Below, piece by piece: positions 1 through 64,000 of a DNA stretch of 64,000 bases. The DNA is taken from the NCBI RefSeq assembly GCF_039602135.1, contig NZ_CP125942.1:3100001-3164000 (forward strand). The letters run 5' to 3'. How positions within the stretch are numbered: the stretch's first letter is position 1; the number at the start of each line of letters is the position of its first letter. The notes under the pieces were generated by a model. It saw only the letters and a program-made list of their open reading frames with translations, had not been told where the DNA came from and did no database searches. The stretch comes from Glutamicibacter sp. B1 (GTDB taxonomy: Bacteria; Actinomycetota; Actinomycetes; Actinomycetales; Micrococcaceae). Made by a program: the position numbers and the translations under genes.

Positions 1-1
1 C

Positions 2-379
2 CCCGACATCATGGTGCTGCGCCACACCTATGTGCACAGTGCTGAAGAGCCCGAGGCTTGGCGTCCAGCGGCCGAAAGCATCCAAAAGTTCTACCGCACC
101 TTCGACGCGGTCTTTGGCAACAAGGTTCAGCCGGTGAACGGCTTTATCGAACCAAGCCCCGAAGAAAAGTTTGCCGGTCGTGAAGAATTCACCCCCGAAT
201 CCCTGCACCAAACGGCCATGATCGGCACCCCGGAGGTCGTGGTGGATCGCCTACGCCACTACGAAGAGCTCGGGGTCAGCGAATACAGCTTCTGGAGCGA
301 CAATGCGATGAGCCATGAAGAGAAGAAGCGCTCACTGAAGCTCTTCATTGATGAAGTGGTTCCAAAGTTCGCGCAGTAG
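2..379 (+). CDS. LLM-class flavin-dependent oxidoreductase, C-terminal part
   Basis: The reading frame is open from the first bases of the window, so the gene begins upstream and only about the last 125 residues are present; the internal ATG at 11 is not a credible start. The tail contains IGTPEVVVDRLRHYEELGV followed by a short helical end, which is the typical closing segment of bacterial luciferase-like monooxygenases (TIM barrel, FMNH2- or F420-dependent). The substrate cannot be told from this part. It ends at a TAG at 377-379, about 90 bases before the next gene. Family assignment is fairly sure; specific function is unknown. Confidence 0.75.
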   Translation, partial: PDIMVLRHTYVHSAEEPEAWRPAAESIQKFYRTFDAVFGNKVQPVNGFIEPSPEEKFAGREEFTPESLHQTAMIGTPEVVVDRLRHYEELGVSEYSFWSDNAMSHEEKKRSLKLFIDEVVPKFAQ

Positions 380-469
380 TTTCTAAGCGGTCACTTTTAG
401 CAGCTGAATATGTGGCGGTCGGGGTTCTTTGTTGAGAACTCTGACCGCCATTATCCGTACACTGAGCAA

Positions 470-1273
470 ATGACCCTTTCACGTGAACGCTTGCTGGGCC
501 TCTACGATCAGCAGCTACGCACTGACGCCGAAACTCCCAGCGCCCTGAACGTGCAACGCCTTGGCCCGTTGCGCCTGGTGACATTCGCCAATGGCCGCGG
601 ATTTATCACCTTCCCGCACTTCACGGGGCAAGAACCAGAATCTTTGGCCCAGTTGGCACCCGAGGCGATTCAGTACTTTGCAGAGCAACCCGAGATCTTG
701 CAGGTGGAGTTCAAAACGCGCGGGCACGACCATGCTCCGGGCCTGGATGAGGTACTGAAGGATCTGGGGTTCAGCGCCGAGCCCAGCGAGTCCATCATGA
801 TTGGCGCCATGGAATCACTGATCAGCGGGCGTCCGGTGCCCGAGGGCGTGGAAGTTCGGCAGATTAGTAGCTCCAGTGAGATCGAAGAGATGTGTCGCAT
901 GGTTGATCGGGCCTTTGATGAGCCCTACGACCCGGGGACCACGCAGGCGCTGATCAACCGCATGGCCAGAAAAGACGGCATGGAATTATGGGTGGCCACG
1001 AGCCACGGGCAAATGGTCGGGGCTGGACGGTTGGAGCCGGTGGCCGACAGTGAATTTGCCGGGCTCTGGGGTGGCGGGGTGCTGGAAGAATACCGGGGGC
1101 GCGGAATCTACCGTGCGCTCACCGAGGCGCGGGCACGCAGCGCGCTGGCCGGCGGCTACCGTTATGTCCACAGCGATTCCACCGAGTATTCGCGCCCGAT
1201 CCTAGAGGCCCGGGGCCTGGTGAAAGTCTCGACCACCACGCCCTATCTTTGGCAGCGTTCGGCTAATTCCTAA
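470..1273 (+). CDS. GNAT family N-acetyltransferase
   Basis: A protein of 267 residues. The C-terminal half holds a GNAT fold: a strand around GLWGGGVL followed by the acetyl-CoA pyrophosphate loop EEYRGRGIYRALTEAR and a late segment YVHSDSTEYSRPILEARGLV. The N-terminal 120 residues look like a degenerate GNAT-like half, as in many actinobacterial two-lobed acetyltransferases. The open frame extends back to 410, but ATG at 470 (MTLSRERLLG) starts the sensible protein; no strong ribosome site is seen there. The stop overlaps the convergent VOC gene by 11 bases. Substrate is unknown. Confidence 0.8.
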   Translation: MTLSRERLLGLYDQQLRTDAETPSALNVQRLGPLRLVTFANGRGFITFPHFTGQEPESLAQLAPEAIQYFAEQPEILQVEFKTRGHDHAPGLDEVLKDLGFSAEPSESIMIGAMESLISGRPVPEGVEVRQISSSSEIEEMCRMVDRAFDEPYDPGTTQALINRMARKDGMELWVATSHGQMVGAGRLEPVADSEFAGLWGGGVLEEYRGRGIYRALTEARARSALAGGYRYVHSDSTEYSRPILEARGLVKVSTTTPYLWQRSANS

Positions 1274-2030
1274 CCGGGGCGATCACCGCAAATTCGGCGC
1301 CACCGGGGTCGGCGAGCATGGCGGTGCGCCCAAAGAAGGAGTCATGGGGTTCGCTGATGATGCTGCCGCCCAGTTGTTGGGCCAGCGCGGCGCTCTCGTC
1401 GGTGTTGTTGACCGCAAAGTAGGTGCGCCAGCCTTCGGCAGTGTCCTGGCCGGCAACATCGTAGAGCCCGGCGGCCGCCTGCGCCCCCTGCCCCAGCGTG
1501 GAATAGCGGAACTGTGCCGAGTCGGCGACCGGGTTTAGCTCCCAGCCCAAGGCTTCGCGGTAGAACCTCGCGACGATCTCGAAGTGCTTGGTATGTAATT
1601 CGTTCCAGATGCGGTGTCCGTGGCCGCGAGACTTTTCTGGATCCTGCGGGGCAAATCCTTGCCACAGTCCCACACCTGCCCCGGCGGGATCGCCGATCAG
1701 CGCCATGGTCCCCTGTCCTGGCATCACCACGGGCTTCAGGTAGCGTTGGCCGCCGTGAAGTTTGGTGGCGAACATGGCCGAATGAATATCAGCCACCCTC
1801 AGGTAGGTCATCCACGCATCGGGCGCCGAGCCTTCAGCGTCATTGGCCACCAAACCGCAGACCGGTTCCCCTTGTAGTTGCGCCTGCTGATAGTGATCGG
1901 GTCGACTGTGGGCAACACCCTGCATCTGCCATCCGAAAAGCCTGGAATAAAACTCGATGGCACCATCAAGATCGCTAGTGAACAAGTCCACCCAGCAAGG
2001 CTCGGCTCGTTCGGCTCTGACTACCGGCAT
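1263..2030 (-). CDS. VOC family protein with two glyoxalase-like domains
   Basis: A protein of 255 residues made of two vicinal-oxygen-chelate modules in tandem. The first begins at CWVDLFTSDLDGAIEFYSRLFGW and the second near NELHTKHFEIVARFYREALGW, each followed by the strand pattern seen in glyoxalase/bleomycin-resistance folds and ending in DPGGAEFAVI. This tandem layout matches the actinobacterial CFP-30B type, annotated only as glyoxalase/dioxygenase-like hydrolases. Metal ligands cannot be assigned with confidence. It stands alone on the minus strand, tail to tail with the acetyltransferase and divergent from the acyl-CoA ligase. Confidence 0.85.
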   Translation of the reverse strand: MPVVRAERAEPCWVDLFTSDLDGAIEFYSRLFGWQMQGVAHSRPDHYQQAQLQGEPVCGLVANDAEGSAPDAWMTYLRVADIHSAMFATKLHGGQRYLKPVVMPGQGTMALIGDPAGAGVGLWQGFAPQDPEKSRGHGHRIWNELHTKHFEIVARFYREALGWELNPVADSAQFRYSTLGQGAQAAAGLYDVAGQDTAEGWRTYFAVNNTDESAALAQQLGGSIISEPHDSFFGRTAMLADPGGAEFAVIAPVRN

Positions 2031-2142
2031 CGCAACCCCATTTCGCGCTCATACCAGCTCAATGCGCTGAGTCTATTCCGGTTCCGCGCAGATCAGCAAT
2101 GGGTCGAAAGTTTAATCTGACATTATTACGACACTGAATCTC

Positions 2143-2170
2143 TTGATTTGAGTCGCAGTTCCTCTACGCT
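2143..2170 (+). promoter_or_regulatory. Candidate sigma-70-type promoter of the acyl-CoA ligase gene
   Basis: TTGATT (2143-2148) and TACGCT (2165-2170) are spaced by 16 bases and lie about 50 bases upstream of the ligase start. The match is moderate and the call rests on position. Confidence 0.35.
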
Positions 2171-2220
2171 TATTTGTGACACAGGGCACAATCCCACATC
2201 GTATTCTCGAGGAGACGCAC

Positions 2221-3768
2221 ATGAGCACTTCCAATCTCACCCTTTCGGTCGCCGCCATCCTCGCCGAAGGTGCCACCCGCCACCCCGAGCTGACGGCCAT
2301 CACCATGAACGGGTCCAGCACCAGCTACCGCGAGCTCTGGGAGCAGACCAAGGCCTACGCCGGAGCACTGCAAGAACGCGGCATCAGTGAGGGCGATCGA
2401 GTGGCGGTGCTGATCCCCAATGTCACCGACTTCGCCCGCGTGTACTACGCGATCCTGTCCCTGGGAGCCACCGTGGTACCGATCCACGCACTGCTCAAGG
2501 CCCGCGAAATTTCCTATGTGCTCGAAGATGCCGAGGTCAAACTCCTGATCTGCGCCGCCCCACTATTAGCCGAAGGGGCCGGTGGGGCCAAAAATTCTTC
2601 GGTGCCACTGCTCACCGTCATGAATCCCGAGGCACAGGCAGATAACCGTCTGGAGGATCTTGCGGCGAGCGCCACCCCGATCACCACCTACCTGCCACGG
2701 CATCCCGAAGATATTGCCACGATCCTGTACACCTCGGGCACCACCGGCAAACCCAAGGGAGCGCTGGGCACCCATTTGGCACTGCTCGAACAGACCCACA
2801 CCAATTTGCTGAGCACCATGGAAATTCGCCGCGGTGACAAGCTCTTTGGTGGGCTGCCGCTGTTCCACACCTTTGGGCAGACCTGCGTCTTGAACACCGG
2901 GTTACGCGCGGGCGCGGAGGTTGTCTTGTTGCCTAAGTTCAGTGCCGAGTCGGCCCTGGAGCTGGTGCTGGAGGCAGATATTGACGTGTTCTTTGGGGTC
3001 CCGACCATGTATGTGGCGCTCTTGGAGGCCGGGGCGCAGCGCGAGGGCAAACCCACCAAGCTACGCTATGCCATCTCCGGCGGCGCCTCACTGCCCCTGT
3101 CGGTACTCACCGCCTTTGAAGAGCGTTTTGGATCGCGCATTTACGAGGGCTACGGACTGACCGAAACCTCCCCGGTGGCCTGCTTTAACCATGTGGGTCG
3201 TGAACCGCGCCCGGGCACCGTGGGCACCCCGGTATGGGGCGTAGAGGTAGAGATCGCCGATCCTGCCTACCCACAGGAGATTCGGTTGCTGCCCCGCGGG
3301 GAACTGGGCGAACTGGTGGTGCGCGGGCATAACCTGTTCTCCGGTTACCTCAATCGTGAAGAGGCTACGGCCGAGGCCGTGGTGGATGGCTGGTTCCGCA
3401 CCGGCGACTTGGGTACCAAGGACGAGGAAGATTACCTGCGCATCCTGGACCGGACCAAGGACATGATCCTGCGCAATGGCTACAACGTGTACCCACGCGA
3501 GATCGAAGAAGTGCTCACCAGCCACCCGGACGTTTCCAATGCCGCGGTGTACGGGGTGCCCGATGAAAAGCATGGCCAGGAGATCGTCGCCTCGGTGACG
3601 CTCAAGGCCGGGTCAACGTTGAGCGTCGACGAACTCAGCGACTGGGCCAAGGAGCAAATGGCCGCCTATAAGTATCCGCGCCATATTCAGATCGTCCAAG
3701 AATTCCCACTGGGTCCTTCCGGTAAGGTGCTCAAGCGCGAACTGGTGGCACAGTTCGACCGCGAGTAG
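2221..3768 (+). CDS. Long-chain fatty-acid--CoA ligase (AMP-forming)
   Basis: A 515-residue ANL-superfamily enzyme, activating a carboxylic acid to acyl-AMP and then acyl-CoA. Seen: the phosphate-binding loop TSGTTGKPKG (residues 171-180), the adenine motif YGLTETSP (311-318), the hinge region GWFRTGDLG (390-398), NGYNVYPREIE, and the catalytic lysine in GPSGKVLKREL (Lys502). The start at 2221 has a GAGGAGAC ribosome site 7 bases upstream; an in-frame ATG at 2176 has none. It ends directly against the stop of the convergent crotonase gene, with no spacer. Chain-length preference is an inference; other carboxylates are possible. Confidence 0.88.
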   Translation: MSTSNLTLSVAAILAEGATRHPELTAITMNGSSTSYRELWEQTKAYAGALQERGISEGDRVAVLIPNVTDFARVYYAILSLGATVVPIHALLKAREISYVLEDAEVKLLICAAPLLAEGAGGAKNSSVPLLTVMNPEAQADNRLEDLAASATPITTYLPRHPEDIATILYTSGTTGKPKGALGTHLALLEQTHTNLLSTMEIRRGDKLFGGLPLFHTFGQTCVLNTGLRAGAEVVLLPKFSAESALELVLEADIDVFFGVPTMYVALLEAGAQREGKPTKLRYAISGGASLPLSVLTAFEERFGSRIYEGYGLTETSPVACFNHVGREPRPGTVGTPVWGVEVEIADPAYPQEIRLLPRGELGELVVRGHNLFSGYLNREEATAEAVVDGWFRTGDLGTKDEEDYLRILDRTKDMILRNGYNVYPREIEEVLTSHPDVSNAAVYGVPDEKHGQEIVASVTLKAGSTLSVDELSDWAKEQMAAYKYPRHIQIVQEFPLGPSGKVLKRELVAQFDRE

Positions 3769-4554
3769 CTATTTTTTACTAGGAAAGTCTGGGGCGCGGT
3801 GCTGCAGAAAGGCTTCGCGCCCCTCGGCCAGGTCCTCATTCTGCGCGTTCTCTTCCCAGGCTGAGTCCCACCAGTCATCACTGGGCTCAGCGTTAACGGC
3901 CAGTGCGATCGCTTCACGGGTACGATCGATCGAATACGCGGAATTCGCCTGCAGCTGACTCAGCAATTGACCCAGGCGCGCTTCTAGTTCGGTGTGCGGG
4001 ACCACCAGGGTGAATAGACCCCAATTCTTGATATCTTCGGCCGAAAGCCTGGCGCCAGAATACAGCAGGTACTTCGCGCGGTCTTCCCCCACGGTGCGCA
4101 CCAGACGCTCGATGCCTGGGCGCGGAAAGACCAGCCCGATTTTCGCTGGGGTGATCGCCAAACGCACCTGATCGCTGGCCAACTGCATTTCGCAGGCGGC
4201 GGCCAGCTGCCAGCCTCCCCCGAAACAATTGCCCTCCACCACGGCGATCGTGGTTTTGCCACAGTTTTGAATGCTGCGATCGACCAGGTCAAAGTGGTTG
4301 ATCAGTTCCCCTCGATCGTCCCGGTCAAAGAGCACCCGGTCCATCTGGTCGATGGCAATGCCGGAGCAGAAACTACAATTTGCCCCGCGCACCACAATGG
4401 TGGCTACCGTGGGATCGGCGGCCAGGGAGGCGAAGGCGCCGAGCAGTTGCAGGCACATATCTTTGGTCAGTGCGTTGTACTGCCCGGGGTTATCCAGTAG
4501 CACCGTGGCCGTGGATTGCTCAATGCTCACCACTACCCTAGCTTCATGAGTCAT
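3769..4554 (-). CDS. Enoyl-CoA hydratase/isomerase family (crotonase) protein
   Basis: A 261-residue crotonase-fold protein. It shows the N-terminal strand VVVSIEQSTATVLLDNPGQYNAL, the oxyanion-hole segment CSFCSGIAIDQM and the second glycine-rich turn EGNCFGGGWQLAAACEM. The usual paired glutamates of classic hydratases are not obvious, so the reaction may be isomerisation, hydrolysis or decarboxylation. The start at 4554 (MTHEARVV) has AAGGAGGAT just upstream; the open frame extends further but without support. Facing the acyl-CoA ligase suggests, but does not prove, a shared role in acyl-CoA breakdown. Confidence 0.82.
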   Translation of the reverse strand: MTHEARVVVSIEQSTATVLLDNPGQYNALTKDMCLQLLGAFASLAADPTVATIVVRGANCSFCSGIAIDQMDRVLFDRDDRGELINHFDLVDRSIQNCGKTTIAVVEGNCFGGGWQLAAACEMQLASDQVRLAITPAKIGLVFPRPGIERLVRTVGEDRAKYLLYSGARLSAEDIKNWGLFTLVVPHTELEARLGQLLSQLQANSAYSIDRTREAIALAVNAEPSDDWWDSAWEENAQNEDLAEGREAFLQHRAPDFPSKK

Positions 4555-4579
4555 CAGATCCTCCTTGAGCCTCAAAACT

Positions 4580-4607
4580 GCCGTGCCAAATAAGCCGTGC
4601 CAAATAA
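4580..4607. repeat. Tandem direct repeat, two 14-bp units
   Basis: The unit GCCGTGCCAAATAA occurs twice in a row (4580-4593 and 4594-4607), immediately before the terminator hairpin at 4608-4649. It lies between the crotonase ribosome site and the end of the arabinofuranosidase gene. It may be a slippage duplication or a short binding site. Confidence 0.8.
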
Positions 4608-4649
4608 GCATGCCCCGTACCAGCAATCTATCGCTGGTACGGGGCATGC
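4608..4649 (-). terminator. Strong hairpin terminator downstream of the arabinofuranosidase gene
   Basis: Two perfect 17-bp arms (4608-4624 and 4633-4649) enclose an 8-base loop. On the minus strand the hairpin follows the arabinofuranosidase stop by about 20 bases and is followed by TTATTT, consistent with intrinsic termination. Confidence 0.75.
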
Positions 4650-4669
4650 GCACCCAGGTGAAGAAACTG

Positions 4670-7600
4670 TTACTTCACAGTCAGCCTCAAGAACGTGACC
4701 GAGTAGGCCGGAACCTCATAGTCAAGGCCATTCTTGTCGGCCTTGAGTTTGAAGTCCCTAGGAGAAACCTTCATCGGATCCTCCTTGGTGTTCTGCGCCT
4801 CGGGAGCCGCGACCAGTTCCGTGGCCTTAACCGTGGAACCAACTTTGACATCATCTACCGAAATCTTGGTCTGTGATGCGGTAGCGGTAGGGTTGACCAG
4901 CTTCACGATCAGCTCGTTGTTCTCGGTATCGCGGGTGACCACCTGGTAGAGCGGCTTGGCGGCAGGTTCGGTGTACTCGAACTGGAATTCACCATCGAGG
5001 TACAGCTTGATGGTATTTCCCTCAACCACGATCTTCACCTGGTAGTCCTTACCGGTTTCCAGGCTCAGGTTTGGACCGGCAGCCACCTCACCCTGGCGGG
5101 CAGAGTCGGCACGTTCCAGGACCGAACGAGTGTTGCCCCAACCTCCGAGGTTCCACCAGTAGAACTTGTCGGCGGCCCCGGCGGCGAAGCCGATGAGGAA
5201 GCCTTCCTTGCCGGCGTCCTTCCGCGCGGTAAGTTCCACCGTGTAGTTCTTCCAGTCCTTGTCATAGGCGCCGGTGATCAGGCTACGAGCATCCTCGATG
5301 TTCGTATCCGACTGCACGTAGCGCCCATCTTCAACATTCCAGGCACCGCGTTGCGCTTCCCACTTCGAATCATCGGTGAAGTCGTCGCTAAAGAGTTCTT
5401 CACCGGATTCATTGTCGGTGACGCGTAGGTTGTCGTAGGAGGTTTTGGTCTGCCAGCTGCTCAGGAAGACGCCGCCGGTCAAATCCGGTGCGGTGGAGCT
5501 CTTCCCGGTCAGCGTGGAAGGGACCACCTGATCGCCGACGTTGTTCATCCACAACTTCTGGTTGTAGTAGTTGGCCGAACCCCAGGACTGCTTATTATCG
5601 AACCACATCATGTCCGGGGCCCACTGAACATAGTCCTCATTGGCGAACATGGGTGCGTAGGATGCGAGCTTCACAACGTCCGAGTTTCGCTCCAGGCCGG
5701 TCATGTAAGCAGCCTCGGACAGGGCGTTGGCGAAGCTATTGCCACGTGAGGCGTACTCCCCCAAGAACACGGCTGGGCCGCTGCGGTCATAGGAATCGTA
5801 ACGCTCGTCGTTGCCCAGGAACCAGGAGGGGTCGTTGTAGTAGTGTTCGTCGACCATGTCCACGCCCTGGGCCTTGTTAAACCGCCAGAGTTCATCAAAG
5901 CGGGTTCCGGTGTCATCGGGGCCGCTGTTGGAAATGATGGTGATCTCCGGGTACTTCGCCTCGATGGCGTCGCGGAATTTGCCGAAGTTCGCTTCGAAGG
6001 TCTTGGTCACTTCTTCATTGCCCAGTCCGATGTACTTCAGGTTGAACGGTTTGCTGTGACCCAATTCGGCACGCTTGGCACCCCAGGTGGTGTTCGTGTC
6101 ACCGTTAGCAAATTCGATCAGGTCCAAGGTGTCTTGAACCCAGCGATCGATGCGTTCGGAATCGGTCATTTCTGGAATCTTAGAACCACAACCATTGGCT
6201 CCCACCGAGACGACCGGTAGCGCGGTGGCGTCCAAGTCCTCGGCCCACTTCAGGTATTCCAGGTAGCCGATGCCGTAGGACTGGTTGTAGCCCCAGAAGT
6301 TCCAGTTGGTCGGACGGGTTTCAACTGCCCCGATGGTTTCCTTCCACTGGTAGGTACGCTGGCGGTCCTGACCATCGGATTCTTCATAGGTGTCGAAAGT
6401 TCCAACGTTGGTGACACAGCCACCGGGGAAACGCAGGAAGCTGGGGTTCAGGTCGGCCACTTTTTCGGCCAGATCCTTACGCAGTACGGACTTGCCGTTC
6501 ACTGGACCCACCCAGGTATCTTGTGGGAACAGGGAGACCATGTCCAGCTTGAGCGATCCGGCTGCCGTGGTCGCAAGGCTCAGACGGCCCGAATCGGTGC
6601 TTGCCTTAGCCTTGATCGTGACCTTGTACTGTTTCCATTGGTCGCTGCCGTCCACCTTGATGCTTGCGCTGCCGTAGACCTTGGAGGTCTGCGGGTCGGT
6701 GAGCTGAACATCGAGCGTCTGGGCCTTGGCAGATCGTGCGAAGACACTGAAGTCGTATTTGGCTCCCTTCTTCACTGCGAGCCCCGAGTTATAGGACTGG
6801 TTCTGAATTCCATCACCCTTGGCCGTAGCCTTCAGTTCAAGGTAGGCGCGGTTGGAGTCGTTGAGCCATTCAGCGCGTTCAGAACTGACTTTCGCTTCTG
6901 CCTTACCGATGGTTTCCCACCCGGTCAGTGGCGTGAAGTCCTTATTATCGGCCTTACTGAATTCGAAGGATCGGTTGCGTACCAGCTCGGCGTAGAGCCC
7001 ACCGTCAGCGGCGTAGTTGATGTCCTCGTAGAAGGCACCGTACATCGTATCGCTGATGTCATGCGCCGTGGCATCACCATCGATATTCAGTTCTTGTTGC
7101 CCCAGTTCACCGGAGCCTAGGGTGAAGCTCACGGCTTGGGACTTGGCGCCCAAACGCAGTGAACCGTTCTTATGGCGGATCACCCACGCAGCATTTTCAT
7201 TGGTAGCTCCAGCTAAGCGTAGATAGCTCTTGCCACCGCCGGCATCTACGATCCGCCACGTGGTTTCTGCACCCTCGCTCAGCTGCAGTTTCCCATTTCT
7301 GTGCGACAGGTTTCCATTGGCGCTGGAGAGGATCAATGGATGTTCGGTCTCAGAATTCCCCTCGCCCGATTCCTTGGCGGTGAAGCGCAGGGCGGTGCTT
7401 GGACGGGTAGTACTCAGTTCTAGTCGCTGCTTCTTATCGGCGGCGAGGTAGAGCGAATCATCGGTGGGGTTCAAGGTAAATGGATCGGTGGGCACCAGGT
7501 CGGTTGCCCCGGATTCATCCAGCCAGAAGCTGTCGAAGGATGCGGTATGCCCGGTGCCGTCCTGTGCGGCCAGCGCATACAGGCCAACCTTGGTGGCGTT

Positions 7601-9281
7601 CCAATCCACCGTGAAACTTGAGGCCTTGGCCCAGTTTCCTTCTGCGTCACCGTAGTAAACAGTGATTTCCTTGCCCTTGCGGTCTAACCGCAACCACTCG
7701 GTGGTGGATTCTGGCCGCGCGGTGAATTGGGAGGCATATGCTCCGGCCGATTCGGCAGCGCTTTCGATCACCACCGGGCCTTCGGCGGCACTGGAGACAT
7801 GGGCCAAGCCAGCACGGACGTAGTTATCGAAGTCTTTCCAAGCCAATAGTCCGGCGCCTTGGAAGTCCTTAGATACCGGGGCGGTGAGGTGGGTGGCCAC
7901 CGAAAAATCGCCGGCCGGGACATCAACCATGAACAGGTTCTTGGCGTCGTTGGAATCCTGCCAGGTGTCCCCTCGTTGAGAGGTCAGCACCAGGGCTGAA
8001 TCCTTGAGCTGCCAAGCTGAGGCTTGTTCGTTAATAATGGAGAACCGGTCATCCAGTTCGGTCCCATCAAATTCCTCACGGAAGGTACCTTCGGGAAGTT
8101 CGGGGTCCGGTCCGGGAACAACTGGCCCCGGGGTTTCTGGTTCTTCGCTGGAAGGATAAGCGGCGATCAGCGCCTGTTGCTCTTCGGCGGTAATAGGTAG
8201 GACGGTGCCGTGGCGTGGGCTGGTGGGAAGTTTCGCGTCGGGCACGCTGGTCCACTGTCCACCGGCCAGATCCTCGGTCTCGAACACCATATAGCCCTTG
8301 CCGCCGTGGTACGAAGGCTGGTCGATCATCAGATACCAGCTGTCGTCGGTCAGTGAGGGGAACATCGTCGGGCCTTCACCCGAGGTAAAAGTGCCACCCC
8401 AAGGGTTAGGCTGACCCACACCGATATGCTCGGCCAACAGGTCCCATCCATCGCCTTCGCTCACACCCTGGGTGCGCAGCAATTCTGGCGAGGACTCCAT
8501 GCGAACGCTCATGTCGCCTTCGTCTTTGGTCAGACGGTAGTAGGTGTCATCGACCTCTGCCACGGTGGAGTCAATCATTCCCAGCCCTGGACCTTGACGT
8601 TCATCAATCCACACCTTGGGCTCTGAGAAGTCCTTAAAGTCAGAGGTGGTGGAGTACATCATGCGCTGGTAAGAGTCTTTGATGTCGCGCTGATCTGCGG
8701 GAACATCATCGGGATAGAGGGCTGAAGCCCAGTAAACCACGTACTGGCCGGTGGCCTGATCCCAGTGTGCTTCCGGAGCCCACAGGTTCCCGGAGTTATC
8801 TGGCGAGAGCTTCACTTCGCGCTGGTCGGACCAGTTGATCAGATCCGAGGACTCCCAGATCATCAGTGAGTGGCTTCCGGTTTCTTGGGCGTCACCGAAG
8901 GTACCACCACCATACATTTTGAGGTCGGGTGGCTAGCAGGTAGTACTTTGAACCGTCTTCCGATCGGATCAGGAAAGGATCGCGTAGGCCCTTGGTGCCT
9001 AGCTCTGATTCCAAAATTGGTTTGCCGTCATTGAGCGTGTACCAACTATTGGGATCAGACCCTTTAGAGACGGCAAGATGAATTTTTTCTCCGTCATCCG
9101 TGCTTTCACCGGTGAAATACGGAAAGACATAGGCTGCATAGTCCGTGTCCGATGTCCCATCGCCCGGCGATTGGGCGATGTTCGCACTACTGCCGTGCGG
9201 AACCGCGGCGAGCGCCGAGGCGGGTATTGAGAAGGAGACGAGCAATGCCAAGGGCACGGCCCATCGTTTACGAGGATGCAT
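4670..9281 (-). pseudogene. Secreted GH43-GH51 alpha-L-arabinofuranosidase, split by a one-base frameshift
   Basis: Restored length is about 1536 residues. Order: signal peptide (cleavage near ASALAAVPHG), GH43 propeller (about 40-375), concanavalin-like beta sandwich (about 395-590), beta-trefoil-like module (about 600-725), GH51 catalytic region with an inserted CBM4/9-like domain (about 735-1240), a second laminin-G-like domain and a closing beta sandwich. In GH51 the acid/base glutamate is in GLGNEE and the nucleophile in FLGEYA. The upstream frame reads YYLLAT and then leaves frame at the CCC run complementary to 8927-8929; dropping one C gives ATDLKMYGGG, the expected GH43 sequence, and makes the length a multiple of three. 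Either a real inactivating mutation or a sequencing error. A GGAGG site precedes the start (GTG at 9284 or ATG at 9281). Last gene of the arabinoside operon. Confidence 0.85.
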
Positions 9282-9309
9282 CACTTACTTGAACCTCCAT
9301 GAGGTAGGT

Positions 9310-9325
9310 CGACGTGCTAACGTCG
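9310..9325. promoter_or_regulatory. Small palindrome upstream of the arabinofuranosidase gene
   Basis: CGACGT and ACGTCG flank GCTA (9310-9325), about 30 bases upstream of the enzyme start. It contains a TTAGC half-site on the minus strand that resembles half of the LacI-type operator at 14205. Weak evidence. Confidence 0.25.
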
Positions 9326-9403
9326 TGATGACGAGGACGGGTTCAGGCAAATGACACCGTCGTCGTAATGGGATATTCACCGCCGAACAGCGGCTGGATA
9401 TGT

Positions 9404-9437
9404 TTCAGGGTTCGGCACGGTAATGCCGAACCCTGAA
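9404..9437 (-). terminator. Hairpin downstream of the last permease gene
   Basis: Perfect 14-bp arms (9404-9417 and 9424-9437) with a 6-base loop, 17 bases after the permease stop. No U-tract follows on the minus strand, so it may act as an attenuator or RNA end-protector between the transporter genes and the enzyme gene. Confidence 0.6.
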
Positions 9438-9453
9438 CCTTTTCACTACGGAC

Positions 9454-10449
9454 TTAGGTTCGCCGTAGGGAAAGTATTCTTTGCAGGATCACGAAGATCA
9501 GCAACAAAACACCGATAACGATCTTGGTCCACCAGGAACTGAGCGTTCCTTCAAAGGTGATGATCGTCTGGATCAGGCCCAAAACCATGACGCCAACCAC
9601 GGAGCCGAGCACAAATCCCATGCCGCCCACCAGCAGCGTTCCGCCAATCACCACGGCGGCAATCGCATCAAGTTCCATGCCGACACCGGTCAGTGCATAA
9701 CCGGAGCGGGAGAACATCGCGAAGAGAATGCCACCGAGTGAGGCGCAGGTTCCAGAAATGACATACACGGTGACCTTGGTGCGTGCCACGCGCAAACCCA
9801 TCAAGGTTGCTGAGCTTTCACCACCGCCGACGGCGTAGACCGTGCGGCCAAAGCGGGTGCGGTGCAAGATCCACCAGGCACAGGCGACCACGATCAGGGC
9901 GATGACCACCGCGGCGGTGATCCGCCAGCGTCCGGTGTTCAAGCCCCAGTTGGTGATGGCAATGAACCCTTCATCGCGGATCGGCACCGATTCCGGGGCG
10001 AAGATGAAGCAAAGCCCGCGGGCTAGGAACATTCCGGCCAGGGTCGCAACGAAGGGTTGCACGTCGAAGTATTGGATCATTACGCCCATGCCCAGACCGA
10101 TGATGGACCCGGCCAGCAGTGCGATCGGCAAGACGAGAATCAACGGAACACCGGCTTGTAGCAGGGTTGCTGTAATGACCGAGGATAGGGCCAAGACTGC
10201 ACCGACCGACAGGTCAATACCGCCGGTGAGAATAACGAAGGTCATTCCGGTGGCGAGGACGATCAGGTGCGCGTTGTTAATGAACAGGTTGGAGATGACA
10301 GCGGGTGAAAGGAAGTTCTCGTAGCGTACCCCGCCGATGACCAGCATCAACAGGAACACAATGATGGTGCCTAACACCGGAAGGTAGCGGCGATCGAGCG
10401 AGAGTTTGCGGGATGCACTCTTGGCGATGGTGGCGGTTGCGGTGCTCAT
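9454..10449 (-). CDS. Sugar ABC transporter permease (YjfF-like)
   Basis: A 331-residue inner-membrane protein of the ribose/galactofuranose permease family (BPD_transp_2). Hydrophobic segments cover most of the length; the conserved stretches LTGGIDLSVGAVLALSSV and AIAAVVIGGTLLVGGMG are typical of this family. Its ATG overlaps the stop of the preceding permease (ATGA), so the pair is translationally coupled. With the neighbouring permease it should form the membrane channel. The closest family pattern is YtfT/YjfF of the E. coli galactofuranose system; here the linked enzyme suggests furanose-form arabinose or arabino-oligosaccharides as cargo, which is inference. Confidence 0.88.
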   Translation of the reverse strand: MSTATATIAKSASRKLSLDRRYLPVLGTIIVFLLMLVIGGVRYENFLSPAVISNLFINNAHLIVLATGMTFVILTGGIDLSVGAVLALSSVITATLLQAGVPLILVLPIALLAGSIIGLGMGVMIQYFDVQPFVATLAGMFLARGLCFIFAPESVPIRDEGFIAITNWGLNTGRWRITAAVVIALIVVACAWWILHRTRFGRTVYAVGGGESSATLMGLRVARTKVTVYVISGTCASLGGILFAMFSRSGYALTGVGMELDAIAAVVIGGTLLVGGMGFVLGSVVGVMVLGLIQTIITFEGTLSSWWTKIVIGVLLLIFVILQRILSLRRT

Positions 10450-11468
10450 GCGGAAACCTCCTGGAAGCGACGGCGTTCACGTAGTCCGGCCAGCATGGTG
10501 CGCAAGCGGGTGGACATCATCAGGGTGACTGCGATGACCACGATGGCCTTGAAAAGCGAGGTCACCAGCGGGGAAATTCCCAAGACCGTAACGGTCAGGC
10601 TCAGGGTTGTAATGATCAGTACGCCGACCAGGGTGCCCGAGAGGTTGAACTTGCCACCGGCCAGTGAAGTTCCGCCGATGACTACTGCCAAGATGGCGTC
10701 CAGCTCGATAAAGAGTCCAGCGTTATTGGCGTCGGCGGCCATGGTGTTGGCCGCAAAAATCAGTCCGGCCAAACCTGAGAGCAGGGCGCACAGGGCGTAG
10801 ACGGTGAACACCAGGGTTTTTGATTTGACCCCGGCCAGTCGGCTAGCTTCGGGGTTGATTCCGACAGCTTCGAGCAGCATACCCAGTGCGGTGCGGCGGA
10901 CCAGCAGGGCCACCACGAGGTACACGCCGTAGGCGATGATGGCAGCAACGGGTAGTCCTAGGAGGAAGCCGGAGGCCAAAGTGCTAAAGGGTGCGCTGGC
11001 CACCGTGGTGATCTGACCATTGGTGATCAGCATGGCCACACCACGTCCGGCGGTCATCAGGATCAGGGTCGCGATGATGGGTTGGATGCCGAAGTTCGCG
11101 ACTAGCATGCCGTTAAAGCAGCCCAAGATGAAGCACAGTCCCAGGGCCACGATGATGGCGCCCAGTGCTGTCCCGACGGAGGCGGGGTGATCGGAGCTGG
11201 CGATAAAGGTCAGTGCTACGGCGCCGGCGATGGCCACCGTTGCGCCCACGGATAGGTCGATACCGCGGGTTGCGATGACCAGGGTCATGCCTAGGGAGAC
11301 CAGCAGTAGTGGCGCGCTATTGCGCAGAATGTCGATGGGTGCACCAAAGAGGTGTCCGTCCAATACGGTGATGCCCAAAATGTCTGGTCGTTTAATGGTG
11401 CAGGCGAGCAACAGTGCGGCCAGCGCGACCAACGGCCAGAACAGCCGGTGTTTATAGATGCGGGTCAT
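10446..11468 (-). CDS. Sugar ABC transporter permease (YtfT-like)
   Basis: A 340-residue membrane protein of the same family as its downstream partner but clearly diverged from it. It has the conserved ATRGIDLSVGATVAIAGAVA and LDAILAVVIGGTSLAGG segments and about eight to ten hydrophobic helices. The start overlaps the ATPase stop by ATGA. Two different permeases plus a double ATPase and a lipoprotein binding protein make a complete CUT2-type importer. Confidence 0.88.
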   Translation of the reverse strand: MTRIYKHRLFWPLVALAALLLACTIKRPDILGITVLDGHLFGAPIDILRNSAPLLLVSLGMTLVIATRGIDLSVGATVAIAGAVALTFIASSDHPASVGTALGAIIVALGLCFILGCFNGMLVANFGIQPIIATLILMTAGRGVAMLITNGQITTVASAPFSTLASGFLLGLPVAAIIAYGVYLVVALLVRRTALGMLLEAVGINPEASRLAGVKSKTLVFTVYALCALLSGLAGLIFAANTMAADANNAGLFIELDAILAVVIGGTSLAGGKFNLSGTLVGVLIITTLSLTVTVLGISPLVTSLFKAIVVIAVTLMMSTRLRTMLAGLRERRRFQEVSA

Positions 11469-13045
11469 TTCGTTTCTTCCCCAGTGGCGATGATTTCAAT
11501 GAGGCGTGGTACATCCACGTCAGGTGTCCTTGGAAGTTCGGCGACCTTGGCATGGTCTCGCATGACAACGATGCGGTCCGAAAGGCGCAGGACTTCTTCT
11601 AGTTCGGCGGAAATGAACACCAACGACATTCCTTGTTCGGCAAGTTCTGACACCAGGTTCATGATTTCGGTTTTGGCGCCAATGTCGATTCCACGTGTTG
11701 GTTCGTCGAGGATCAGTAGTTTGGGTGCGGTAGCCAACCAGCGTGCCAGCAAGACTTTTTGCTGGTTGCCTCCCGAGAGGTTTTTTAATAGTGCGTTGGG
11801 GTTTGCTGGTCGCACTCCCAGGGCCTTGATATAGGCATCAACGATCTGCGAAGCCTTGGTGGCTGGCAGTGGGCGGGTCCAGCCTCGGGCCGCTTGCAAT
11901 CCCAAGATGATGTTCTCGGCCACGCTCAAGTCCCCGACCACGCCCTCGCCTTTTCGGTCCTCAGAGGTGTAAGCGATCTTGTGTCCCAGGGCTTGGCGCG
12001 GGGTGCGCAGTTTGGTTTTCGCCCCGCCAAGTTGGATGGTTCCTTCGTCGGCTTTGTCGGCGCCGTAGAGCAGTCGGGCCAGTTCGGTACGGCCCGATCC
12101 CAAAAGCCCTGCCATGCCGATGACTTCGCCGGCGTACAGATCCAGGTTGAACGGTTGTACCGCACCTTTACGGCCCAAGCCCACAGCCTGTAGTAGTGGT
12201 TTTGCGTCTTCGGCGCGCGAATTATTGGTGTTTCGCGCTACCGCCTGGCCCACCTGGGCATCCGAGGTGCCGGCGATCATCAGGGACACCAATTCGCGTT
12301 GGGGCAGTTCACGGGTGAAGCGTTCTTGGACAAGTTTGCCGTTGCGCAGGATGGTGATGCGGTCCGAAACCGCATAAATCTGGTCGAGGAAGTGCGAGAC
12401 AAACAGGATGGCCACACCATCTTGGCGCAGTTGCCGCATGACGGTGAACAACTGCTGCACTTCGTCGGTATCCAGTGACGAGGTCGGTTCGTCGAGGATG
12501 AGAACCTTGGCGTCGACCACCATGGCGCGGCTGATCGCAACCAGTTGCTGGACGGCCAGTGAGTGGGACCCCAAGGAGCTACCTGGGTCGATATTCAGGC
12601 CCATCCTCTTGAGGAATACCGTGGCTTGGCGGCGCATGCTGCGCCAGTCCAGGCCACCGAAGCGTCGTGGCTCGTTGCCGAGCATGATGTTTTCGGCGAC
12701 GGTGAGGTTGGTGCAGAGATTTACTTCTTGATACACCGTGGAGATGCCGTGTTCGCGGGCATTTGCCGGTCCATTAAAACGGGTTGAGGTGCCATTGACC
12801 GTGATGCTTCCACCAGAAAGGGAGTTCACTCCGGTCAGCGCTTTAATCAGGGTAGATTTTCCTGCGCCGTTTTCTCCCATAAGGGCATGGATTTCACCAG
12901 GAAATAGTCGGAAATCAACGTTATCCAGCGCTTTGACACCGGGAAATTCTACTGAAATTCCGGTCATCTGAACCACCGGATGGGTTGCTTGAGGTTCGGG
13001 AGCATCGGCGGTGCTGGGCCGTTGCTGAGGTTCTGATGCGATCAT
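11465..13045 (-). CDS. Sugar ABC transporter ATP-binding protein (YtfR-like, double ATPase)
   Basis: A CUT2-type ATPase of about 526 residues with two fused nucleotide-binding domains. The first has Walker A GENGAGKST and Walker B VLILDEPTSSLD; the second has the modified GLLGSGRTELARLLYG loop usual for the C-terminal half, the signature LSGGNQQKVLLARWLA and LLILDEPTRGID. ATG at 13045 is preferred because a GAGG site sits 7 bases before it; the ATG at 13051 is too close to that site. An 80-base gap with a hairpin separates it from the binding-protein gene. Confidence 0.9.
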   Translation of the reverse strand: MIASEPQQRPSTADAPEPQATHPVVQMTGISVEFPGVKALDNVDFRLFPGEIHALMGENGAGKSTLIKALTGVNSLSGGSITVNGTSTRFNGPANAREHGISTVYQEVNLCTNLTVAENIMLGNEPRRFGGLDWRSMRRQATVFLKRMGLNIDPGSSLGSHSLAVQQLVAISRAMVVDAKVLILDEPTSSLDTDEVQQLFTVMRQLRQDGVAILFVSHFLDQIYAVSDRITILRNGKLVQERFTRELPQRELVSLMIAGTSDAQVGQAVARNTNNSRAEDAKPLLQAVGLGRKGAVQPFNLDLYAGEVIGMAGLLGSGRTELARLLYGADKADEGTIQLGGAKTKLRTPRQALGHKIAYTSEDRKGEGVVGDLSVAENIILGLQAARGWTRPLPATKASQIVDAYIKALGVRPANPNALLKNLSGGNQQKVLLARWLATAPKLLILDEPTRGIDIGAKTEIMNLVSELAEQGMSLVFISAELEEVLRLSDRIVVMRDHAKVAELPRTPDVDVPRLIEIIATGEETK

Positions 13046-13087
13046 TAACATGCCTCTATGGGTGCGTGAACTGCCACTTAGTGATGA

Positions 13088-13117
13088 GCCGGCGCACGGT
13101 AAAAACCGTCCGCCGGC
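13088..13117 (-). terminator. Intra-operon hairpin after the binding-protein gene
   Basis: Arms 13088-13100 and 13105-13117 pair over 13 bp with one mismatch around an AAAA loop. It lies between the binding-protein stop and the ATPase start, where such hairpins commonly keep the binding protein in excess over the membrane components. Confidence 0.6.
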
Positions 13118-13133
13118 TTGAGTGTTTTAGCGA

Positions 13134-14126
13134 TTAGTACTTGCGATCTGGCAAGGCCTTTTCGGCTTCTTCCTGGGTGAAGGCGGCGTCTTCAACGACG
13201 ATGCGCTTCTCCACCGATTCACCGGCTACGACCTTCTTGGCAACTTCTGCCAGGTCTGCACCGAGCAGCGGGTTGCATTCAACGATGTAGTTGATCTTGC
13301 CGTCAGCCAGTGCCTGCATGCCGTCCTTGACTGCGTCGATGGTGACGATCTTGATGTCTTCGCCTGGCTTCTTACCTGCTGCTTCGATAGCTTCGATAGC
13401 GCCTAGGCCCATGTCATCGTTGTGGGCAAAAACGAGGTCGATGTCATCGTGCGAGTTCAGGAAGCCTTCCATAACCTGCTTGCCACCGGCACGAGTGAAG
13501 TCACCGGTCTGGGAGTCCACAACCTTGATATCGGTGCCAGCGATGGCCTTTTCGAATCCTTCCTTACGGTCGATAGCTGGAGCAGAACCGGTGGTGCCCT
13601 GCAGCTCGACGACCTTCAGTTCCTCATCCTTGAAGTTATCGGCCACCCACTGACCAGCGCGCTGGCCTTCTTCGACGAAGTCAGAACCGATAAATGACTC
13701 ATAGAGGGAGTCATCTGCGGTGTCTACCGCACGGTCGGTGAGGATCACTGGGATGTTGGCGTTCTTTGCTTCCTGAAGCACAGCGTCCCAACCGGTCTCA
13801 ACCACTGGCGAGAATGCCAGGACGTCAACGCCCTGGGCGATGTAGGAGCGTAGGGCCTGAATCTGGTTTTCTTGCTTCTGCTGAGCATCGGAGAAGCTGA
13901 GCTTGAACCCGTTCTCTTCGGTCAGTGTGTCTTGGATGTCCTTGGTGTTAGCTGCACGCCAGCCAGATTCGGCGCCTACCTGGGAGAAGCCGATAGCGAT
14001 GGTGTCGGAGCCCGAACCGTTATCAGCTGATTCGCTGGATGATGAGCCCGAGCATGCGCTCAGTGCAGCCATCGCGGCAACGGAGAGCGTTGCAATTCCT
14101 GCGCGTAAAAAGGTCTTTCGCTTCAT
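13134..14126 (-). CDS. Sugar ABC transporter substrate-binding lipoprotein (YtfQ-like)
   Basis: A 330-residue periplasmic-binding-type lipoprotein. The signal peptide ends in the lipobox LSAC with the acylated cysteine at residue 25, followed by a Ser-rich linker. The body has the LacI/ribose-binding fold (IAIGFSQVGAESGWR, IPVILTDRAVD, AHNDDMGLGAIEAIEAAG), the AESGWR segment being typical of YtfQ-type galactofuranose binders. The start at 14126 has AAGGACAT upstream; the frame extends to 14204 without a ribosome site. It is the first gene of the arabinoside operon, and a LacI-type operator lies 79 bases upstream of the start. Confidence 0.9.
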   Translation of the reverse strand: MKRKTFLRAGIATLSVAAMAALSACSGSSSSESADNGSGSDTIAIGFSQVGAESGWRAANTKDIQDTLTEENGFKLSFSDAQQKQENQIQALRSYIAQGVDVLAFSPVVETGWDAVLQEAKNANIPVILTDRAVDTADDSLYESFIGSDFVEEGQRAGQWVADNFKDEELKVVELQGTTGSAPAIDRKEGFEKAIAGTDIKVVDSQTGDFTRAGGKQVMEGFLNSHDDIDLVFAHNDDMGLGAIEAIEAAGKKPGEDIKIVTIDAVKDGMQALADGKINYIVECNPLLGADLAEVAKKVVAGESVEKRIVVEDAAFTQEEAEKALPDRKY

Positions 14127-14204
14127 TGAGATGTCCTTCTCGTGGGTCCCCGCCGACTGTCGAGTGAATTGTTCCGACTGCGGGATACATGTGTCGGTGC
14201 TCAC

Positions 14205-14222
14205 AATGTTAGCGCTAACATT
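14205..14222. promoter_or_regulatory. LacI-family operator upstream of the sugar transporter operon
   Basis: AATGTTAGCGCTAACATT is a perfect 18-bp palindrome with the central CG step typical of LacI/GalR operators and the TGTTAGCGCTAACA core common in actinobacterial sugar operons. It sits in the promoter region of the binding-protein gene. No LacI gene is present in this window. Confidence 0.8.
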
Positions 14223-14599
14223 TTGGACTGGGAAGAGGTCTAGAGAATTTTCTTTTATGTTAATTTCTTCGCAGAAAAATATGGCGGCAGAGAATTATCT
14301 CCCACCCACTAGGAGATCTAGCGGAAAGATTTGTTTTCTGAGCATCGTAATCCAAGAATCCCACTCTTTATTGGAGACTTCATTGCCAGAAAAAGTATTC
14401 TTTATTCGCATGAACGAGAAGATTGAGTCTCTGGTTCATCACTTGATACCAATGCCTTTGAATCGGCGTCTTTTGCCCCCAAATACATGATGACTCCCCA
14501 CAATCACCGTGCGACCGTTTTCCAAGGCAGCATAAATAGCCTGAGATACATGTCAACAGTTAGCGCCAACATTGCCGCTCACCGTGCCACACTGGGTGA
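14223..14599. other. Intergenic region between transporter operon and DUF456 gene
   Basis: About 375 bases, visibly AT-richer than the flanking genes. It holds the divergent promoter region, one clear operator at its left edge (14205-14222) and one related site near its right edge (14556-14573). An open frame crosses from the binding-protein gene into it but lacks a ribosome site and looks antisense to real coding. I see no RNA gene. Confidence 0.6.
14556..14573. promoter_or_regulatory. Second LacI-type operator-like site
   Basis: ACAGTTAGCGCCAACATT matches the 14205 operator at 15 of 18 positions around the same GCGC centre. The two centres are about 350 bases apart, a distance compatible with looping, and this site lies 27 bases before the DUF456 start. 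Confidence 0.55.
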
Positions 14600-15100
14600 G
14601 TGGATACACAGATTATTTACACGATTCTTGCTGGGATACTGCTAGTTATTTCGGCCTTGGGCACGATTTTTCCGGTGCTCCCAGGATCGTTGCTGACCAT
14701 CGGCACGTTACTGGCGTGGGGCTGGTTACTCGGCTCGACGGCGTCGTGGTGGACTGCTGGCATCGGCATGGCCATTGCCCTCGCGGGATGGTCGGCTTCG
14801 GCGGTACTCACCGGAAGGAAACTCAAGGAGCATCAGGTTCCCAAGGGCTCCATCCTCTTTGCTGTTATCGGTGCCATCGCTGGGGCGTTTATCATCCCGG
14901 TTGTAGGACTTTTTATCGGTTTCGCAGTGGGGCTTTTCGCTGGTGAAAGCGTACGACGTCGAGAACTCTCCGGTGCATTCAGCTCATCATGGGCAGCCCT
15001 GAAGGCGCTGGGACTTGGGATTGTGGTGGAGTTCGGATGCGTTCTACTCGCCTCATCGGTGTGGGTGATCGGTCTAATCACCCACTTCGCCACCCGTTAG
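14600..15100 (+). CDS. DUF456 domain-containing membrane protein
   Basis: A 166-residue protein with about four to five hydrophobic helices rich in glycine (LVISALGTIFPVLPGSLL, AIAGAFIIPVVGLFIGFAVGLF), the pattern of DUF456 proteins, whose function is not known. A stop codon directly precedes the GTG start at 14600, so the start cannot be further upstream. Single gene on the plus strand; it ends four bases past the end of the convergent response-regulator gene, so the two tails overlap. Confidence 0.75.
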   Translation: MDTQIIYTILAGILLVISALGTIFPVLPGSLLTIGTLLAWGWLLGSTASWWTAGIGMAIALAGWSASAVLTGRKLKEHQVPKGSILFAVIGAIAGAFIIPVVGLFIGFAVGLFAGESVRRRELSGAFSSSWAALKALGLGIVVEFGCVLLASSVWVIGLITHFATR

Positions 15101-15702
15101 ATCCACCCCTGTTCGCGAGCTTTTCGGGCAGCTTCAATCCGATTCGCGGTATTCGTTTTGCCGATGGCGTTTGATAGGTGGTTGCGTACGGTCCCCACGG
15201 ACAGATGCACCAAAGCAGCGATACGCGAGACCGGTGCACCACTGGCCGCATGAGCCAAAATCTCACGTTCACGATCGGTCAACGGATTGCGCTGAGTTTC
15301 AACGCTAAGCATTGCTCGTTGCGGATCAATGATCTTATCCCCGGCGTACACCTTACGGATTGCCGAGACCAAGTCCTCTGGCGGCGCATCCTTAACGAGG
15401 AAACCACTAGCCCCAGCTTCAAAAGCCTGCCGAAAATATCCAGGACGATCAAAGGTGGTCAAGACCAGCACTTTCACTTCGGGGTGGGTCTGGCTCAGCT
15501 GCTGCGCAAGACTCAATCCATCAAGCCGAGGCATCTGAATATCCACCAGAGCAACATCCACTTTGTGCAAGGCTAGGGCTGAGGGCACCTCATCGCCATC
15601 GGCACATTGAGCGACAACTTCAAGGTCGACTTCCAGATTCAGCAATGCCGCCAGTGCGCTACGCACCAAATGTTGATCGTCAGCGATCAATACCCTAATC
15701 AC
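15097..15702 (-). CDS. LuxR/NarL-family response regulator
   Basis: A 201-residue two-domain regulator. The receiver has the acidic pair in VLIADDQH, the phosphoacceptor aspartate in VALVDIQMPRLDG (about residue 54), and the lysine in GFLVKDAPPEDL. The C-terminal LuxR helix-turn-helix is NPLTDREREILAHAASG ... VHLSVGTVRNHLSN. It is the last gene of an operon ABC ATPase, permease, kinase, regulator, with a 4-base overlap with the kinase. Probably controls that operon through the palindromes at 18540-18569. Confidence 0.92.
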   Translation of the reverse strand: MIRVLIADDQHLVRSALAALLNLEVDLEVVAQCADGDEVPSALALHKVDVALVDIQMPRLDGLSLAQQLSQTHPEVKVLVLTTFDRPGYFRQAFEAGASGFLVKDAPPEDLVSAIRKVYAGDKIIDPQRAMLSVETQRNPLTDREREILAHAASGAPVSRIAALVHLSVGTVRNHLSNAIGKTNTANRIEAARKAREQGWI

Positions 15703-16829
15703 TGAGTCTCCTGTGAGTTGCCGTCAAAAGTCAGTTGGACCCGGGTGCCACCTAGTGATGAAGCTTCAACCGTTGCGGTGGCGCCGATTTGTTTGGCTCT
15801 TTCTTGCATTCCCCTGATCCCGTGGCCTGCCTCGCTGACACCCAATCCGTCTCCGTCATCGTCGATGCCTACGAAGGATTTATCAAAAACTATACGCAGC
15901 GAACTGGCGTGTGCATGGCGTAAGACGTTGGTGAGCGCTTCGCGCAAGATCCATGCGGTATGCGAGCGCCATCGCACAGGGATTGAAGCCGGGTCTCCCA
16001 CCACGGTGAAATTCAGATCATTGTCTTGGCAAGCTCTTCGCAACTCGGCAAGTTCCGCCTCAAGATCCTGCCGATTCAGCCCCTGAACTGTGGTTCGTAC
16101 AGAGTCCAAGGCCTGCACTGCCAAGTCGGATAACTGCTGCATTTCCGTGCGAGCACGATCGTATTCTTGGGCATCGAGCAATCGCATGGCTAGCTGCGCT
16201 TTAAGGTTGAGCGCAGTTAACGAATGCCCAATTCCGTCATGAACATCGCGGGCAACTCGCTCTTGTTCGGCAACGAGCAGATAGTCGGCGCGCATTTCTT
16301 CGGCTGCTACACCCCGAGTAATTGCTTCCACGGTAATCACGTAGACGACCATCAGAACAAAATTTAGTCCGATGATAAACAGCGCATCAATGAACTGACC
16401 AAGCAGCAATGGCAGCAAGAGACAGATCAACACGGCCCCGGCGTAGGTCGCTATGGTCCAGGGCCTGGTCAACAGGAAAGCCGCGAACGAGGTGATAAAC
16501 GGAATGAGGCTCAGGGCACCAATTCCTGTAGCGATCATCGCAAGCAGAAGAATCAGTATCAACACCGCGAAACTGATCAGTGCCGGAATCTGCTTGGTGC
16601 CGCCTTGTCCCACAGCCCACGAGTATTTGGCGTAAGCGTGCAGATACACCGCGGCAAAAACTGCCACAAGCATGAGCCCGGCAACTCGCACCGGCTCCGG
16701 GTATGGGTTGTTGATCAAGTCCAAAATCGGGAAGATCAAGAAGACAACCCACACCCCAGACATGAGCCAGCCCCAGCGATTCCAGAACTGTTGCTCATCC
16801 TCTAGAGCGCTGGGCTGGCATCTACTCAT
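15699..16829 (-). CDS. Two-component sensor histidine kinase (NarL-partner type)
   Basis: A 376-residue membrane kinase. The first 190 residues hold about five hydrophobic helices and no recognisable extracellular sensor domain, so signal is probably read in the membrane or through the ABC transporter. The phosphoacceptor histidine is in ERVARDVHDGIGHSL; the HATPase_c domain follows with ILREALTNVLRHAHAS and GIDDDGDGLGVSEAGHGIRGM. The ATG at 16829 overlaps the permease stop (ATGA), which fixes the start; the open frame reaches 16889. Confidence 0.9.
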   Translation of the reverse strand: MSRCQPSALEDEQQFWNRWGWLMSGVWVVFLIFPILDLINNPYPEPVRVAGLMLVAVFAAVYLHAYAKYSWAVGQGGTKQIPALISFAVLILILLLAMIATGIGALSLIPFITSFAAFLLTRPWTIATYAGAVLICLLLPLLLGQFIDALFIIGLNFVLMVVYVITVEAITRGVAAEEMRADYLLVAEQERVARDVHDGIGHSLTALNLKAQLAMRLLDAQEYDRARTEMQQLSDLAVQALDSVRTTVQGLNRQDLEAELAELRRACQDNDLNFTVVGDPASIPVRWRSHTAWILREALTNVLRHAHASSLRIVFDKSFVGIDDDGDGLGVSEAGHGIRGMQERAKQIGATATVEASSLGGTRVQLTFDGNSQETQ

Positions 16830-17581
16830 TGACGTGCTTTGGCCCTGCGCGTAGCGAGTACCGCAAAGACTGCGAAGATCATTGCCCATAGCACTAGATT
16901 AGTTGTCATCATCCACATTGGGTCCGGAGCCATCTCAGTTCCTTCCGGAATATCTTTGAGCAACGGGTAACGGGCCAAGGCGACGTAGCCAAACATCGGC
17001 GTAAACCGGGCGATATCAAGCATGGTTCCTTCCAGAGGCATAAACACATTTCCGAAGAAGGCGAAGAACACCATGAGCCCCGTCGCCAGGCCCAATGCAG
17101 ATTCGGACTTGAAAGCCATACCCACGCCAATGCCGTAGCAAGCAAAGACCATGGCACCGATCAAGATGATCAGATAGCTAACGCCCCAAATCCACGACTC
17201 GTTCACCGTGGCCCCGGTCAGTGCTCCCAAGGCGAAAACGATGGCGGCAGATACACCTGCAACGGTGGCAGCAACGATCATCTTGCTTCCAACAAACACG
17301 GCTGGCGGCATCTTAGTTATGGCAATCTGCCGGCCCCAACCCTGCATGGTTTCAGTGGCTACGGTTCCCGCGATGGACACCGTGCTGACGGCCGCACCAT
17401 AGGCGGCCATGGAGATCATGAGATAAAACTTGACGTTTCCCGCTCCCAAATCTGATTCCGTGTAGCTAGGAATATTGCCAAAAAGGATATACATGGCCGC
17501 CGGGAGGAGTAGAGCAAAAACAAGGTTGTATCCATCGCGAAAGTGCCGAGCAAATTCAACTTGGATATAGGTTGCCATCAT
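16826..17581 (-). CDS. ABC-2 type transporter permease
   Basis: A 251-residue membrane protein with six hydrophobic helices in the ABC-2 pattern: a short cytoplasmic start, a first helix YNLVFALLLPAAMYILFG, and a final helix before a basic tail. Coupled by ATGA overlaps to both the ATPase upstream and the kinase downstream. Systems of this layout often export antibiotics, lipids or peptides and are regulated by the linked kinase; the cargo here is unknown. Confidence 0.87.
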   Translation of the reverse strand: MMATYIQVEFARHFRDGYNLVFALLLPAAMYILFGNIPSYTESDLGAGNVKFYLMISMAAYGAAVSTVSIAGTVATETMQGWGRQIAITKMPPAVFVGSKMIVAATVAGVSAAIVFALGALTGATVNESWIWGVSYLIILIGAMVFACYGIGVGMAFKSESALGLATGLMVFFAFFGNVFMPLEGTMLDIARFTPMFGYVALARYPLLKDIPEGTEMAPDPMWMMTTNLVLWAMIFAVFAVLATRRAKARQ

Positions 17582-18495
17582 GATGCGTCCTTGGTGAGTT
17601 GAATGAAAGCGTCTTCTAGGCTGGGGGAAGAGATTTCGATGTCTCGGCCCCGGTACTGTTGCAAGAGAGCTAGGGCGAACTGGTCAGAGTCGGTGCACTG
17701 GAAGTGATATCGCAGTCCCTGTTGTTCGGTCAGCACGATGGACTCATCAAATCCCAGGGCTTGTTGGGCATCGGCTTCAGAACAGAAAGTGGCGCTGATG
17801 GATCTGCCGTTGATCAAATGCCGCAATTCTTCGGTGGCTCCGTCGGCAACGATTCTTCCCTGACTCATCAGCACGGTACGTTCGGCGAAGGCCTGTGCTT
17901 CTTCGAGATAGTGCGTGGCAAAGATGATAGTTCGGCCGCCCGTTGCTTCGGCGCGCATCGTTTGCCAGAAGTCACGGCGGGCCATCACATCCATACCAGC
18001 CGTGGGCTCGTCCAAGATCAGTACATCTGGATCCGGCAAAAGAGCGAGGGCAAATTTGATGCGTTGCTGCTCTCCCCCGGAGCACTTACCCACCCTTCGT
18101 TTTGCGATTTTTGTGAGTCCGGTGCGCTCCATGACCTCTCGGACACGGTCGGCTCGTCCGTGCATCGTTCCGATGACCTTGACGGTTTCTTGCACCGTCA
18201 AATCGCGTAAGAGTCCACCGGTTTGCAGGACCGCTGATACTTGGCCGGAAGATATAGCTTGGCGCGGAGATTGTCCTAAAACGTGCACTGTTCCCGCGGA
18301 GGGCTGGGTCAGTCCGAGGATCATGTCCACCGTGGTGGTCTTTCCAGCCCCGTTGGGCCCGAGTAACGCTACGATTTGTCCTTGGGCAATCTGCAGGTTG
18401 ATCCCTTTGACTGCCTCAACTTTGGCGTGTTTAGCAACAAATGTTTTCTTCACTGTCGACAGCGATATGGCGTCGGTTTTCATCAGCGTTTCCAT
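17578..18495 (-). CDS. ABC transporter ATP-binding protein
   Basis: A 305-residue ATPase of the CcmA/DrrA type. Walker A is GPNGAGKTTTVDM, the signature is CSGGEQQRIKFALAL (first residue C in place of L), Walker B is VLILDEPTAGMD, and the H-loop is IIFATHYLEEA. A C-terminal 80-residue domain follows, as in DrrA-like exporters. First gene of the four-gene exporter/two-component operon. ATG at 18495 or the in-frame ATG at 18483 could be the start. Confidence 0.9.
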   Translation of the reverse strand: METLMKTDAISLSTVKKTFVAKHAKVEAVKGINLQIAQGQIVALLGPNGAGKTTTVDMILGLTQPSAGTVHVLGQSPRQAISSGQVSAVLQTGGLLRDLTVQETVKVIGTMHGRADRVREVMERTGLTKIAKRRVGKCSGGEQQRIKFALALLPDPDVLILDEPTAGMDVMARRDFWQTMRAEATGGRTIIFATHYLEEAQAFAERTVLMSQGRIVADGATEELRHLINGRSISATFCSEADAQQALGFDESIVLTEQQGLRYHFQCTDSDQFALALLQQYRGRDIEISSPSLEDAFIQLTKDAS

Positions 18496-18815
18496 ACTTC
18501 AATCATTCAACTTCCCGGTGGCCACCAAAAGAGCAGAATGTCATGATCTGACCATGACCGTTGTCATGGGTTCAGCAAGGTAGTTGCAGTAAAACAACCA
18601 TCTGGCTTGAACCTTTACAACTATTGTGACCTTGGCAACAGCTTGCGGTTTTCATGCTGGCGGGAAAAGAACTCGAGTTTGATGGGCGCGGAGCACATCA
18701 CTGCGAGTCAACGAACGAAATGTCATTTTTTGCCCTTGTGATCAGCTCATAGGACTCATGACCTGCTGGTTATCCCTATGGGAAACTCACAGTCATATCC
18801 CGTAGGATTTTTCCT
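18496..18815. other. Divergent intergenic region between exporter operon and DedA gene
   Basis: About 320 bases holding the palindromes at 18540-18569 close to the exporter operon. The rest shows no gene or RNA that I can support. Confidence 0.6.
18540..18569. promoter_or_regulatory. Triple inverted repeat, likely response-regulator operator
   Basis: The hexamer GTCATG and its complement CATGAC occur three times: GTCATG at 18540-18545, CCATGAC at 18552-18558 and GTCATGG at 18563-18569. The last two form a perfect 7-bp palindrome with a 4-base spacer. The cluster lies 45-75 bases upstream of the exporter operon, where an autoregulating NarL-type regulator would bind. Confidence 0.55.
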
Positions 18816-19517
18816 GTGCTAGATCAATCTTCTTTTCTTTCCTTTGTGACGGATTACGCCCCGCCGACCATCGGCGCCGCGTTCCTGCCCGACTGGCTGA
18901 ACCCAGCAGTATTCCTCAACAACCCTGACCTTGGCCCATGGGTTGTTGCGCTGGTCTGCCTTATCGTCTTCGCCGAAACCGGCTTGCTGGTCGGGTTCTT
19001 CCTCCCGGGCGACTCGATGCTGTTCACAGTCGGCATGCTCATCGCTACGGGCACCATCCATGTGCCACTATGGCTCTTCGCGTTGGCCATTTTCATTTGC
19101 GCTTTCGCCGGAGATCAGACGGGCTATTTCATCGGTAGAAAAAGTGGCCCAGCCATCTTCAACAAACCCGAATCGCGATTCTTCTCGCAAAAGAATGTTG
19201 AACGAGCCCACGAATTTTTCGAAAAGTTTGGTGGCCGTGCAGTCATCTTGGCCCGCTTTGTACCGGTGGTTCGAACCTTCGTTCCGGTCATCGCCGGTGT
19301 CGCCAAGATGGACCACAAGACCTTCATCAGCTTCAACCTGATTGGCGCCGCCCTCTGGGGTATCGGCGTCACGCTCTTGGGCTTCTGGTTGGGTCAGTTC
19401 AGCTGGATCGAAAAGAACATCGACATTATCTTCATCCTGATTGTTCTCATCTCCTTGATCCCGATCGGTGTTGAGCTAATCAAAGCACGTAAGCCAAGCA
19501 AGAACATCGAAGACTAG
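18816..19517 (+). CDS. DedA family membrane protein
   Basis: A 233-residue DedA/SNARE-associated protein, a family of lipid-handling inner-membrane proteins thought to flip undecaprenyl phosphate or phospholipids. Seen: ETGLLVGFFLPGDSMLF, GDQTGYFIGRKSG with the family acidic and basic residues, and FGGRAVILARFVPVVRTFVPVIAG, the membrane-re-entrant arginine motif. Start is GTG at 18816. It ends three bases before the stop of the convergent DUF2695 gene. Confidence 0.92.
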   Translation: MLDQSSFLSFVTDYAPPTIGAAFLPDWLNPAVFLNNPDLGPWVVALVCLIVFAETGLLVGFFLPGDSMLFTVGMLIATGTIHVPLWLFALAIFICAFAGDQTGYFIGRKSGPAIFNKPESRFFSQKNVERAHEFFEKFGGRAVILARFVPVVRTFVPVIAGVAKMDHKTFISFNLIGAALWGIGVTLLGFWLGQFSWIEKNIDIIFILIVLISLIPIGVELIKARKPSKNIED

Positions 19518-19520
19518 TTT

Positions 19521-19880
19521 CTAAGCACTTCGGCGGCTAAAACGTCCGCCACCCCACTGTACGCCGCGGCGCATCAACCAATTCTCGCAAGGTTGGATTG
19601 TGCCGCGGCGTACTCCTTTACAGACCAAATCTTCCCCTGCATCAATGAGGCGTATGGCCTCAGTCGTGGCCGGTCGAACTACGTTCAGCAGCACTTCGCA
19701 ATCGCAAAATCCCCCGAGCAATCGCACTTTCCTCTCAAGAGCGCTGGCCCTCGGCGCAGATTCATCGCGATAAAAGCTAAGTCCCCTCAGACTTCCATCG
19801 CAGCGAGTTTCCCCTGCCACGCGATACAGGTAGCAAGGCAGACATTCGTGAATCACGGGACGAGGTAATTGCGGCATCAT
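19521..19880 (-). CDS. DUF2695-type small protein
   Basis: A 119-residue protein with cysteines in ECLPCYLYR, TRCDGSL and GGFCDCEVLLNVV. The GGFCDCEVLLN ending is the hallmark of DUF2695, a family of unknown function; the Cys-rich pattern suggests metal binding. The last 30 residues are encoded by a large inverted repeat (19559-19613) and are probably not part of the conserved domain. Start supported by AAGGAG just before ATGATG. Confidence 0.6.
   Translation of the reverse strand: MMPQLPRPVIHECLPCYLYRVAGETRCDGSLRGLSFYRDESAPRASALERKVRLLGGFCDCEVLLNVVRPATTEAIRLIDAGEDLVCKGVRRGTIQPCENWLMRRGVQWGGGRFSRRSA
19559..19613. repeat. Large inverted repeat at the 3' end of the DUF2695 gene
   Basis: Perfect 12-bp outer arms (GTACGCCGCGGC at 19559-19570 and its complement at 19602-19613) with an inner CAACC/GGTTG stem at 19575-19594. 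It sits inside the coding end and may act as the bidirectional terminator for DedA and DUF2695. Confidence 0.75.
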
Positions 19881-19986
19881 GGCTCCTTAAAAGACAGTAG
19901 CGAGGCCAGCTGATCAACTTGCCTCGCTACCCACCTTGGGCCACCGCCGTCTTCTACTCAGAGAATATGTGGCGAGCTGTGGACTT

Positions 19987-21183
19987 CTACTCTCCTGCCA
20001 GGCTTCGGCGCAAAAACGCATCCACCCGCTCCAGGGCTTCAGCCACACGCTCGTAACCGGCGGCAAAAGACAGCCGAATATACAGATGGCCCTCAAACGG
20101 ATCGAAGTCACCGCCCGGAGTCAATGCCACATGAGCCTGCTCCAACACGGCTCGGCAGAATTCAGAAGCCGAACCAAAATGTTCCAGCACCTCGTTGGCC
20201 AACCGGCCGTACAGATAAAACGCTCCATCAGCTGGGGCAGCCTGAATGATTCCCAGATGATCCAGGCGTTGCAACACCAGTTCTCGTGTGCGGGCAAACT
20301 CGGCCACCCGGTCATTCGCTTCTTCGACACTCTGTGCTGCAAAAGCCGCCACAGCTGCACGTTGCGCCGGTGCAGGAGCACACAAGGCAAGGTTTGAGGC
20401 CAGAGCGTCTACGGCAGGCAACAGGTCCTCGGAAACGACCATCCAACCAAGACGCCACCCTGTCATGCCCCAATATTTAGAGAAGGAAGAGACCACGATG
20501 GACGTGCGCGAGAACTCCCATGAAGTGTGCCCACGTCGCGTGGCATCGAATTCGATGCCGTGGTAGATCTCGTCGCTAATCAAGCGAACGCCGTTGCTTT
20601 CGCACCATTGGGCCAGTTGTTCTAATTCCTCGGCACTAAACATGGTGCCGGTGGGATTATTCGGTGAAGCAATCACCAGACCGTCGAGGCGCCCGTGCTC
20701 TTTTTTGGCCTGTTCCAGATGCTCAATGGTTGGTTGGAATCTCGTTTCTGCCGTGGTGGGCAGGTCCAGCACTTTAAGTCCGAGGGCACGCAGGATATTG
20801 GCATAGGCGGGATAGCCAGGACGGGCCAACGCCACCACGTCTCCGGCATCAAAGGCTGCGAGGAACGCAAGCTGGAATGCGCCGGAGGAACCGGTAGTCA
20901 TGACAAAGTTTTCCGCAGGAATCTGCACCCCATAGGCATCACGATAATGATCGGCAAGCGCCTGACGGATCTCAGGCAGACCAGCGGTCGCCGTGTACCC
21001 GAGGTCCGCGCCCTCCGTGTGCAGTTGGGCCGCCAGAGTGTTGACTGCTGCTGGCGCTCCCCCGCCGGGTTCTCCCACGCATAAGGAAATGACGTCATGG
21101 CCTGCATCGCGCATCTGCGAAACTCGCTCGACAATCTGCATCACTTCGAATGGTGCAACCTTGGCGCGTTGAGATACCTGCAC
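19987..21183 (-). CDS. Pyridoxal-phosphate-dependent aminotransferase (class I/II)
   Basis: A 398-residue fold-type I aminotransferase. Seen: TGSSGAFQLAFLAAF at the cofactor phosphate site, IASPNNPTGTMF, LISDEIYHGIEF with the cofactor-binding aspartate and tyrosine, and the Schiff-base lysine in SSFSKYWGMTGWRLGW (Lys236). The C-terminal arginine for substrate carboxylate is in LYIRLSFAAG. Substrate is not clear; the pattern resembles the actinobacterial group between aspartate and broad-range aminotransferases. Single gene, about 130 bases downstream of the carrier gene with a terminator between. Confidence 0.92.
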   Translation of the reverse strand: MQVSQRAKVAPFEVMQIVERVSQMRDAGHDVISLCVGEPGGGAPAAVNTLAAQLHTEGADLGYTATAGLPEIRQALADHYRDAYGVQIPAENFVMTTGSSGAFQLAFLAAFDAGDVVALARPGYPAYANILRALGLKVLDLPTTAETRFQPTIEHLEQAKKEHGRLDGLVIASPNNPTGTMFSAEELEQLAQWCESNGVRLISDEIYHGIEFDATRRGHTSWEFSRTSIVVSSFSKYWGMTGWRLGWMVVSEDLLPAVDALASNLALCAPAPAQRAAVAAFAAQSVEEANDRVAEFARTRELVLQRLDHLGIIQAAPADGAFYLYGRLANEVLEHFGSASEFCRAVLEQAHVALTPGGDFDPFEGHLYIRLSFAAGYERVAEALERVDAFLRRSLAGE

Positions 21184-21221
21184 TCTTTGTCCTCGCTACG
21201 ATACTGGCGCGGTGGGCCCGC

Positions 21222-21292
21222 ACGGCCGGGTGAAGCATTGCTCGACTCGATCTCACTCACCCAAGTTTGAATCTCTAATGCTACCCGGCCGT
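21222..21292 (-). terminator. Hairpin downstream of the YkvI-type carrier gene
   Basis: ACGGCCGGGT...AGCATT (21222-21239) pairs with AATGCTACCCGGCCGT (21277-21292) with a 2-base bulge. It follows the carrier stop at 21312 on the minus strand. Confidence 0.55.
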
Positions 21293-21311
21293 CCCAGCTC
21301 GTACCTCGCAC

Positions 21312-22436
21312 TTACACCGGCTGTCGACGCACCGCCCGCATCACGGTCTTGACCAGCATCAGCACGAGCAACAGCGTTCCAACATAGCCGTTGATGACGT
21401 AGACCAGGTTGACCATTTGAGAGAACGGCAGCATCAAACCAATGACCGTTCCCAGGATTGCCAGAATGACGGTGAGGTATTTGAAGCCCTTGGTCTTATC
21501 CGAGTAGAAGCGTGAAGAGACGGTCCAAAGCAGTGGCACGGCAGTGGTGTAGATTCCGGCCAAAATCATCACGGAGATACCTGCCGCAAGGACCGGGCTG
21601 ATGTCCTTAGCCAAGACCAGCATTGGAATCTCAGTTCCGCCCACCCGAGTAATGTTGGCCAACAGACCCAAGCCAACAATGACGCAGGCAAGTGAGAAGA
21701 CGGTCGAACCGGTCAGAGCACCAGCCACTGCTTCTTTTCGGTTGCGGGCCGTTTTGCCCAAGGCGGTCAAGAAGGCAGCCAACCACAACATGCAGAAACC
21801 TACGTAGGACAGGCCCGACATGAACCAGTTGGTGGATGCTTGAGTCAGATCTAGTGTCGGCAGCAAGGCTTGACCTTCTGCGATTCCACTTGGGTTGCGC
21901 AGGATCCCTAATAGTCCGAGGCTGATTGCCACCACCACAATCAATGGGCCGATTTTGCCGATGACATCCACCAGGTTTTTCAGGCCGAACCAGACGCTGA
22001 GCCCCACCACGATGGCCAGTCCAATGCCACCAACAAATTTGGACATTCCATAGTGCTCTTCAAAAACTGCTCCGGCACCGGCAACCATCACGGTGAAGCT
22101 CAAGAAGACGAACAGAATGGAGAAGTAGTCGAAGAAGGTGCCCAAATATTTCCCGCTGTAGTAGTGGAAAATCCTTGATGGCTTTTCAAATTTCTTGGCT
22201 TGTCCCACGACAAAGAACTCAACTGCAACGTAGCCCATCAGCACTAGAACTAGGAGGCCGGTTCCGAAGACTCCTGCATAGCCATAGGAGGTGAAGTACT
22301 GCAGAATTTCTTGGCCCGTGGCGAATCCCGAACCGATGAGGAACGCAATGATCGCTCCAGCATAGGTGAGGACCCGCCGGGTTCTGCCGGACTTGCCTGT
22401 GGTCGAAAGATCTTGCGCTGAGGTTTGACTGCTCAC
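21312..22436 (-). CDS. YkvI-type membrane carrier (APC superfamily-like)
   Basis: A protein of about 374 residues with ten hydrophobic helices. The first helix reads GAIIAFLIGSGFATGQEILQ, the unwound-helix signature shared with branched-chain and neurotransmitter-type symporters and with Bacillus YkvI. Substrate unknown; an amino acid is plausible. GTG at 22436 is preferred over the TTG at 22463 because AAAGGG lies just upstream. The upstream region carries a perfect TGATATATCA-type palindrome. Confidence 0.75.
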   Translation of the reverse strand: MSSQTSAQDLSTTGKSGRTRRVLTYAGAIIAFLIGSGFATGQEILQYFTSYGYAGVFGTGLLVLVLMGYVAVEFFVVGQAKKFEKPSRIFHYYSGKYLGTFFDYFSILFVFLSFTVMVAGAGAVFEEHYGMSKFVGGIGLAIVVGLSVWFGLKNLVDVIGKIGPLIVVVAISLGLLGILRNPSGIAEGQALLPTLDLTQASTNWFMSGLSYVGFCMLWLAAFLTALGKTARNRKEAVAGALTGSTVFSLACVIVGLGLLANITRVGGTEIPMLVLAKDISPVLAAGISVMILAGIYTTAVPLLWTVSSRFYSDKTKGFKYLTVILAILGTVIGLMLPFSQMVNLVYVINGYVGTLLLVLMLVKTVMRAVRRQPV

Positions 22437-22468
22437 GAAAACCCTTTGTGACGAAGCTAACAATGTAT

Positions 22469-22480
22469 CTGATATATCAG
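22469..22480. promoter_or_regulatory. Palindromic site upstream of the YkvI-type gene
   Basis: CTGATATATCAG is a perfect 12-bp palindrome about 35 bases upstream of the carrier start. A related but gapped site, CAGATAATGATCTG, lies at 22612-22625 nearer the divergent gene. Both could be operators; the regulator is unknown. Confidence 0.4.
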
Positions 22481-22692
22481 TATCACATCTATCCCATGTG
22501 AGGTAAATAGCTCGCGCCTTTTGTTTTCTTGTTCGTTACACGACTGACCAACAACCGACAAATATCACCCCACGTCATTGTGAGAACCAAAGAAAATCAG
22601 CAGACTGGTATCAGATAATGATCTGTAGGTACTCGAACCTGTTTGGTTCCAGAGTCAGCCAGTGTTAATTTCGGGATTCAAAGGACGCGACA

Positions 22693-22938
22693 GTGAGCGA
22701 ACAAAAAGTATTTGAAGCAATCGTCGGCAAAGAAGGCGGCTGGTGGAACATCTGGGTTCCAGAAATTGATCAGGTCACCTGCACCCGCAAATCACGCAAG
22801 ATCTCCAGTTACACGCGAACTCTCATCGCCGCGGTTCTAGGGATCCCAGAGTCGTCATTCCGTGTAGAACGAGAATTGGTAAGCGCCGCCGAATTTGAGC
22901 GCCGCTACACCGCAGCAGTGCGCAACACCAACGCGTAG
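22693..22938 (+). CDS. Small HicB-like protein, function unknown
   Basis: An 81-residue protein starting at GTG. The N-terminal 50 residues (FEAIVGKEGGWWNIWVPEI then a segment with two lysine/arginine patches and TLIAAVLGIP) resemble the short alpha/beta fold of HicB-type antitoxins, but there is no HicA-like partner next to it and no helix-turn-helix. It may be an orphan descendant. It shares a bidirectional terminator with rlmN. Confidence in being a gene is good because of the clean length and ending; function is open. Confidence 0.65.
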   Translation: MSEQKVFEAIVGKEGGWWNIWVPEIDQVTCTRKSRKISSYTRTLIAAVLGIPESSFRVERELVSAAEFERRYTAAVRNTNA

Positions 22939-22976
22939 ATGAGCTCGAAGGCACACCCAACAAGCTGTAGTTAACG

Positions 22977-23015
22977 AAAAATCGGGGCCCAGTTTTTAAC
23001 TGAGCCCCGATTTTT
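22977..23015. terminator. Bidirectional terminator between the small gene and rlmN
   Basis: AATCGGGGC...AGT pairs with ACT...GCCCCGATT around a T-rich loop; the stem is flanked by AAAA on the left and TTTTT on the right, so it can stop transcription from both sides. Confidence 0.85.
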
Positions 23016-23022
23016 GTGTTTG

Positions 23023-24321
23023 TTATTTGTCGCCGTCGGCGGCCAGCTGACCGCAGGCGCCGTCGATCTCCTTGCCGCGGGTATCGCGCAGCGTGGTCGG
23101 AACCCCTAGCTCATCTAGGCGACGAACGAACTTCGAGGTAATATCCGACTCGCTACGGGTCCAAATGGAACCTGGCACTGGGTTCAGCGGAATCGGGTTC
23201 ACATGGACCCAGCCGCGACCACGGGCGTTGAGCTTCTTGGCAAGCATTTCTGCACGCCACTCGTGGTCGTTCATGTCCTTGATCAGTGCGTACTCGATGG
23301 ATACGCGACGACCGGTCTTCACGTAGTAGTCGTAGGCTGCATCCAGCGCTTCATCAACCTTCCAGCGTGAGTTCACTGGGATCAATTCATCACGTAGCTC
23401 GTCATCAGGCGCGTGAAGGGACAAAGCGAAGGTGACCGGGACATTCTCGTCGGCCAGCTTGCGAATGGCAGGAACCAGACCGACGGTGGAAACGGTGATG
23501 CCGCGGGCGCTCATGCCCAAGCCTTCTGGGGCTTCGGCAACCATGCGGTGCACGGCGTTCATGACGCGCTTGTAGTTAGCCAGTGGCTCACCCATACCCA
23601 TGAACACGATATTGCCTACGCGCTCGTCTGGATGCTTCTGACCACCCAGACCACCTTCGGCGATCACGCGGTTAGCCTGAACGATCTGGTCCAAGATCTC
23701 CGCGGTGGACATGTTGCGGGTCAAACCTGCCTGTCCGGTGGCGCAGAATGGGCAGTTCATACCGCAACCACACTGCGAAGAAATGCACAGGGTGATGCGG
23801 TTGGGGTAACGCATCAGCACAGACTCGACCAACGAGCCGTCGAATAGACGCCAGAGGAACTTGATGGTCTTGCCATCATCGGTCTCGAGACGCTTCACCT
23901 CGGTGAGCAGCTTCGGGAACATCGCCTGGACTAGTTCCCCACGACGCTCCTTGGGAAGATCGCTCATCTTCTCAGGGTCGGTGGTGTAGTGCTGGAAGTA
24001 GTGGGTTGAAAGCTGCTTGGCACGGAATGCTGGAAGGCCTAGCGCCTTCAGTTCTGCCTGACGCTCAGCAAGGGTGAGGTCGGCAAGGTGCTTAGGTGGC
24101 TGCGAGACGCGGCGCTTGGTGGAGAACTGCAGTTCGGGGCGGCCATCGGCGCCCATCTCCTGCTTCCAACCTTCGGCGGTCGGGATTACCTGCGAACGGC
24201 CTTCGGCTTCGGCGCGAGATTTCGAAATGCGCAGCTGCTGGGCACGCTGAGCAGCGGCCTGCTCGGTACGCAGTGCCTTGCGCTCAACGGCGGTGAGTGT
24301 GGTGGAATCGCTGGAAGTCAT
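23023..24321 (-). CDS. rlmN: 23S rRNA (adenine(2503)-C(2))-methyltransferase RlmN
   Basis: A 432-residue radical-SAM methyltransferase that methylates A2503 of 23S rRNA and A37 of some tRNAs. The [4Fe-4S] motif CGMNCPFC supplies Cys186, Cys190 and Cys193, followed by ATGQAG. Other family marks are [40 protein letters not shown] and a late cysteine in GACGQLAA that would serve as the methyl-carrying residue. The N-terminal 60 residues are longer than in E. coli, as is usual in actinobacteria. Single gene. Confidence 0.95.
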
Positions 24322-24376
24322 TACTACCTATTGTTTCATGTTTCAGGGCAGTAGTGGCGGTGAGTTTGGGCACGCG

Positions 24377-24421
24377 CCAACGGTGCTACACCGAAGTCTA
24401 TCGGCGGCGCAGCACCGTTGG
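24377..24421 (-). terminator. Hairpin downstream of the secreted protein gene
   Basis: Perfect 11-bp arms (24377-24387 and 24411-24421) with an inner CCGA/TCGG stem in the loop. Located between the secreted-protein stop at 24432 and the rlmN start. Confidence 0.55.
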
Positions 24422-24431
24422 GAGCCAATCC

Positions 24432-25028
24432 TTAATCCTTATAGGATTCCTTCACGTGCACGATGCTGCCTTCGGCCCCGGTGACATCGAATTCACCGAC
24501 CTGACCGCTGGTTGTTACCGCCGGACGCTCCTTGTCAGTTCGGGTGTATCCGTCTTGCTTATCCTTGGTGACCACCATTTTTCCGGTGGCCTTCATGGTG
24601 ATATTTACGTCCCGAGCTTCACCCCAGATCGGATCACCCGACTCGGTATCCCCCTCGTAGACCCGGACTATTCCCGAGATCGTTCCGCGCGAGAGATTCT
24701 TGCTGATGTTGACTGTCAGGTCGTAGCCATACATGCCCAGACTGCCAACTATTTCGCAACCGCTTTCCGGATCCCATGATGGTAGTTGACCTTCGGGACA
24801 ATCGAAGTTCGTCACCGAAAAGTCTGAGAAGCCGTCGGTTTTGCCCGAAAAACCGATGAGGTGCGAGTTCCCATCCATGCCCGCAATCTCACCGATTTGT
24901 GCCACTTCGCCAGACATCCACGTGGAGCGTTGATTCTGAGCAGGCGCCGCCGATGCAGGCATACTTACGGAGATGGCTACGGCCAGCGCACTGGCTGCAG
25001 AAACTAGTGTCCGTGTTTTCTTGTTCAT
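24432..25028 (-). CDS. Secreted protein of unknown function
   Basis: A 198-residue protein with a clear Sec signal peptide (MNKKTRTLVSAASALAVAI, cleavage after ASAAPA). The mature part has two cysteines (about residues 77 and 88) that could form one disulphide and a beta-rich pattern with no domain I recognise. ATG at 25028 follows GAGAAGGGAATC; the open frame reaches 25064 without support. Single gene. Confidence 0.7.
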   Translation of the reverse strand: MNKKTRTLVSAASALAVAISVSMPASAAPAQNQRSTWMSGEVAQIGEIAGMDGNSHLIGFSGKTDGFSDFSVTNFDCPEGQLPSWDPESGCEIVGSLGMYGYDLTVNISKNLSRGTISGIVRVYEGDTESGDPIWGEARDVNITMKATGKMVVTKDKQDGYTRTDKERPAVTTSGQVGEFDVTGAEGSIVHVKESYKD

Positions 25029-25064
25029 GCTGATTCCCTTCTCGTGCCGCATGCGTCGTTGCAT

Positions 25065-25413
25065 ACGGTCGTAGGCTCAGCCAGTTTGTGTCACCCACCG
25101 CTTTAATTCAACAGGTGGACATAAAGGTTATATTCTTGATACCTCTACGGAGCTCTTTTCCCGTCTCCGCTCTCCCTAAATAGTGCGAAGTCATTTGCCT
25201 GGCTCTCAATGGACTCGAATCTTGTCTCTAGGCAACGCAGGATGCAGCCCCTCTGCAGAAACAGATACTGACCAGAGAATCAATGCCACTACATGGCGAA
25301 CGGTGAAAGTCGCACGGAAGAACCGTGCCGGCACCCAATCTGAGTCCTGCTTGTTATCACCCCGAAATATCGAGGTACCAAAACAAATGCGGGGCGTTCG
25401 AACTCCTGAAACG
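25065..25413. other. Intergenic region without a supported gene
   Basis: About 350 bases between the secreted protein and the GPP34 gene. The left end should hold the promoter of the secreted protein gene; open frames here lack ribosome sites and have unlike codon use. Nothing else seen. Confidence 0.5.
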
Positions 25414-26082
25414 CTAGCCCTTGAGACCGGTGGAGGCCGGTGGAATGACCCGCTCGTTGGTAATGATGGCATTCATCTTTGCCACGGCGCGCTGAGCAGC
25501 ATCGATTGCTGGGGACTCCTGAGCAATTTGTGCAAGACGTTCTTGTGCCTGGCTCGCACCGATCGGTGCGAGCTCGTCGGCCAATACCTGCTGCGCAATT
25601 CCCATGGCCTGCAGTATCGAGAGCACCGCAGAATCACTGATGCGTGCGCTGCGCTCCCCCTGAATTTCAGCGGAAAGATCGGTACGTATCTGACGTTCGA
25701 TCTGATCATTGAGCACGTGAACGCGTTCCTTACCAAGACCGAGCATCGTTCGCGAACCATATTCGACAATGCCTTGTTTAGCTAAGGAGTCGGTGACGAG
25801 ACGGACATTGCATAACGACGGTATCTTCACCGCAGCGCCCAAAGAAGTCGCCGCTCGTTTCTCCAACTTTTCTAGCGGGGCCGCCAATACCGGATCAGCA
25901 CAGGGCCCGGCACCAATGAGCTGAAGCTGAGAATCCGCGTCTTCGTTTAAGGTCACTCGGCCGGCAATCATCAAGTCAGATAAAACTGCAGCGTTCATTC
26001 CAAAGCCGGCAGCTGACATGACTGCTTCAGGCTTTTGGTACTTGTTGGCCATCAGTAAGTAGAGCTTTTCTGAGATCAGCAT
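25414..26082 (-). CDS. GPP34 family (GOLPH3-like) phosphoprotein
   Basis: A 222-residue all-helical protein that begins LISEKLYLLMANKYQKPE and carries ALSDLMIAGRVTL-like segments, the pattern of bacterial GPP34 proteins related to Golgi GOLPH3. Family members bind phosphoinositides in eukaryotes; their role in actinobacteria is unknown, perhaps at membranes. No signal peptide. It lies downstream of a membrane-protein gene transcribed in the same direction, but a 53-base gap and no overlap leave co-transcription open. Confidence 0.75.
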   Translation of the reverse strand: MLISEKLYLLMANKYQKPEAVMSAAGFGMNAAVLSDLMIAGRVTLNEDADSQLQLIGAGPCADPVLAAPLEKLEKRAATSLGAAVKIPSLCNVRLVTDSLAKQGIVEYGSRTMLGLGKERVHVLNDQIERQIRTDLSAEIQGERSARISDSAVLSILQAMGIAQQVLADELAPIGASQAQERLAQIAQESPAIDAAQRAVAKMNAIITNERVIPPASTGLKG

Positions 26083-26135
26083 GCCTACAGGCTACCGACC
26101 CTGATGGGGTCACGTCCTCAGTCTTTTGACGGATA

Positions 26136-27302
26136 TTAGGAACGATGTGGCAAGGGATGATCTTGGGATATTCTGCTTTGATTCCGCTCTTCACGATCGC
26201 GGGTCATCGCCGAGGTGGTTCGGATAAACACCGAAATCCACGAGAACATGATGGCGACCACCGCCAATTCAAAACCGGTCAGATTGTAGTAGGACCAGTC
26301 CTGCCAAAGTACGAAAGCAACCCACACTGCACCCACGGCAGCATAAGACATCAGGTGGAAAACGGCAGGGTACCCCGGAAGTAAGACTGCGGTGCCCATC
26401 AGAAGGATGATCATGGCGGCTGAAGCTAACTGCACAAAACCGGAATGCACTTGTGGGGAAACGTTCACCGGCACCAGGCCAATGCCGACAATCGCGGTGG
26501 CGACGACCACGAGACACCAGCGCACTACCCGTGGGCGCGGGCGCAACTTCCTGGCCAGCTTGTATCTGCGCAGTGCCGGGCGACAACGATAGGTCCGCGA
26601 TAACAGAACGAGGTCTCGGGTGAGGAACTCGGTAAAGGCTGCGAGCACCAAACCGGAAATAATCAGGGTCAGATTAAAGGTCCAGAATGATCCACGACCT
26701 GCCTGCGTGGTGCCCAAGAAGGAGAACATGCTGCGCCACCACTGTTGTTCTTCGGCGAGCAACATGCTGATCAGGACGCCAGAGGCCATGAAGATTCCCA
26801 AAACCACCGAGAGGGTTTCTGCGCTGGTGCGCGCCGTGGCCACCAGGCAAAGGTACGCCGTCAATCCGGTGACCGCACTCACGGCCAGTGAACCGGCCAG
26901 AACATCGAGATGCAGCCCGAAAAAGGCTCGTTGAAACAGGTGGAAGAGCACCAGAATCATCATCACCGAGCTGGCCACGTGCACCAGGACGAGGCCTAGC
27001 GCGGTCAGTAGTTGTCGCCAGGTAGGGATGCGCCGCAACCATGGTTCGCGGTAACGCAGGATGGCGCGGAAGGCATAGGCACTACTCATTGCCGCAGCGG
27101 TACCACCGCACACGGATGAAACCAGTCCCACCGACCAACGCCCAAAAAGTGCAGGGCGTTCACCGGCGAAAAATATGAGGCCGACGGTCAGACCGAAAAC
27201 GGAGCAGAGGAGTCCAGCCCAGAGCGCGCGACGTTCAATGTCGAGTTCGGTGACGCGGCGGCTGAGCGTGACTTCGGGATACTGGTAGGGCACGTACCCC
27301 AT
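26136..27302 (-). CDS. Multi-pass membrane protein of unknown function
   Basis: A 388-residue protein with about ten hydrophobic helices in a DUF998-like arrangement and basic loops (FRAILRYREPWLRRIP; a long Arg/Lys-rich cytoplasmic loop near residues 230-260). No enzymatic motif is visible. It starts at ATG 27302, 44 bases after the TauE/SafE gene ends, so the two may be co-transcribed. Confidence 0.65.
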   Translation of the reverse strand: MGYVPYQYPEVTLSRRVTELDIERRALWAGLLCSVFGLTVGLIFFAGERPALFGRWSVGLVSSVCGGTAAAMSSAYAFRAILRYREPWLRRIPTWRQLLTALGLVLVHVASSVMMILVLFHLFQRAFFGLHLDVLAGSLAVSAVTGLTAYLCLVATARTSAETLSVVLGIFMASGVLISMLLAEEQQWWRSMFSFLGTTQAGRGSFWTFNLTLIISGLVLAAFTEFLTRDLVLLSRTYRCRPALRRYKLARKLRPRPRVVRWCLVVVATAIVGIGLVPVNVSPQVHSGFVQLASAAMIILLMGTAVLLPGYPAVFHLMSYAAVGAVWVAFVLWQDWSYYNLTGFELAVVAIMFSWISVFIRTTSAMTRDREERNQSRISQDHPLPHRS

Positions 27303-27346
27303 TCTCTCATTGACGTTGGCAGTGCTCTATGGGCCGAAATTTCGCC

Positions 27347-28096
27347 TTAGCGGCCGGCGAGCGCGGTGATGCCTTCGACCATCAGGCTTAGGGCTCCGGC
27401 AAAGGCAATTAGCACCACAAAGGCCCTGCTGTACTTAGCTGGGATTTTTGGTGCCAGAAAATTGCCGAGGAGAATACCGACTAGCATCGCTGCGAAGCAG
27501 GCGACCCATTGGCTGAGCTGCAGGTGTGGCAAGCCGCCCTTGGCTAGCAGCGAGGTACTGGATAGTACGAGGAAATACAGTTGCACGGAGACCGCGAACT
27601 TCGCTTGGGGCCAACGACTGGCTACGGCGTATCCGGCGATGGCTGGTCCGGAGACTCCGGCGGTCACCGACATAAATCCGGAGACCGCTCCGGCACCTAT
27701 GGCTAGTCCTTTGCCTTGGGCCGCCGGAAGGTTTCGGATCAGGAAGCTGGAGACCAGCGCCAGGATCACCATGGCGGAGATACCAATGGAGAGCCAAGGA
27801 CCGTCCACTCGTGCTGCCACCCATGCTCCTGGAAGAGTCATCAGCATGGCGGGAATCAGGATCAGTGCTACTTTTTTGTATTCCACATCCCGAAAGACCT
27901 GCAGGAAAATCAGTAGGCTACTGCACGCTCCGAGGAGGTTGACTAGGGTGATTCCTTCGTGCGGCCCGAGCACCATGACCAAGAACGGTGAGGCGACCAG
28001 CGCAAAACCCATTCCGGAAATGCGTTGTGTGGATGCTCCGACAAATACCGCTGCCGCCAGCGAAATCACCGCCGCTAGTTGCACGCCCTGCTCCAC
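27347..28096 (-). CDS. Sulfite exporter TauE/SafE family protein
   Basis: A 249-residue membrane protein with eight hydrophobic helices. The first repeat shows STQRISGMGFALVASPFLVMVLGP and the second SGFMSVTAGVSGPAIAGYAV, the two half-repeats of the TauE/SafE fold. Members export sulfite, sulfoacetate or other organic anions; cargo is not predictable here. GTG start with a GGAGG site 6 bases upstream. Confidence 0.88.
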   Translation of the reverse strand: MEQGVQLAAVISLAAAVFVGASTQRISGMGFALVASPFLVMVLGPHEGITLVNLLGACSSLLIFLQVFRDVEYKKVALILIPAMLMTLPGAWVAARVDGPWLSIGISAMVILALVSSFLIRNLPAAQGKGLAIGAGAVSGFMSVTAGVSGPAIAGYAVASRWPQAKFAVSVQLYFLVLSSTSLLAKGGLPHLQLSQWVACFAAMLVGILLGNFLAPKIPAKYSRAFVVLIAFAGALSLMVEGITALAGR

Positions 28097-28192
28097 ACTG
28101 CCTCCACGTCTTTGTTGATTACCAACTATTACGTTAGTCGACAGTTCATGACGTTGTTGACACGGTGTGCATGGAGCAGGGATTGGGCTGGG

Positions 28193-29215
28193 CTAGCGGC
28201 GTGGCAATTGCTGGGTAATGCAGTGGATACCGCCACCGCGGGCGAAGAGTTCGCGGGCATCAACGCTGATCACTTCGCGGCCAAGATAGGCCTCGGCAAG
28301 GATCCGTGCTGCCTGCTCATCGTTGGGGTCATCAAAAGCGCAGGCGATCACCCCGCCATTGGTGACTAGATGGTTGATGTAGGAATAGTCCACCCAACCT
28401 TCCTCGTCGCGCAGTACCTGCGGTGCCGGTACGGCAATGAGCTTGAGTTTTCTACCTTTCGCATCGGTGGATTCTTCGAGGCGTTCTCTGACTTCTTGGG
28501 AGATCAGGAAGTCCGGATGTTCTGGGTTCTGTTGATCGTGATAGAGCACTACGCCGGGAGCAGCAAAACAAGCCACAATATCCACGTGTCCGCGGGTGCC
28601 AAATTCTTCATTGTCACGAGTCAATCCGCGGTCTAACCAGATGACCTTGCTGGTGCCCAGTACTCGGGAGAATTCTTCCTCAATCTGTGTTGCGGTGGCG
28701 CCCGGGTTGCGCTCTGGATCCAGCTGCACACTTCGGGTGGCCAGGATGGTACCTTCACCGTCGACGTGGATTCCCCCGCCTTCGTTGGTGATGTTGGCGC
28801 GGATTTCTGGCACTGCCGTGTACTGCACAAGGTGGCCTGCAATGAGCTGGTCTTTCTCCCAGCTGGCCCAGCTTTGAGCACCCCATCCGTTGAAGTTCCA
28901 GTTCACGGCGGCCAGGGTATTTTCTGCGGTGCGCACGAAGGTGGGTCCGATATCGCGCATCCATGCGTCGTCGAGTTCATGGATCAAGTAGTCCACCGCG
29001 TCACCGAGATGCCGGCGGGCATCAGCATGGGCCGATGGGTCGACCACCATGGTGACCGGGGTGAAGGTGGCGATGGCTTTGGCCACTTGGCTCCAGGTGT
29101 TTCTGGCAGCTTCGGCTTCTTCTTCGGTATCCCCTAGGGTGTAGCCGCTGGTAGGAAAGGCCATGAAGATGCGTTCGTGGGCTTCGGTCTCTGCAGGCAT
29201 AAAGAACTTAGACAT
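28193..29215 (-). CDS. aguA: Agmatine deiminase
   Basis: A 340-residue guanidine-modifying enzyme that hydrolyses agmatine to N-carbamoylputrescine and ammonia. Seen: LDDAWMRDIGPTFV, WNFNGWG, TNEGGGIHVDGEGTIL, RGHVDIVACF and the catalytic cysteine in GGGIHCITQQ near the C-terminus. ATG at 29215 (MSKFFMPAE) overlaps the end of the amidase gene by 8 bases and has a GGAG site. The pair with the amidase is the standard agmatine-to-putrescine route; both are likely controlled by the divergent TetR regulator. Confidence 0.9.
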   Translation of the reverse strand: MSKFFMPAETEAHERIFMAFPTSGYTLGDTEEEAEAARNTWSQVAKAIATFTPVTMVVDPSAHADARRHLGDAVDYLIHELDDAWMRDIGPTFVRTAENTLAAVNWNFNGWGAQSWASWEKDQLIAGHLVQYTAVPEIRANITNEGGGIHVDGEGTILATRSVQLDPERNPGATATQIEEEFSRVLGTSKVIWLDRGLTRDNEEFGTRGHVDIVACFAAPGVVLYHDQQNPEHPDFLISQEVRERLEESTDAKGRKLKLIAVPAPQVLRDEEGWVDYSYINHLVTNGGVIACAFDDPNDEQAARILAEAYLGREVISVDARELFARGGGIHCITQQLPRR

Positions 29216-30185
29216 TGCTGGTGCTCCGTTCACCTAGGCCGGAATCGTTGCGGGCTTCGCCCATGACACCGTAGGTTTCTGGCCTGCGGGTACGCAGGAA
29301 CGGGAAGAGGGTGAGCCAGTCACGGCGTGCGTCCAAGTCCAGTGTGGCTACCAGTACCGCGGATTCATCGCGTGGGGCACGTGCGAGGATGCGACCGTAG
29401 GGGTCGGAGATGAAGGAGGAACCGTAGAAGGTGAGCGCTCCTTCGTCGCCCCAGCGGTTGGGGACCACCATGAATAGGCCATTGGCGATACCATTGCCGA
29501 TGATGGTTTGGCGCCAAAGGGGTTCGGTATCAAAGTCGGGATGGTCCGGCTCAGAGCCGATGGCCGTGGGGTAGGCCAAGAGGTCGGCTCCGGCCAGCGA
29601 GTAGATGCGCGGTGGTTCGCTGAACCATTCGTCCCAGCAGGTCGGTAGGCCCATGGCAATATCGCCCAGTTCTGCTACACGGTGTACCGGGTATGGATCT
29701 TCGTTGGGTCCTTCACGGAAGTACTTGTCCTCGTAGTAGCCCGCGGTGCGCGGAATATGCAGTTTGTTGGTAGCGGCTACCAGCTGACCGCTGGGCGAAA
29801 CGATGATCGCGGTATTAAGCCCGAGCCGGTCCTGCGCAGGGGCTTTGCGGAACAGCGAGATGTGTACGTGAATGTCGTATTTCTCGGCCATTTTCTTGGC
29901 AAAGCTGAAGGTCTTGCCCGTCATCAGGTCTTCGGCGGTGGCATCAGCTTCTGTCGCCTCAGGGATTTCGAAGGCCGGGTATTTGCTCAGCGTGAGTTCT
30001 GGCAGGAAGACAATTTTGGCGCCGTGCTTGGCTGCAGACTTGATGCCTTCTTCTAGTTTGGCTTCAGTTGCTGCCGGGTCTTCATGCCAGCGATGCTGGA
30101 CCAGAGCTACGGTGAGCGTGCCACGTTCGGCATCGTCGACGCGTGCCGGGGAGACCGGTGGATTGAGGGCCAGTATTTCTTGCAT
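29208..30185 (-). CDS. aguB: N-carbamoylputrescine amidase (nitrilase superfamily)
   Basis: A 325-residue carbon-nitrogen hydrolase. The catalytic triad is Glu63 in FLPELTLSKY, Lys141 in TNKLHIPRT and Cys183 in LPTCWDEWF. The linked agmatine deiminase makes N-carbamoylputrescine the most likely substrate, giving putrescine, CO2 and ammonia. Start at 30185 has AAGGAAC upstream. The gene begins 20 bases from an AAACGAAT palindrome, so it is probably repressed by the divergent TetR protein. Confidence 0.87.
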   Translation of the reverse strand: MQEILALNPPVSPARVDDAERGTLTVALVQHRWHEDPAATEAKLEEGIKSAAKHGAKIVFLPELTLSKYPAFEIPEATEADATAEDLMTGKTFSFAKKMAEKYDIHVHISLFRKAPAQDRLGLNTAIIVSPSGQLVAATNKLHIPRTAGYYEDKYFREGPNEDPYPVHRVAELGDIAMGLPTCWDEWFSEPPRIYSLAGADLLAYPTAIGSEPDHPDFDTEPLWRQTIIGNGIANGLFMVVPNRWGDEGALTFYGSSFISDPYGRILARAPRDESAVLVATLDLDARRDWLTLFPFLRTRRPETYGVMGEARNDSGLGERSTSNV

Positions 30186-30204
30186 GATGTTCCTTTACGA
30201 CAAT

Positions 30205-30223
30205 AAACGAATGCTATTCGTTT
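30205..30223. promoter_or_regulatory. TetR-type operator 1, near the amidase start
   Basis: AAACGAATGCTATTCGTTT has perfect 8-bp arms and a 3-base centre. It lies 20 bases before the amidase start and would block its promoter. Confidence 0.75.
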
Positions 30224-30261
30224 TTACGATAGACGGATGGGCGCAACGAAATCAAGAGTTT

Positions 30262-30280
30262 TAACGAATGACTTTCGTTT
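30262..30280. promoter_or_regulatory. TetR-type operator 2, near the regulator start
   Basis: TAACGAATGACTTTCGTTT aligns with operator 1 over 19 bases with four differences, three of them outside the outer half-site core. It is 57 bases from operator 1 centre to centre and lies before the regulator gene, suggesting autoregulation. Confidence 0.7.
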
Positions 30281-30328
30281 AATTTGTGTATGCTCATGTC
30301 AAGAGACTTCGAAGTATGAGGGGAATTC

Positions 30329-30958
30329 ATGGCCAGGCCTTCCAAGCCCAAGCTCAGCACCACTTCAATTGCTGATGCTGCACTCAAACTCGTGGACGCG
30401 CATGGAGAGTTCACCCTCCCGCTTCTAGCTAAAGAGCTCTCAGTATCCGCATCATCGCTCTACAACCATGTTCAGGGCAAGGCAGAAATTATCGAGCTGA
30501 TGCGCGGGCGAGCCATGGCGCAGATTCAGCTTCCAAACTTGCAGCAGGTCACGTGGCAAGAAGCTGTCGAAGCCATTGCCACCGAATACTGGACGTCCTA
30601 TTCCGAGCACCCACGGCTTATCCCCCTACTTACCAGCCACACGGTCAGAGATAGCACCACATTGCGTGTCTACGATGCCCTGGCCGAGGCTTTCGCACTG
30701 GCAGGCTTTGATCCCAAGCGTCGCCTCCAAGCCATCACCATCATCGATTCTTTCGTCCTCGGTTCTGCCTTAGACGCAGCTGCACCAGAAGTTGTATGGG
30801 AGTCCGGACCAGAATCTTCGCACTATTTCAAGGAAGCATTAGAAGCCGATTTAGCCGATAGCAACCGATCCCGTGTGACCTTTGAGCTAGGACTTTCCAT
30901 GCTGTTGGAGTCTCTTGCACAGCAGAGTTCCGCAGGCACTTTCAAGGCAGGAAAATAG
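30329..30958 (+). CDS. TetR/AcrR family transcriptional regulator
   Basis: A 209-residue repressor. The N-terminal helix-turn-helix is TTSIADAALKLV ... FTLPLLAKELSVSASSLYNHVQGKAE, typical of TetR. The C-terminal part (about 80-200) is the ligand and dimer domain. Start has GAGGGGAATTC upstream. It is divergent from aguB/aguA with two matching palindromes between; a polyamine or agmatine ligand is a reasonable guess. Confidence 0.9.
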   Translation: MARPSKPKLSTTSIADAALKLVDAHGEFTLPLLAKELSVSASSLYNHVQGKAEIIELMRGRAMAQIQLPNLQQVTWQEAVEAIATEYWTSYSEHPRLIPLLTSHTVRDSTTLRVYDALAEAFALAGFDPKRRLQAITIIDSFVLGSALDAAAPEVVWESGPESSHYFKEALEADLADSNRSRVTFELGLSMLLESLAQQSSAGTFKAGK

Positions 30959-30982
30959 AATTCGACGTAAATTGCTCGCGTT

Positions 30983-32107
30983 CTAAGAGCAGGTGAAGTC
31001 TCTCGCGAGCAGCAGCCCGGGGTGGTAAACGATGGTGCGAGTCGGAGAGTCCGCCACCGGCGAGACCCATCCAATGTTGCTGCCGCTTTCAGTGACGTCT
31101 TTGTTATCGGTGGTGTAAACCACCAGAAGCTTAACCTCCATAGTCTGCGCCCCACCCTCCGTGATGAGCCCTATCAGATTGAGTCTTGGCCCATAATCTG
31201 TAGAGGTTGCCCCGGAAGCCAAACTCGTATACCTATAAGTAGATGAGTCGACCTTGGTCCTTACTGCCAAGCGTGCTCCCGAAGGGAGTTGCTGCGCAGG
31301 CCATGACACGGTAGCTGTAGTCAGTAGTAACACTCGAGACTCTGTACAGGCCAAGGAACCCGTAGCCGGTTGCACTATATTTGCCTGCACCGCAGCAGAC
31401 GCGGTGGCTGAACCGGTAAACGCTGCATGAGTAGTTTCGCTTTTCGGCACCTGCAAGACCAGTGCACCCAGCAACACCACCACGGTCAATCCGCCGATGG
31501 TTCGGGAAAGATTCCCTAGTTTCTTTCGCCCCGCTGTCCTGCTATGCGAATCTTGTTCACCGGGCTCCGCAGATTGGGATCCGTGCAGTTCTTCATTTGA
31601 ATCATCTGGTTTGGAACCTTTTCGCCAAAACGCAATATACAAAAGGTACCCACATAGCAGAATGCCAAGGGTATAAGCCCATGGTTGGCTCAGCCACGTG
31701 ACAACATAGCCAAGACCAGGGACACTCAAGAACAGGTGATCCATCTGTTCGACGCTGTAGGTTTCTATGTCGGGAACAGGGTTGGCATCGCCTTTGAGAA
31801 CCAGCCCTTCGGGAGCCTTTTCAACAACTCGATGGGTAATGCGTTCCCCCTGAGAATTGACCACCGACACCACATCGCCAACGTTAACTTCCTCAACCGA
31901 GGCAGGCACAGACAAGCCCAAGGCCCCCACAGGTATTCCCGGTCCCATAGATCCCGAAACAAATACCAAAGGCTTTATGCCAATGACCATCGCCAGCACC
32001 GCTAGGAGCAAGCAAAGACTTCCAAGTCCGGCACCGAAGTTCAACAAGAATCGCTGGAGCGGCCCGAGCGATGATTTGCTCTCGTGTCCAGTTCGTTGAC
32101 TACCCAT
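30983..32107 (-). CDS. SipW-type signal peptidase fused to an alternate-signal exported domain
   Basis: A 374-residue protein in two parts. Residues 25-160 form an ER/SipW-type signal peptidase I: membrane helix, catalytic Ser53 in SGSMGPG, His92 in ITHRVVEK, the GDANPVPD box and a second helix (about 143-161). After a Ser/Glu-rich cytoplasmic linker (165-195), a third helix (203-220) leads into HAAFTGSATASA, which looks like the cleavage region of the SipW substrates in this same cluster, and then about 140 residues of beta-rich extracellular domain with two cysteines. A peptidase joined to what looks like its own substrate is unusual. Start at 32107 lies 1 base after the previous stop. Confidence 0.75.
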   Translation of the reverse strand: MGSQRTGHESKSSLGPLQRFLLNFGAGLGSLCLLLAVLAMVIGIKPLVFVSGSMGPGIPVGALGLSVPASVEEVNVGDVVSVVNSQGERITHRVVEKAPEGLVLKGDANPVPDIETYSVEQMDHLFLSVPGLGYVVTWLSQPWAYTLGILLCGYLLYIAFWRKGSKPDDSNEELHGSQSAEPGEQDSHSRTAGRKKLGNLSRTIGGLTVVVLLGALVLQVPKSETTHAAFTGSATASAAVQANIVQPATGSLACTESRVLLLTTATVSWPAQQLPSGARLAVRTKVDSSTYRYTSLASGATSTDYGPRLNLIGLITEGGAQTMEVKLLVVYTTDNKDVTESGSNIGWVSPVADSPTRTIVYHPGLLLARDFTCS

Positions 32108-32108
32108 C

Positions 32109-32684
32109 TTATGACCCCACACTCGAAGTGAAGTCCAAAGAAATGGTAGTTGAAGCACCTTGCAGCGCGTTCGCTGCGGTCAAGGGAAGTGAATATTGAA
32201 CGCACAGAGATTCACTGGCTCCCGTGGCCAAAGGTCGTGTGGCCGAGGCACTCCCAAAACTCGTTCCCGTGTTCTTAGTCATCAGCGTGGTTCCACCCGA
32301 GCAGGTGACGTTCGAGCCCGAACCACTCAGGGTTGCGCCGGTCTTCACTAGGATCGTTAGCGCAGAACCTAAGGTGGCACCTCCGGATTCAGTAATTTTT
32401 CCTTGGAAAGAATAGGGCGCAGAAATAGAACCAGTATTCTTCACAACCACTACCGATGCAGAGCTTGCCCCCGGATATAGATTGTTACCGTTTATCGGCA
32501 TCTGGTAGCTCGCCGATGTTGCACTACCTGTCGTGGCGCCAACCCCCAGCGCAACCGTCGCCGTGCTGATGTTCGAAGTGGCAGTAGCCTGGCCAGTCCA
32601 AGAAGCCAGCGTTGAGACCGCACCAAAGCCAACGAGGATGCCCAGCGACAAGATCGCCTTGACTCGTACCGATTTACCGCTCAT
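32109..32684 (-). CDS. SipW-dependent-type signal peptide protein (TasA/camelysin-like)
   Basis: A 191-residue exported protein. The N-terminus has basic residues, a hydrophobic run SLGILVGFGAVSTLASW and then TGQATATSNISTATVALGV, the style of alternate signals cut by SipW-type peptidases. The mature part is a Ser/Thr/Gly-rich beta protein with VVVVKNTGSISAPYSFQG, like the TasA/camelysin fibre family, and two cysteines. ATG at 32684 follows AAGGGAGGGAG and overlaps the upstream gene by 11 bases. Likely a surface or fibre subunit. Confidence 0.72.
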   Translation of the reverse strand: MSGKSVRVKAILSLGILVGFGAVSTLASWTGQATATSNISTATVALGVGATTGSATSASYQMPINGNNLYPGASSASVVVVKNTGSISAPYSFQGKITESGGATLGSALTILVKTGATLSGSGSNVTCSGGTTLMTKNTGTSFGSASATRPLATGASESLCVQYSLPLTAANALQGASTTISLDFTSSVGS

Positions 32685-33330
32685 GCTTCGTCTCCCTCCC
32701 TTGGGCAATTCTTTGATTCCGGTTTCGACTTGCACCTAGCGCAATGCTTCCTGCGACTAGAGATCCCAATGCCATCAGTAACCACAAGCTACTAAATCCC
32801 GTATCGGCTAGTTCATCCTTTTCTTCTGGATCAGTCCCTTGGGGCGATTGATCTCGGGGAGCCTGACTCGGCGGTTGATCACTGTCATAGGTTTCCACGG
32901 CATCAATGCGCACCTGCAATGATCGCTCCTGCCGATCTTCAGCTAACTTATCTGCTGACCACGGCAGTCCGATTTTGAGCTCAAACTTCTTGGCTTGCGC
33001 AGGTTGCAACCTAGCTACCGATGCGTTGACGGTTTCAAAATACATCCTGGTCGAAGCCTCCGGTTCAATGGGTTGGACCGTGACTTCGATTCCGGTGGGG
33101 CGATCATTACGCACCCACAATGATCTAGTGATCTCGTCCCCCGGTACCAGGGTCGACTCATCTTCGAAGAGTGGCGGAGGATCCTGAGAGTATGTCTGCC
33201 CATCACCGCTGTAACTCAGGCCTTTTTCCGTGGAGGAAGCGGAAGCTCTGAGGACATTAGCACCTGGAAATACCTGCAGTACAACGGCCAGGAGGGCGGC
33301 ACATAGAGAGAGGCGCAGTATGCTCTTCAT
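32674..33330 (-). CDS. Cell-wall-anchored protein with LADTG sorting signal
   Basis: A 218-residue protein with a Sec-like signal peptide (1-30), a beta domain (about 35-148) containing LVPGDEITRSLWVRN, a Pro/Asp/Glu-rich linker, and a sorting signal LADTG (174-178) followed by a helix and a basic tail. This would be cut by a sortase that is not encoded in the window. The LVPGD motif is shared with the 184-residue protein of this cluster. ATG overlaps the upstream peptidase stop (ATGA). Confidence 0.72.
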   Translation of the reverse strand: MKSILRLSLCAALLAVVLQVFPGANVLRASASSTEKGLSYSGDGQTYSQDPPPLFEDESTLVPGDEITRSLWVRNDRPTGIEVTVQPIEPEASTRMYFETVNASVARLQPAQAKKFELKIGLPWSADKLAEDRQERSLQVRIDAVETYDSDQPPSQAPRDQSPQGTDPEEKDELADTGFSSLWLLMALGSLVAGSIALGASRNRNQRIAQGRETKHER

Positions 33331-33893
33331 CGTTGCTTACCCTGCCTCTCTCGCCATGCCCCAATGAACATCACCAGGGAGTACACGATCAAACCGCCAG
33401 CCACGACCCAGGTCAGCCAGGTTCGTTGTTGCATAGATAAGGCGCTGTTGACGTAACCCAAGAGCGGGAGTGAGTACCAAAGCTTTCCCCGAATTTGTTC
33501 GCTGCGCACTGGATCATCCACGGTGTTATTGGCATCGCCCTGGAAGATGATCCGCTGTTCACCGCTCAGGTTTGTTCCCATGGAGACGACCCGATGCGTG
33601 ACGACTTCTGGCTCACCAGATTTCAGTTGGTACGTCGCCACATCACCAATGTGAAGTTCTTTCGGATCCAGTGGCTTCACAACTACCAAGGTGCCGGGAG
33701 GAAAATTCGGGCGCATGGAACCGGTGAGCACCGTATAGGCGGTGGCTCCCCCAAGTTTTGGAATCACAATCATGAGTGCAATAAGAGCGAGCACAATAAA
33801 GAGCACGAGCCACGAAATGATCTGGCCGCTCCACCAAAAGATTCCTGTCTTTTGTGGCCGTTCACCACCGCGGATTCGCTCTTGAACGCTCAT
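33327..33893 (-). CDS. Signal peptidase I, ER/SipW type
   Basis: A 188-residue peptidase with an N-terminal membrane helix (about 25-46), catalytic Ser59 in LTGSMRPNFPPG, His100 in VVTHRVV in place of the usual bacterial lysine, the QGDANNTVDDP box, and a C-terminal helix. The Ser-His dyad is the mark of the SipW/ER class. ATGA overlaps link it to genes on both sides. It probably processes the exported proteins of the cluster. Confidence 0.87.
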   Translation of the reverse strand: MSVQERIRGGERPQKTGIFWWSGQIISWLVLFIVLALIALMIVIPKLGGATAYTVLTGSMRPNFPPGTLVVVKPLDPKELHIGDVATYQLKSGEPEVVTHRVVSMGTNLSGEQRIIFQGDANNTVDDPVRSEQIRGKLWYSLPLLGYVNSALSMQQRTWLTWVVAGGLIVYSLVMFIGAWRERQGKQR

Positions 33894-34465
33894 CGTTGTT
33901 GTCCCGTGAAACGTAGATTCAACGAGAGCTTTCCACCAGAGGCGGATTGTGGCGCCTGCGAAGGAATCGACACACGAATGCACAAGTTTTCGGTTGAGTT
34001 AGTTGAGCCAACACCCAAATCTCTCGCGGAAGCAAAGGACGCGTCAGCACCCAACGGTCCAACGTAGAGCTGTTGACCCGTTAATGATTGGCCAGCTTCA
34101 CAGGCTGCCTGATCCATTCCGGTATAGATGCTCAGTTGCACGGCATTGGCCAGCGCTCGGTCAGCAGCCGTCGGTGAAGCCAGAGAATTTGTCGCGCCAT
34201 CCAGCTGATATGACAACGCAACTGTGCCCGCATTACTCATCGCTAACGGAGCCTGGGTAAACGATCCTGGAATTAAAGCAGAACCAGAAAGCTTAGTGAA
34301 TTGAAAGTCCTTTGCACCGCCAGCTAATAAGCTGAGTGATCCAGTCTTTATTGTGGGCGGGTCAACTCGGCTTTCTGCGCGCCACGAAGCGGCCGTGCCC
34401 TGCGCGCTGATTCCCAGCAACAACAGCACGGCCGCGACTAAGGCGAACTTCAGCGGTTTTGGCAT
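33890..34465 (-). CDS. Exported protein with alternate-type signal peptide
   Basis: A 191-residue protein with the N-terminus MPKPLKFALVAAVLLLLGI followed by GTAASWRAESRV, the A-A-S-W motif also seen in the sister proteins. The mature part is beta-rich with IKTGSLSLLAGG and two cysteines. It resembles actinobacterial alternate-signal exported proteins. Function is inferred from the cluster. It follows the 184-residue gene by 24 bases. Confidence 0.7.
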   Translation of the reverse strand: MPKPLKFALVAAVLLLLGISAQGTAASWRAESRVDPPTIKTGSLSLLAGGAKDFQFTKLSGSALIPGSFTQAPLAMSNAGTVALSYQLDGATNSLASPTAADRALANAVQLSIYTGMDQAACEAGQSLTGQQLYVGPLGADASFASARDLGVGSTNSTENLCIRVSIPSQAPQSASGGKLSLNLRFTGQQR

Positions 34466-34489
34466 ACCCCGAAAAGCACTAGTCCTTAG

Positions 34490-35044
34490 TTACGAACGGA
34501 CCTGATCCAAGGTCAGTGTCAGGGCCTGAAGGTCTACCACTTGGTCATAGGTCGATGGTGGTGTGTCTCCCACCGCACCCTCGTCGAAGGTGACGGTGAT
34601 GAGGAACGGAACAGCATAAGTACCTGGTTCAGCGAAGCTCAGGGTTCCATCAGTTTCTTCGGTGATTCCCGGCGCCGATGCATCTACCTTGAGGTCAACG
34701 GTGACGTAGTCTGCAAGGCCCTTCAAATCAGTAGCTTCCTGATCAACGCTGAGCACGCCGGCAATGTTCTTTCCTTCAGCATCAATGGTGGCGGTCTGGC
34801 TGAAAGTCACGACATCGCCAGGAACAAGTTGCTGGGTCGTTGGATCGAATGGCTCCGGTGCATCCGGGTTGCTGATGTCCTGCCATTCGCCGGTTCCGGT
34901 GGTCGTCAAGTTCAGATGGCCTGATTCGATGGTACCTGCGTCAATGGTCTGAGTTGCTTGCCAACGTGCAATCGTTCCCGCACCACCGAGTAGCAGAGCT
35001 CCAGCTGCAACGGCGGCGATGGTTGCCTTGGTTACTTTTTTCAT
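34490..35044 (-). CDS. Alternate-signal-mediated exported protein (RER_14450-like)
   Basis: A 184-residue protein. N-terminus KKVTKATIAAVAAGALLLGG, then GTIARWQATQTIDAGTIESGHLNLTT, which is the pattern of the actinobacterial alternate signal family (TIGR04089-like by recognition). A single beta domain with QQLVPGDVVTFSQTATIDAEG follows; there are no cysteines in the mature part. First gene of the cluster, with GAGGACAGG upstream, so probably the most expressed subunit. Confidence 0.75.
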   Translation of the reverse strand: MKKVTKATIAAVAAGALLLGGAGTIARWQATQTIDAGTIESGHLNLTTTGTGEWQDISNPDAPEPFDPTTQQLVPGDVVTFSQTATIDAEGKNIAGVLSVDQEATDLKGLADYVTVDLKVDASAPGITEETDGTLSFAEPGTYAVPFLITVTFDEGAVGDTPPSTYDQVVDLQALTLTLDQVRS

Positions 35045-35253
35045 GAAATTCCTGTCCTCAAAGTTCAGGTGTCCGAGTGACCCTTACTTTAAGTGAATCT
35101 CATTTACGGATTTTCTCAAGCCCAAACCCTAGAAAGACCGTCATGCCAGGCGGAGAAATTCGTCCAAATTTTGCCAACCATTTGTCTATGGGAATTAGAC
35201 GGATGGCGATAATCTTCTTACAAGAGCACAGATCCAAGTACTGGAATTTGCGC

Positions 35254-36291
35254 TCAACCGTTGGGAGCAGAAGCGAAAAGGTTCAATCCCATCGCTCTAG
35301 ACAACTGGCCAATGGCCAACTGCGCCCGCACGGAATTCCCTGCCATGTCCAGTGGTGGTGAGAATGCGCCAATGGCGCCTTTACCCGGTGCCACCGCAAC
35401 AATGCCGCCGGAAACTCCCGACTTCGCCGGGATACCAATTTCAAAAAGCCATTCGCCCGAGCGTTCGTACAGGCCATTGGTGGCCACCACAGCCAAGGTG
35501 TCTCGGCAAACATCCGCATCGATGACACGTTGGCCGGTGACCGGATTGACTCCACCATCAGCCAAGGTGGCGCCCATGATGGCTAGGTCATGTGCGGTGA
35601 CGTTTAGCGAGCACTGTTTTGTGTACACATCAACAGCGTCAAAGGGATCCTCATCTAATCGTCCGTTACTTTTGAGCAAGTATCCCAAGGCCTTATTGCG
35701 CTCGTTAGCCAACGACTCAGAATGGTAAACCTCGTCATCTAGGCTCAACGAACGACCAGCAAAAGCTGAGAGTCCTTCCCGAACGTTCTCCCACTTTTTT
35801 GCTGCGGTCTTTCCGGGGATCATCGACGTGGTGGCAATTGCCCCTGCATTGACCATCGCATTCATCGGGTGACCATTATTTAGTTCGAAGGCCATGACCG
35901 AGTTGAACGACATTCCGGTGTTGTTCACCCCGATGCGTTCACGTACCGCTTCTCGACCATGTTCCTGAAGAACTAGAGCGTAGACAAACATCTTGGAGAT
36001 GGACTGAATGGAGAAGTGATAACCGCAGTCCCCCACCGAGTGCACCGAACCACCGACGTGAGACATGGCAATGCCAAAAAGGTTCGGGTCCGCTTGGCCA
36101 AGAACCGGGATGTAGTGAGCCAACAGGCCCTCATCAACATCCGCATAGCGTTCGTGCGCTTGCCGCAACAACTGATCGATCTGATCATGTTCCAGCTCAC
36201 CGGTAGAAACCTGCTGGACCACATCGTCAAAATCTGTTGGGATGGTCTCGTTATTACCTTCCGAAGGATAGTTCACGCTCACCTGCCTCAC
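35254..36291 (-). CDS. glsA: Glutaminase
   Basis: A 345-residue serine-dependent beta-lactamase-like glutaminase that converts glutamine to glutamate and ammonia. The catalytic Ser-x-x-Lys motif is in FSIQSISKMF (Ser97, Lys100); also NNTGMSFNSV, NAMVNAGAIATTSM, YLLKSNGR, TNGLYERSGEW and PAKSGVSGGI. The start is uncertain: GTG at 36291 or GTG at 36276, the latter having a better-spaced GAGG. Single gene. Confidence 0.92.
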   Translation of the reverse strand: MRQVSVNYPSEGNNETIPTDFDDVVQQVSTGELEHDQIDQLLRQAHERYADVDEGLLAHYIPVLGQADPNLFGIAMSHVGGSVHSVGDCGYHFSIQSISKMFVYALVLQEHGREAVRERIGVNNTGMSFNSVMAFELNNGHPMNAMVNAGAIATTSMIPGKTAAKKWENVREGLSAFAGRSLSLDDEVYHSESLANERNKALGYLLKSNGRLDEDPFDAVDVYTKQCSLNVTAHDLAIMGATLADGGVNPVTGQRVIDADVCRDTLAVVATNGLYERSGEWLFEIGIPAKSGVSGGIVAVAPGKGAIGAFSPPLDMAGNSVRAQLAIGQLSRAMGLNLFASAPNG

Positions 36292-36484
36292 CGCTGATAA
36301 CGCCTAATTACTCGTACCTGATTTGAGACTACCAACCCCGTGATCCCATAGCATCATCAAGTCGATTCTTTAGGTTGGTAATACCTAGCACAGCCGAACC
36401 CATGATGGCGAGACTATGTGTTTTGGGCGACAATGTGGAGCAACTTACAGCGCATCCACCCCTACCTGACTTAGCATTTTGAGT

Positions 36485-36907
36485 ATGGCTAAGGGTATTA
36501 CTTTTCATACGCGTAAGTGGGTTCGCCCAGAAGATCTGAATGCAAATGGCACGCTGTTCGGCGGTAGCCTTTTGCGCTGGATTGATGAAGAAGCTGCAAT
36601 CTACTCCATCATTCAGCTAGGCAACAAGCATGTTGTCACCAAGTTCATGTCAGAAATTAACTTCATCGCCTCTGCTAAGGAAGGCGACCTGATCGAGATG
36701 GGCCTGACCGCGATCGACTTCGGTCGAACCTCGATCACCCTGCGTGCAGAAGTACGCAACATCTTTACTCAGGAATCAATCCTCACCATCGAAAAGATCG
36801 TCTTCGTGAACATCGGTGAAGATGGCCAGCCTGAACCACATGGCTACGACCACATCACCTACACCCGCGACCGTATCCCGCTGGAAATCACCAAGGCACT
36901 CGTCTAA
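36485..36907 (+). CDS. Acyl-CoA thioesterase (hotdog fold, YciA-like)
   Basis: A 140-residue hotdog-fold protein. NANGTLFGGSLLRWIDEEAA carries the catalytic aspartate region and KFMSEINFIASAKEGDLIEMG the second half, as in YciA/BACH acyl-CoA hydrolases. Ribosome site is weak; ATG at 36485 fits the fold, while the frame reaches TTG at 36479. Single gene with a terminator downstream. Confidence 0.88.
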   Translation: MAKGITFHTRKWVRPEDLNANGTLFGGSLLRWIDEEAAIYSIIQLGNKHVVTKFMSEINFIASAKEGDLIEMGLTAIDFGRTSITLRAEVRNIFTQESILTIEKIVFVNIGEDGQPEPHGYDHITYTRDRIPLEITKALV

Positions 36908-36955
36908 AAATTCATTTCCACTGCCCTAAGCCCACACTGCATTCAGGGTGTTTCC

Positions 36956-37002
36956 AAAGGCCTCGATCTGCAGCACTTTCACAGTGCTCAGGTCGGGGCC
37001 TT
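36956..37002 (+). terminator. Terminator after the thioesterase gene
   Basis: AAAGGCCTCGATCTG...CACT pairs imperfectly (G-U pairs and a bulge) with AGTGCTCAGGTCGGGGCCTT, followed by ATTG. About 50 bases after the stop. Confidence 0.55.
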
Positions 37003-37111
37003 ATTGCATCATGATTAGAGTTTTCCCGGCACTCTTGATCCGGCGCAAGGCATGACGCAAAGTAGTAGTTGCTAGCAACTAGCACCCGCCTCTACAGGAG
37101 CGAGCACAGCC

Positions 37112-37543
37112 ATGGGCCAAATGATTTTTGTTAATCTTCCGACCGCCGATCTAGCGACCGCAGACAAGTTCTATGAGGCACTGGGGTTCGCCAAGAATCC
37201 TGCCTTCTCCGACGAAAACGCCACGTCATGGATCATCGACGAGAATATTTTTGTCATGAGCCTGCAACAAGAATTCTTCGCCAGCTTCTTGGTCAACGGT
37301 GATAAGCCAGCAATTGGATCCGGGCATCGTGAAGCGTTGAACGCTTTGTCTTCCGATACCCGTGAGGGTGTCGATGATTTTGTGACAAGAGCCCAAGCAG
37401 GTGGCGGTAGCGTCTATCGTCCAGCCGATGAGCCGTTCCCTGGAATGTATCAGGCAGCAGTCCAAGACCCAGATGGCCATGTCTGGGAAATTTCGTGGAT
37501 GAGCCCTGAAGCCTTGCAGTCCATGGAAGCTCCAAGCAACTAA
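37112..37543 (+). CDS. VOC family protein (glyoxalase-like)
   Basis: A 143-residue single-chain VOC protein with FVNLPTADLATADKFYEALGF at the N-terminus and DPDGHVWEISWM at the end, as in the PhnB/lactoylglutathione-lyase-like group. The typical first metal histidine is not seen at the N-terminus, so it may not be an enzyme of the classic type. AGGAG lies upstream of the ATG. Single gene. Confidence 0.87.
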   Translation: MGQMIFVNLPTADLATADKFYEALGFAKNPAFSDENATSWIIDENIFVMSLQQEFFASFLVNGDKPAIGSGHREALNALSSDTREGVDDFVTRAQAGGGSVYRPADEPFPGMYQAAVQDPDGHVWEISWMSPEALQSMEAPSN

Positions 37544-37557
37544 AGGCCATCACAGCT

Positions 37558-38397
37558 CTAGGAAACTTCTGAATTCCGTAAATGTTGTGCACCGGATGGT
37601 GCGCGACGTTTACGGAATTGTTTTTTCATCCCCTTGGCCGGATAGATCGGTTCGGGCCAACGTGGTGGAAGTGAGTCGCCTAGGGTGACTCCACGCATTC
37701 TGCGACCAAACATTGGTAGCACCCATTGTCTTAGCCATTCCACATCGCGCTGGGTAGCCTGCCAAAAACCCACCCGCTCAATGTCACCGAACGGATAGAA
37801 TTCCAAGTGGTGTTCAGAGCCAAGAATCTCAAGAATGCGGATGGCCATATAACGGTGACCGGCACGGTTCATATGTAACTTATCCGTGTCCCACATGCGC
37901 TTATCCCGGTACACTTCCCACTGCCAGTAATCCACCAGAACCACGTTCTCTGGATACATGAGCGCCAATTCCCGTACACAATCATTGAAGCGCCAGTTCC
38001 GTCTCTTGAACGGAGCCAACACCGGGTGTACCGGAATGTCAAAACCGGTAAATAACAAGACTTTCGCCCCAGTCGAGACAAGGTCACTGACTGCCTGGGC
38101 ATAGCGTTCAAGGAAAATTTTCATATCCTTGCGGAATTCCAAGATATCGTTGCCGCCAGCATAGAAGGTGATGACTTCTGGCTTCAGCTCTAACGCAACT
38201 GGAATCTGCTCTTCAATAATTTGTTCCAGTCGACGGCTGCGAATTCCTAGATTGACGTACTGCCATTGCGGATCAGCCTTGGACAGTTGCTTGGCCACCC
38301 TATCGGCCCAGCCCCGCACGCCATTGGGTAGCCGAGGCTCCCAGTCCCCCACACCTTCGGTGAAGGAATCTCCTAGCGCCATAAATAGCCGTCCCAT
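37558..38397 (-). CDS. SGNH/GDSL-type hydrolase
   Basis: A 279-residue esterase-like protein. Block I is MALGDSFTEGVGD (catalytic Ser), block III is YAGGNDIL, and block V holds DKLHMNRAGHRYMA with the Asp/His pair. Family members are lipases, esterases or acetylhydrolases. The last 20 residues are basic and coded by an inverted repeat (37572-37619), so they may be a read-out extension. No ribosome site at 38397. Confidence 0.88.
   Translation of the reverse strand: MGRLFMALGDSFTEGVGDWEPRLPNGVRGWADRVAKQLSKADPQWQYVNLGIRSRRLEQIIEEQIPVALELKPEVITFYAGGNDILEFRKDMKIFLERYAQAVSDLVSTGAKVLLFTGFDIPVHPVLAPFKRRNWRFNDCVRELALMYPENVVLVDYWQWEVYRDKRMWDTDKLHMNRAGHRYMAIRILEILGSEHHLEFYPFGDIERVGFWQATQRDVEWLRQWVLPMFGRRMRGVTLGDSLPPRWPEPIYPAKGMKKQFRKRRAPSGAQHLRNSEVS
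37572..37619. repeat. Long inverted repeat in the 3' end of the SGNH gene
   Basis: AATTCCGTAAA (37572-37582) and TTTACGGAATT (37609-37619) are perfect arms; the inner parts also pair with three mismatches, giving an almost 22-bp stem. It lies within the last codons and probably works as the terminator for this gene and the convergent VOC gene. Confidence 0.75.
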
Positions 38398-38483
38398 GGT
38401 AGCGACGCTATTGCCCCAACATGCATGTCATTAAGACTCCAGTTGAATTTCGGGTAAATGCTAAGCTCGCTCGCTTTTACTCT

Positions 38484-39067
38484 TTAGAGCATTTTGCGCA
38501 TGATCAATCGAGGCATCCGACTGGCCTGAGCATCACTGACACCCACCACCTCAAAACCAAGTTCTTCAAACATCTTGCGGGTTCCAACAAAGGCCATGGT
38601 CAGATCCATTCTGCCTTCGGGGTCTACGGGGTAGGCTTCCACCGCCGGTGCACCCAGCTTCCTGGCATACTCCACCGCACCACGCACCATTTCGCGGTTC
38701 ACTCCCCGGCGCCTAAACCCGCCGCGTACCACCATGCAGATGATGCTCCACACCGCCACGTCATCCACCGGCCGAATCAGCTTTGAGGCTTCCAGCCGCG
38801 GAATCTGGGTTCTAGGCGAGATGCTGCACCACCCCACAGGCTGGTCATCTAGATAGGCGTCACCCCAGGGGCAATCTCTTCTCGGCTCAGTGAGCACATG
38901 GCCTCATAGCGGTCATCTCCTCCGCGCTCACGGATTTCTTGAGCGCTCAGCCGGTGGGACAAACACCAACAGTGTTTCTCCCGGCGATTGGGGTTCACCA
39001 CCGCGGCAAAGTCATCCATCCTCGACTCAACCAACGGTTCAACTCGTAGCGTCACTGCGGTGTCCAT
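38484..39067 (-). pseudogene. GNAT family acetyltransferase, split by a one-base frameshift
   Basis: The upstream part (from ATG 39067, MDTAVTLRVEPLVE) runs through HCWCLSHRLS and REEIAPGV into a stop; the downstream part begins in another frame at AYLDDQPVGWCSISPR and contains GGFRRRGVNREMVRGAVEYAR, the acetyl-CoA loop, and FEELGFEVVGV. Adding one base near 38860-38866 joins them into a 194-residue acetyltransferase of the DUF-type with an N-terminal cysteine region. It is either a decaying gene or a sequencing error. Confidence 0.7.
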
Positions 39068-39193
39068 GCCACCATCTTGCGCCTGCCCAACAGCGATCAC
39101 CAGATCTAACGGAGAAAAAGTTCGGGTTTTCCATAATGATCTTCTCTGGATCTCTCGGTACCAGCCCGACCTGGGTCAATCTACTGTTGAATT

Positions 39194-40468
39194 ATGACTT
39201 CGACACCTTGGTTCTTTCCAGGCGCCGCCACCGGGCGTCCACCGCTGAAATTAGGTTTCACCCTACTTCATTTGGCAGTTCTTGGTACCTTCGGCACCGT
39301 TGGACTGTCGTTGCTGACCATCTGGTTGACCGCCGGCATTGGGTTCATCCCGCTATTTGGCCTCGGCTTAGTACTGCTCGTGGGGTTGCTCGCGACGCTC
39401 TTCTTCGTGGCACGGATCGAAATCCTACGTGTCAGTGGACTCTACGGAATCGATGCGGTGCCATTGCACTGGCCAGAGCGCCGCGGCCCAGGCTTCGGCG
39501 AATACCTCAAAACCCTCGGCCGGGCAGTCCGTGATGGGCGTATGTGGGCCGCCATCGGGTCCCTAGTGCTCTCCTGCATTACCGGGGTGATCATGCTCAG
39601 CGTGCTGCAGTGGACCGTGCACTTTGCGATCTTATCTTTCGCCCCACTAACCAACGTACAAACTGTGACAGGACCTTTCTCCCTGAACACCCCGGCAGAT
39701 CAAGCCCCATGGCTGATGCTGCTGGCCATTGCCGGTATCGGCATCATTATCGGCTCGGCGTTTTTACACCGCGGCATGACCGTGGGCATTATCGGGTCCC
39801 TGGCCCGCGAAACTGTACTGACCGAAAGGGTACGCAGCACCACCGTGCAACGTGAGGGTGCAGTGCGCGCCGCCGAGGTAGAACGCACTAGGATCGAACG
39901 CGACCTGCACGATGGGGTTCAGCCTCGATTGGTTTCGGTGGCCATGACCCTAGGCCTGGCCCACCAACAGATCGATTCCAATCCGGAAGCAGCCAAGGAA
40001 TTGGTCGCAGAGGCTCATGCCTCCACCAAGTCCGCCATTACCGAACTGCGTCAGCTCACCCGGGGTATTTATGCTTCGGTACTCGATGACCGTGGCCTGG
40101 ATGCGGCCCTGTCTGCGGTGGCCGGCCGGTCACACATCCCGGTCCAGCTCGATGTCCAACTCGAAGGGCGTTACCCGCGGGTGGCCGAAGCGGCCGTGTA
40201 CTTCGCGATTGCTGAAGCCCTGACCAACGCGGCCAAGCATTCACGGGCTCAACGCTGTCAGGTGACGGTGCGGGTACGGGAAAGCGAGACAGGAGCGTAC
40301 CTGTGGGCGAAGGTCGAAGATAACGGTGTGGGCTCGGCTCGCATCACCCCCGGCGGTGGTTTGGATGGGATCAACAACCGTGTTCTGGCAGCCGGTGGAA
40401 GCCTGCAGCTACAAAGCCCGGCCGGCGGGCCGACGACCCTGGAAGTGAGTGTGCCATGCGCGTACTAA
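39194..40468 (+). CDS. Two-component sensor histidine kinase (Lia-like)
   Basis: A 424-residue kinase. Two helix pairs (about 20-80 and 115-200) form the membrane sensor with a Sensor-type DUF seen in actinobacterial kinases; the phosphoacceptor histidine is in RIERDLHDGVQPRLVSVAM, followed by ITELRQLTRGIYASVLDDRGL and the ATPase motifs AIAEALTNAAKHSRA, VEDNGVGSARITPGGGLDGI. It overlaps the regulator gene by 13 bases. No ribosome site is clear, so it may be leaderless. Confidence 0.9.
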   Translation: MTSTPWFFPGAATGRPPLKLGFTLLHLAVLGTFGTVGLSLLTIWLTAGIGFIPLFGLGLVLLVGLLATLFFVARIEILRVSGLYGIDAVPLHWPERRGPGFGEYLKTLGRAVRDGRMWAAIGSLVLSCITGVIMLSVLQWTVHFAILSFAPLTNVQTVTGPFSLNTPADQAPWLMLLAIAGIGIIIGSAFLHRGMTVGIIGSLARETVLTERVRSTTVQREGAVRAAEVERTRIERDLHDGVQPRLVSVAMTLGLAHQQIDSNPEAAKELVAEAHASTKSAITELRQLTRGIYASVLDDRGLDAALSAVAGRSHIPVQLDVQLEGRYPRVAEAAVYFAIAEALTNAAKHSRAQRCQVTVRVRESETGAYLWAKVEDNGVGSARITPGGGLDGINNRVLAAGGSLQLQSPAGGPTTLEVSVPCAY

Positions 40469-41145
40469 TTTGTGAGGATTCGGTGCTCTTGCGCGAAGGA
40501 CTCGTGCGATTGCTGGAGCACAGCGGTCACCATGTGGTCGCTGACCTGCCCGAAGCGAGCGGACTGATGGACTTCCTAGCAACGGTAAACCCCGATGACT
40601 TCCCGCAGATCGCGATCTTGGATGTGCGTTTGCCCCCGACCTACACCGATGAAGGTATTCGTGCGGCCCTCCAGGTGCGCAAGGCCTACCCGGATTTGCC
40701 CCTGTTGGTACTCTCCCAATATGTGGAGGAACGCTACGCTTCGGAATTGATTTCCACCCAGTCAGGGGCCATTGGTTACCTTCTCAAAGACCGAGTGGCC
40801 GATGTCAACGAGTTCATCGCCTCGCTGGAGCAGATTGCTGCTGGCGGCACGATCCTAGATCAGGAAGTGGTGTCACAGCTATTGACCCGACGTAATCATG
40901 ATGACCGGATGCAACGACTTACCGATAGGGAACGCAGCGTGTTGGCTGCGGTGGCCGAAGGCAAATCCAATCAAGCTATTGCGGCCCTACTCTTCCTCTC
41001 GGAGGCCAGCGTTGAAAAATACATCACTTCCATCTTCCAGAAGCTCGGCCTAGAAGCCGACGGAACGGGCAACCGGCGTGTGCTGGCAGCCCTGGCACAT
41101 ATTCAAAACCTGGGCACCAACAGCACAGATAGGAACGGATCATGA
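40456..41145 (+). CDS. LuxR/NarL-family response regulator (Lia-like)
   Basis: A 229-residue regulator. Receiver: CEDS acidic pocket, phosphoacceptor Asp in IAILDVRLPP, YLLKDRVADV lysine. LuxR domain: RLTDRERSVLAAVAEGKSNQAIAALLFLSEASVEKYITSIFQKL. Between a kinase and a DUF4097 protein with overlaps on both sides, so one operon. Probably controls envelope-stress genes, perhaps including the facing pspA. Confidence 0.92.
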   Translation: MRVLICEDSVLLREGLVRLLEHSGHHVVADLPEASGLMDFLATVNPDDFPQIAILDVRLPPTYTDEGIRAALQVRKAYPDLPLLVLSQYVEERYASELISTQSGAIGYLLKDRVADVNEFIASLEQIAAGGTILDQEVVSQLLTRRNHDDRMQRLTDRERSVLAAVAEGKSNQAIAALLFLSEASVEKYITSIFQKLGLEADGTGNRRVLAALAHIQNLGTNSTDRNGS

Positions 41146-42017
41146 CCAGCATGCACACCACCAACCTGCCACCGGTTCCCCCGAGAACTACGGGAAATCC
41201 ACGAGGCAACGGTACCGCCTTGAATATAGTTCTCGCTGTGATTGGTGGCTTGGTTATTTTGACCTTGCTCATCGGCTCGGCACGAAGCGCCTTTGGCGCA
41301 CTGAGCCGCGAACACTCCACACAGAACGTGAGCGTACAAGGCGTCACGGCACTGAAGATTAGTGCCGGTACCGGAAGCTTTGATCTGCGCTTCGCCGACA
41401 TCAATGAAGCCACCTTAGAAGTCGAGAGCACCAGTGCCCAAGATTGGCAGCTCAAGCGCGAAGGCAGCACCCTCGTCTTAGATTCCCCTGACCCGTGGGG
41501 TAACTGGTGTTTCTTCGGCTGTGACTTCCAGGAAAATACCGCAGTACTCACCCTTCCCGAGTCGATGAATGATGGCTCTTTGGATGCCTACTTCAAACTT
41601 GCAGCGGGAGATTTTAATGCCGTGGGTTCTTATAAAGACCTTCAGATTGAGGTGGGTGCCGGCGAGCTAGATATGTCGGGAGCGGCGCAGTCGGCCAAGG
41701 TTCAGCTAGGTGCCGGTCAGGCCAATGTGAACTTGGCGGATGTACAACAGGCGGACTTCAAGATTTCTGCTGGTCAGCTGAACGGCACTCTCTCGGGCAA
41801 GGCTCCACAGCATGTGACCGCAAGCGTGAGCGCTGGTGCTTTGGATCTTGCGCTGCCTCAAGGCACCTACGACCTACGTCAGAATGTTGCAGCCGGGGAC
41901 GTGAGCAACCGACTGAGCACGGATGTGGACTCACCGAACAAGATCTCGGTGGAGGTTGCTGCCGGTAATGCAACCTTCTACCCACAGGGCTCCGGCCCTG
42001 CGGTGTGGAACGACTAA
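41142..42017 (+). CDS. DUF4097-type membrane-anchored beta-repeat protein (LiaF-like)
   Basis: A 291-residue protein with a Pro/Thr-rich cytoplasmic start, one hydrophobic helix (about 28-46) and a long extracytoplasmic beta solenoid with repeats LKISAGTGSFDLRF, FKLAAGDFNAVG, IEVGAGELDMSG, VQLGAGQANVNL, FKISAGQLNGTL, ASVSAGALDLAL. Each repeat of about 25 residues has a GAG or AAG turn. It resembles LiaF/DUF4097 regulators that hold the kinase off until stress. Start overlaps the regulator stop (ATGA). Confidence 0.85.
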   Translation: MTSMHTTNLPPVPPRTTGNPRGNGTALNIVLAVIGGLVILTLLIGSARSAFGALSREHSTQNVSVQGVTALKISAGTGSFDLRFADINEATLEVESTSAQDWQLKREGSTLVLDSPDPWGNWCFFGCDFQENTAVLTLPESMNDGSLDAYFKLAAGDFNAVGSYKDLQIEVGAGELDMSGAAQSAKVQLGAGQANVNLADVQQADFKISAGQLNGTLSGKAPQHVTASVSAGALDLALPQGTYDLRQNVAAGDVSNRLSTDVDSPNKISVEVAAGNATFYPQGSGPAVWND

Positions 42018-42033
42018 AGTCGAACTAGAAACA

Positions 42034-42074
42034 GAGCGGGCTACCAATGAATCTTGATCATTGGTAGCCCGCTC
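42034..42074. terminator. Bidirectional hairpin between DUF4097 and pspA genes
   Basis: Perfect 17-bp arms (42034-42050 and 42058-42074) with a 7-base loop, midway between two convergent stops. Confidence 0.85.
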
Positions 42075-42090
42075 GTTACGTACAAAAAGT

Positions 42091-42918
42091 TTAGGCTTGC
42101 TTGTTCTTCAGTGCTGCCAAGCGTGCTTCAACTTCAGACAAATCCGGTGCAGCAGCTTCCAGCTCTGGGCTGGCAGGTGCCTGTTCAATGACGTCTTCTG
42201 GATTATTGCTGGCCTTCAGGGCAGCTAATCGAGCATCAACTTCGGTCGCCGCACCCAAATCCTCTAGTTGCGCAAACTGTGCATCAAGTGATGACGCTGC
42301 CAGTTCTTGAGCGCCACGAACTTTGGCTTCGTCCTGGCGGATTTTCTGCTCAAATCGGCTGATCTCGCTCGATGGATTGCTGAAGTCCAGGGCCTTCATG
42401 GTGTCCATCATCTGGGTCTGAGTTTTGGCATTACGTGCGCGAGCCACCAGCTCATCACGCTTAGCCACCAATTCCTGACGCTTAGACTGCATGGTGTTCA
42501 AACCAGTCTTCAGCTTGTCGACGACTTCACGCTGGGTGGTGACCGTGGACTGCAGTGAAGCAGCCTTCTTCTCGGCAGCCATCTGACGTTGAATCGCGAC
42601 GGTAGCCAGCTGGTTGAACTTCTGCTGGTTGCCCGAGTCCCCCGCCGCTGCATACTCGTCTGCCTTATTCGAGGCAGCCACAGCTTTGGTGCCCCATTCG
42701 CTAGCTTCCTGCTGCAGCTTGGTCAGGTCGTCCTCGGCCATACGCAAGTTGCCGATGGTTTGAGCGACAGCCTGCTCGGCTTGAGCAATATTGTTGGTGT
42801 AGTCGCGGACCGTCTGGTCCAGCATCTTCTTCGGGTCTTCCAGGGCGTCCAGTGCTGCGTTGGCGTTAGCCTTGCCGATTCCGAAAATTCGAGCCCAAAA
42901 TGAGCGCTTCTTTGCCAT
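42091..42918 (-). CDS. PspA/IM30 family protein
   Basis: A 275-residue coiled-coil ESCRT-III-like protein that binds damaged membrane. N-terminal amphipathic start KKRSFWARIFGIGKANANAALDALEDPKKMLDQTV, long coiled coil (about 28-215), then an acidic tail not found in Bacillus PspA that repeats VDARLAALKASN and VEARLAALKNKQ. It is next to the Lia-like kinase module, matching the functional link between LiaFSR and LiaH in Bacillus. Confidence 0.9.
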   Translation of the reverse strand: MAKKRSFWARIFGIGKANANAALDALEDPKKMLDQTVRDYTNNIAQAEQAVAQTIGNLRMAEDDLTKLQQEASEWGTKAVAASNKADEYAAAGDSGNQQKFNQLATVAIQRQMAAEKKAASLQSTVTTQREVVDKLKTGLNTMQSKRQELVAKRDELVARARNAKTQTQMMDTMKALDFSNPSSEISRFEQKIRQDEAKVRGAQELAASSLDAQFAQLEDLGAATEVDARLAALKASNNPEDVIEQAPASPELEAAAPDLSEVEARLAALKNKQA

Positions 42919-42998
42919 GGTGCGTCCCTTCGTCGTCCTTTGCTTAAAGCTTAGGGGAAGAGCGCCCAGCCCTATAACCGTGATCCCGGAGGGCGAAC

Positions 42999-43718
42999 TT
43001 ATGCGTCGAAATGCCGCAAATAACGGCCCGGCGCTTCAAGGAACAAGCGCCAATTACTGACCATTTCCAAGTCGTCATACTGTGCCGGACGAATCCCCCA
43101 GTCACCGATCTCGTAGATTTTCGCCTGCGGCAGGGAAGCAAGTATCGGTGAATGCGTGGAAAGGATCACTTGGGATCCACTACGCAGCAGATCCGTGATG
43201 TGCGAGAGCAACATCAAGCAGCCGTTAAAGGAGAGTGCCGATTCGGCTTCATCAAAAACCCACAGGCCATTAACGGCGGACCGTTGAGTAAAGAATTCAA
43301 TGAAGGATTCACCGTGGCTTTGAAAGTTGTGTTTGCCGCGTGAGCCGATAGATCCCAAGTAGGTGAAATGTCCGTGCATGGTTTCGGCCCGCAAGAAGAC
43401 GCCGGCTTTAGAAGCACCCGCACCGCGTTCTAATTGCAGGTGAGAAGACAGCCCTGATTCGGTGGCCTGGGTTTGGTGCATGGCGTCTTGGGTTCCGCCT
43501 TCGGGGTTCAACCCAAAGGCGGCAGCGATACCTTCTACGAGTGTTGATTTGCCGGCACCGTTTTCACCCACGAGCACGGTCAGCTGTCCCAATTCCAGGC
43601 CTTCATCTAAGACTTGACGGACCGCGGGGATTTGGGCGGCCCAATCGGTGCGGTCCATCGGTTCCTTGGGGTGCTCGGCGATACGGCGTAGCGGTAAGGA
43701 ATCAAAGAACGCGTTCAT
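42999..43718 (-). CDS. AAA family ATPase (RecF/ABC-like)
   Basis: A 239-residue ATPase with Walker A VGENGAGKSTLVEGI, a gap of about 90 residues with FLRAETMHGHF, Walker B LWVFDEAESALSF and QVILSTHSPILASL with the switch histidine. It has no transmembrane partner and no coiled coil, which is typical of the small AAA_15/AAA_21-like ATPases of unknown role. Single gene. Confidence 0.82.
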   Translation of the reverse strand: MNAFFDSLPLRRIAEHPKEPMDRTDWAAQIPAVRQVLDEGLELGQLTVLVGENGAGKSTLVEGIAAAFGLNPEGGTQDAMHQTQATESGLSSHLQLERGAGASKAGVFLRAETMHGHFTYLGSIGSRGKHNFQSHGESFIEFFTQRSAVNGLWVFDEAESALSFNGCLMLLSHITDLLRSGSQVILSTHSPILASLPQAKIYEIGDWGIRPAQYDDLEMVSNWRLFLEAPGRYLRHFDA

Positions 43719-43818
43719 GTCCCAGAGAGTATCAGCCCCGTACGACAGGAGGATTTGCCCCTGTCGGTCGGATTTCGTTCTCAGTGTCCCACCCCTATGA
43801 TCTGACGCTTCTGACAGA

Positions 43819-43846
43819 TATAATGATTGTACCTACCGTCAGGAGG
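43819..43846 (+). promoter_or_regulatory. Promoter -10 and ribosome site of the toxin-antitoxin pair
   Basis: TATAAT at 43819-43824 is a perfect -10 box; AGGAGG at 43841-43846 lies 5 bases before the antitoxin ATG. Two TCTGAC repeats (43801 and 43810) and a GTCAG half nearby may be antitoxin binding sites. No clear -35. Confidence 0.55.
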
Positions 43847-43851
43847 TTGCC

Positions 43852-44625
43852 ATGAGCACCCCAAAGCGATCTGTCCAGCAAGCGCGTCCGGCCAAGGACA
43901 GCGTGCGGACGAAAACAGCCGGGATCACCTCACTAACTAAAGAGTTTCAGTCCGCTCTAAGTAAGAAGATGGAGCAGGACAGTCAAAGTTTGCATGGAAT
44001 CACTCCTGCACAAAGAGCTGCCATCACTAGCGACGCGACCGAAGCTTTCGAAACACTAGCCGAGAAAGTTCAGCATAATCTTCGCTTAAATGAAGCAGCT
44101 CCCCAGAACGTAACTCAGGTAGATCGTGGCGATACTACAATGGTCAATATCGCTGTCGATATGCAGCAAAGCCTCCTTTCATTGGGTCCGGCGTTGGCAA
44201 AAATCAGCACACCTGTATCTCCACAACTAGCTCGTGCGAGCGCTGCAACCGAACAGGCTTGGCGCGACCTTCAAAACGAGTTCGGGCTACTCACCAGCAC
44301 GGAGGTCTCCAACCTAGTGGGATCCGATCCCCCCAATCGATCCTATGCTTCAAATCAGCGTTCCCAGGGAAAGTTGATTGCTGTGAAACGACCCAAGGGA
44401 TTGCTCTATCCGGGCTATCAATTCGATCGGACAGAGCATGTAATTCTTCCAGTAATAGAACAGCTGATCATTCTCGCCAAAGCAGCAGGACGTAGCGAAT
44501 CGAGCCTTGCGCTGTGGATCATTCGCCCCACGAGCTATCTCGACGGCGATCGACCCGTTGACCGATTCACTGATACTGACGAAGTCTTGGAGGTCGCAAA
44601 GCAAGCCTTTGGTGTCCAATGGTGA
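43852..44625 (+). CDS. Antitoxin, Xre/MbcA/ParS-like with N-terminal extension
   Basis: A 257-residue protein. The C-terminal 110 residues fit the toxin-binding type: a helix-turn-helix-like stretch (LTSTEVSNLVGSDPP ... SNQRSQGKLIAVKR), then LLYPGYQFD and a closing LWIIRPTSYLDGDRPVDRF. The N-terminal 135 residues are helical, Ser/Thr/Gln-rich, and unlike the usual short antitoxins. It overlaps the toxin start by 7 bases. The region looks AT-richer than its neighbours, suggesting acquisition. Confidence 0.7.
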   Translation: MSTPKRSVQQARPAKDSVRTKTAGITSLTKEFQSALSKKMEQDSQSLHGITPAQRAAITSDATEAFETLAEKVQHNLRLNEAAPQNVTQVDRGDTTMVNIAVDMQQSLLSLGPALAKISTPVSPQLARASAATEQAWRDLQNEFGLLTSTEVSNLVGSDPPNRSYASNQRSQGKLIAVKRPKGLLYPGYQFDRTEHVILPVIEQLIILAKAAGRSESSLALWIIRPTSYLDGDRPVDRFTDTDEVLEVAKQAFGVQW

Positions 44626-45239
44626 ATTTCGAACCAGGCGATCCATTTGATCCGCTGACTTATAGCCTCCAGCCAGGTACGCACCTATACCGTGTCTACA
44701 GCAACCAGAGAACTAGTCCCGTGGAATTTAATCCTGGCGTTGGCTCGCCAACTCGCTTCGCGTTCTTTGGTATTCCCTTAGTCTCTGTCCTATACGCCGC
44801 AGAAACGGAGCAGGCAGCAATCTGCGAAACCATCTTGCACGATGTACCACCGGGATCAGGTTATGTAATGTTCGACGACATCAAGAACAAGGTCTGCGCG
44901 CAAATAACACCTTCCCGCGTCCTGAAGCTGGCATCCCTCATGGGAGACGGACTACGGAAACTTGGCACCGAAGCAAAACACGTGACTGGAACGATGTCTT
45001 CGGAATATCAACGCACAGTTAAGTGGGCTCAAGCTGCCCACACTGCAGGTTTCGACGGTCTGGTGTGGATGAGCAATCGAAGAAATACAGACCGTGCTTA
45101 TGTCTTCTTCGGCGACAAAGTGATTGACGGAGACCTTGATATCGTGCCGGTTCATGGCAACATTTACGCGGCCGGTCCGGGATTCGAGAGAATTGTGGAT
45201 TACCTATCTAGCGTCGACGTTGAAATCCTGATGGCCTGA
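44619..45239 (+). CDS. RES domain toxin
   Basis: A 206-residue RES-family protein; characterised members are NAD+-degrading toxins neutralised by Xre-type antitoxins. Seen: HLYRVYSNQ, GSPTRFAFFGIP, SVLYAAETEQAAICETIL and the closing TDRAYVFFGDKV. The arginine, tyrosine, glutamate and serine positions of the family are plausible but I cannot assign them exactly. Coupled by overlap to the antitoxin. A terminator follows. Confidence 0.82.
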   Translation: MVNFEPGDPFDPLTYSLQPGTHLYRVYSNQRTSPVEFNPGVGSPTRFAFFGIPLVSVLYAAETEQAAICETILHDVPPGSGYVMFDDIKNKVCAQITPSRVLKLASLMGDGLRKLGTEAKHVTGTMSSEYQRTVKWAQAAHTAGFDGLVWMSNRRNTDRAYVFFGDKVIDGDLDIVPVHGNIYAAGPGFERIVDYLSSVDVEILMA

Positions 45240-45306
45240 TTACTGTGCTTTACCCAGCACGGTCGTGTTTGGCTCAAGAGTGACCGTTCGAACCCATACA
45301 ATACTC

Positions 45307-45342
45307 AAAAGTCGCCATCTGCAAGCGCAAATGACGACTTTT
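45307..45342. terminator. Hairpin between the toxin and hydroxylase genes
   Basis: AAAAGTCGCCAT (45307-45318) pairs with ATGACGACTTTT (45331-45342) with one G-U type mismatch; A and T runs on either side allow termination from both directions. Confidence 0.75.
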
Positions 45343-45362
45343 AGTTAAGCGCGGAAACGAGC

Positions 45363-47258
45363 TCAAGAAACCGGAAGCATGTTCTGCGCGAAGAACTCAC
45401 TCAATTCCTCACGGGCTTCCAGCGGGAAGATGCCAGCAACATACTGATCTGGGCGAACCACGACGATGGCACCGTTTCGGCTAATTTCACGTTCTTCGAA
45501 GATGTCGCGTCCATGACCAGCGGCGAACACCTGGTTAATGTCGTGTAGTCCATAGGGAACCTTCAGCGGCTGGAAAATCTTTGGCACATCATGCAGTTCT
45601 ACCTCGGTGTAGTCCTGCTGGTAGATGGCTTTTGTATCAAAGACCGCGTCCTGGTCCCCTCCGGCAGGGGTGTAGAGGTTACGCGGAGACGCCGGATCCT
45701 GCTCCCACCACGCTGCGAAATCTGCCATGGCGGTGCCTTCGATTGCCGGAGCTGCAGCATCGGCGAACGCATAAACACGCCACCGCCCGTCAGCCTCGTG
45801 CAGGTGGCCCAGGTGGCGCCAGCGATTATCGGAACGGCGAATCACCTCGGCAGATTTGAAACGCTTACCAATCGGGTATCCCGGGGCGAGATCCTGGTGC
45901 TCAACACCGGTGGTGATGGCCGATTCGGTGTACTGGGTCATGAAGCCGGCAGGGAACTCCATGGTCTTGGTGTAGTACTTCTCCAACTCATCTGGGTCTT
46001 CCCAATCGTCGACGGACTTGGCCATCAGCGAGGACCATTCCTTATCGAAGTCGATCAGGTTCTGCGCGATCACCTTGCGCTCTTCGGCGTAGGTGTCCAG
46101 CAGTGCCTGTGGGGCGCGGCCTTCGAGCACGGCAGCGAGCTTCCATCCGAGGTTAAAACCGTCCTGGATGGACACGTTCATACCCTGGCCGGCCTTGGCC
46201 GAGTGGGTATGGCAGGCATCGCCCATGATGAAGGCATGTGGCGTGCGGGTGCCACGCTCTTCCTCTGAGACGTCGTCGAAGCCGTCGGTGATGCGGTGAG
46301 CTACCTCGTAGACCGAGAACCAGGCCACGTTTTTGACGTCCATGGTGTACGGGTGAATGATGCGGTTGGCGGTGGCCACGATGTCTTCCACCGGGGTGTT
46401 GCGGATGGCTCCTGCATCTTCTGCGGTGAGTTCTCCCAAATCCACGTAGAAGCGGACCAGGTAGCCACCTTCGCGAGGGATCAAAAGAATATTGCCGGCG
46501 TCATGGGACTGGATGGAGCACTTGACTTGAATGTCTGGGAAGTCGGTATTGACCATCACGTCCATCACGCCCCAAGCGTGCAGGGCAGCGTCCCCGTGGA
46601 GTTTATGGCCTAGCGAGCGGCGTACCTGGCTACGAGCACCATCGCCACCCACCAGATATTTGGCTTTTACAATGCGTTCTTCACCGGCTCGTTCACCGGC
46701 GACATACTTGATCCGGGCTGAGACTGGGTATTCGGCTTCTGGGTCGATTTCGCAGTCGAGGTATTCCACGCCGTAGTCGGGGGTCACTTTGCCTGGCGCG
46801 TGTTCGGCATCGCGCAGGAAGTAGTCCAAGATTCGCGACTGATTGACATAGATATGCGGGAATTCGCTCATACCGGTGGAATCATCGGCGGCCCGCGAGT
46901 GGCGTTTGATGTTGGCAGGGTTCTCTGGATCCGGGGTCCAGAAGCACATCTCGACGTTGCGGTAGGCCTCTTCGGTGACTTCGTTGGCGAAACCGAAAGC
47001 TTGGAACGTTTCCACCGAACGGGCCTGGATGCCGTCCGCCTGACCAACTTCTAGCCGTCCGGGGCGCATCTCGATGGCGCGTACGTTGATGCTTGGGAAT
47101 CGTGAGAGCTGGGCGGTGACAACGGAAGCGGCCGGACCGGTCCCGACAATCAGCACATCCATTTCCTCGGGAATTTCTGTTGCCCGGTTGACCCCATAGC
47201 CGGCGGCTTCTTTGACGCGTGGGTCGCCTGAAACGTATCCCCGGTGATGAATCTGCAT
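45363..47258 (-). CDS. FAD-dependent aromatic hydroxylase (phenol / 3-hydroxybenzoate type)
   Basis: A 631-residue flavoprotein monooxygenase. Seen: the FAD dinucleotide motif VLIVGTGPAASVVTAQLS, the DG motif VGGDGARSQVRRSLG, the second FAD motif FIMGDACHTHSAKAGQGMN, and a C-terminal thioredoxin-like domain. Length and layout match phenol 2-monooxygenase and MobA-like 3-hydroxybenzoate 4-hydroxylase rather than the short p-hydroxybenzoate enzymes. Substrate is not decided. It is divergent from an NCS1 permease with an inverted repeat between. Confidence 0.87.
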   Translation of the reverse strand: MQIHHRGYVSGDPRVKEAAGYGVNRATEIPEEMDVLIVGTGPAASVVTAQLSRFPSINVRAIEMRPGRLEVGQADGIQARSVETFQAFGFANEVTEEAYRNVEMCFWTPDPENPANIKRHSRAADDSTGMSEFPHIYVNQSRILDYFLRDAEHAPGKVTPDYGVEYLDCEIDPEAEYPVSARIKYVAGERAGEERIVKAKYLVGGDGARSQVRRSLGHKLHGDAALHAWGVMDVMVNTDFPDIQVKCSIQSHDAGNILLIPREGGYLVRFYVDLGELTAEDAGAIRNTPVEDIVATANRIIHPYTMDVKNVAWFSVYEVAHRITDGFDDVSEEERGTRTPHAFIMGDACHTHSAKAGQGMNVSIQDGFNLGWKLAAVLEGRAPQALLDTYAEERKVIAQNLIDFDKEWSSLMAKSVDDWEDPDELEKYYTKTMEFPAGFMTQYTESAITTGVEHQDLAPGYPIGKRFKSAEVIRRSDNRWRHLGHLHEADGRWRVYAFADAAAPAIEGTAMADFAAWWEQDPASPRNLYTPAGGDQDAVFDTKAIYQQDYTEVELHDVPKIFQPLKVPYGLHDINQVFAAGHGRDIFEEREISRNGAIVVVRPDQYVAGIFPLEAREELSEFFAQNMLPVS

Positions 47259-47299
47259 TGCGGTGACTCCTAGTTCTGTGCCACAAAAACTTCTTTGTC

Positions 47300-47330
47300 T
47301 CTATAGTTGCGACACTGTTCTAACTATAGA
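47300..47330. promoter_or_regulatory. Inverted repeat in the hydroxylase/permease intergenic region
   Basis: TCTATAGTT (47300-47308) and AACTATAGA (47322-47330) are perfect 9-bp arms with a 13-base gap, 42 bases upstream of the hydroxylase start. A good candidate operator; the IclR gene downstream of the permease is a possible partner. Confidence 0.55.
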
Positions 47331-47534
47331 AACAAGTGTAGCCCCAATGTGACCACTTACACCATGCTCCGGAGACTCTGTTTCGCGCAACCACCCCCGG
47401 ACAGTGAACGGAACAACACACAGAAATAGATAACAGCCCATGTAACCAAGGGTTTACGCGAAGCCGACGTAATTTACGTTCCGGACACAGAAACCCCAAT
47501 CTCTGCGAAACATCCGCTTCCTAGGCTGGAGCAC

Positions 47535-49232
47535 ATGACAACGACGAATGAAGAACAACAGGCACCGGTCAGTACAACCGGCGGCACAAATCAGGGTCAA
47601 CTCAACGCCGCCAAAGAATCCTTAGAGGACTACACGCTACGGTTCGCCCCACGCTCCTACCGCCGCTGGGTTCCTTCGGTGGTAGCCACCAGCGCCCTCG
47701 GTGGAATCGCTTATCTCGCCGACTTCTCCATCGGGGCGAATATCGCTCTGGCCCACGGCACGGCGAGCGCAATCACTGGCGTGCTGATTGCCGCGGTGAT
47801 CATCTTCGTTACAGGTTTCCCGCTGGCCTATTATGCGGCCCGCTACAACCTCGACCTGGATCTAATCACCCGCGGATCCGGGTTCGGCTACTACGGTTCA
47901 ATCGTCACCAACGTCATTTTTGCCACTTTCACCTTTATCTTCTTCGCGCTCGAAGGTGCCATCATGGCCCAAGGCTTGGAACTGGGCTTAGGCATTCCTA
48001 AAGCGCTGGGCTATGCGATATCAACCCTCATGGTCATCCCGCTGGTTATTTACGGCATGAAGACCCTAGCTAAGCTGCAGGTTTGGACCACACCGCTTTG
48101 GCTGGTCTTGATGGTTGTTCCTATGGTCTATCTCGTCGCCACCCACCCGCAGTCCGTCGACACTTTCGTGAACTATGCTGGCGAGCAGGGCAATAGCCAG
48201 GGAGTGAACTTCGCTTCGGCGATGCTGGCGGCCGGCGTTTGCCTCTCCTTAATGGCACAGATCGCCGAACAGATCGACTACCTTCGCTTCATGCCTCCCA
48301 AGACTGCAGCCAATGCGCGCAGCTGGTGGACCGCCGTGATCCTTGGCGGTCCAGGCTGGGTGATCTTCGGTGCTATCAAGCAGATCACCGGCATGTTCAT
48401 CGCGGTGTACCTGATCGCCACGCTGGACCCCCAGGCTTCGGCCACCGCAAACGAGCCGGTTCACCAATTTCTCGGTGTCTACCGCGAAATGATGCCGGCA
48501 TGGCTGGCCATGAGCCTGGCGGTGGTCCTAGTGGTCATCTCGCAAATCAAGATCAACGTCACCAACGCCTATTCCGGCTCGCTGGCCTGGACCAACTCCT
48601 TCACCCGAGTCACCAAAACCTATCCAGGTCGCATGGTGTTCGTGCTGGTCAATCTGGGCATCGCGCTGATCTTGATGGAATCGAATATGTTCGACTTCCT
48701 CAATACCGTGCTGGGCTTCTACGCGAACTGCGCCATGGCCTGGGTGGTCACAGTGGCCAGCGACATCGCCATCAACAAGTACCTGCTCAAGCTCTCTCCT
48801 AAGGTGCCGGAATTCCGCCGTGGCATGCTCTATGCGGTGAACCCGGTGGGCTTCATCTCGATGCTTGTCTCCGCCATCGCCTCCATCGCCGTGTTCTTCG
48901 GCTTGCTCGGCCCGCAGATTCAGCCGTTCAGCCCTCTGGTAGCCGTCGGCTTGGCGTTGTTGTTGCCACCGGTCTTGGCCATCATCACCAAGGGTCGCTA
49001 CTACCTACGTCGCAGCGATGACGGCATCGACAGTCCGCTGTTGGATGCCGATGGTAACCCGAGCGATGAGCTGTACACCTGCTGCGTGACCGGATTGAAG
49101 TTCGAACGTCCGGACATGTTGGCCTCCGCCATACCAAGCGAGAATGGGGAGAAACAGTACATCTCCTCGTTGGCTCTGGCCACCGACCGCACCGGTGAGC
49201 ACCTGTTACCGGCAGATCCACCGATCCGCTAA
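47535..49232 (+). CDS. NCS1-family permease (purine/cytosine type)
   Basis: A 565-residue membrane transporter with twelve hydrophobic helices. Typical features are the N-terminal LRFAPRSYRRW, LDLITRGSGFGYYGS and INVTNAYSGSLAWTN in the NCS1 fold. The C-terminal 80 residues are hydrophilic and contain ELYTCCVTGLKFERPDML, an unusual cytoplasmic tail. Substrate could be a nucleobase, or an aromatic compound given the divergent hydroxylase; the latter is inference. A perfect hairpin terminates it. Confidence 0.85.
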   Translation: MTTTNEEQQAPVSTTGGTNQGQLNAAKESLEDYTLRFAPRSYRRWVPSVVATSALGGIAYLADFSIGANIALAHGTASAITGVLIAAVIIFVTGFPLAYYAARYNLDLDLITRGSGFGYYGSIVTNVIFATFTFIFFALEGAIMAQGLELGLGIPKALGYAISTLMVIPLVIYGMKTLAKLQVWTTPLWLVLMVVPMVYLVATHPQSVDTFVNYAGEQGNSQGVNFASAMLAAGVCLSLMAQIAEQIDYLRFMPPKTAANARSWWTAVILGGPGWVIFGAIKQITGMFIAVYLIATLDPQASATANEPVHQFLGVYREMMPAWLAMSLAVVLVVISQIKINVTNAYSGSLAWTNSFTRVTKTYPGRMVFVLVNLGIALILMESNMFDFLNTVLGFYANCAMAWVVTVASDIAINKYLLKLSPKVPEFRRGMLYAVNPVGFISMLVSAIASIAVFFGLLGPQIQPFSPLVAVGLALLLPPVLAIITKGRYYLRRSDDGIDSPLLDADGNPSDELYTCCVTGLKFERPDMLASAIPSENGEKQYISSLALATDRTGEHLLPADPPIR

Positions 49233-49264
49233 GTCAGGGACTTGACCCTAAAAAGGACATTCTT

Positions 49265-49303
49265 CGTTGAAGGCAGGCTACGCAACGTAGCCTGCCTTCA
49301 ACG
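49265..49303 (+). terminator. Perfect hairpin after the NCS1 permease gene
   Basis: 18-bp perfect arms (49265-49282 and 49286-49303) around a CAA loop, 33 bases after the permease stop. Confidence 0.8.
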
Positions 49304-49425
49304 TTCGCTAGGCCAAGGGTCTGTCATTGACTATGAAGGCATTGGGCTAGGCTGTGAGCAAGAAACTGAACACCGAGAGTAGTACCTTGCCGAGCTACCG
49401 GCAGGCGAGATGAAATGATGAAGCA

Positions 49426-50094
49426 ATGACCAAATCCACCGAAGGCGGATCCCAAACTTTGGGCCGCGGGCTCGAAGCACTGACCCTCATTGGCGAATCG
49501 AACGCACCACTGAGCGTTGCTGAACTGGCCGCCCAACTGGGCATTCACCGTTCCATGGCCTATCGACTGGTCAAGACGTTTGAACAGTACGGATTTGTTG
49601 AACGCATGCCTTCGGGAGATTTAGAACTGGGCGCACGCCTCGGCGCGCTGGCCCGCAATGTTGCCAAATCGCTGCAGTCTGCGGCGGCTCCCGAATTGGC
49701 TGCGGTCTCCGATGAACTTCGCATGACTGCCTTGCTCGTGGTCTTTGATGGTGAAGCGGCAGTCACTTTGAGCACGGCCGAACCACGCTTGGCTGATGCG
49801 ACGGTGGCCCAACGTCCTGGCACACGACATCCCATTGATGATGGCGCACCGGGACGAGTCATCCGTTCGCAGCTCAATCCTAGTCAGTATCCGGCGAAAA
49901 CTTTCGAATCCAGTCACGACGAAGTCATTCCGGGGCTACACTCCATCGCCGTACCCTTGGTTTTACCGCAGGCAAAACCCGCTGCCATCGCGGTAATTTA
50001 CCCTCCACTAGAGCTAGATGAAGAGCATATTGCTCAGGTATTGTCCTCAGCTTCCCAGCGCATCTCAGCTGCGCTGGGAATTCGACTGAACTAA
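49426..50094 (+). CDS. IclR family transcriptional regulator
   Basis: A 222-residue regulator. N-terminal winged helix: RGLEALTLIGESNAPLSVAELAAQLGIHRSMAYRLVKTFEQYG. The C-terminal effector domain (about 75-220) contains the ligand-binding pattern with LVVFDGEAAVTLS and GLHSIAVPLVL. Short for the family. Located after the permease and probably controlling the aromatic hydroxylase/permease pair. Confidence 0.88.
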   Translation: MTKSTEGGSQTLGRGLEALTLIGESNAPLSVAELAAQLGIHRSMAYRLVKTFEQYGFVERMPSGDLELGARLGALARNVAKSLQSAAAPELAAVSDELRMTALLVVFDGEAAVTLSTAEPRLADATVAQRPGTRHPIDDGAPGRVIRSQLNPSQYPAKTFESSHDEVIPGLHSIAVPLVLPQAKPAAIAVIYPPLELDEEHIAQVLSSASQRISAALGIRLN

Positions 50095-50124
50095 TTACCT
50101 GAGATGTCTCCTACCGATGATTGC

Positions 50125-50289
50125 CTACGCGGTGCAGGCCTCGTTAGAACACCCAGCATCGCGGGGTTTGTAGGTTTCTGTTCCTTCGACCTTGTCCCAC
50201 ACAATGTGCCGATGCTGTCCGCAACGCTCACACGAAGGAGCCAGGTAGGTGGCCCGCTCATCCATGGTGTATACCCGAAAATCGCCCAT
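50125..50289 (-). CDS. 54-residue zinc-ribbon-like protein
   Basis: A small protein with CERCGQHRH and a second knuckle CSNEAC, giving a C-x2-C and C-x4-C pair suited to one zinc ion. It also has MGDFRVYTMDERATYL at the start. ATG at 50289 has AGGAGAGG 6 bases upstream, and the codon use fits the surrounding genes, so this is a real short gene despite its size. Function unknown; it may be a zinc-ribbon adaptor. Confidence 0.7.
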   Translation of the reverse strand: MGDFRVYTMDERATYLAPSCERCGQHRHIVWDKVEGTETYKPRDAGCSNEACTA

Positions 50290-50507
50290 CAGAACCTCTC
50301 CTAAAACAGCCCCGAATTCTGCACCCGAGGCGTGCTGGACCTGCTTGGTGCCTTCACTCTACGCGCGGATCGCATCACCGGCTAGAGTCGTTTCCAAACA
50401 GTTACCCACACCCTGCCAAGCAGCATTCTCCACGACCTGCAACACTAGTGCCGTGAACCAGTACAAACCGTTTCACTACCTATCGCACTGCCCGGAAAGA
50501 AGATGTC

Positions 50508-51275
50508 ATGAGCACCTCTGAACAGAAGCTTCAACGACTCAAGGAACGCATCGCGTTACTGCTCAACAAGGCAGAAAACACCAACTTTCCGGCAGAAGCA
50601 CAAACCTTCCAAGAGCACGCTGAACGGCTCATGGTTCGGTATGGCATTGGGCGCGCGGAGCTGGACGCGCAGCCGACCGGCCCTGGCAAAAAGAAGGAGC
50701 CGATCATCGAAGAGCACTTTGATATGAGCGGCACCTACCGGCTAGGTCAACGCGACGGACTTTCCTCGGTGGGCCATGCGTTTAGGACTGTGACCCTATT
50801 GCAGACGAACTATTCAAGCTTCTGTCGCTTGTACATCATTGGCCACGAGTCAGACGTGAGTACCGTCAAAAGCCTGTTCTCCTCCCTGGTGATTCAGGCG
50901 AGCCTAGCGATGAGCCACTGGTGGGGCGAAGAAGGAAAGTATCTGGCTTGGGATTGGACCGATTCCGAAAAAGTCATTGAGCGCCGAGAGTTCCAACGCA
51001 GTTTTTACCTGCAGGTGGCCGAGCGCCTCCGTGACCTTTATCAGGAGGAGAGCCAACACAACGGTAGCGGTACCGAGCTAGTTTTGGTCAGTCGCAAAGA
51101 ACAGGTTGATGAATTCGTGAGCGAAAAGTATCCATCCCTGCGCCGAAGCCGAAATCGAGCCGCCACCGGTAGCTTGAATGCTGCATTGGCTGGACGGGTG
51201 GCCGGTAGCCGTGCCGACCTTGGTTTTGGAAAAGATGTTGAATCCAGTGGATCGGCCGGCGAAGTCGCTAGCTAG
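50508..51275 (+). CDS. DUF2786 domain-containing protein
   Basis: A 255-residue protein. The N-terminus LKERIALLLNKAENTNFPAEAQTFQEHAERLMVRYGI is the DUF2786 signature (unknown function), followed by a phage-like middle with FLLQTNYSSFCRLYIIGHESD. The C-terminus is basic and Ser-rich. Start at 50508 has AGAAGATG upstream. DUF2786 proteins often occur near phage or restriction genes, but none is seen here. Confidence 0.8.
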   Translation: MSTSEQKLQRLKERIALLLNKAENTNFPAEAQTFQEHAERLMVRYGIGRAELDAQPTGPGKKKEPIIEEHFDMSGTYRLGQRDGLSSVGHAFRTVTLLQTNYSSFCRLYIIGHESDVSTVKSLFSSLVIQASLAMSHWWGEEGKYLAWDWTDSEKVIERREFQRSFYLQVAERLRDLYQEESQHNGSGTELVLVSRKEQVDEFVSEKYPSLRRSRNRAATGSLNAALAGRVAGSRADLGFGKDVESSGSAGEVAS

Positions 51276-51358
51276 GACCTGCTTATTCGAAATTTACCCC
51301 TAAAATTTCGAGTAAGTCTCGCTTAGTGGAAATTTTTAACTGTCGGAGATACGCAAAA

Positions 51359-51380
51359 GGGCCGTTCCGAAGAACGACCC
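51359..51380 (-). terminator. Terminator after the YqeY gene
   Basis: GGGCCGTTC pairs with GAACGACCC around CGAA with one mismatch; on the minus strand it is followed by TTTTGCG, giving a U-tract. Confidence 0.7.
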
Positions 51381-51400
51381 TCACTGCTGGTTCACCAGCG

Positions 51401-51859
51401 TTAGCCAAGCTTGGCGCGGACCATCTGGGATACTGCCTTACCGTCAAAACGACCAGCAATTTCAGCCCCAACCAGCTTCATGGCCTGGCCCATGTCTTTC
51501 ATGCTCAGCTCATGATCTGAGGCAAGCTCAGCCATCACCTTATCCACGATGCTCTGGGCTTCAGCCTCGTCGAGCATCTTTGGCAGGTAGGTGGAGATGA
51601 ATGCAGCCTCGGCCAACTCACGCTCAGCATGTTCGGCACGACCATCCTTGGCAGCTAACGCCGCGGTTTCTTCGCGGTTGCTGACTTCCTTGCGCAACAG
51701 GTTCTCGACGTCTTGGTCATTGAGTTCGCTGGGATTCTTGCCCGACTTCTCCTTGGTGCCAATGGCGCTCAAGATATTGCGTAGGGTGGTTTTCTCCAGC
51801 TCGTTGCCTGCTTTCAGGTGGACGATGCTGTCTTCGCGCAGGCGATCTTTCAAACTCAT
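51401..51859 (-). CDS. GatB/YqeY domain-containing protein
   Basis: A 152-residue helical protein of the YqeY family, related to the tail domain of GatB amidotransferase subunits and thought to touch tRNA. Seen: LKAGNELEKTTLRNILSAI, FISTYLPKMLDEAEAQ and MKDMGQAMKLVGAEIAGRFDGK. Single gene. Confidence 0.9.
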   Translation of the reverse strand: MSLKDRLREDSIVHLKAGNELEKTTLRNILSAIGTKEKSGKNPSELNDQDVENLLRKEVSNREETAALAAKDGRAEHAERELAEAAFISTYLPKMLDEAEAQSIVDKVMAELASDHELSMKDMGQAMKLVGAEIAGRFDGKAVSQMVRAKLG

Positions 51860-51943
51860 GGGGTCTCGCTTTCAAAGTACGTGTGATTGAAACTTTACCC
51901 TTTGACGCCAATATTCCATTGGTTGCCTTGGTACGGTAACTAA

Positions 51944-53335
51944 ATGAAACCACGGCTCATTGGCATCATCATCGCGACGTTTGTCCTCGCGGTGGTTGCC
52001 GTGGTGATTTGGAAACCTTGGAGAGCATTCAATATCTGTGATGCGCCGAAAGAGTTTTGCGCTCTTGCCTCGGATTTGAAGCATCAAGAAGGTATCGATA
52101 AAGCAGAAGTTGACTACGAAGTCACCGCCGTTGATGCCAAGGACGGAGACTCTGCTCAAGCCTCATGGACTGTGAAACTCGACGAATCTCTGGCTGCAGA
52201 CCAAGCCGGCGAGTTAGCTCAAGAAGCATCGACTCGAATACAAGATTTCGTCGACGGACAACCCTTAGTACATAGTTCGGCGCGTTTTGTTTCCGGAGAA
52301 CCGCAGGATTCTGACATTCCAGATCTCGAACTGTATCCATTGGACGTCTCTGCGGGTGAAGACATCAAAGAGCAAATCACCCAGGCCTTCACCCTGCGTC
52401 AGCTCGGTGCCCAAAGTGTGGGTCAAGGATCTGCAGTTGCCAAAGATATCCCGTCCTTGAAGGTCCTCGGCGAATACACCGCCGAGCATGAATGGCCTAT
52501 TAGTCTTGCCCTGGAGGATTCCTCAGTCAGGTATAGCTCCGATCAGCCATTGGATCTCGCCGAGTTTGAACTGACCTTAGAGGCTGCCACCCACGAGTCT
52601 GTAGAAATCTCTATCTTCGATTCCAGTGGCCTTTCGGTACATTCCACCGCAGAAGCTGGATCGCAAGAGGTTGCTCAGCTTGAATCATGGCTGAAGAAGC
52701 ATTCGCCATTGCAGGAACCTACCGCGTTCGCCATCAGCGATGCTGGCTACGCCGACATTATCGAAGGCTGGGTTGGCCAAAAGCTTCCCGAATCGCTCAT
52801 TGCTCGCCCAGCGCAATTGCCCGATGGAGTCAGCGCGTGGCCCAAGAATTCCGCAGCACCAAGTTGCACGCAGGATGACTTAGAACTGAGTCTCGGTTCT
52901 CCAGATGCCGCTGCCGGATCACGATATATGGCTGTGTACGCCAAAAATATGTCGGCTTCTTCCTGCGCCATCAACGGGTATCCGAAGATTCAGTTCCTTA
53001 ACGCTCAGGGCGAATCCCAAAACGATGTATCGCTGATGCCGATGAGCAATATTCTCAGCGAGCGCGTGGTGATTCCGGCCGGAGAAAGTGTCATGTCTGC
53101 GCTGAAGTGGATGGCCATGTCTACAACGAATGATCCGGATGAAACTACTTCGCTGAGGATTGCCGCGATGTCCGGATTCCCCCAAGCTACTTACGTCCCC
53201 GAGACCGAAGGTTCCACCACGAGCCTCGATATTCTGGATGGTGGTGAGGTCACCCAAAGCCACTGGCTTCAAGCCCTCGATGGCTGGCCGATACCAAGTA
53301 ACGTCGGCCAGCAGCCATCAGCCGAACGCCCGTAA
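51944..53335 (+). CDS. Membrane-anchored protein with DUF4232 domain
   Basis: A 463-residue protein with one N-terminal helix (about 5-22), a long extracytoplasmic region with beta pattern, and a C-terminal DUF4232-like domain (about 300-455) that includes PSCTQDDLELSLG and NMSASSCAINGYPKIQFLN, typical of actinobacterial DUF4232 lipoproteins. No lipobox is seen, so it is anchored by the helix. Function unknown. Tail to tail with the ATP-grasp gene. Confidence 0.7.
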   Translation: MKPRLIGIIIATFVLAVVAVVIWKPWRAFNICDAPKEFCALASDLKHQEGIDKAEVDYEVTAVDAKDGDSAQASWTVKLDESLAADQAGELAQEASTRIQDFVDGQPLVHSSARFVSGEPQDSDIPDLELYPLDVSAGEDIKEQITQAFTLRQLGAQSVGQGSAVAKDIPSLKVLGEYTAEHEWPISLALEDSSVRYSSDQPLDLAEFELTLEAATHESVEISIFDSSGLSVHSTAEAGSQEVAQLESWLKKHSPLQEPTAFAISDAGYADIIEGWVGQKLPESLIARPAQLPDGVSAWPKNSAAPSCTQDDLELSLGSPDAAAGSRYMAVYAKNMSASSCAINGYPKIQFLNAQGESQNDVSLMPMSNILSERVVIPAGESVMSALKWMAMSTTNDPDETTSLRIAAMSGFPQATYVPETEGSTTSLDILDGGEVTQSHWLQALDGWPIPSNVGQQPSAERP

Positions 53336-53343
53336 GCGTCAAC

Positions 53344-54618
53344 CTACTGGGCGCGCGGCGGGAATTTCTTGTACTTGCGGTAATGGTTCACCGCGTTTAA
53401 TACCAAGTACAACTTACGGCGAGGATTCTTTTCTGCCGAGAATTTCAACGGGTTAGCAACCTTGCCGGCCTTGAGCAGTGCTGCAGCTTTTTTACCCGTT
53501 TCACTGTCAAGGAACTGTCGCAACAAGTGATGTGGCAGGACGGTAAATAGTTGTTCGTGGCGCAGCTGTAGTACCCCAGCGGCAGTCTCCATCACCGCAT
53601 CCGTCTGCGGATCCGAATTATCAAAGTCTGGTCCGAGGAACTCGGTCACGTAGAAACGCGCCGGGTTGACCCCTGCAGCGGTCAGATAGAAGTGGTTTCG
53701 CCCCAGACGCGGGTTGATCTCGAAGAACTTGATCTGCCCATCGCGGCGATCAAATTTCGCGTCAATCATCGCAATACCGCGCCAGCCCAGCTCTTCAAGC
53801 ATGCGCGCACCATCAGCGGCCATCTGATCATTCTGACCGGTGACAATCGCTGCCGAATTACCCAGCACCAGTGGCGCATGTTCTTCGATGACCACTTCAC
53901 CGTATCCAGCGAAGATGACTTTGCCTTCTTGGGTGGCGAAGTAGGTGCATAGGCGCATCGCGTCATCGCCGCCGGGAACGTATTCCTGCAGGATGTAGCC
54001 CGAGGTGTAGCCACTGCCGTCAATCTTTGCCAGTAGGCTCTCAAGTTCTGCCCGGGAGTTGATGGTGTGGATTTTTTGCTTGCCCTCGAACTTTGCGGCG
54101 ATCCAGTTCCCCGAGCTTGAAGGCTTGCCAATCACCGGGTAGGTGAAGTCCTTGGCCATCGCATCTAGCTCAGTACCCGGGTAGTACACGGCCGTGCGCG
54201 GGTGAGCAATCTGGAGCTTGTCGGCGAGCGCATAGAAGTTTTCCTTCAGCGCGGCCGCTTCGATGGTTTCCAACTCTGGGTAGGGAATCACGAAGTGCTC
54301 TTCGAGTTGCTCGCGGTGCTTGGCAATCAACATAATGTGGAAGTCCAAGGAACCAAAGAGCATTAGTGGGCGCGAGGAATCGGCATTCAGCTCGGCAGCC
54401 AAGTCCCTTAGTGCCGCAACCACGCGTGCTTCATCGGCCATAGAACCAATGGGGCGCAATTCGATGGCCACCGAATGTTCAATGACTCCGTTGCCAGCTG
54501 CCGGCAACACGACCGAGCGTACCCCGTACGCCTCGTAAAATTCGCGGGCCAGGGTGTAGGTTCCAATATCTCCGCCAAGGATGACCGGGACGAAGGGCTG
54601 GGTTGGATCTATTGCCAA
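53344..54618 (-). CDS. ATP-grasp carboxylate--amine ligase
   Basis: A 424-residue ATP-grasp enzyme. Seen: VIGKPSSSGNWIAAKFEG in the nucleotide-binding part, ILQEYVPGGDDAMRLCTYF, and the magnesium-binding region IDAKFDRRDGQIKFFEINPRLG. The layout resembles the D-aspartate ligase type that extends peptidoglycan side chains. It is 13 bases downstream of a FemAB ligase gene, which suggests a two-step cross-bridge pathway. Start at TTG 54618 is likely but weakly supported. Confidence 0.8.
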   Translation of the reverse strand: MAIDPTQPFVPVILGGDIGTYTLAREFYEAYGVRSVVLPAAGNGVIEHSVAIELRPIGSMADEARVVAALRDLAAELNADSSRPLMLFGSLDFHIMLIAKHREQLEEHFVIPYPELETIEAAALKENFYALADKLQIAHPRTAVYYPGTELDAMAKDFTYPVIGKPSSSGNWIAAKFEGKQKIHTINSRAELESLLAKIDGSGYTSGYILQEYVPGGDDAMRLCTYFATQEGKVIFAGYGEVVIEEHAPLVLGNSAAIVTGQNDQMAADGARMLEELGWRGIAMIDAKFDRRDGQIKFFEINPRLGRNHFYLTAAGVNPARFYVTEFLGPDFDNSDPQTDAVMETAAGVLQLRHEQLFTVLPHHLLRQFLDSETGKKAAALLKAGKVANPLKFSAEKNPRRKLYLVLNAVNHYRKYKKFPPRAQ

Positions 54619-54631
54619 AGTGCTGTTTTCC

Positions 54632-55774
54632 CTACTTCTTGCGCCAGTTCATGTACTTTTCGAAAGCCCAGGCCAGCGGTTTGTTCAGCGCTAGGTCCCA
54701 TTCGCCGTTGGTCTGCACAATGTCGCAACCAGTGTTGGTCTTGAACTTGGTCAACCCTGATAGGTGGTGGTCCTTATCCAAGGTGGCGCTGACGCCACCC
54801 TGATCAAGGTAGCGGCAACCGGCAGCGATGGAGTCTTCCACCATGCGGTTCATGATCGCCTTCGGGGCGAAGAGCTTACGGTGTTCCGAGGACGATGCGC
54901 CGTAGAGATACCAGGCCAGGTTGGAGGAACGGATCACGATGGATGCCGCAAGATCCACGCCTTCATTGCTGGCGATGTACAGGGTGCAGGATCCTGGCAC
55001 TGCTTCGTTGAGCACCCGGTGCATGGTTTCAAAGTAGCTCAGTGGGCGACCGGTGAATTCTTGGCGGTCCGCCGTGTGGTTATACAGGGCATGGAAGCGG
55101 GCCATGTCCTCGGTGTCGCCCACCTCGATTTCCAAGGTGCTCTTGAGTGCCTTGCGAGTTTCATTGCGGGTGGTCGACGAGTAGCTGGCCATGACCTGAT
55201 CTACGTCCAGCTGGTTGCCTTCTTCGTCCTGCAGCGCGACGCGGGCTACGTATTCTGGCTGACCGGCACCGAAGTCCAGTCCAACGTCTTCCTTGGTGAA
55301 TCCAAGATCTAGCAGTGCGTCGTTCAGAGCAAGGGCCTGCTCGGAGCTGGATTTAAGTTCGAGGTCGGAAAGCTGGTTGAAGCCTTCCTTGCCGAGATTC
55401 TTGCGCACAGCTGCGGCCGCCCAGGTGCGCACTTCGCGTCCTGGCCCCATTTTCAGCTGGAAGGCGCCACGGTTTTTGAGGTAGGCGGCCAGTGGTCCAA
55501 TGACGTTCTCTGCCCGGTAGGTCTGAAAGTCGATGACCGGACCGTCGGGTACGTAGGCAAGAGTCTTTTTGATCACGGGGGCGGCTCGGTGCAGCACCAG
55601 GGCGGTGCCTACCAGTTCGTCTTGGTCGAAGAAGCCGAGGGATTCGCCACGCCAGCCGCCCTTGACCCGGGCCCATTCCGGACGCTGCAGGAAGCTGACG
55701 TCGTGGGCGGTTTCAAGGAAGGCTGAGTGTTCGGCGCTGGAAATCGGACGCACGTGCAGGTCGTTGTGGCTCAC
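54632..55774 (-). CDS. FemAB-family peptidoglycan bridge ligase
   Basis: A 380-residue FemX/FemAB-type aminoacyltransferase with a double GNAT-like fold: RPEWARVKGGWRGESLG, KKTLAYVPDGPVIDFQTY, RNETRKALKSTLEIEVGD, YLYGASSSEHRKLFAPKAIM and the closing YLDQGGVSATLDKDHHLSGLTKFK motif (20 or fewer residues each). It moves an amino acid from tRNA to lipid II. GTG at 55774 has AGGAT upstream; the open frame runs on to 56218 but overlaps the csoR gene, so the longer version is rejected. Works probably with the ATP-grasp ligase. Confidence 0.87.
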   Translation of the reverse strand: MSHNDLHVRPISSAEHSAFLETAHDVSFLQRPEWARVKGGWRGESLGFFDQDELVGTALVLHRAAPVIKKTLAYVPDGPVIDFQTYRAENVIGPLAAYLKNRGAFQLKMGPGREVRTWAAAAVRKNLGKEGFNQLSDLELKSSSEQALALNDALLDLGFTKEDVGLDFGAGQPEYVARVALQDEEGNQLDVDQVMASYSSTTRNETRKALKSTLEIEVGDTEDMARFHALYNHTADRQEFTGRPLSYFETMHRVLNEAVPGSCTLYIASNEGVDLAASIVIRSSNLAWYLYGASSSEHRKLFAPKAIMNRMVEDSIAAGCRYLDQGGVSATLDKDHHLSGLTKFKTNTGCDIVQTNGEWDLALNKPLAWAFEKYMNWRKK

Positions 55775-55819
55775 GGGTGAAATCCTATCGTGCTTCGTGC
55801 AGATAAGCAGGGAGGCTAG

Positions 55820-55836
55820 ATACCCCCGGATGGTAT
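55820..55836. promoter_or_regulatory. CsoR-type box 1
   Basis: ATACC...GGTAT over 17 bases with a GC-rich centre, similar to known CsoR operators. It is the weaker of two boxes ahead of csoR. Confidence 0.5.
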
Positions 55837-55842
55837 TTGACT

Positions 55843-55863
55843 TAATACCCCCGAGGGGTATTA
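55843..55863. promoter_or_regulatory. CsoR-type box 2, next to the csoR start
   Basis: TAATACCCC and GGGGTATTA with a 3-base centre form a perfect 21-bp palindrome matching the CsoR consensus. It ends 7 bases before the csoR ATG, so bound CsoR would block the ribosome site region and promoter. Copper binding should release it. Confidence 0.85.
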
Positions 55864-55870
55864 TTGAGGT

Positions 55871-56200
55871 ATGGAAACCAGCCAGAGCCCAGATACCCAC
55901 GCCGAGCATCACGGCTATCACGCAGACAAGTCTGCGCTGGAGCGTCGCCTCAAGCGCATCGAAGGCCAAGTTCGCGGGGTCGCCAAGATGGTGGATGAAG
56001 ACAAATACTGCATCGACATCCTGACCCAGATCTCCGCGATCAACGCCGCATTGCACAAGGTCAGCGTGCAACTCATCGATGATCACATCGGCCATTGTGT
56101 GGTTGATGCGGCGAAGTCTTCCATCGAGACCGGCGACCCCACCATCGTTCAGGAAAAGATCGCTGAAGCCACGGCAGCGATTTCCCGACTCGTGCGATAG
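55871..56200 (+). CDS. csoR: Copper-sensing repressor CsoR
   Basis: A 109-residue helical repressor. The copper ligands C-H-C are Cys47 (KYCIDI), His72 and Cys76 (DHIGHC); also ALERRLKRIEGQVRGVAKM of the family. N-terminal His-rich extension (TPDTHAEHHGYH-like) may add metal binding. It represses its own operon (csoR-copZ-copA) through the two boxes upstream. Start at 55871 right after box 2. Confidence 0.95.
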   Translation: METSQSPDTHAEHHGYHADKSALERRLKRIEGQVRGVAKMVDEDKYCIDILTQISAINAALHKVSVQLIDDHIGHCVVDAAKSSIETGDPTIVQEKIAEATAAISRLVR

Positions 56201-56257
56201 CCACTTCTTTATCCTCAAAACACATTCACACAGAATTCATCGAAAGAGAGCAAGATC

Positions 56258-56572
56258 ATGAGCTGCAACTGCGGATGCTCCTCCGAAAACAACGCCACAC
56301 CAGCACAGGGACTTCAGATCACTACTCGTGAGCAAGCCACACCGCTCACTAACCAAACCGAGATCAAAATTTCGGGCATGACCTGTGGCCACTGCGTCGC
56401 ATCGGTCACTGAAGAGCTCAAAGAACTATCCGGTGTGCAGAACGTCGACGTCCTTCTCGATGCCCAAGGCATCTCCACCGCCACCGTCACTTCGACCGAG
56501 AAGCTGAGCGAATCGAGCATCCGCGAAGCCATTGACGAGGCCGGTTACACCGTAGAAGCAATCAACGCCTAG
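56258..56572 (+). CDS. copZ: Copper chaperone CopZ with Cys-rich N-terminus
   Basis: A 104-residue protein. The C-terminal heavy-metal-associated domain carries ISGMTCGHCVASV with the CxxC at Cys43 and Cys46. The N-terminus MSCNCGCSSENN adds three cysteines not found in simple CopZ, perhaps a second copper site. It lies 57 bases after csoR and delivers copper to CopA. Confidence 0.92.
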   Translation: MSCNCGCSSENNATPAQGLQITTREQATPLTNQTEIKISGMTCGHCVASVTEELKELSGVQNVDVLLDAQGISTATVTSTEKLSESSIREAIDEAGYTVEAINA

Positions 56573-56626
56573 CTTCATCAGCCAGGCACCACGCCACCAA
56601 AGGTGGCAAGAAAGTGCAAGGTAAAA

Positions 56627-58870
56627 ATGTCTTCCCACGCGCCAGAACAAGCGCAACCCGAAGTACGCACCGTAGACCTAGATATTCAAGGCATGACTTG
56701 CGCTTCATGCGTGAACCGGGTGGAACGTAAACTCGGTAAACTCCCCGGGGTCACCGCCTCAGTCAACCTCCCCTTGGAGACCGCCAAGGTGGAGGTACCC
56801 CAGGGTGTTAGCGACGAAACGCTGATCAGCACCGTTGAAGCAGCCGGATACACGGCGACGCTCAAGAAACCGGCAGTTCCCGAACACGGTGAGCATGACG
56901 AGCACTCCGGCCACGAGCATCTAGTACCCAACCACCTCTTGCTGCGACTGATCGTTTCGGCGGTCTTCACCATTCCACTGTTCGTGATCTCGATGATCCC
57001 GGTTGCCCAGTTCCCGCACTGGGGTTGGGTGGCGTTCGCGCTGGCCACACCCGTGGTCTTTTACGGTGCATGGCCTTTCCATAAGGCAGCGGCGATCAAC
57101 GCTCGCCACTTCTCCTCCACCATGGACACGCTGGTGTCCTTGGGTGTGTTGGCTGCCTACCTCTTCTCTGCCATTCAGCTCATCCTTGATCCGCAGATGA
57201 CGGCGCATACCGGCATGGCGATGACTGAGCACGCGCTCTACTTTGAAACCGCCGGCGTGGTGGCGACCCTGCTCCTGCTGGGTCGCTACTTAGAGCATCG
57301 CGCCAAGTCTTCAGCCTCGGATGCGCTGAAGTCCCTGCTGAACTTGGGGGCCAAGGACGCGGTAGTTCTGCGTGATGGCCAAGAAGTCAAGATTCCGGCA
57401 GCACAATTGCAGGTCGGTGACCACTTTGTGGTGCGCCCCGGAGAGAAAATCGCCACCGATGGCGTCGTCGTCGAGGGATCCAGTGCGGTAGACACTTCAC
57501 TGCTGACCGGCGAATCGGTGCCCCAGGAAGTCAAGGTTGGTTCCGAAGTCACTGGCGCAACGCTGAACACTTCAGGACGCTTGGTCATCAAGGCTTCTCG
57601 AGTCGGCGCGGAAACGACCCTGGCCCAGATGGGCAAGCTGGTCTCCGAAGCCCAGTCGGGTAAGGCGCCCATTGCACGATTAGCTGACCGTATTTCTGCA
57701 GTCTTTGTTCCCATTGTTTTGGCCATTGCGCTGGCTACCTTTGGTATCTGGTGGCTGATCAGTTCCGATCCATATCAAGCCTTTAGTGCTGCGGTGGCCG
57801 TACTGGTGATCGCTTGCCCTTGTGCTCTGGGTCTGGCTACCCCGATTGGGCTTCTGGTCGGTACCGGTCGTGGCGCGCAATTAGGGATCTTGATCCGCGG
57901 CCCGCAGGTCTTGGAAGATACTCGCAAGCTGGACACCGTGGTCTTGGATAAGACCGGCACCGTCACCACCGGCATCATGGCCCATACGGGCACCACCCCG
58001 GTTGCTGGGGTAGACGCTGATGAGATCCTGCAGCTCGCGGCGGCCGTAGAACATCATTCGGAGCACCCGATCGCTCAGGCTATCGCCCGTGCGGGGGCAG
58101 AACTTGGTCCCTTGGCTCAGGCCACCGATTTCCATTCGGAGCCCGGTGGCGGCGTGATGGGACTTGTTGATGGCCAGCGCGTTGTTGTTGGGCGCCCCAG
58201 CTGGTTAGCAGCGCAGGGCACCGTGCTCGATGCATCTGCTCAGGCACTGTTAGAAGAGGCTGAAGCTGCAGGGGCCACTGCGATCTTAGTTTCGGTGGAC
58301 CAACAGTTCCAGGCTGTCATCTCGGTGGCCGACCAGATCAAGGAATCCTCGGCCGCAGCCATCACCGAATTACAACGACGTGGCCTGCGGGTAGTTCTGC
58401 TCACCGGCGATAACCCCTCGGTTGCCATGAAGGTGGCAGCCAAGGTAGGCATCGATCCGGCAGATGTTTTCGCTGGGGTCTTCCCCGCAGATAAGTCGCG
58501 GACCATTGCCGAACTACAAGCCCAAGGCAAGGTTGTGGCCATGGTGGGCGACGGTGTCAACGATGCCCCAGCACTGGCCCAGGCAGATCTTGGTATCGCC
58601 ATGGGCTCAGGCACCGACGTGGCCATTGAAGCCGCCGACATCACCCTAATGGGCAATGACCTGCACCAGGTCAGCGCCGCTATCGATCTCTCGGCAAAAA
58701 CCCTATCCACGATCAAGATGAACCTATTCTGGGCCTTCGCCTACAACACCGCAGGCATCCCGATCGCTGCCCTGGGTTTGCTAAACCCAATGATTGCGGG
58801 CGCTGCCATGGCAGCTAGCTCGGTGCTGGTCGTGGCGAATTCGCTGCGGTTACGCCGCTTTGGCAAATAG
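56627..58870 (+). CDS. copA: Copper-exporting P1B-type ATPase CopA
   Basis: A 747-residue pump with one HMA domain (CASC at 25-28), a His-rich linker (about 86-98, GEHDEHSGHEH), eight helices, TGES (294-297), the transmembrane CPC motif ACPCAL (397-399), DKTGTVTTG (441-449), HSEHP and MVGDGVNDAPAL. This set is that of P1B-1 copper(I) exporters. ATG at 56627 is preferred (AAGGT upstream); the open frame starts at 56603. Third gene of the copper operon, with a strong terminator. Confidence 0.95.
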   Translation: MSSHAPEQAQPEVRTVDLDIQGMTCASCVNRVERKLGKLPGVTASVNLPLETAKVEVPQGVSDETLISTVEAAGYTATLKKPAVPEHGEHDEHSGHEHLVPNHLLLRLIVSAVFTIPLFVISMIPVAQFPHWGWVAFALATPVVFYGAWPFHKAAAINARHFSSTMDTLVSLGVLAAYLFSAIQLILDPQMTAHTGMAMTEHALYFETAGVVATLLLLGRYLEHRAKSSASDALKSLLNLGAKDAVVLRDGQEVKIPAAQLQVGDHFVVRPGEKIATDGVVVEGSSAVDTSLLTGESVPQEVKVGSEVTGATLNTSGRLVIKASRVGAETTLAQMGKLVSEAQSGKAPIARLADRISAVFVPIVLAIALATFGIWWLISSDPYQAFSAAVAVLVIACPCALGLATPIGLLVGTGRGAQLGILIRGPQVLEDTRKLDTVVLDKTGTVTTGIMAHTGTTPVAGVDADEILQLAAAVEHHSEHPIAQAIARAGAELGPLAQATDFHSEPGGGVMGLVDGQRVVVGRPSWLAAQGTVLDASAQALLEEAEAAGATAILVSVDQQFQAVISVADQIKESSAAAITELQRRGLRVVLLTGDNPSVAMKVAAKVGIDPADVFAGVFPADKSRTIAELQAQGKVVAMVGDGVNDAPALAQADLGIAMGSGTDVAIEAADITLMGNDLHQVSAAIDLSAKTLSTIKMNLFWAFAYNTAGIPIAALGLLNPMIAGAAMAASSVLVVANSLRLRRFGK

Positions 58871-58887
58871 CCAAGCGCCTAGTTGAA

Positions 58888-58925
58888 CAGGGGCGCTGAC
58901 ACCTATCGAGGTGTCAGCGCCCCTG
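58888..58925. terminator. Bidirectional terminator after copA
   Basis: Perfect 17-bp arms (58888-58904 and 58909-58925) around ATCG, between copA and the convergent Lrp gene. Confidence 0.85.
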
Positions 58926-58963
58926 TGGCGTTCTTTGGCCAAGACAGCCAGCGGCCAGCAAAC

Positions 58964-59455
58964 TTAGCGATGCCGCAGCGGGGCCACCCACGGCTCAACA
59001 AAAATCAGTTGCGTACGGCAGTGCACCACCTGAGGCAGGGCCAACAGCTTGTCGATGATCAGGCTTTGTAACTCGGTGCTATTGGCCACCGCTACGTGGA
59101 CCAGATAATCGTCGTTACCGCTGACGTTATACAACGCCAGCGTCTCAGGCAGGGCTAGGGCCTTCTGCACAAAATCGTTGGCGGTTTCTCGAGCGTGTGG
59201 ACGGACCTGGATCCCTAAGAAGGCCTGTTCGCCGCGGCCCAGCAGGCTGGGCAGGACATGGGCCCGCGTGGCAGTAATCGTGCCGTTGCGACGCATGCGC
59301 TTGATCCGTTCCAGGCAGGTGCTAGCGGCGATGCCTACTTTGGCGGCGATGTCTTTATTCGGAATCGTCGCGTCAACCTGCAGCAATTCAAGAATTGCCC
59401 AATCAACCGAATCCAATTCGGGAACTCTCTCTGATTTCTTCTGCGATTCATCCAT
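58964..59455 (-). CDS. Lrp/AsnC family transcriptional regulator
   Basis: A 163-residue regulator with helix-turn-helix LDSVDWAILELLQVDATIPNKDIAAKVGIAASTCLERIKRM (two parts) and a C-terminal RAM domain (VSGNDDYLVHVAVAN). Divergent from a LysE-type exporter gene, so it probably regulates that gene in response to an amino acid. Confidence 0.93.
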   Translation of the reverse strand: MDESQKKSERVPELDSVDWAILELLQVDATIPNKDIAAKVGIAASTCLERIKRMRRNGTITATRAHVLPSLLGRGEQAFLGIQVRPHARETANDFVQKALALPETLALYNVSGNDDYLVHVAVANSTELQSLIIDKLLALPQVVHCRTQLIFVEPWVAPLRHR

Positions 59456-59522
59456 GCCTCAACCCTAACGAATCCGGGGCATATCTTGTTGGAAGAATTT
59501 GTCTATAAATCGGAGTTCAACT

Positions 59523-60161
59523 TTGGCATTGGAATCTTGGGTGGCATTCATCCTGGCACTGCTCGTGACACTAGCGGTCCCCGGCCCCGACCTCATACTG
59601 GTCCTGAATTCAGCAACCCGTGGCGCACGCGAGGCGGCGTCCACCACGCTGGGCATCCTGGGCGGGTTAACCCTGCACACACTATTGGCGGTCGCAGGGG
59701 TCACTGCACTAATTCTTTCAATCCCCGGTGCATTGGACATCGTGCAGGTACTCGGTGCCGGAGTACTTTTATGGATGGGCTACAGCATGCTGCGCTCCGG
59801 GCTTCGCCGAACGCAGGTGGCTTCCCCTACAGTGGCACCGCGAACGCCCACCGGGTTTGTACGTGGCTTCGCCACCAACGCCACCAACCCGAAAGCACTC
59901 CTATTTTTCGCCGCGATCCTGCCGCAGTTCATTGGCCACGACGAACACACGACGATCCGCACCATCACCCTGTGCGCCACGATTATCCTTGGCTCCGGAT
60001 TGTGGTGGGGCCTGACAATCCTGCTCGTTCGCACCTGCGGGCTGCAGCGCCATGCTTGGGCGGACCGCGCCATCGCCCTACTTGGTGGTGCAGCCCTTTT
60101 GCTGATCGGTGGCGGACTCTTGGCCACGGCTATCCATCACTTGATGACCATCGGAAGCTGA
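59523..60161 (+). CDS. LysE family amino acid exporter
   Basis: A protein of about 212 residues with six helices. Begins ALESWVAFILALLVTLAVPGPDLILVL, the LysE/RhtB signature with the PGPD motif, and continues with GYSMLRSG and TNPKALLFFAAILPQF. TTG at 59523 has GGAG 7 bases before it and places the first helix as in the family; TTG at 59499 is an alternative. Divergent from the Lrp regulator, giving a typical amino-acid export pair. Confidence 0.85.
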   Translation: MALESWVAFILALLVTLAVPGPDLILVLNSATRGAREAASTTLGILGGLTLHTLLAVAGVTALILSIPGALDIVQVLGAGVLLWMGYSMLRSGLRRTQVASPTVAPRTPTGFVRGFATNATNPKALLFFAAILPQFIGHDEHTTIRTITLCATIILGSGLWWGLTILLVRTCGLQRHAWADRAIALLGGAALLLIGGGLLATAIHHLMTIGS

Positions 60162-60304
60162 ACGCGAATACCCCTTGCGCCACTTTTAGGCGAACCCCGA
60201 CAAGGGTCTACCCTGAGGATCGCGCGACATCTTCACGTGTGCGACTTGCATCACATTCATTATTCTGCGCATACTGTGATAGCAATCACCATTTGTGCCG
60301 TTGA

Positions 60305-60500
60305 TGCGTGGCGGGAGAGTCCCGTCCTCACCAAGGGCGGGCGCCGTAGGAGCAATTTCCTCCCCGGGAAACTCTCAGGCATCCGCACCGCCACGAGAAG
60401 GCAACTCTGGAAAGCAGTGCAGAGTATTCTGCGCTCACCGAAGGAGCAAGTTTGGCCCAGTAGTCGGGTCCAAGCGAAAACTCTCAGGTCACTATACAGA
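60305..60500 (+). ncRNA. Tandem glycine riboswitch upstream of the CycA-type permease
   Basis: Two glycine aptamers in tandem. Aptamer 1 (about 60308-60392) shows GGCGGGAGAG, GCCGTAGGAGCAA and AACTCTCAGGCA; aptamer 2 (about 60395-60497) shows CTCTGG, CTCACCGAAGGAGCAA and AAAACTCTCAGGTCA. These are the conserved glycine-riboswitch cores. The start of the downstream permease is about 190 bases further on. Since the gene is a transporter and not a glycine cleavage enzyme, it may turn on or off with glycine; direction is not determined. Confidence 0.85.
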
Positions 60501-60685
60501 TTGGGGAGGGACCACGAACAGTGACGCTTGTAGTTCACCAGTTCGCTGGCTCTCTCCAATGGGCATAGCTAGCAGTTGCTCTTAGTGCATCTGGCTATCG
60601 TTGTCTTCCCGGAGCCAGGCGATATTGGCGTTCTCAGCAAAGAAAGTTGCTAGGCGTCACGCCACACTCCTGGAAGGCAACCAGC

Positions 60686-62176
60686 ATGAGTACCACCAGT
60701 TCTGATCCCACACTCGAACGCGGACTTTCTAATCGGCACATCCAGCTCATCGCCATTGGCGGTGCCATCGGCACCGGACTCTTCATGGGCTCGGGCAAGA
60801 CCATTTCCGTGGCAGGCCCATCGGTCATCTTCGTCTACATGGTCATCGGCTTCATGCTCTTCTTCGTCATGCGCGCCATGGGCGAACTTTTGCTGAGCAA
60901 CCTGAACTACAAGACTTTTGCCGATTTCGCCGGCGACCTCTTGGGTCCCTGGGCAGCATTTTTCACCGGCTGGACCTATTGGTTCTGCTGGGTGGTCACC
61001 GGCATCGCCGACGTGGTCGCCATCGCCCACTATGTGGCCTTCTGGTGGGGTGACCTGCCGTTGTGGATCCCGGCATTGGCGTGCATCGCCCTGTTGCTGG
61101 TCCTGAACCTGGCTACCGTTAAGGCCTTTGGTGAAACCGAATTCTGGTTTGCACTGATCAAGATCGTGGCCATTGGTGCATTGATCGTCGTGGGTCTGGT
61201 CATGATCATTACCGGCTTCCAACACAATGATGCCACCGCCTCGGTAGCGAACCTGTGGACTAATGGAGGAATGTTCCCCACCGGATTCATGGGCTTCGTA
61301 GCCGGATTCCAAATTGCGGTTTTCGCCTTTGTTGGCATCGAACTGGTCGGCACCACCGCCGCCGAAACCAAGGACCCGGAGAAGACCCTGCCCAAGGCCA
61401 TCAACTCCATTCCGCTGCGTATTCTCTTCTTCTACGTCGGCGCCTTGATCATTTTGATGACCGTGCAGCCGTGGACGCTGTTCTCCTCGGAGAACTCCCC
61501 CTTCGTGGGAATGTTCGCCTTAGCAGGCCTGGCCGGCGCGGCCGGCGTCATCAACTTCGTGGTACTCACCAGCGCTACTTCCAGCGCCAACTCCGGGATC
61601 TACTCCACTTCCCGCATGCTGCGTGGTTTGGCTCAGGAAGGTGATGCGCCAAGTGGTTTCAAGAAGCTTTCAGGCCGCAAGGTCCCAAGAAACGCCCTAA
61701 TGTTCTCGTGCATGTTCCTGCTCGCCGGCGTGGTCCTGCTCTACAGTGGCGATTCAGTCATGGAGGCCTTCACGCTGGTCACCACCGTTTCGGCCTTGTG
61801 CTTCATGTTCGTGTGGACCATCATCCTGCTCAGCTACCTGGTGTTCCGCGCTCGTCGACCGCACCTGCACGATGCATCGAACTTTAAGGTTCCCGGCGGA
61901 CGGGTTATGCCCTATGTAGTCTTGGGCTTCTTCGGGTTCATCTTGTGGGCGCTGACCACCCAGCCTGACACCCTGGTCGCTTTGCTGGTCACACCGAGCT
62001 GGTTCCTGATCTTGGGCGTGGGGTACCTGTTTGTGCGACGCAATCCGCGGCATGAAGCACTGCGCGTTGCCCACATGGGCAAGGTGGCCCACGAACGCTA
62101 CGAAGCTGCCGCCTACCGGGACAGCAAGGCTTTCGGCCACAGTGATGAGCACCTGGAACAGGAAGCCCGTCGGTAA
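60686..62176 (+). CDS. cycA: D-serine/D-alanine/glycine-type amino acid permease (CycA-like)
   Basis: A 496-residue APC-family transporter with twelve helices. Begins LSNRHIQLIAIGGAIGTGLFMGSGK, the amino acid permease signature, and continues with FVGIELVGTTAAETKDPEK. ATG at 60686 has GGAAGG upstream; the open frame extends to 60647 inside the leader. The glycine riboswitch upstream supports glycine (or alanine/serine) as cargo, and gives the CycA name more weight. Confidence 0.9.
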   Translation: MSTTSSDPTLERGLSNRHIQLIAIGGAIGTGLFMGSGKTISVAGPSVIFVYMVIGFMLFFVMRAMGELLLSNLNYKTFADFAGDLLGPWAAFFTGWTYWFCWVVTGIADVVAIAHYVAFWWGDLPLWIPALACIALLLVLNLATVKAFGETEFWFALIKIVAIGALIVVGLVMIITGFQHNDATASVANLWTNGGMFPTGFMGFVAGFQIAVFAFVGIELVGTTAAETKDPEKTLPKAINSIPLRILFFYVGALIILMTVQPWTLFSSENSPFVGMFALAGLAGAAGVINFVVLTSATSSANSGIYSTSRMLRGLAQEGDAPSGFKKLSGRKVPRNALMFSCMFLLAGVVLLYSGDSVMEAFTLVTTVSALCFMFVWTIILLSYLVFRARRPHLHDASNFKVPGGRVMPYVVLGFFGFILWALTTQPDTLVALLVTPSWFLILGVGYLFVRRNPRHEALRVAHMGKVAHERYEAAAYRDSKAFGHSDEHLEQEARR

Positions 62177-62199
62177 CTGTCGTTGAGTTAGACCGTTTT

Positions 62200-62239
62200 C
62201 AGTAGTCCCGCACCGTGTTCCTTAGGTGCGGGACTACTG
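62200..62239 (+). terminator. Terminator after the CycA-type permease gene
   Basis: Perfect 15-bp arms (62200-62214 and 62225-62239) followed by TTTTC; can also serve the convergent FUSC gene. Confidence 0.85.
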
Positions 62240-62245
62240 TTTTTC

Positions 62246-63277
62246 CTAACTGACGATTTGGCGCCGGCTGGCAATGATTCCGATGATAATGCTCTGCACG
62301 GCACCCACAGCGGCGCCCAGTGCGGTCATGGCCACGCGGTCGATGAGCAGGCTGGAGGCGGGCTCTGGGGAGACTATGTGAACCATCAACAATGCAGTCA
62401 CGGTCATGAACACCATACCGATGGCGTAGTTGCGCAGAATCACCAGTTCAATACAGATCTGACCGATGATCGCGACGGCCAAGAGGACCCAGATCGGTGG
62501 CTCAAAGACGAGCACCGCAGCGGTGAGCACCACACCAACGCATGTTCCGACACTACGTTGCAGCCCGCGGGCCACCCGAGCATAGGCGTCGATTCCGGTT
62601 ACCGCTGCAATGGCTCCCAGGCTGGCCCAATACCAGTGGCCTCCGTTGAGAAGTTCGGCAGCGATACCTGCCAGCAATACGCCCAGCCCCATTTGTGCTG
62701 ATTCGCGCAGGGCCCGTGACGATGGTGCCCAAGAGTATCCAGCGCGGAGCGTATGAAAGAGATGGGATCGGCGTAGCGAGAGCCCGAGCATAAAGAGCAG
62801 GCTAAAGATCATCGTTCCGCCACCAACCAACAGCACACCAACAAAGGAGTGAGTGGTGGCAGGAATGCTGATGCATGCCCCGCCGGCGAATACAGCAAAA
62901 ATGGGTCCTGGCGGCATCCACCTCGCAGCGCGGGAGACGTAGTTTGCCCCAAAGCCAATCACCGCAAGCACCAGCGCACAAATAATAAACGGTGCATGGA
63001 TCAGCGAGAAGAAGGTGCCCAGCAGCATGGCCGCCAGCTGTACCAGCCCGACCGATAATTGTTGCCAGAAGCGTGGCGCGTACGCATCAAAGCGGCCAAA
63101 CACCGCACAGAAGGCTCCGAAGGCCGCGTACATGGCCCAATCTAAATGCCCGGTAGCGCTCACCAAGATCAGCGGGATACCAAGTGCAATGGCGGCTTTG
63201 GCTGCTGGAATCACCGATGGACGCCGGGGAGCAACAACGACTGAACGCGTCAATACTTCTTTGACATGTCGTTTCAT
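62246..63277 (-). CDS. FUSC family membrane protein
   Basis: A 343-residue protein with about ten helices in two blocks of the FUSC (fusaric acid resistance) fold: AIALGIPLILVSATGHLDWAMYAAFGAF and MGLGVLLAGIAAELLNGGHWYWASLGAIAAV-like second block with GLQRSVGTCVGVVL. Members export aromatic acids; function unknown here. Coupled to the MarR gene by a TGATG overlap, so one operon. Confidence 0.87.
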   Translation of the reverse strand: MKRHVKEVLTRSVVVAPRRPSVIPAAKAAIALGIPLILVSATGHLDWAMYAAFGAFCAVFGRFDAYAPRFWQQLSVGLVQLAAMLLGTFFSLIHAPFIICALVLAVIGFGANYVSRAARWMPPGPIFAVFAGGACISIPATTHSFVGVLLVGGGTMIFSLLFMLGLSLRRSHLFHTLRAGYSWAPSSRALRESAQMGLGVLLAGIAAELLNGGHWYWASLGAIAAVTGIDAYARVARGLQRSVGTCVGVVLTAAVLVFEPPIWVLLAVAIIGQICIELVILRNYAIGMVFMTVTALLMVHIVSPEPASSLLIDRVAMTALGAAVGAVQSIIIGIIASRRQIVS

Positions 63278-63726
63278 CAGCGCGCTTCACCATCCGTGCT
63301 AACAACCAATTGCAATAGGGTGCGCAGGGTCTCTTGCTGTTGAGCATCGAGCGCACCAAAGACTTCGGCTTCACTGCGTTGAGCGGCAGCGATCGCCTTG
63401 GCGGTGAACTTCTTGCCCACCTCGGTCAGGGTGATGATATTGCGGCGCCGGTCTGCTGGGTCGACACTTCTTTCGAGGATCTTGCGCCCTGCAAGCTCGT
63501 CAAGGTACGCCACCAAGTGACCGCGATTCAGGTTAGACCGCTGAGCCAGATCATTCTGCGACATCCCTCCAAACTCGGCGAGCGCGCAGACAATCGTGAA
63601 GTGATTGCGGGTCAGCGATTCTGATTCCATGAGCTCAGTGAGTTCTTGAGTACCAACCCGCCCCGCCCGCGAGGTCAGATAGCTCAGGGAATTCCATTGA
63701 AACTGCGGAATCAGAAAATCGCTCAT
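63277..63726 (-). CDS. MarR family transcriptional regulator
   Basis: A 149-residue winged-helix regulator: LAEFGGMSQNDLAQRSNLNRGHLVAYLDELAGRKILERSVDPADRRRNIITLTEVGKKF (shown in parts), with the MarR wing DPADRRRN. First gene of a two-gene operon with the FUSC exporter and probably its repressor. Confidence 0.93.
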   Translation of the reverse strand: MSDFLIPQFQWNSLSYLTSRAGRVGTQELTELMESESLTRNHFTIVCALAEFGGMSQNDLAQRSNLNRGHLVAYLDELAGRKILERSVDPADRRRNIITLTEVGKKFTAKAIAAAQRSEAEVFGALDAQQQETLRTLLQLVVSTDGEAR

Positions 63727-63896
63727 TGTTCCAACATATCATTTCACGCCGAAACTATTTCGTTATGAGTCAATTATTCGACAAAGGTCGCCAAGAAAGT
63801 CGACCCATCATTCTCGGGTGGTCTAGGCCTAAGTTCCACTTCAGTAGCAGGGCCTAGCCACCGTCAACTCGGATAGTCAGTAGGCCTCGTCAGCAT

Positions 63897-63998
63897 TCAT
63901 GACAGCAGTTCCAGGGTATTGAGCGCTAATGACTTTGCCCGCGGCAGTCTCATGGCCATCTGCATCAGGTCTGCCGGTTTGCCGCCACGATGCAGCCA
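63897..63998 (-). CDS. Possible C-terminal part of a gene running off the window
   Basis: The minus strand from the window edge is open for 33 codons in one frame (LHRGGKPADLMQMAMRLPRAKS) and for 40 codons in another (ending in MNADEAY at 63877). Third-base GC favours the first. I cannot assign either to a family; one of them is probably the tail of a gene beyond 64000. An imperfect hairpin at 63818-63862 could be its terminator. Confidence 0.3.
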   Translation of the reverse strand, partial: WLHRGGKPADLMQMAMRLPRAKSLALNTLELLS

Positions 63999-64000
63999 CA

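Follow-up and report, generated by a model that had tools for sequence, protein, structure and literature searches.

A signal peptidase appears to carry the starter piece of a candidate TasA-type surface fibre within its own chain in Glutamicibacter sp. B1

We analysed a stretch of 64,000 nucleotides, here called the window, from Glutamicibacter sp. B1 (Micrococcaceae; GCF_039602135.1, NZ_CP125942.1, positions 3,100,001 to 3,164,000). The host is a soil actinobacterium. Six genes (A, B, S1, C, D and S2) were found on the minus strand at window positions 30983..35044, with the following features.

34490..35044, minus strand: A, small exported protein of 184 aa (TIGR04089, TIGR04088, AlphaFold2, Foldseek)
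34919..34966, minus strand: residues 27-42 of A, the first mature residues, candidate donor strand (unpaired in the model)
33890..34465, minus strand: B, small exported protein of 191 aa, pilin candidate (profile comparison with A and D)
33327..33893, minus strand: S1, ER-type (Ser-His) signal peptidase of 188 aa with two membrane helices (TIGR02228, tree)
32674..33330, minus strand: C, 218 aa, with a C-terminal anchor (profile, shorter mature N-terminus)
32797..32811, minus strand: LADTG sorting motif of C (sequence)
32109..32684, minus strand: D, small exported protein of 191 aa, pilin candidate (TIGR04088 in its family, profile, AbpX)
30983..32107, minus strand: S2, 374 aa, fusion of an ER-type signal peptidase and an exported domain
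31625..32107, minus strand: residues 1-161 of S2, the peptidase part (invariant S53, H92, D107 and D113, SEC11C in Foldseek)
31424..31516, minus strand: residues 198-228 of S2, third membrane helix and internal site HA|AF (A228, site alignment)
31364..31423, minus strand: residues 229-248 of S2, D-like N-terminus of the exported domain (model pLDDT, similarity tests)
30986..31423, minus strand: residues 229-374 of S2, the exported domain or cargo, a predicted fibronectin-III-like sandwich with C254 and C373

The likely start positions of S1, D and S2 are 33893, 32684 and 32107, respectively. A preliminary description of the locus had the genes tightly linked by overlaps, which was found at three of the five junctions (B/S1 4 nt, S1/C 4 nt, C/D 11 nt), whereas gaps of 24 nt and 1 nt separate A from B and D from S2. 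The promoter and terminator scan was uninformative, with 0 promoter-like sites against 2.9 expected and 4 terminator-like sites against 4.9 expected, and the repeat search gave nothing notable. The genes have stayed together across genomes. We found the order A-(B)-S1-C-D-S2 fusion in 30 distinct genomes, the window's own among them, at 36 loci; six of these loci repeat genomes already sampled. These belong to Micrococcaceae, Nocardioidaceae and one Rhodococcus. Two loci from different species (L034 and L035) share 117/120 of the last S2 residues and were both counted. The block is cleanly absent from one genome of the same genus.

The predicted cleavage sites of the small exported proteins are IA|RW in A, AA|SW in B and LA|SW in D, and P2' is aromatic in all three. 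Across the 36 loci, the pattern A-x-[FWY] followed the signal helix in 35/36 A, 25/25 B and 34/37 D proteins, far above the 5.5-6.4 expected from shuffling. Without the six duplicate loci the counts are 28/30, 19/19 and 28/31. For C the pattern was found in 3/36 against 5.5 expected, a rough figure because many C frames begin too early. An aromatic P2' hinders LepB, according to an excerpt of PMC10269814, and as read from the sequence the P2' residue of A, B and D would be of the type that P-type signal peptidases handle badly. The three alternate-type signals recognised in the preliminary description were thereby borne out, and they are not ordinary Sec signals.

A scored above threshold with both TIGR04089 (134.5 bits, cut-off 60) and TIGR04088 (20.7 bits, cut-off 19), and B fell below both cut-offs (28.3 and 15.4 bits). 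Neither the operon nor the fused peptidase is covered by these models, which stand for a protein family and a signal domain. D itself had no match to either in the family profile scan of the protein, and TIGR04088 was matched by 15/30 members of the D family alignment (best E 7.8e-8). Within the genome of the strain TIGR04089 was found only at A and B, and TIGR04088 at A (over the cut-off), B, D and one more weak place. Of the profiles that had been proposed for this locus, those two were thus confirmed for A, whereas the TasA/camelysin families PF12389 and NF046066 gave no match in the window's A, B or D in profile scans. In the D family alignment PF12389 was matched by 4/30 members (best 0.0017), NF046066 by 1/30 (at 0.062) and the BsaA model, weakly, by 6/30 (best E 0.0095). 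In the PDB the D profile matched the archaeal bundling protein AbpX best, though weakly (E 0.098). The archaeal bundling pili AbpA/AbpX, cited in PMC9674648, are pili of the TasA kind. To our knowledge they have no wall anchor or sortase.

The AlphaFold2 model of A (pLDDT 80.8) has no strand before residue 43 and leaves the first mature residues unpaired; in TasA the donor strand comprises residues 28-38, as given in an excerpt of PMC9674648. The TasA fibre 8aur was first among 950 Foldseek matches of this model, at modest significance (E 9.3e-3, probability 0.89), and chaperone-usher pilins took ranks 2-10. A link between A and TasA from sequence only was considered and dropped, PDB searches and Pfam/NCBIfam scans having yielded nothing; pointers to the TasA kind come only from the fold search and the D profile. 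Profile comparison joined B to A at 97.5% and to D at 99.5%. A is taken, by its model, as a candidate TasA-like beta-sandwich pilin, and B and D, with B kin to both A and D by profile, as pilin candidates.

The LADTG signal of C had been described; its C-terminus also has a membrane segment and a basic tail, and the protein begins with an ordinary AxA-type signal. In its relatives the motif reads LPNTG, LPTTG, LPVTG, LPQTG or drifted forms. C lies below the reach of the curated LAXTG models in the profile scan; its motif and the other C-terminal elements, together with the sortase that the genome encodes, are those of a sortase-anchored surface protein. The one sortase of the genome is of class E and lies away from the cluster, and a sortase was found in 18/18 relatives searched. 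The missing sortase that the preliminary description counted as a difference from Bacillus was therefore not upheld: the Bacillus operon is tapA-sipW-tasA, described without a sortase in the excerpt of PMC9674648, so local absence sets nothing apart. Profile comparison related C to A (85.8%), B (83.9%) and D (78%). The median distance from the cleavage site to the PG motif was 32 in C against 46 in A and 41 in both B and D; the C distances are mostly upper bounds, because the first AxA-like place was used. Judged by profile C is pilin-like, without a predicted N-terminal donor segment.

S1 and S2 both exceeded the cut-off of TIGR02228 (84 and 58.2 bits; cut-off 51.85 bits), and this model had no other match in the genome. 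NF046067, SipW of Bacillus (cut-off 190 bits), was not reached by either (69.8 and 36.8 bits). Two ER-type (Ser-His) signal peptidases had been reported, and both are present, but S2 is a fusion and no plain peptidase; counting it as a plain second enzyme had left the fused exported domain overlooked. S53, H92, D107 and D113 of S2 are invariant in 30 aligned fusions, and the first Foldseek match of its peptidase part was SEC11C (E 2.0e-3). Linker, third membrane helix and exported domain make up residues 162-374 (57%). In a tree built by a quick method, with the phylum sample, identical sequences and pieces below 110 aa left out, S1-type and S2-type peptidases formed two separate clades (S1-type: 60 rows, SH-aLRT 99). 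Their sequences indicate that S1 and S2 are old paralogues, and the two-peptidase arrangement, rightly named as a difference from Bacillus, is likewise old.

The last 146 residues of S2 form a separate exported domain, the cargo, after the third membrane helix and the TasA-like site HA|AF. The cargo model is a complete fibronectin-III-like sandwich, the fold search also gave FN3-like matches, and PF00041 was found in 5/30 fusions (best E 0.001). A228, C254 and C373 are invariant in 30/30 fusions, the conserved pair C254/C373 making a putative disulfide. Residues 231-238 are below pLDDT 50 and the cargo N-terminus is flexible in the model. This N-terminus resembles the D N-terminus of its own locus, with a mean score of 29.3 against 7.4 after shuffling. 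The likeness reached p<0.05 for D in 21/25 loci, for B in 3/16 and for A in 6/23, and for D in 16/25 when counted from position 6 on. The comparison with D excluded loci whose S2 and D termini are identical, and also one additional fusion at each of L163 and L171. The FN3 cargo as a homologue of the pilins was rejected, its profile reaching at most 4.8% against those of A, B, C and D. TapA gave no match for the cargo in the single-sequence PDB search and is absent among the fold matches listed for S2. One protein with an N-terminal signal match, P0109, was considered as a D-S2 fusion and set aside, its sequence reading like a frame-shifted metagenome gene; it is counted among the 121 proteins, and its match among the 14, of the signal-profile scan.

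We slightly favour reading the cluster as an operon that makes a TasA-type donor-strand fibre at the cell surface, with the cargo as starter, A, B and D as pilins and C as wall-anchored acceptor. A, B and D would be cleaved by S1 and/or S2, and the cargo would be cut off S2 at HA|AF by S2 or S1. Freed or still tethered, it would present a D-type donor strand on an FN3-like sandwich that is itself complete; as it could give a strand and not take one, it would start or cap the fibre beside the peptidase that sets the subunits free, much as TasA fibres in Bacillus are started by TapA. A, B and D would both give and take strands and so make the shaft. C, a sandwich without a donor segment, would accept the last strand, and the class E sortase would attach it to the wall. 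The surface-fibre system proposed in the preliminary description is supported by the first Foldseek rank of TasA for A, the profile kinship of A, B, C and D, and the joint conservation of aromatic sites and peptidases.

A narrower claim, that the signal peptidase bears the fibre initiator as its own C-terminal substrate and cuts itself in cis where the pilins emerge, is a real possibility, held somewhat short of an even chance. The fibre may instead stand as described with a cargo that is never released. The cargo would then face outward from the peptidase as an FN3-like domain and recruit precursors or put them in order, acting as the built-in counterpart of an accessory subunit in a signal peptidase complex. 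Enzyme and cargo form one polypeptide in conserved order, the flexible linker and third helix could remain in the membrane according to the model, and the window's internal site had no score with the A/B/D signal profile. We nevertheless find this reading improbable, in view of the invariant A228 and of the A-x-[FWY] site in 31/32 fusions of the 30 full-order genomes (63/90 when all fusions are counted). A sorting signal, moreover, closes the fused domain in a sister set of S2-type peptidases, which is sensible mainly if the domain leaves the enzyme.

FN3-like domains are common binding modules, and at two further loci of Actinomycetota a LamG or RCC1-like domain is the fused one, with a ligand-binding look. 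Both would suit a cargo that is a tip adhesin and no initiator, capping the far end of the fibre and binding a surface. We think this unlikely, since a donor strand without a groove fits the start of a strand chain, which is where TapA assembly starts in the excerpted text of PMC10151520, and the tip would be the start only if the fibre grew from its wall-side end. That A, B and D are separate soluble or wall-bound secreted proteins without a polymer, the cluster being a dedicated export module only, accords with the modest, fold-level TasA-type likeness and with window proteins that match no proven fibre protein family, but has little probability beside the many donor-strand pilins in the Foldseek list of A, the unpaired mature N-terminus of its model and an anchor protein, C, that is kin by profile and has no donor segment.

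In the donor-strand fibre reading, the locus resembles tapA-sipW-tasA of B. subtilis, as far as excerpts describe it, in its dedicated ER-type peptidase with putative aromatic-P2' substrates, in a predicted beta-sandwich subunit whose N-terminus stays unpaired, and in a minor partner that combines a complete Ig-like fold and a pair of cysteines with an N-terminus like a pilin's. It differs in having two paralogous peptidases, a TapA-like domain fused to the second of them, three pilin-like proteins and a wall-anchored pilin-like protein, and in the lack of TasA or camelysin family matches to the window's proteins. The Ig fold of TapA is complete, a C92-C188 bond is present, the N-terminus is TasA-like, and the filament start is the sole possible place of the protein (PMC10151520, in excerpt). 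The cargo likewise has, in its model, a complete Ig-like sandwich with a cysteine pair, and its N-terminus is like that of its own pilin D, but it is one frame with a peptidase, whereas TapA is a separate polypeptide. CapP-TasA-CalY of B. cereus also comprises several filament proteins and a chaperone-like partner, SipW-processed there; the excerpted account has one peptidase and sortase independence (PMC13082335), whereas one component here carries a sorting signal. In sipW-bsaABCRSD of C. perfringens (BsaA filaments) an ER-type peptidase also adjoins small exported filament proteins, with one peptidase and a two-component system in the excerpt (PMC7395162), whereas the present locus has a second peptidase and a fused cargo and lacks a two-component system. 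Searches of open-access PubMed Central text, which leaves out most subscription journals, gave no pointer to this peptidase-cargo fusion or to actinobacterial TasA-type fibres.

If the fibre reading is true, donor-strand fibres of the TasA kind reach an actinobacterial operon found in several families, and both end pieces of the fibre are defined, one as a start that only donates and the other as a wall-anchored end that only accepts. The start of the fibre at the membrane would be explained simply, the initiator being part of the processing enzyme. In the phylum sample 20 fusions were found among 42 peptidases from 40 regions, counts that are no frequencies because the regions were picked mostly for long open frames. 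Nine of the 20 have an A-x-[FWY] site, two a sorting signal and nine neither. DUF5305 was found in 5/5 tested of the last nine, which extends the theme of peptidase fusion beyond the aromatic-site type. Should the self-cutting initiator be real, the peptidase-cargo fusion would be a general actinobacterial device, because ER-type peptidases, S2-type and other, are seen with many fused domains: FN3-like, LPXTG-anchored, LamG, RCC1, glycine-rich and DUF5305.

The six genes lie on the minus strand in a single-contig genome of 3.60 Mb; they and the gene on either side are as follows.

30329-30958, plus strand: tetR-type gene, flanking the cluster on one side
32107-30983, minus strand: S2, ER-type signal peptidase (TIGR02228) with a C-terminal exported cargo
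32684-32109, minus strand: D, small exported protein, no family match
33330-32674, minus strand: C, with LADTG followed by a membrane segment and a basic tail
33893-33327, minus strand: S1, ER-type signal peptidase (TIGR02228)
34465-33890, minus strand: B, small exported protein, under the cut-offs of TIGR04089 and TIGR04088
35044-34490, minus strand: A, small exported protein, matching TIGR04089 and TIGR04088 in the profile search
35254-36291, minus strand: glutaminase gene, flanking the cluster on the other side

The cluster reported in the preliminary description was borne out in its gene set, the LADTG motif of C and the two ER-type peptidases, and its main reading, a surface-fibre system, is plausible. 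Membership in the alternate-signal families TIGR04088/04089 held for A but not for B and D. In the own genome TIGR02228 matched S1 and S2 only, TIGR04089 A and B only, and TIGR04088 A (above cut-off), B, D and one further weak place. The sortase missing from the cluster was sought elsewhere in the genome, and one, of class E, was found at C1:19190-19975. Beside the tetR-type gene is an overlapping pair (28193-30185), a PAD_porph-type deiminase and a carbon-nitrogen hydrolase, which resembles a pair of agmatine deiminase and N-carbamoylputrescine amidase. Farther off, 4670-8917 encodes a protein of 1415 residues that combines alpha-L-arabinofuranosidase domains with a carbohydrate-binding domain and, at its C-terminus, a match to a GH43-type domain.

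What is new here is the fusion of peptidase and cargo in S2, which has three hydrophobic segments (residues 32-50, 143-161 and 203-221), and its TapA-like design. The complete order, A-(B)-S1-C-D-S2 fusion, was found in 36 loci from 30 distinct genomes. These loci comprise 16 of 30 family-level stretches (the window and 29 fetched from among the best-scoring places) and 20 of 80 named loci, the best 80 of 320 relatives, so that 20/80 is not a frequency. They include Glutamicibacter nicotianae, G. uratoxydans, G. protophormiae, G. soli, Psychromicrobium silvestre, Aeromicrobium sp. Leaf350, Rhodococcus sp. KRD197 and several Nocardioides, the last without B. Eight of the genomes listed belong to the same genus. 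Seven of them, counting the window's, had the six genes in order; in the eighth (G127) the site is empty (L219 7315-8968), with tetR and glutaminase gene 28 bp apart, indicating that the block was gained or lost as a unit.

According to PMC10269814, precursors with an aromatic P2' residue are poor substrates for LepB, and SipW is required by the Bacillus pilin TasA, with F at P2'. In the window, A, B and D have W at this position and S2 has F. Across the 36 full-order loci the pattern A-x-[FWY] behind the signal helix occurred in A (35/36), B (25/25) and D (34/37) and in 3/36 for C, whose signal is of the ordinary type; the expectation was 5.5-6.4. In the 30 distinct genomes A had it in 28/30, B in 19/19, D in 28/31 and the fusions in 31/32. 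Among all fusions without duplicates, 63 of 90 had the pattern, 12 a sorting signal (2 with both) and 17 neither. A profile of the A/B/D signals picked out internal sites above 5 bits in 42 of 121 S2 proteins, 41 of these beyond residue 150, and at E<0.01 it matched 14/121, as compared to 0/121 shuffled sequences and 0/16 S1 proteins. The window's own S2 scored -2.4 with this profile, which counts against a simple reading.

TasA polymerises via an N-terminal strand, residues 28-38, with F29 as one contact residue (PMC9674648). A candidate N-terminal segment of this donor-strand kind was present in A, B and D, which may polymerise likewise. The median length from site to PG motif was shorter in C (32) than in A (46), B (41) and D (41), with overlapping ranges. 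The N-terminus of the S2 cargo resembled that of D (mean 27.0 vs 7.7 shuffled, 33 loci); in 25 distinct loci, which are mutually related so that counts are not independent, the mean was 29.3 vs 7.4, with p<0.05 in 21/25 and, past position 5, in 16/25; in 23/25 the D of the same locus scored higher than the average for D from the other loci. Against B and A, p<0.05 was reached in 3/16 and 6/23 loci. The N-termini of A, B and D were also mutually similar, A-B most strongly. TapA combines a complete Ig fold with a C92-C188 bond, its first five residues almost match those of TasA, and the filament start is its sole possible place (PMC10151520). By sequence and model the cargo shares these three features, the bond being putative: 31/35 cargos have a cysteine shortly after the site and another close to the C-terminus. 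The folds of A and of the cargo are model predictions. Once cleaved off, the cargo would be a candidate end-piece of the fibre, as would C.

A tree built from 172 peptidases placed the S1-type enzymes (60 rows, support 99) apart from the S2-type ones (103 rows, support 98). An S2 subclade of 71 rows (support 96) contained 49 of the 52 fusions with the aromatic site, together with 15 rows that are not fused. Well-supported branches require the aromatic-fusion label to change at least 6 times, so fusions were repeatedly gained or lost, or some fell below the analysis thresholds. In a sister set, S2-type enzymes adjoining D-like genes are fused to a C-like domain (95.5% profile match to C) with a terminal sorting signal. 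A domain with this ending would be expected to come off the enzyme, a point in favour of cleavage. G077 (L045 7461-8768) has a further peptidase-cargo fusion, this time of the paralogue S1, which forms a single 435-residue frame with C that ends in an LAGTG signal. More distant fusions carry RCC1, LamG, glycine-rich or DUF5305 cargo. In L048, L050, L051, L053, L055, L059 and L061, D-like genes, as a rule a pair, precede an S2-type peptidase fused to a C-like domain with an LPXTG-type signal at its C-terminus. In L101, L109, L114, L115 and L118, from other Actinomycetota, an ER-type peptidase is fused to DUF5305 beyond a third helix and lacks the aromatic-site pattern. In several other genera C carries the canonical LPXTG as its sorting motif; in Glutamicibacter and near kin this motif has drifted, to LADTG (window 32797-32811), LSDTG, LGSTG, LVDTG, LGDTG, LGETG and LGETR (C genes of L032-L047).
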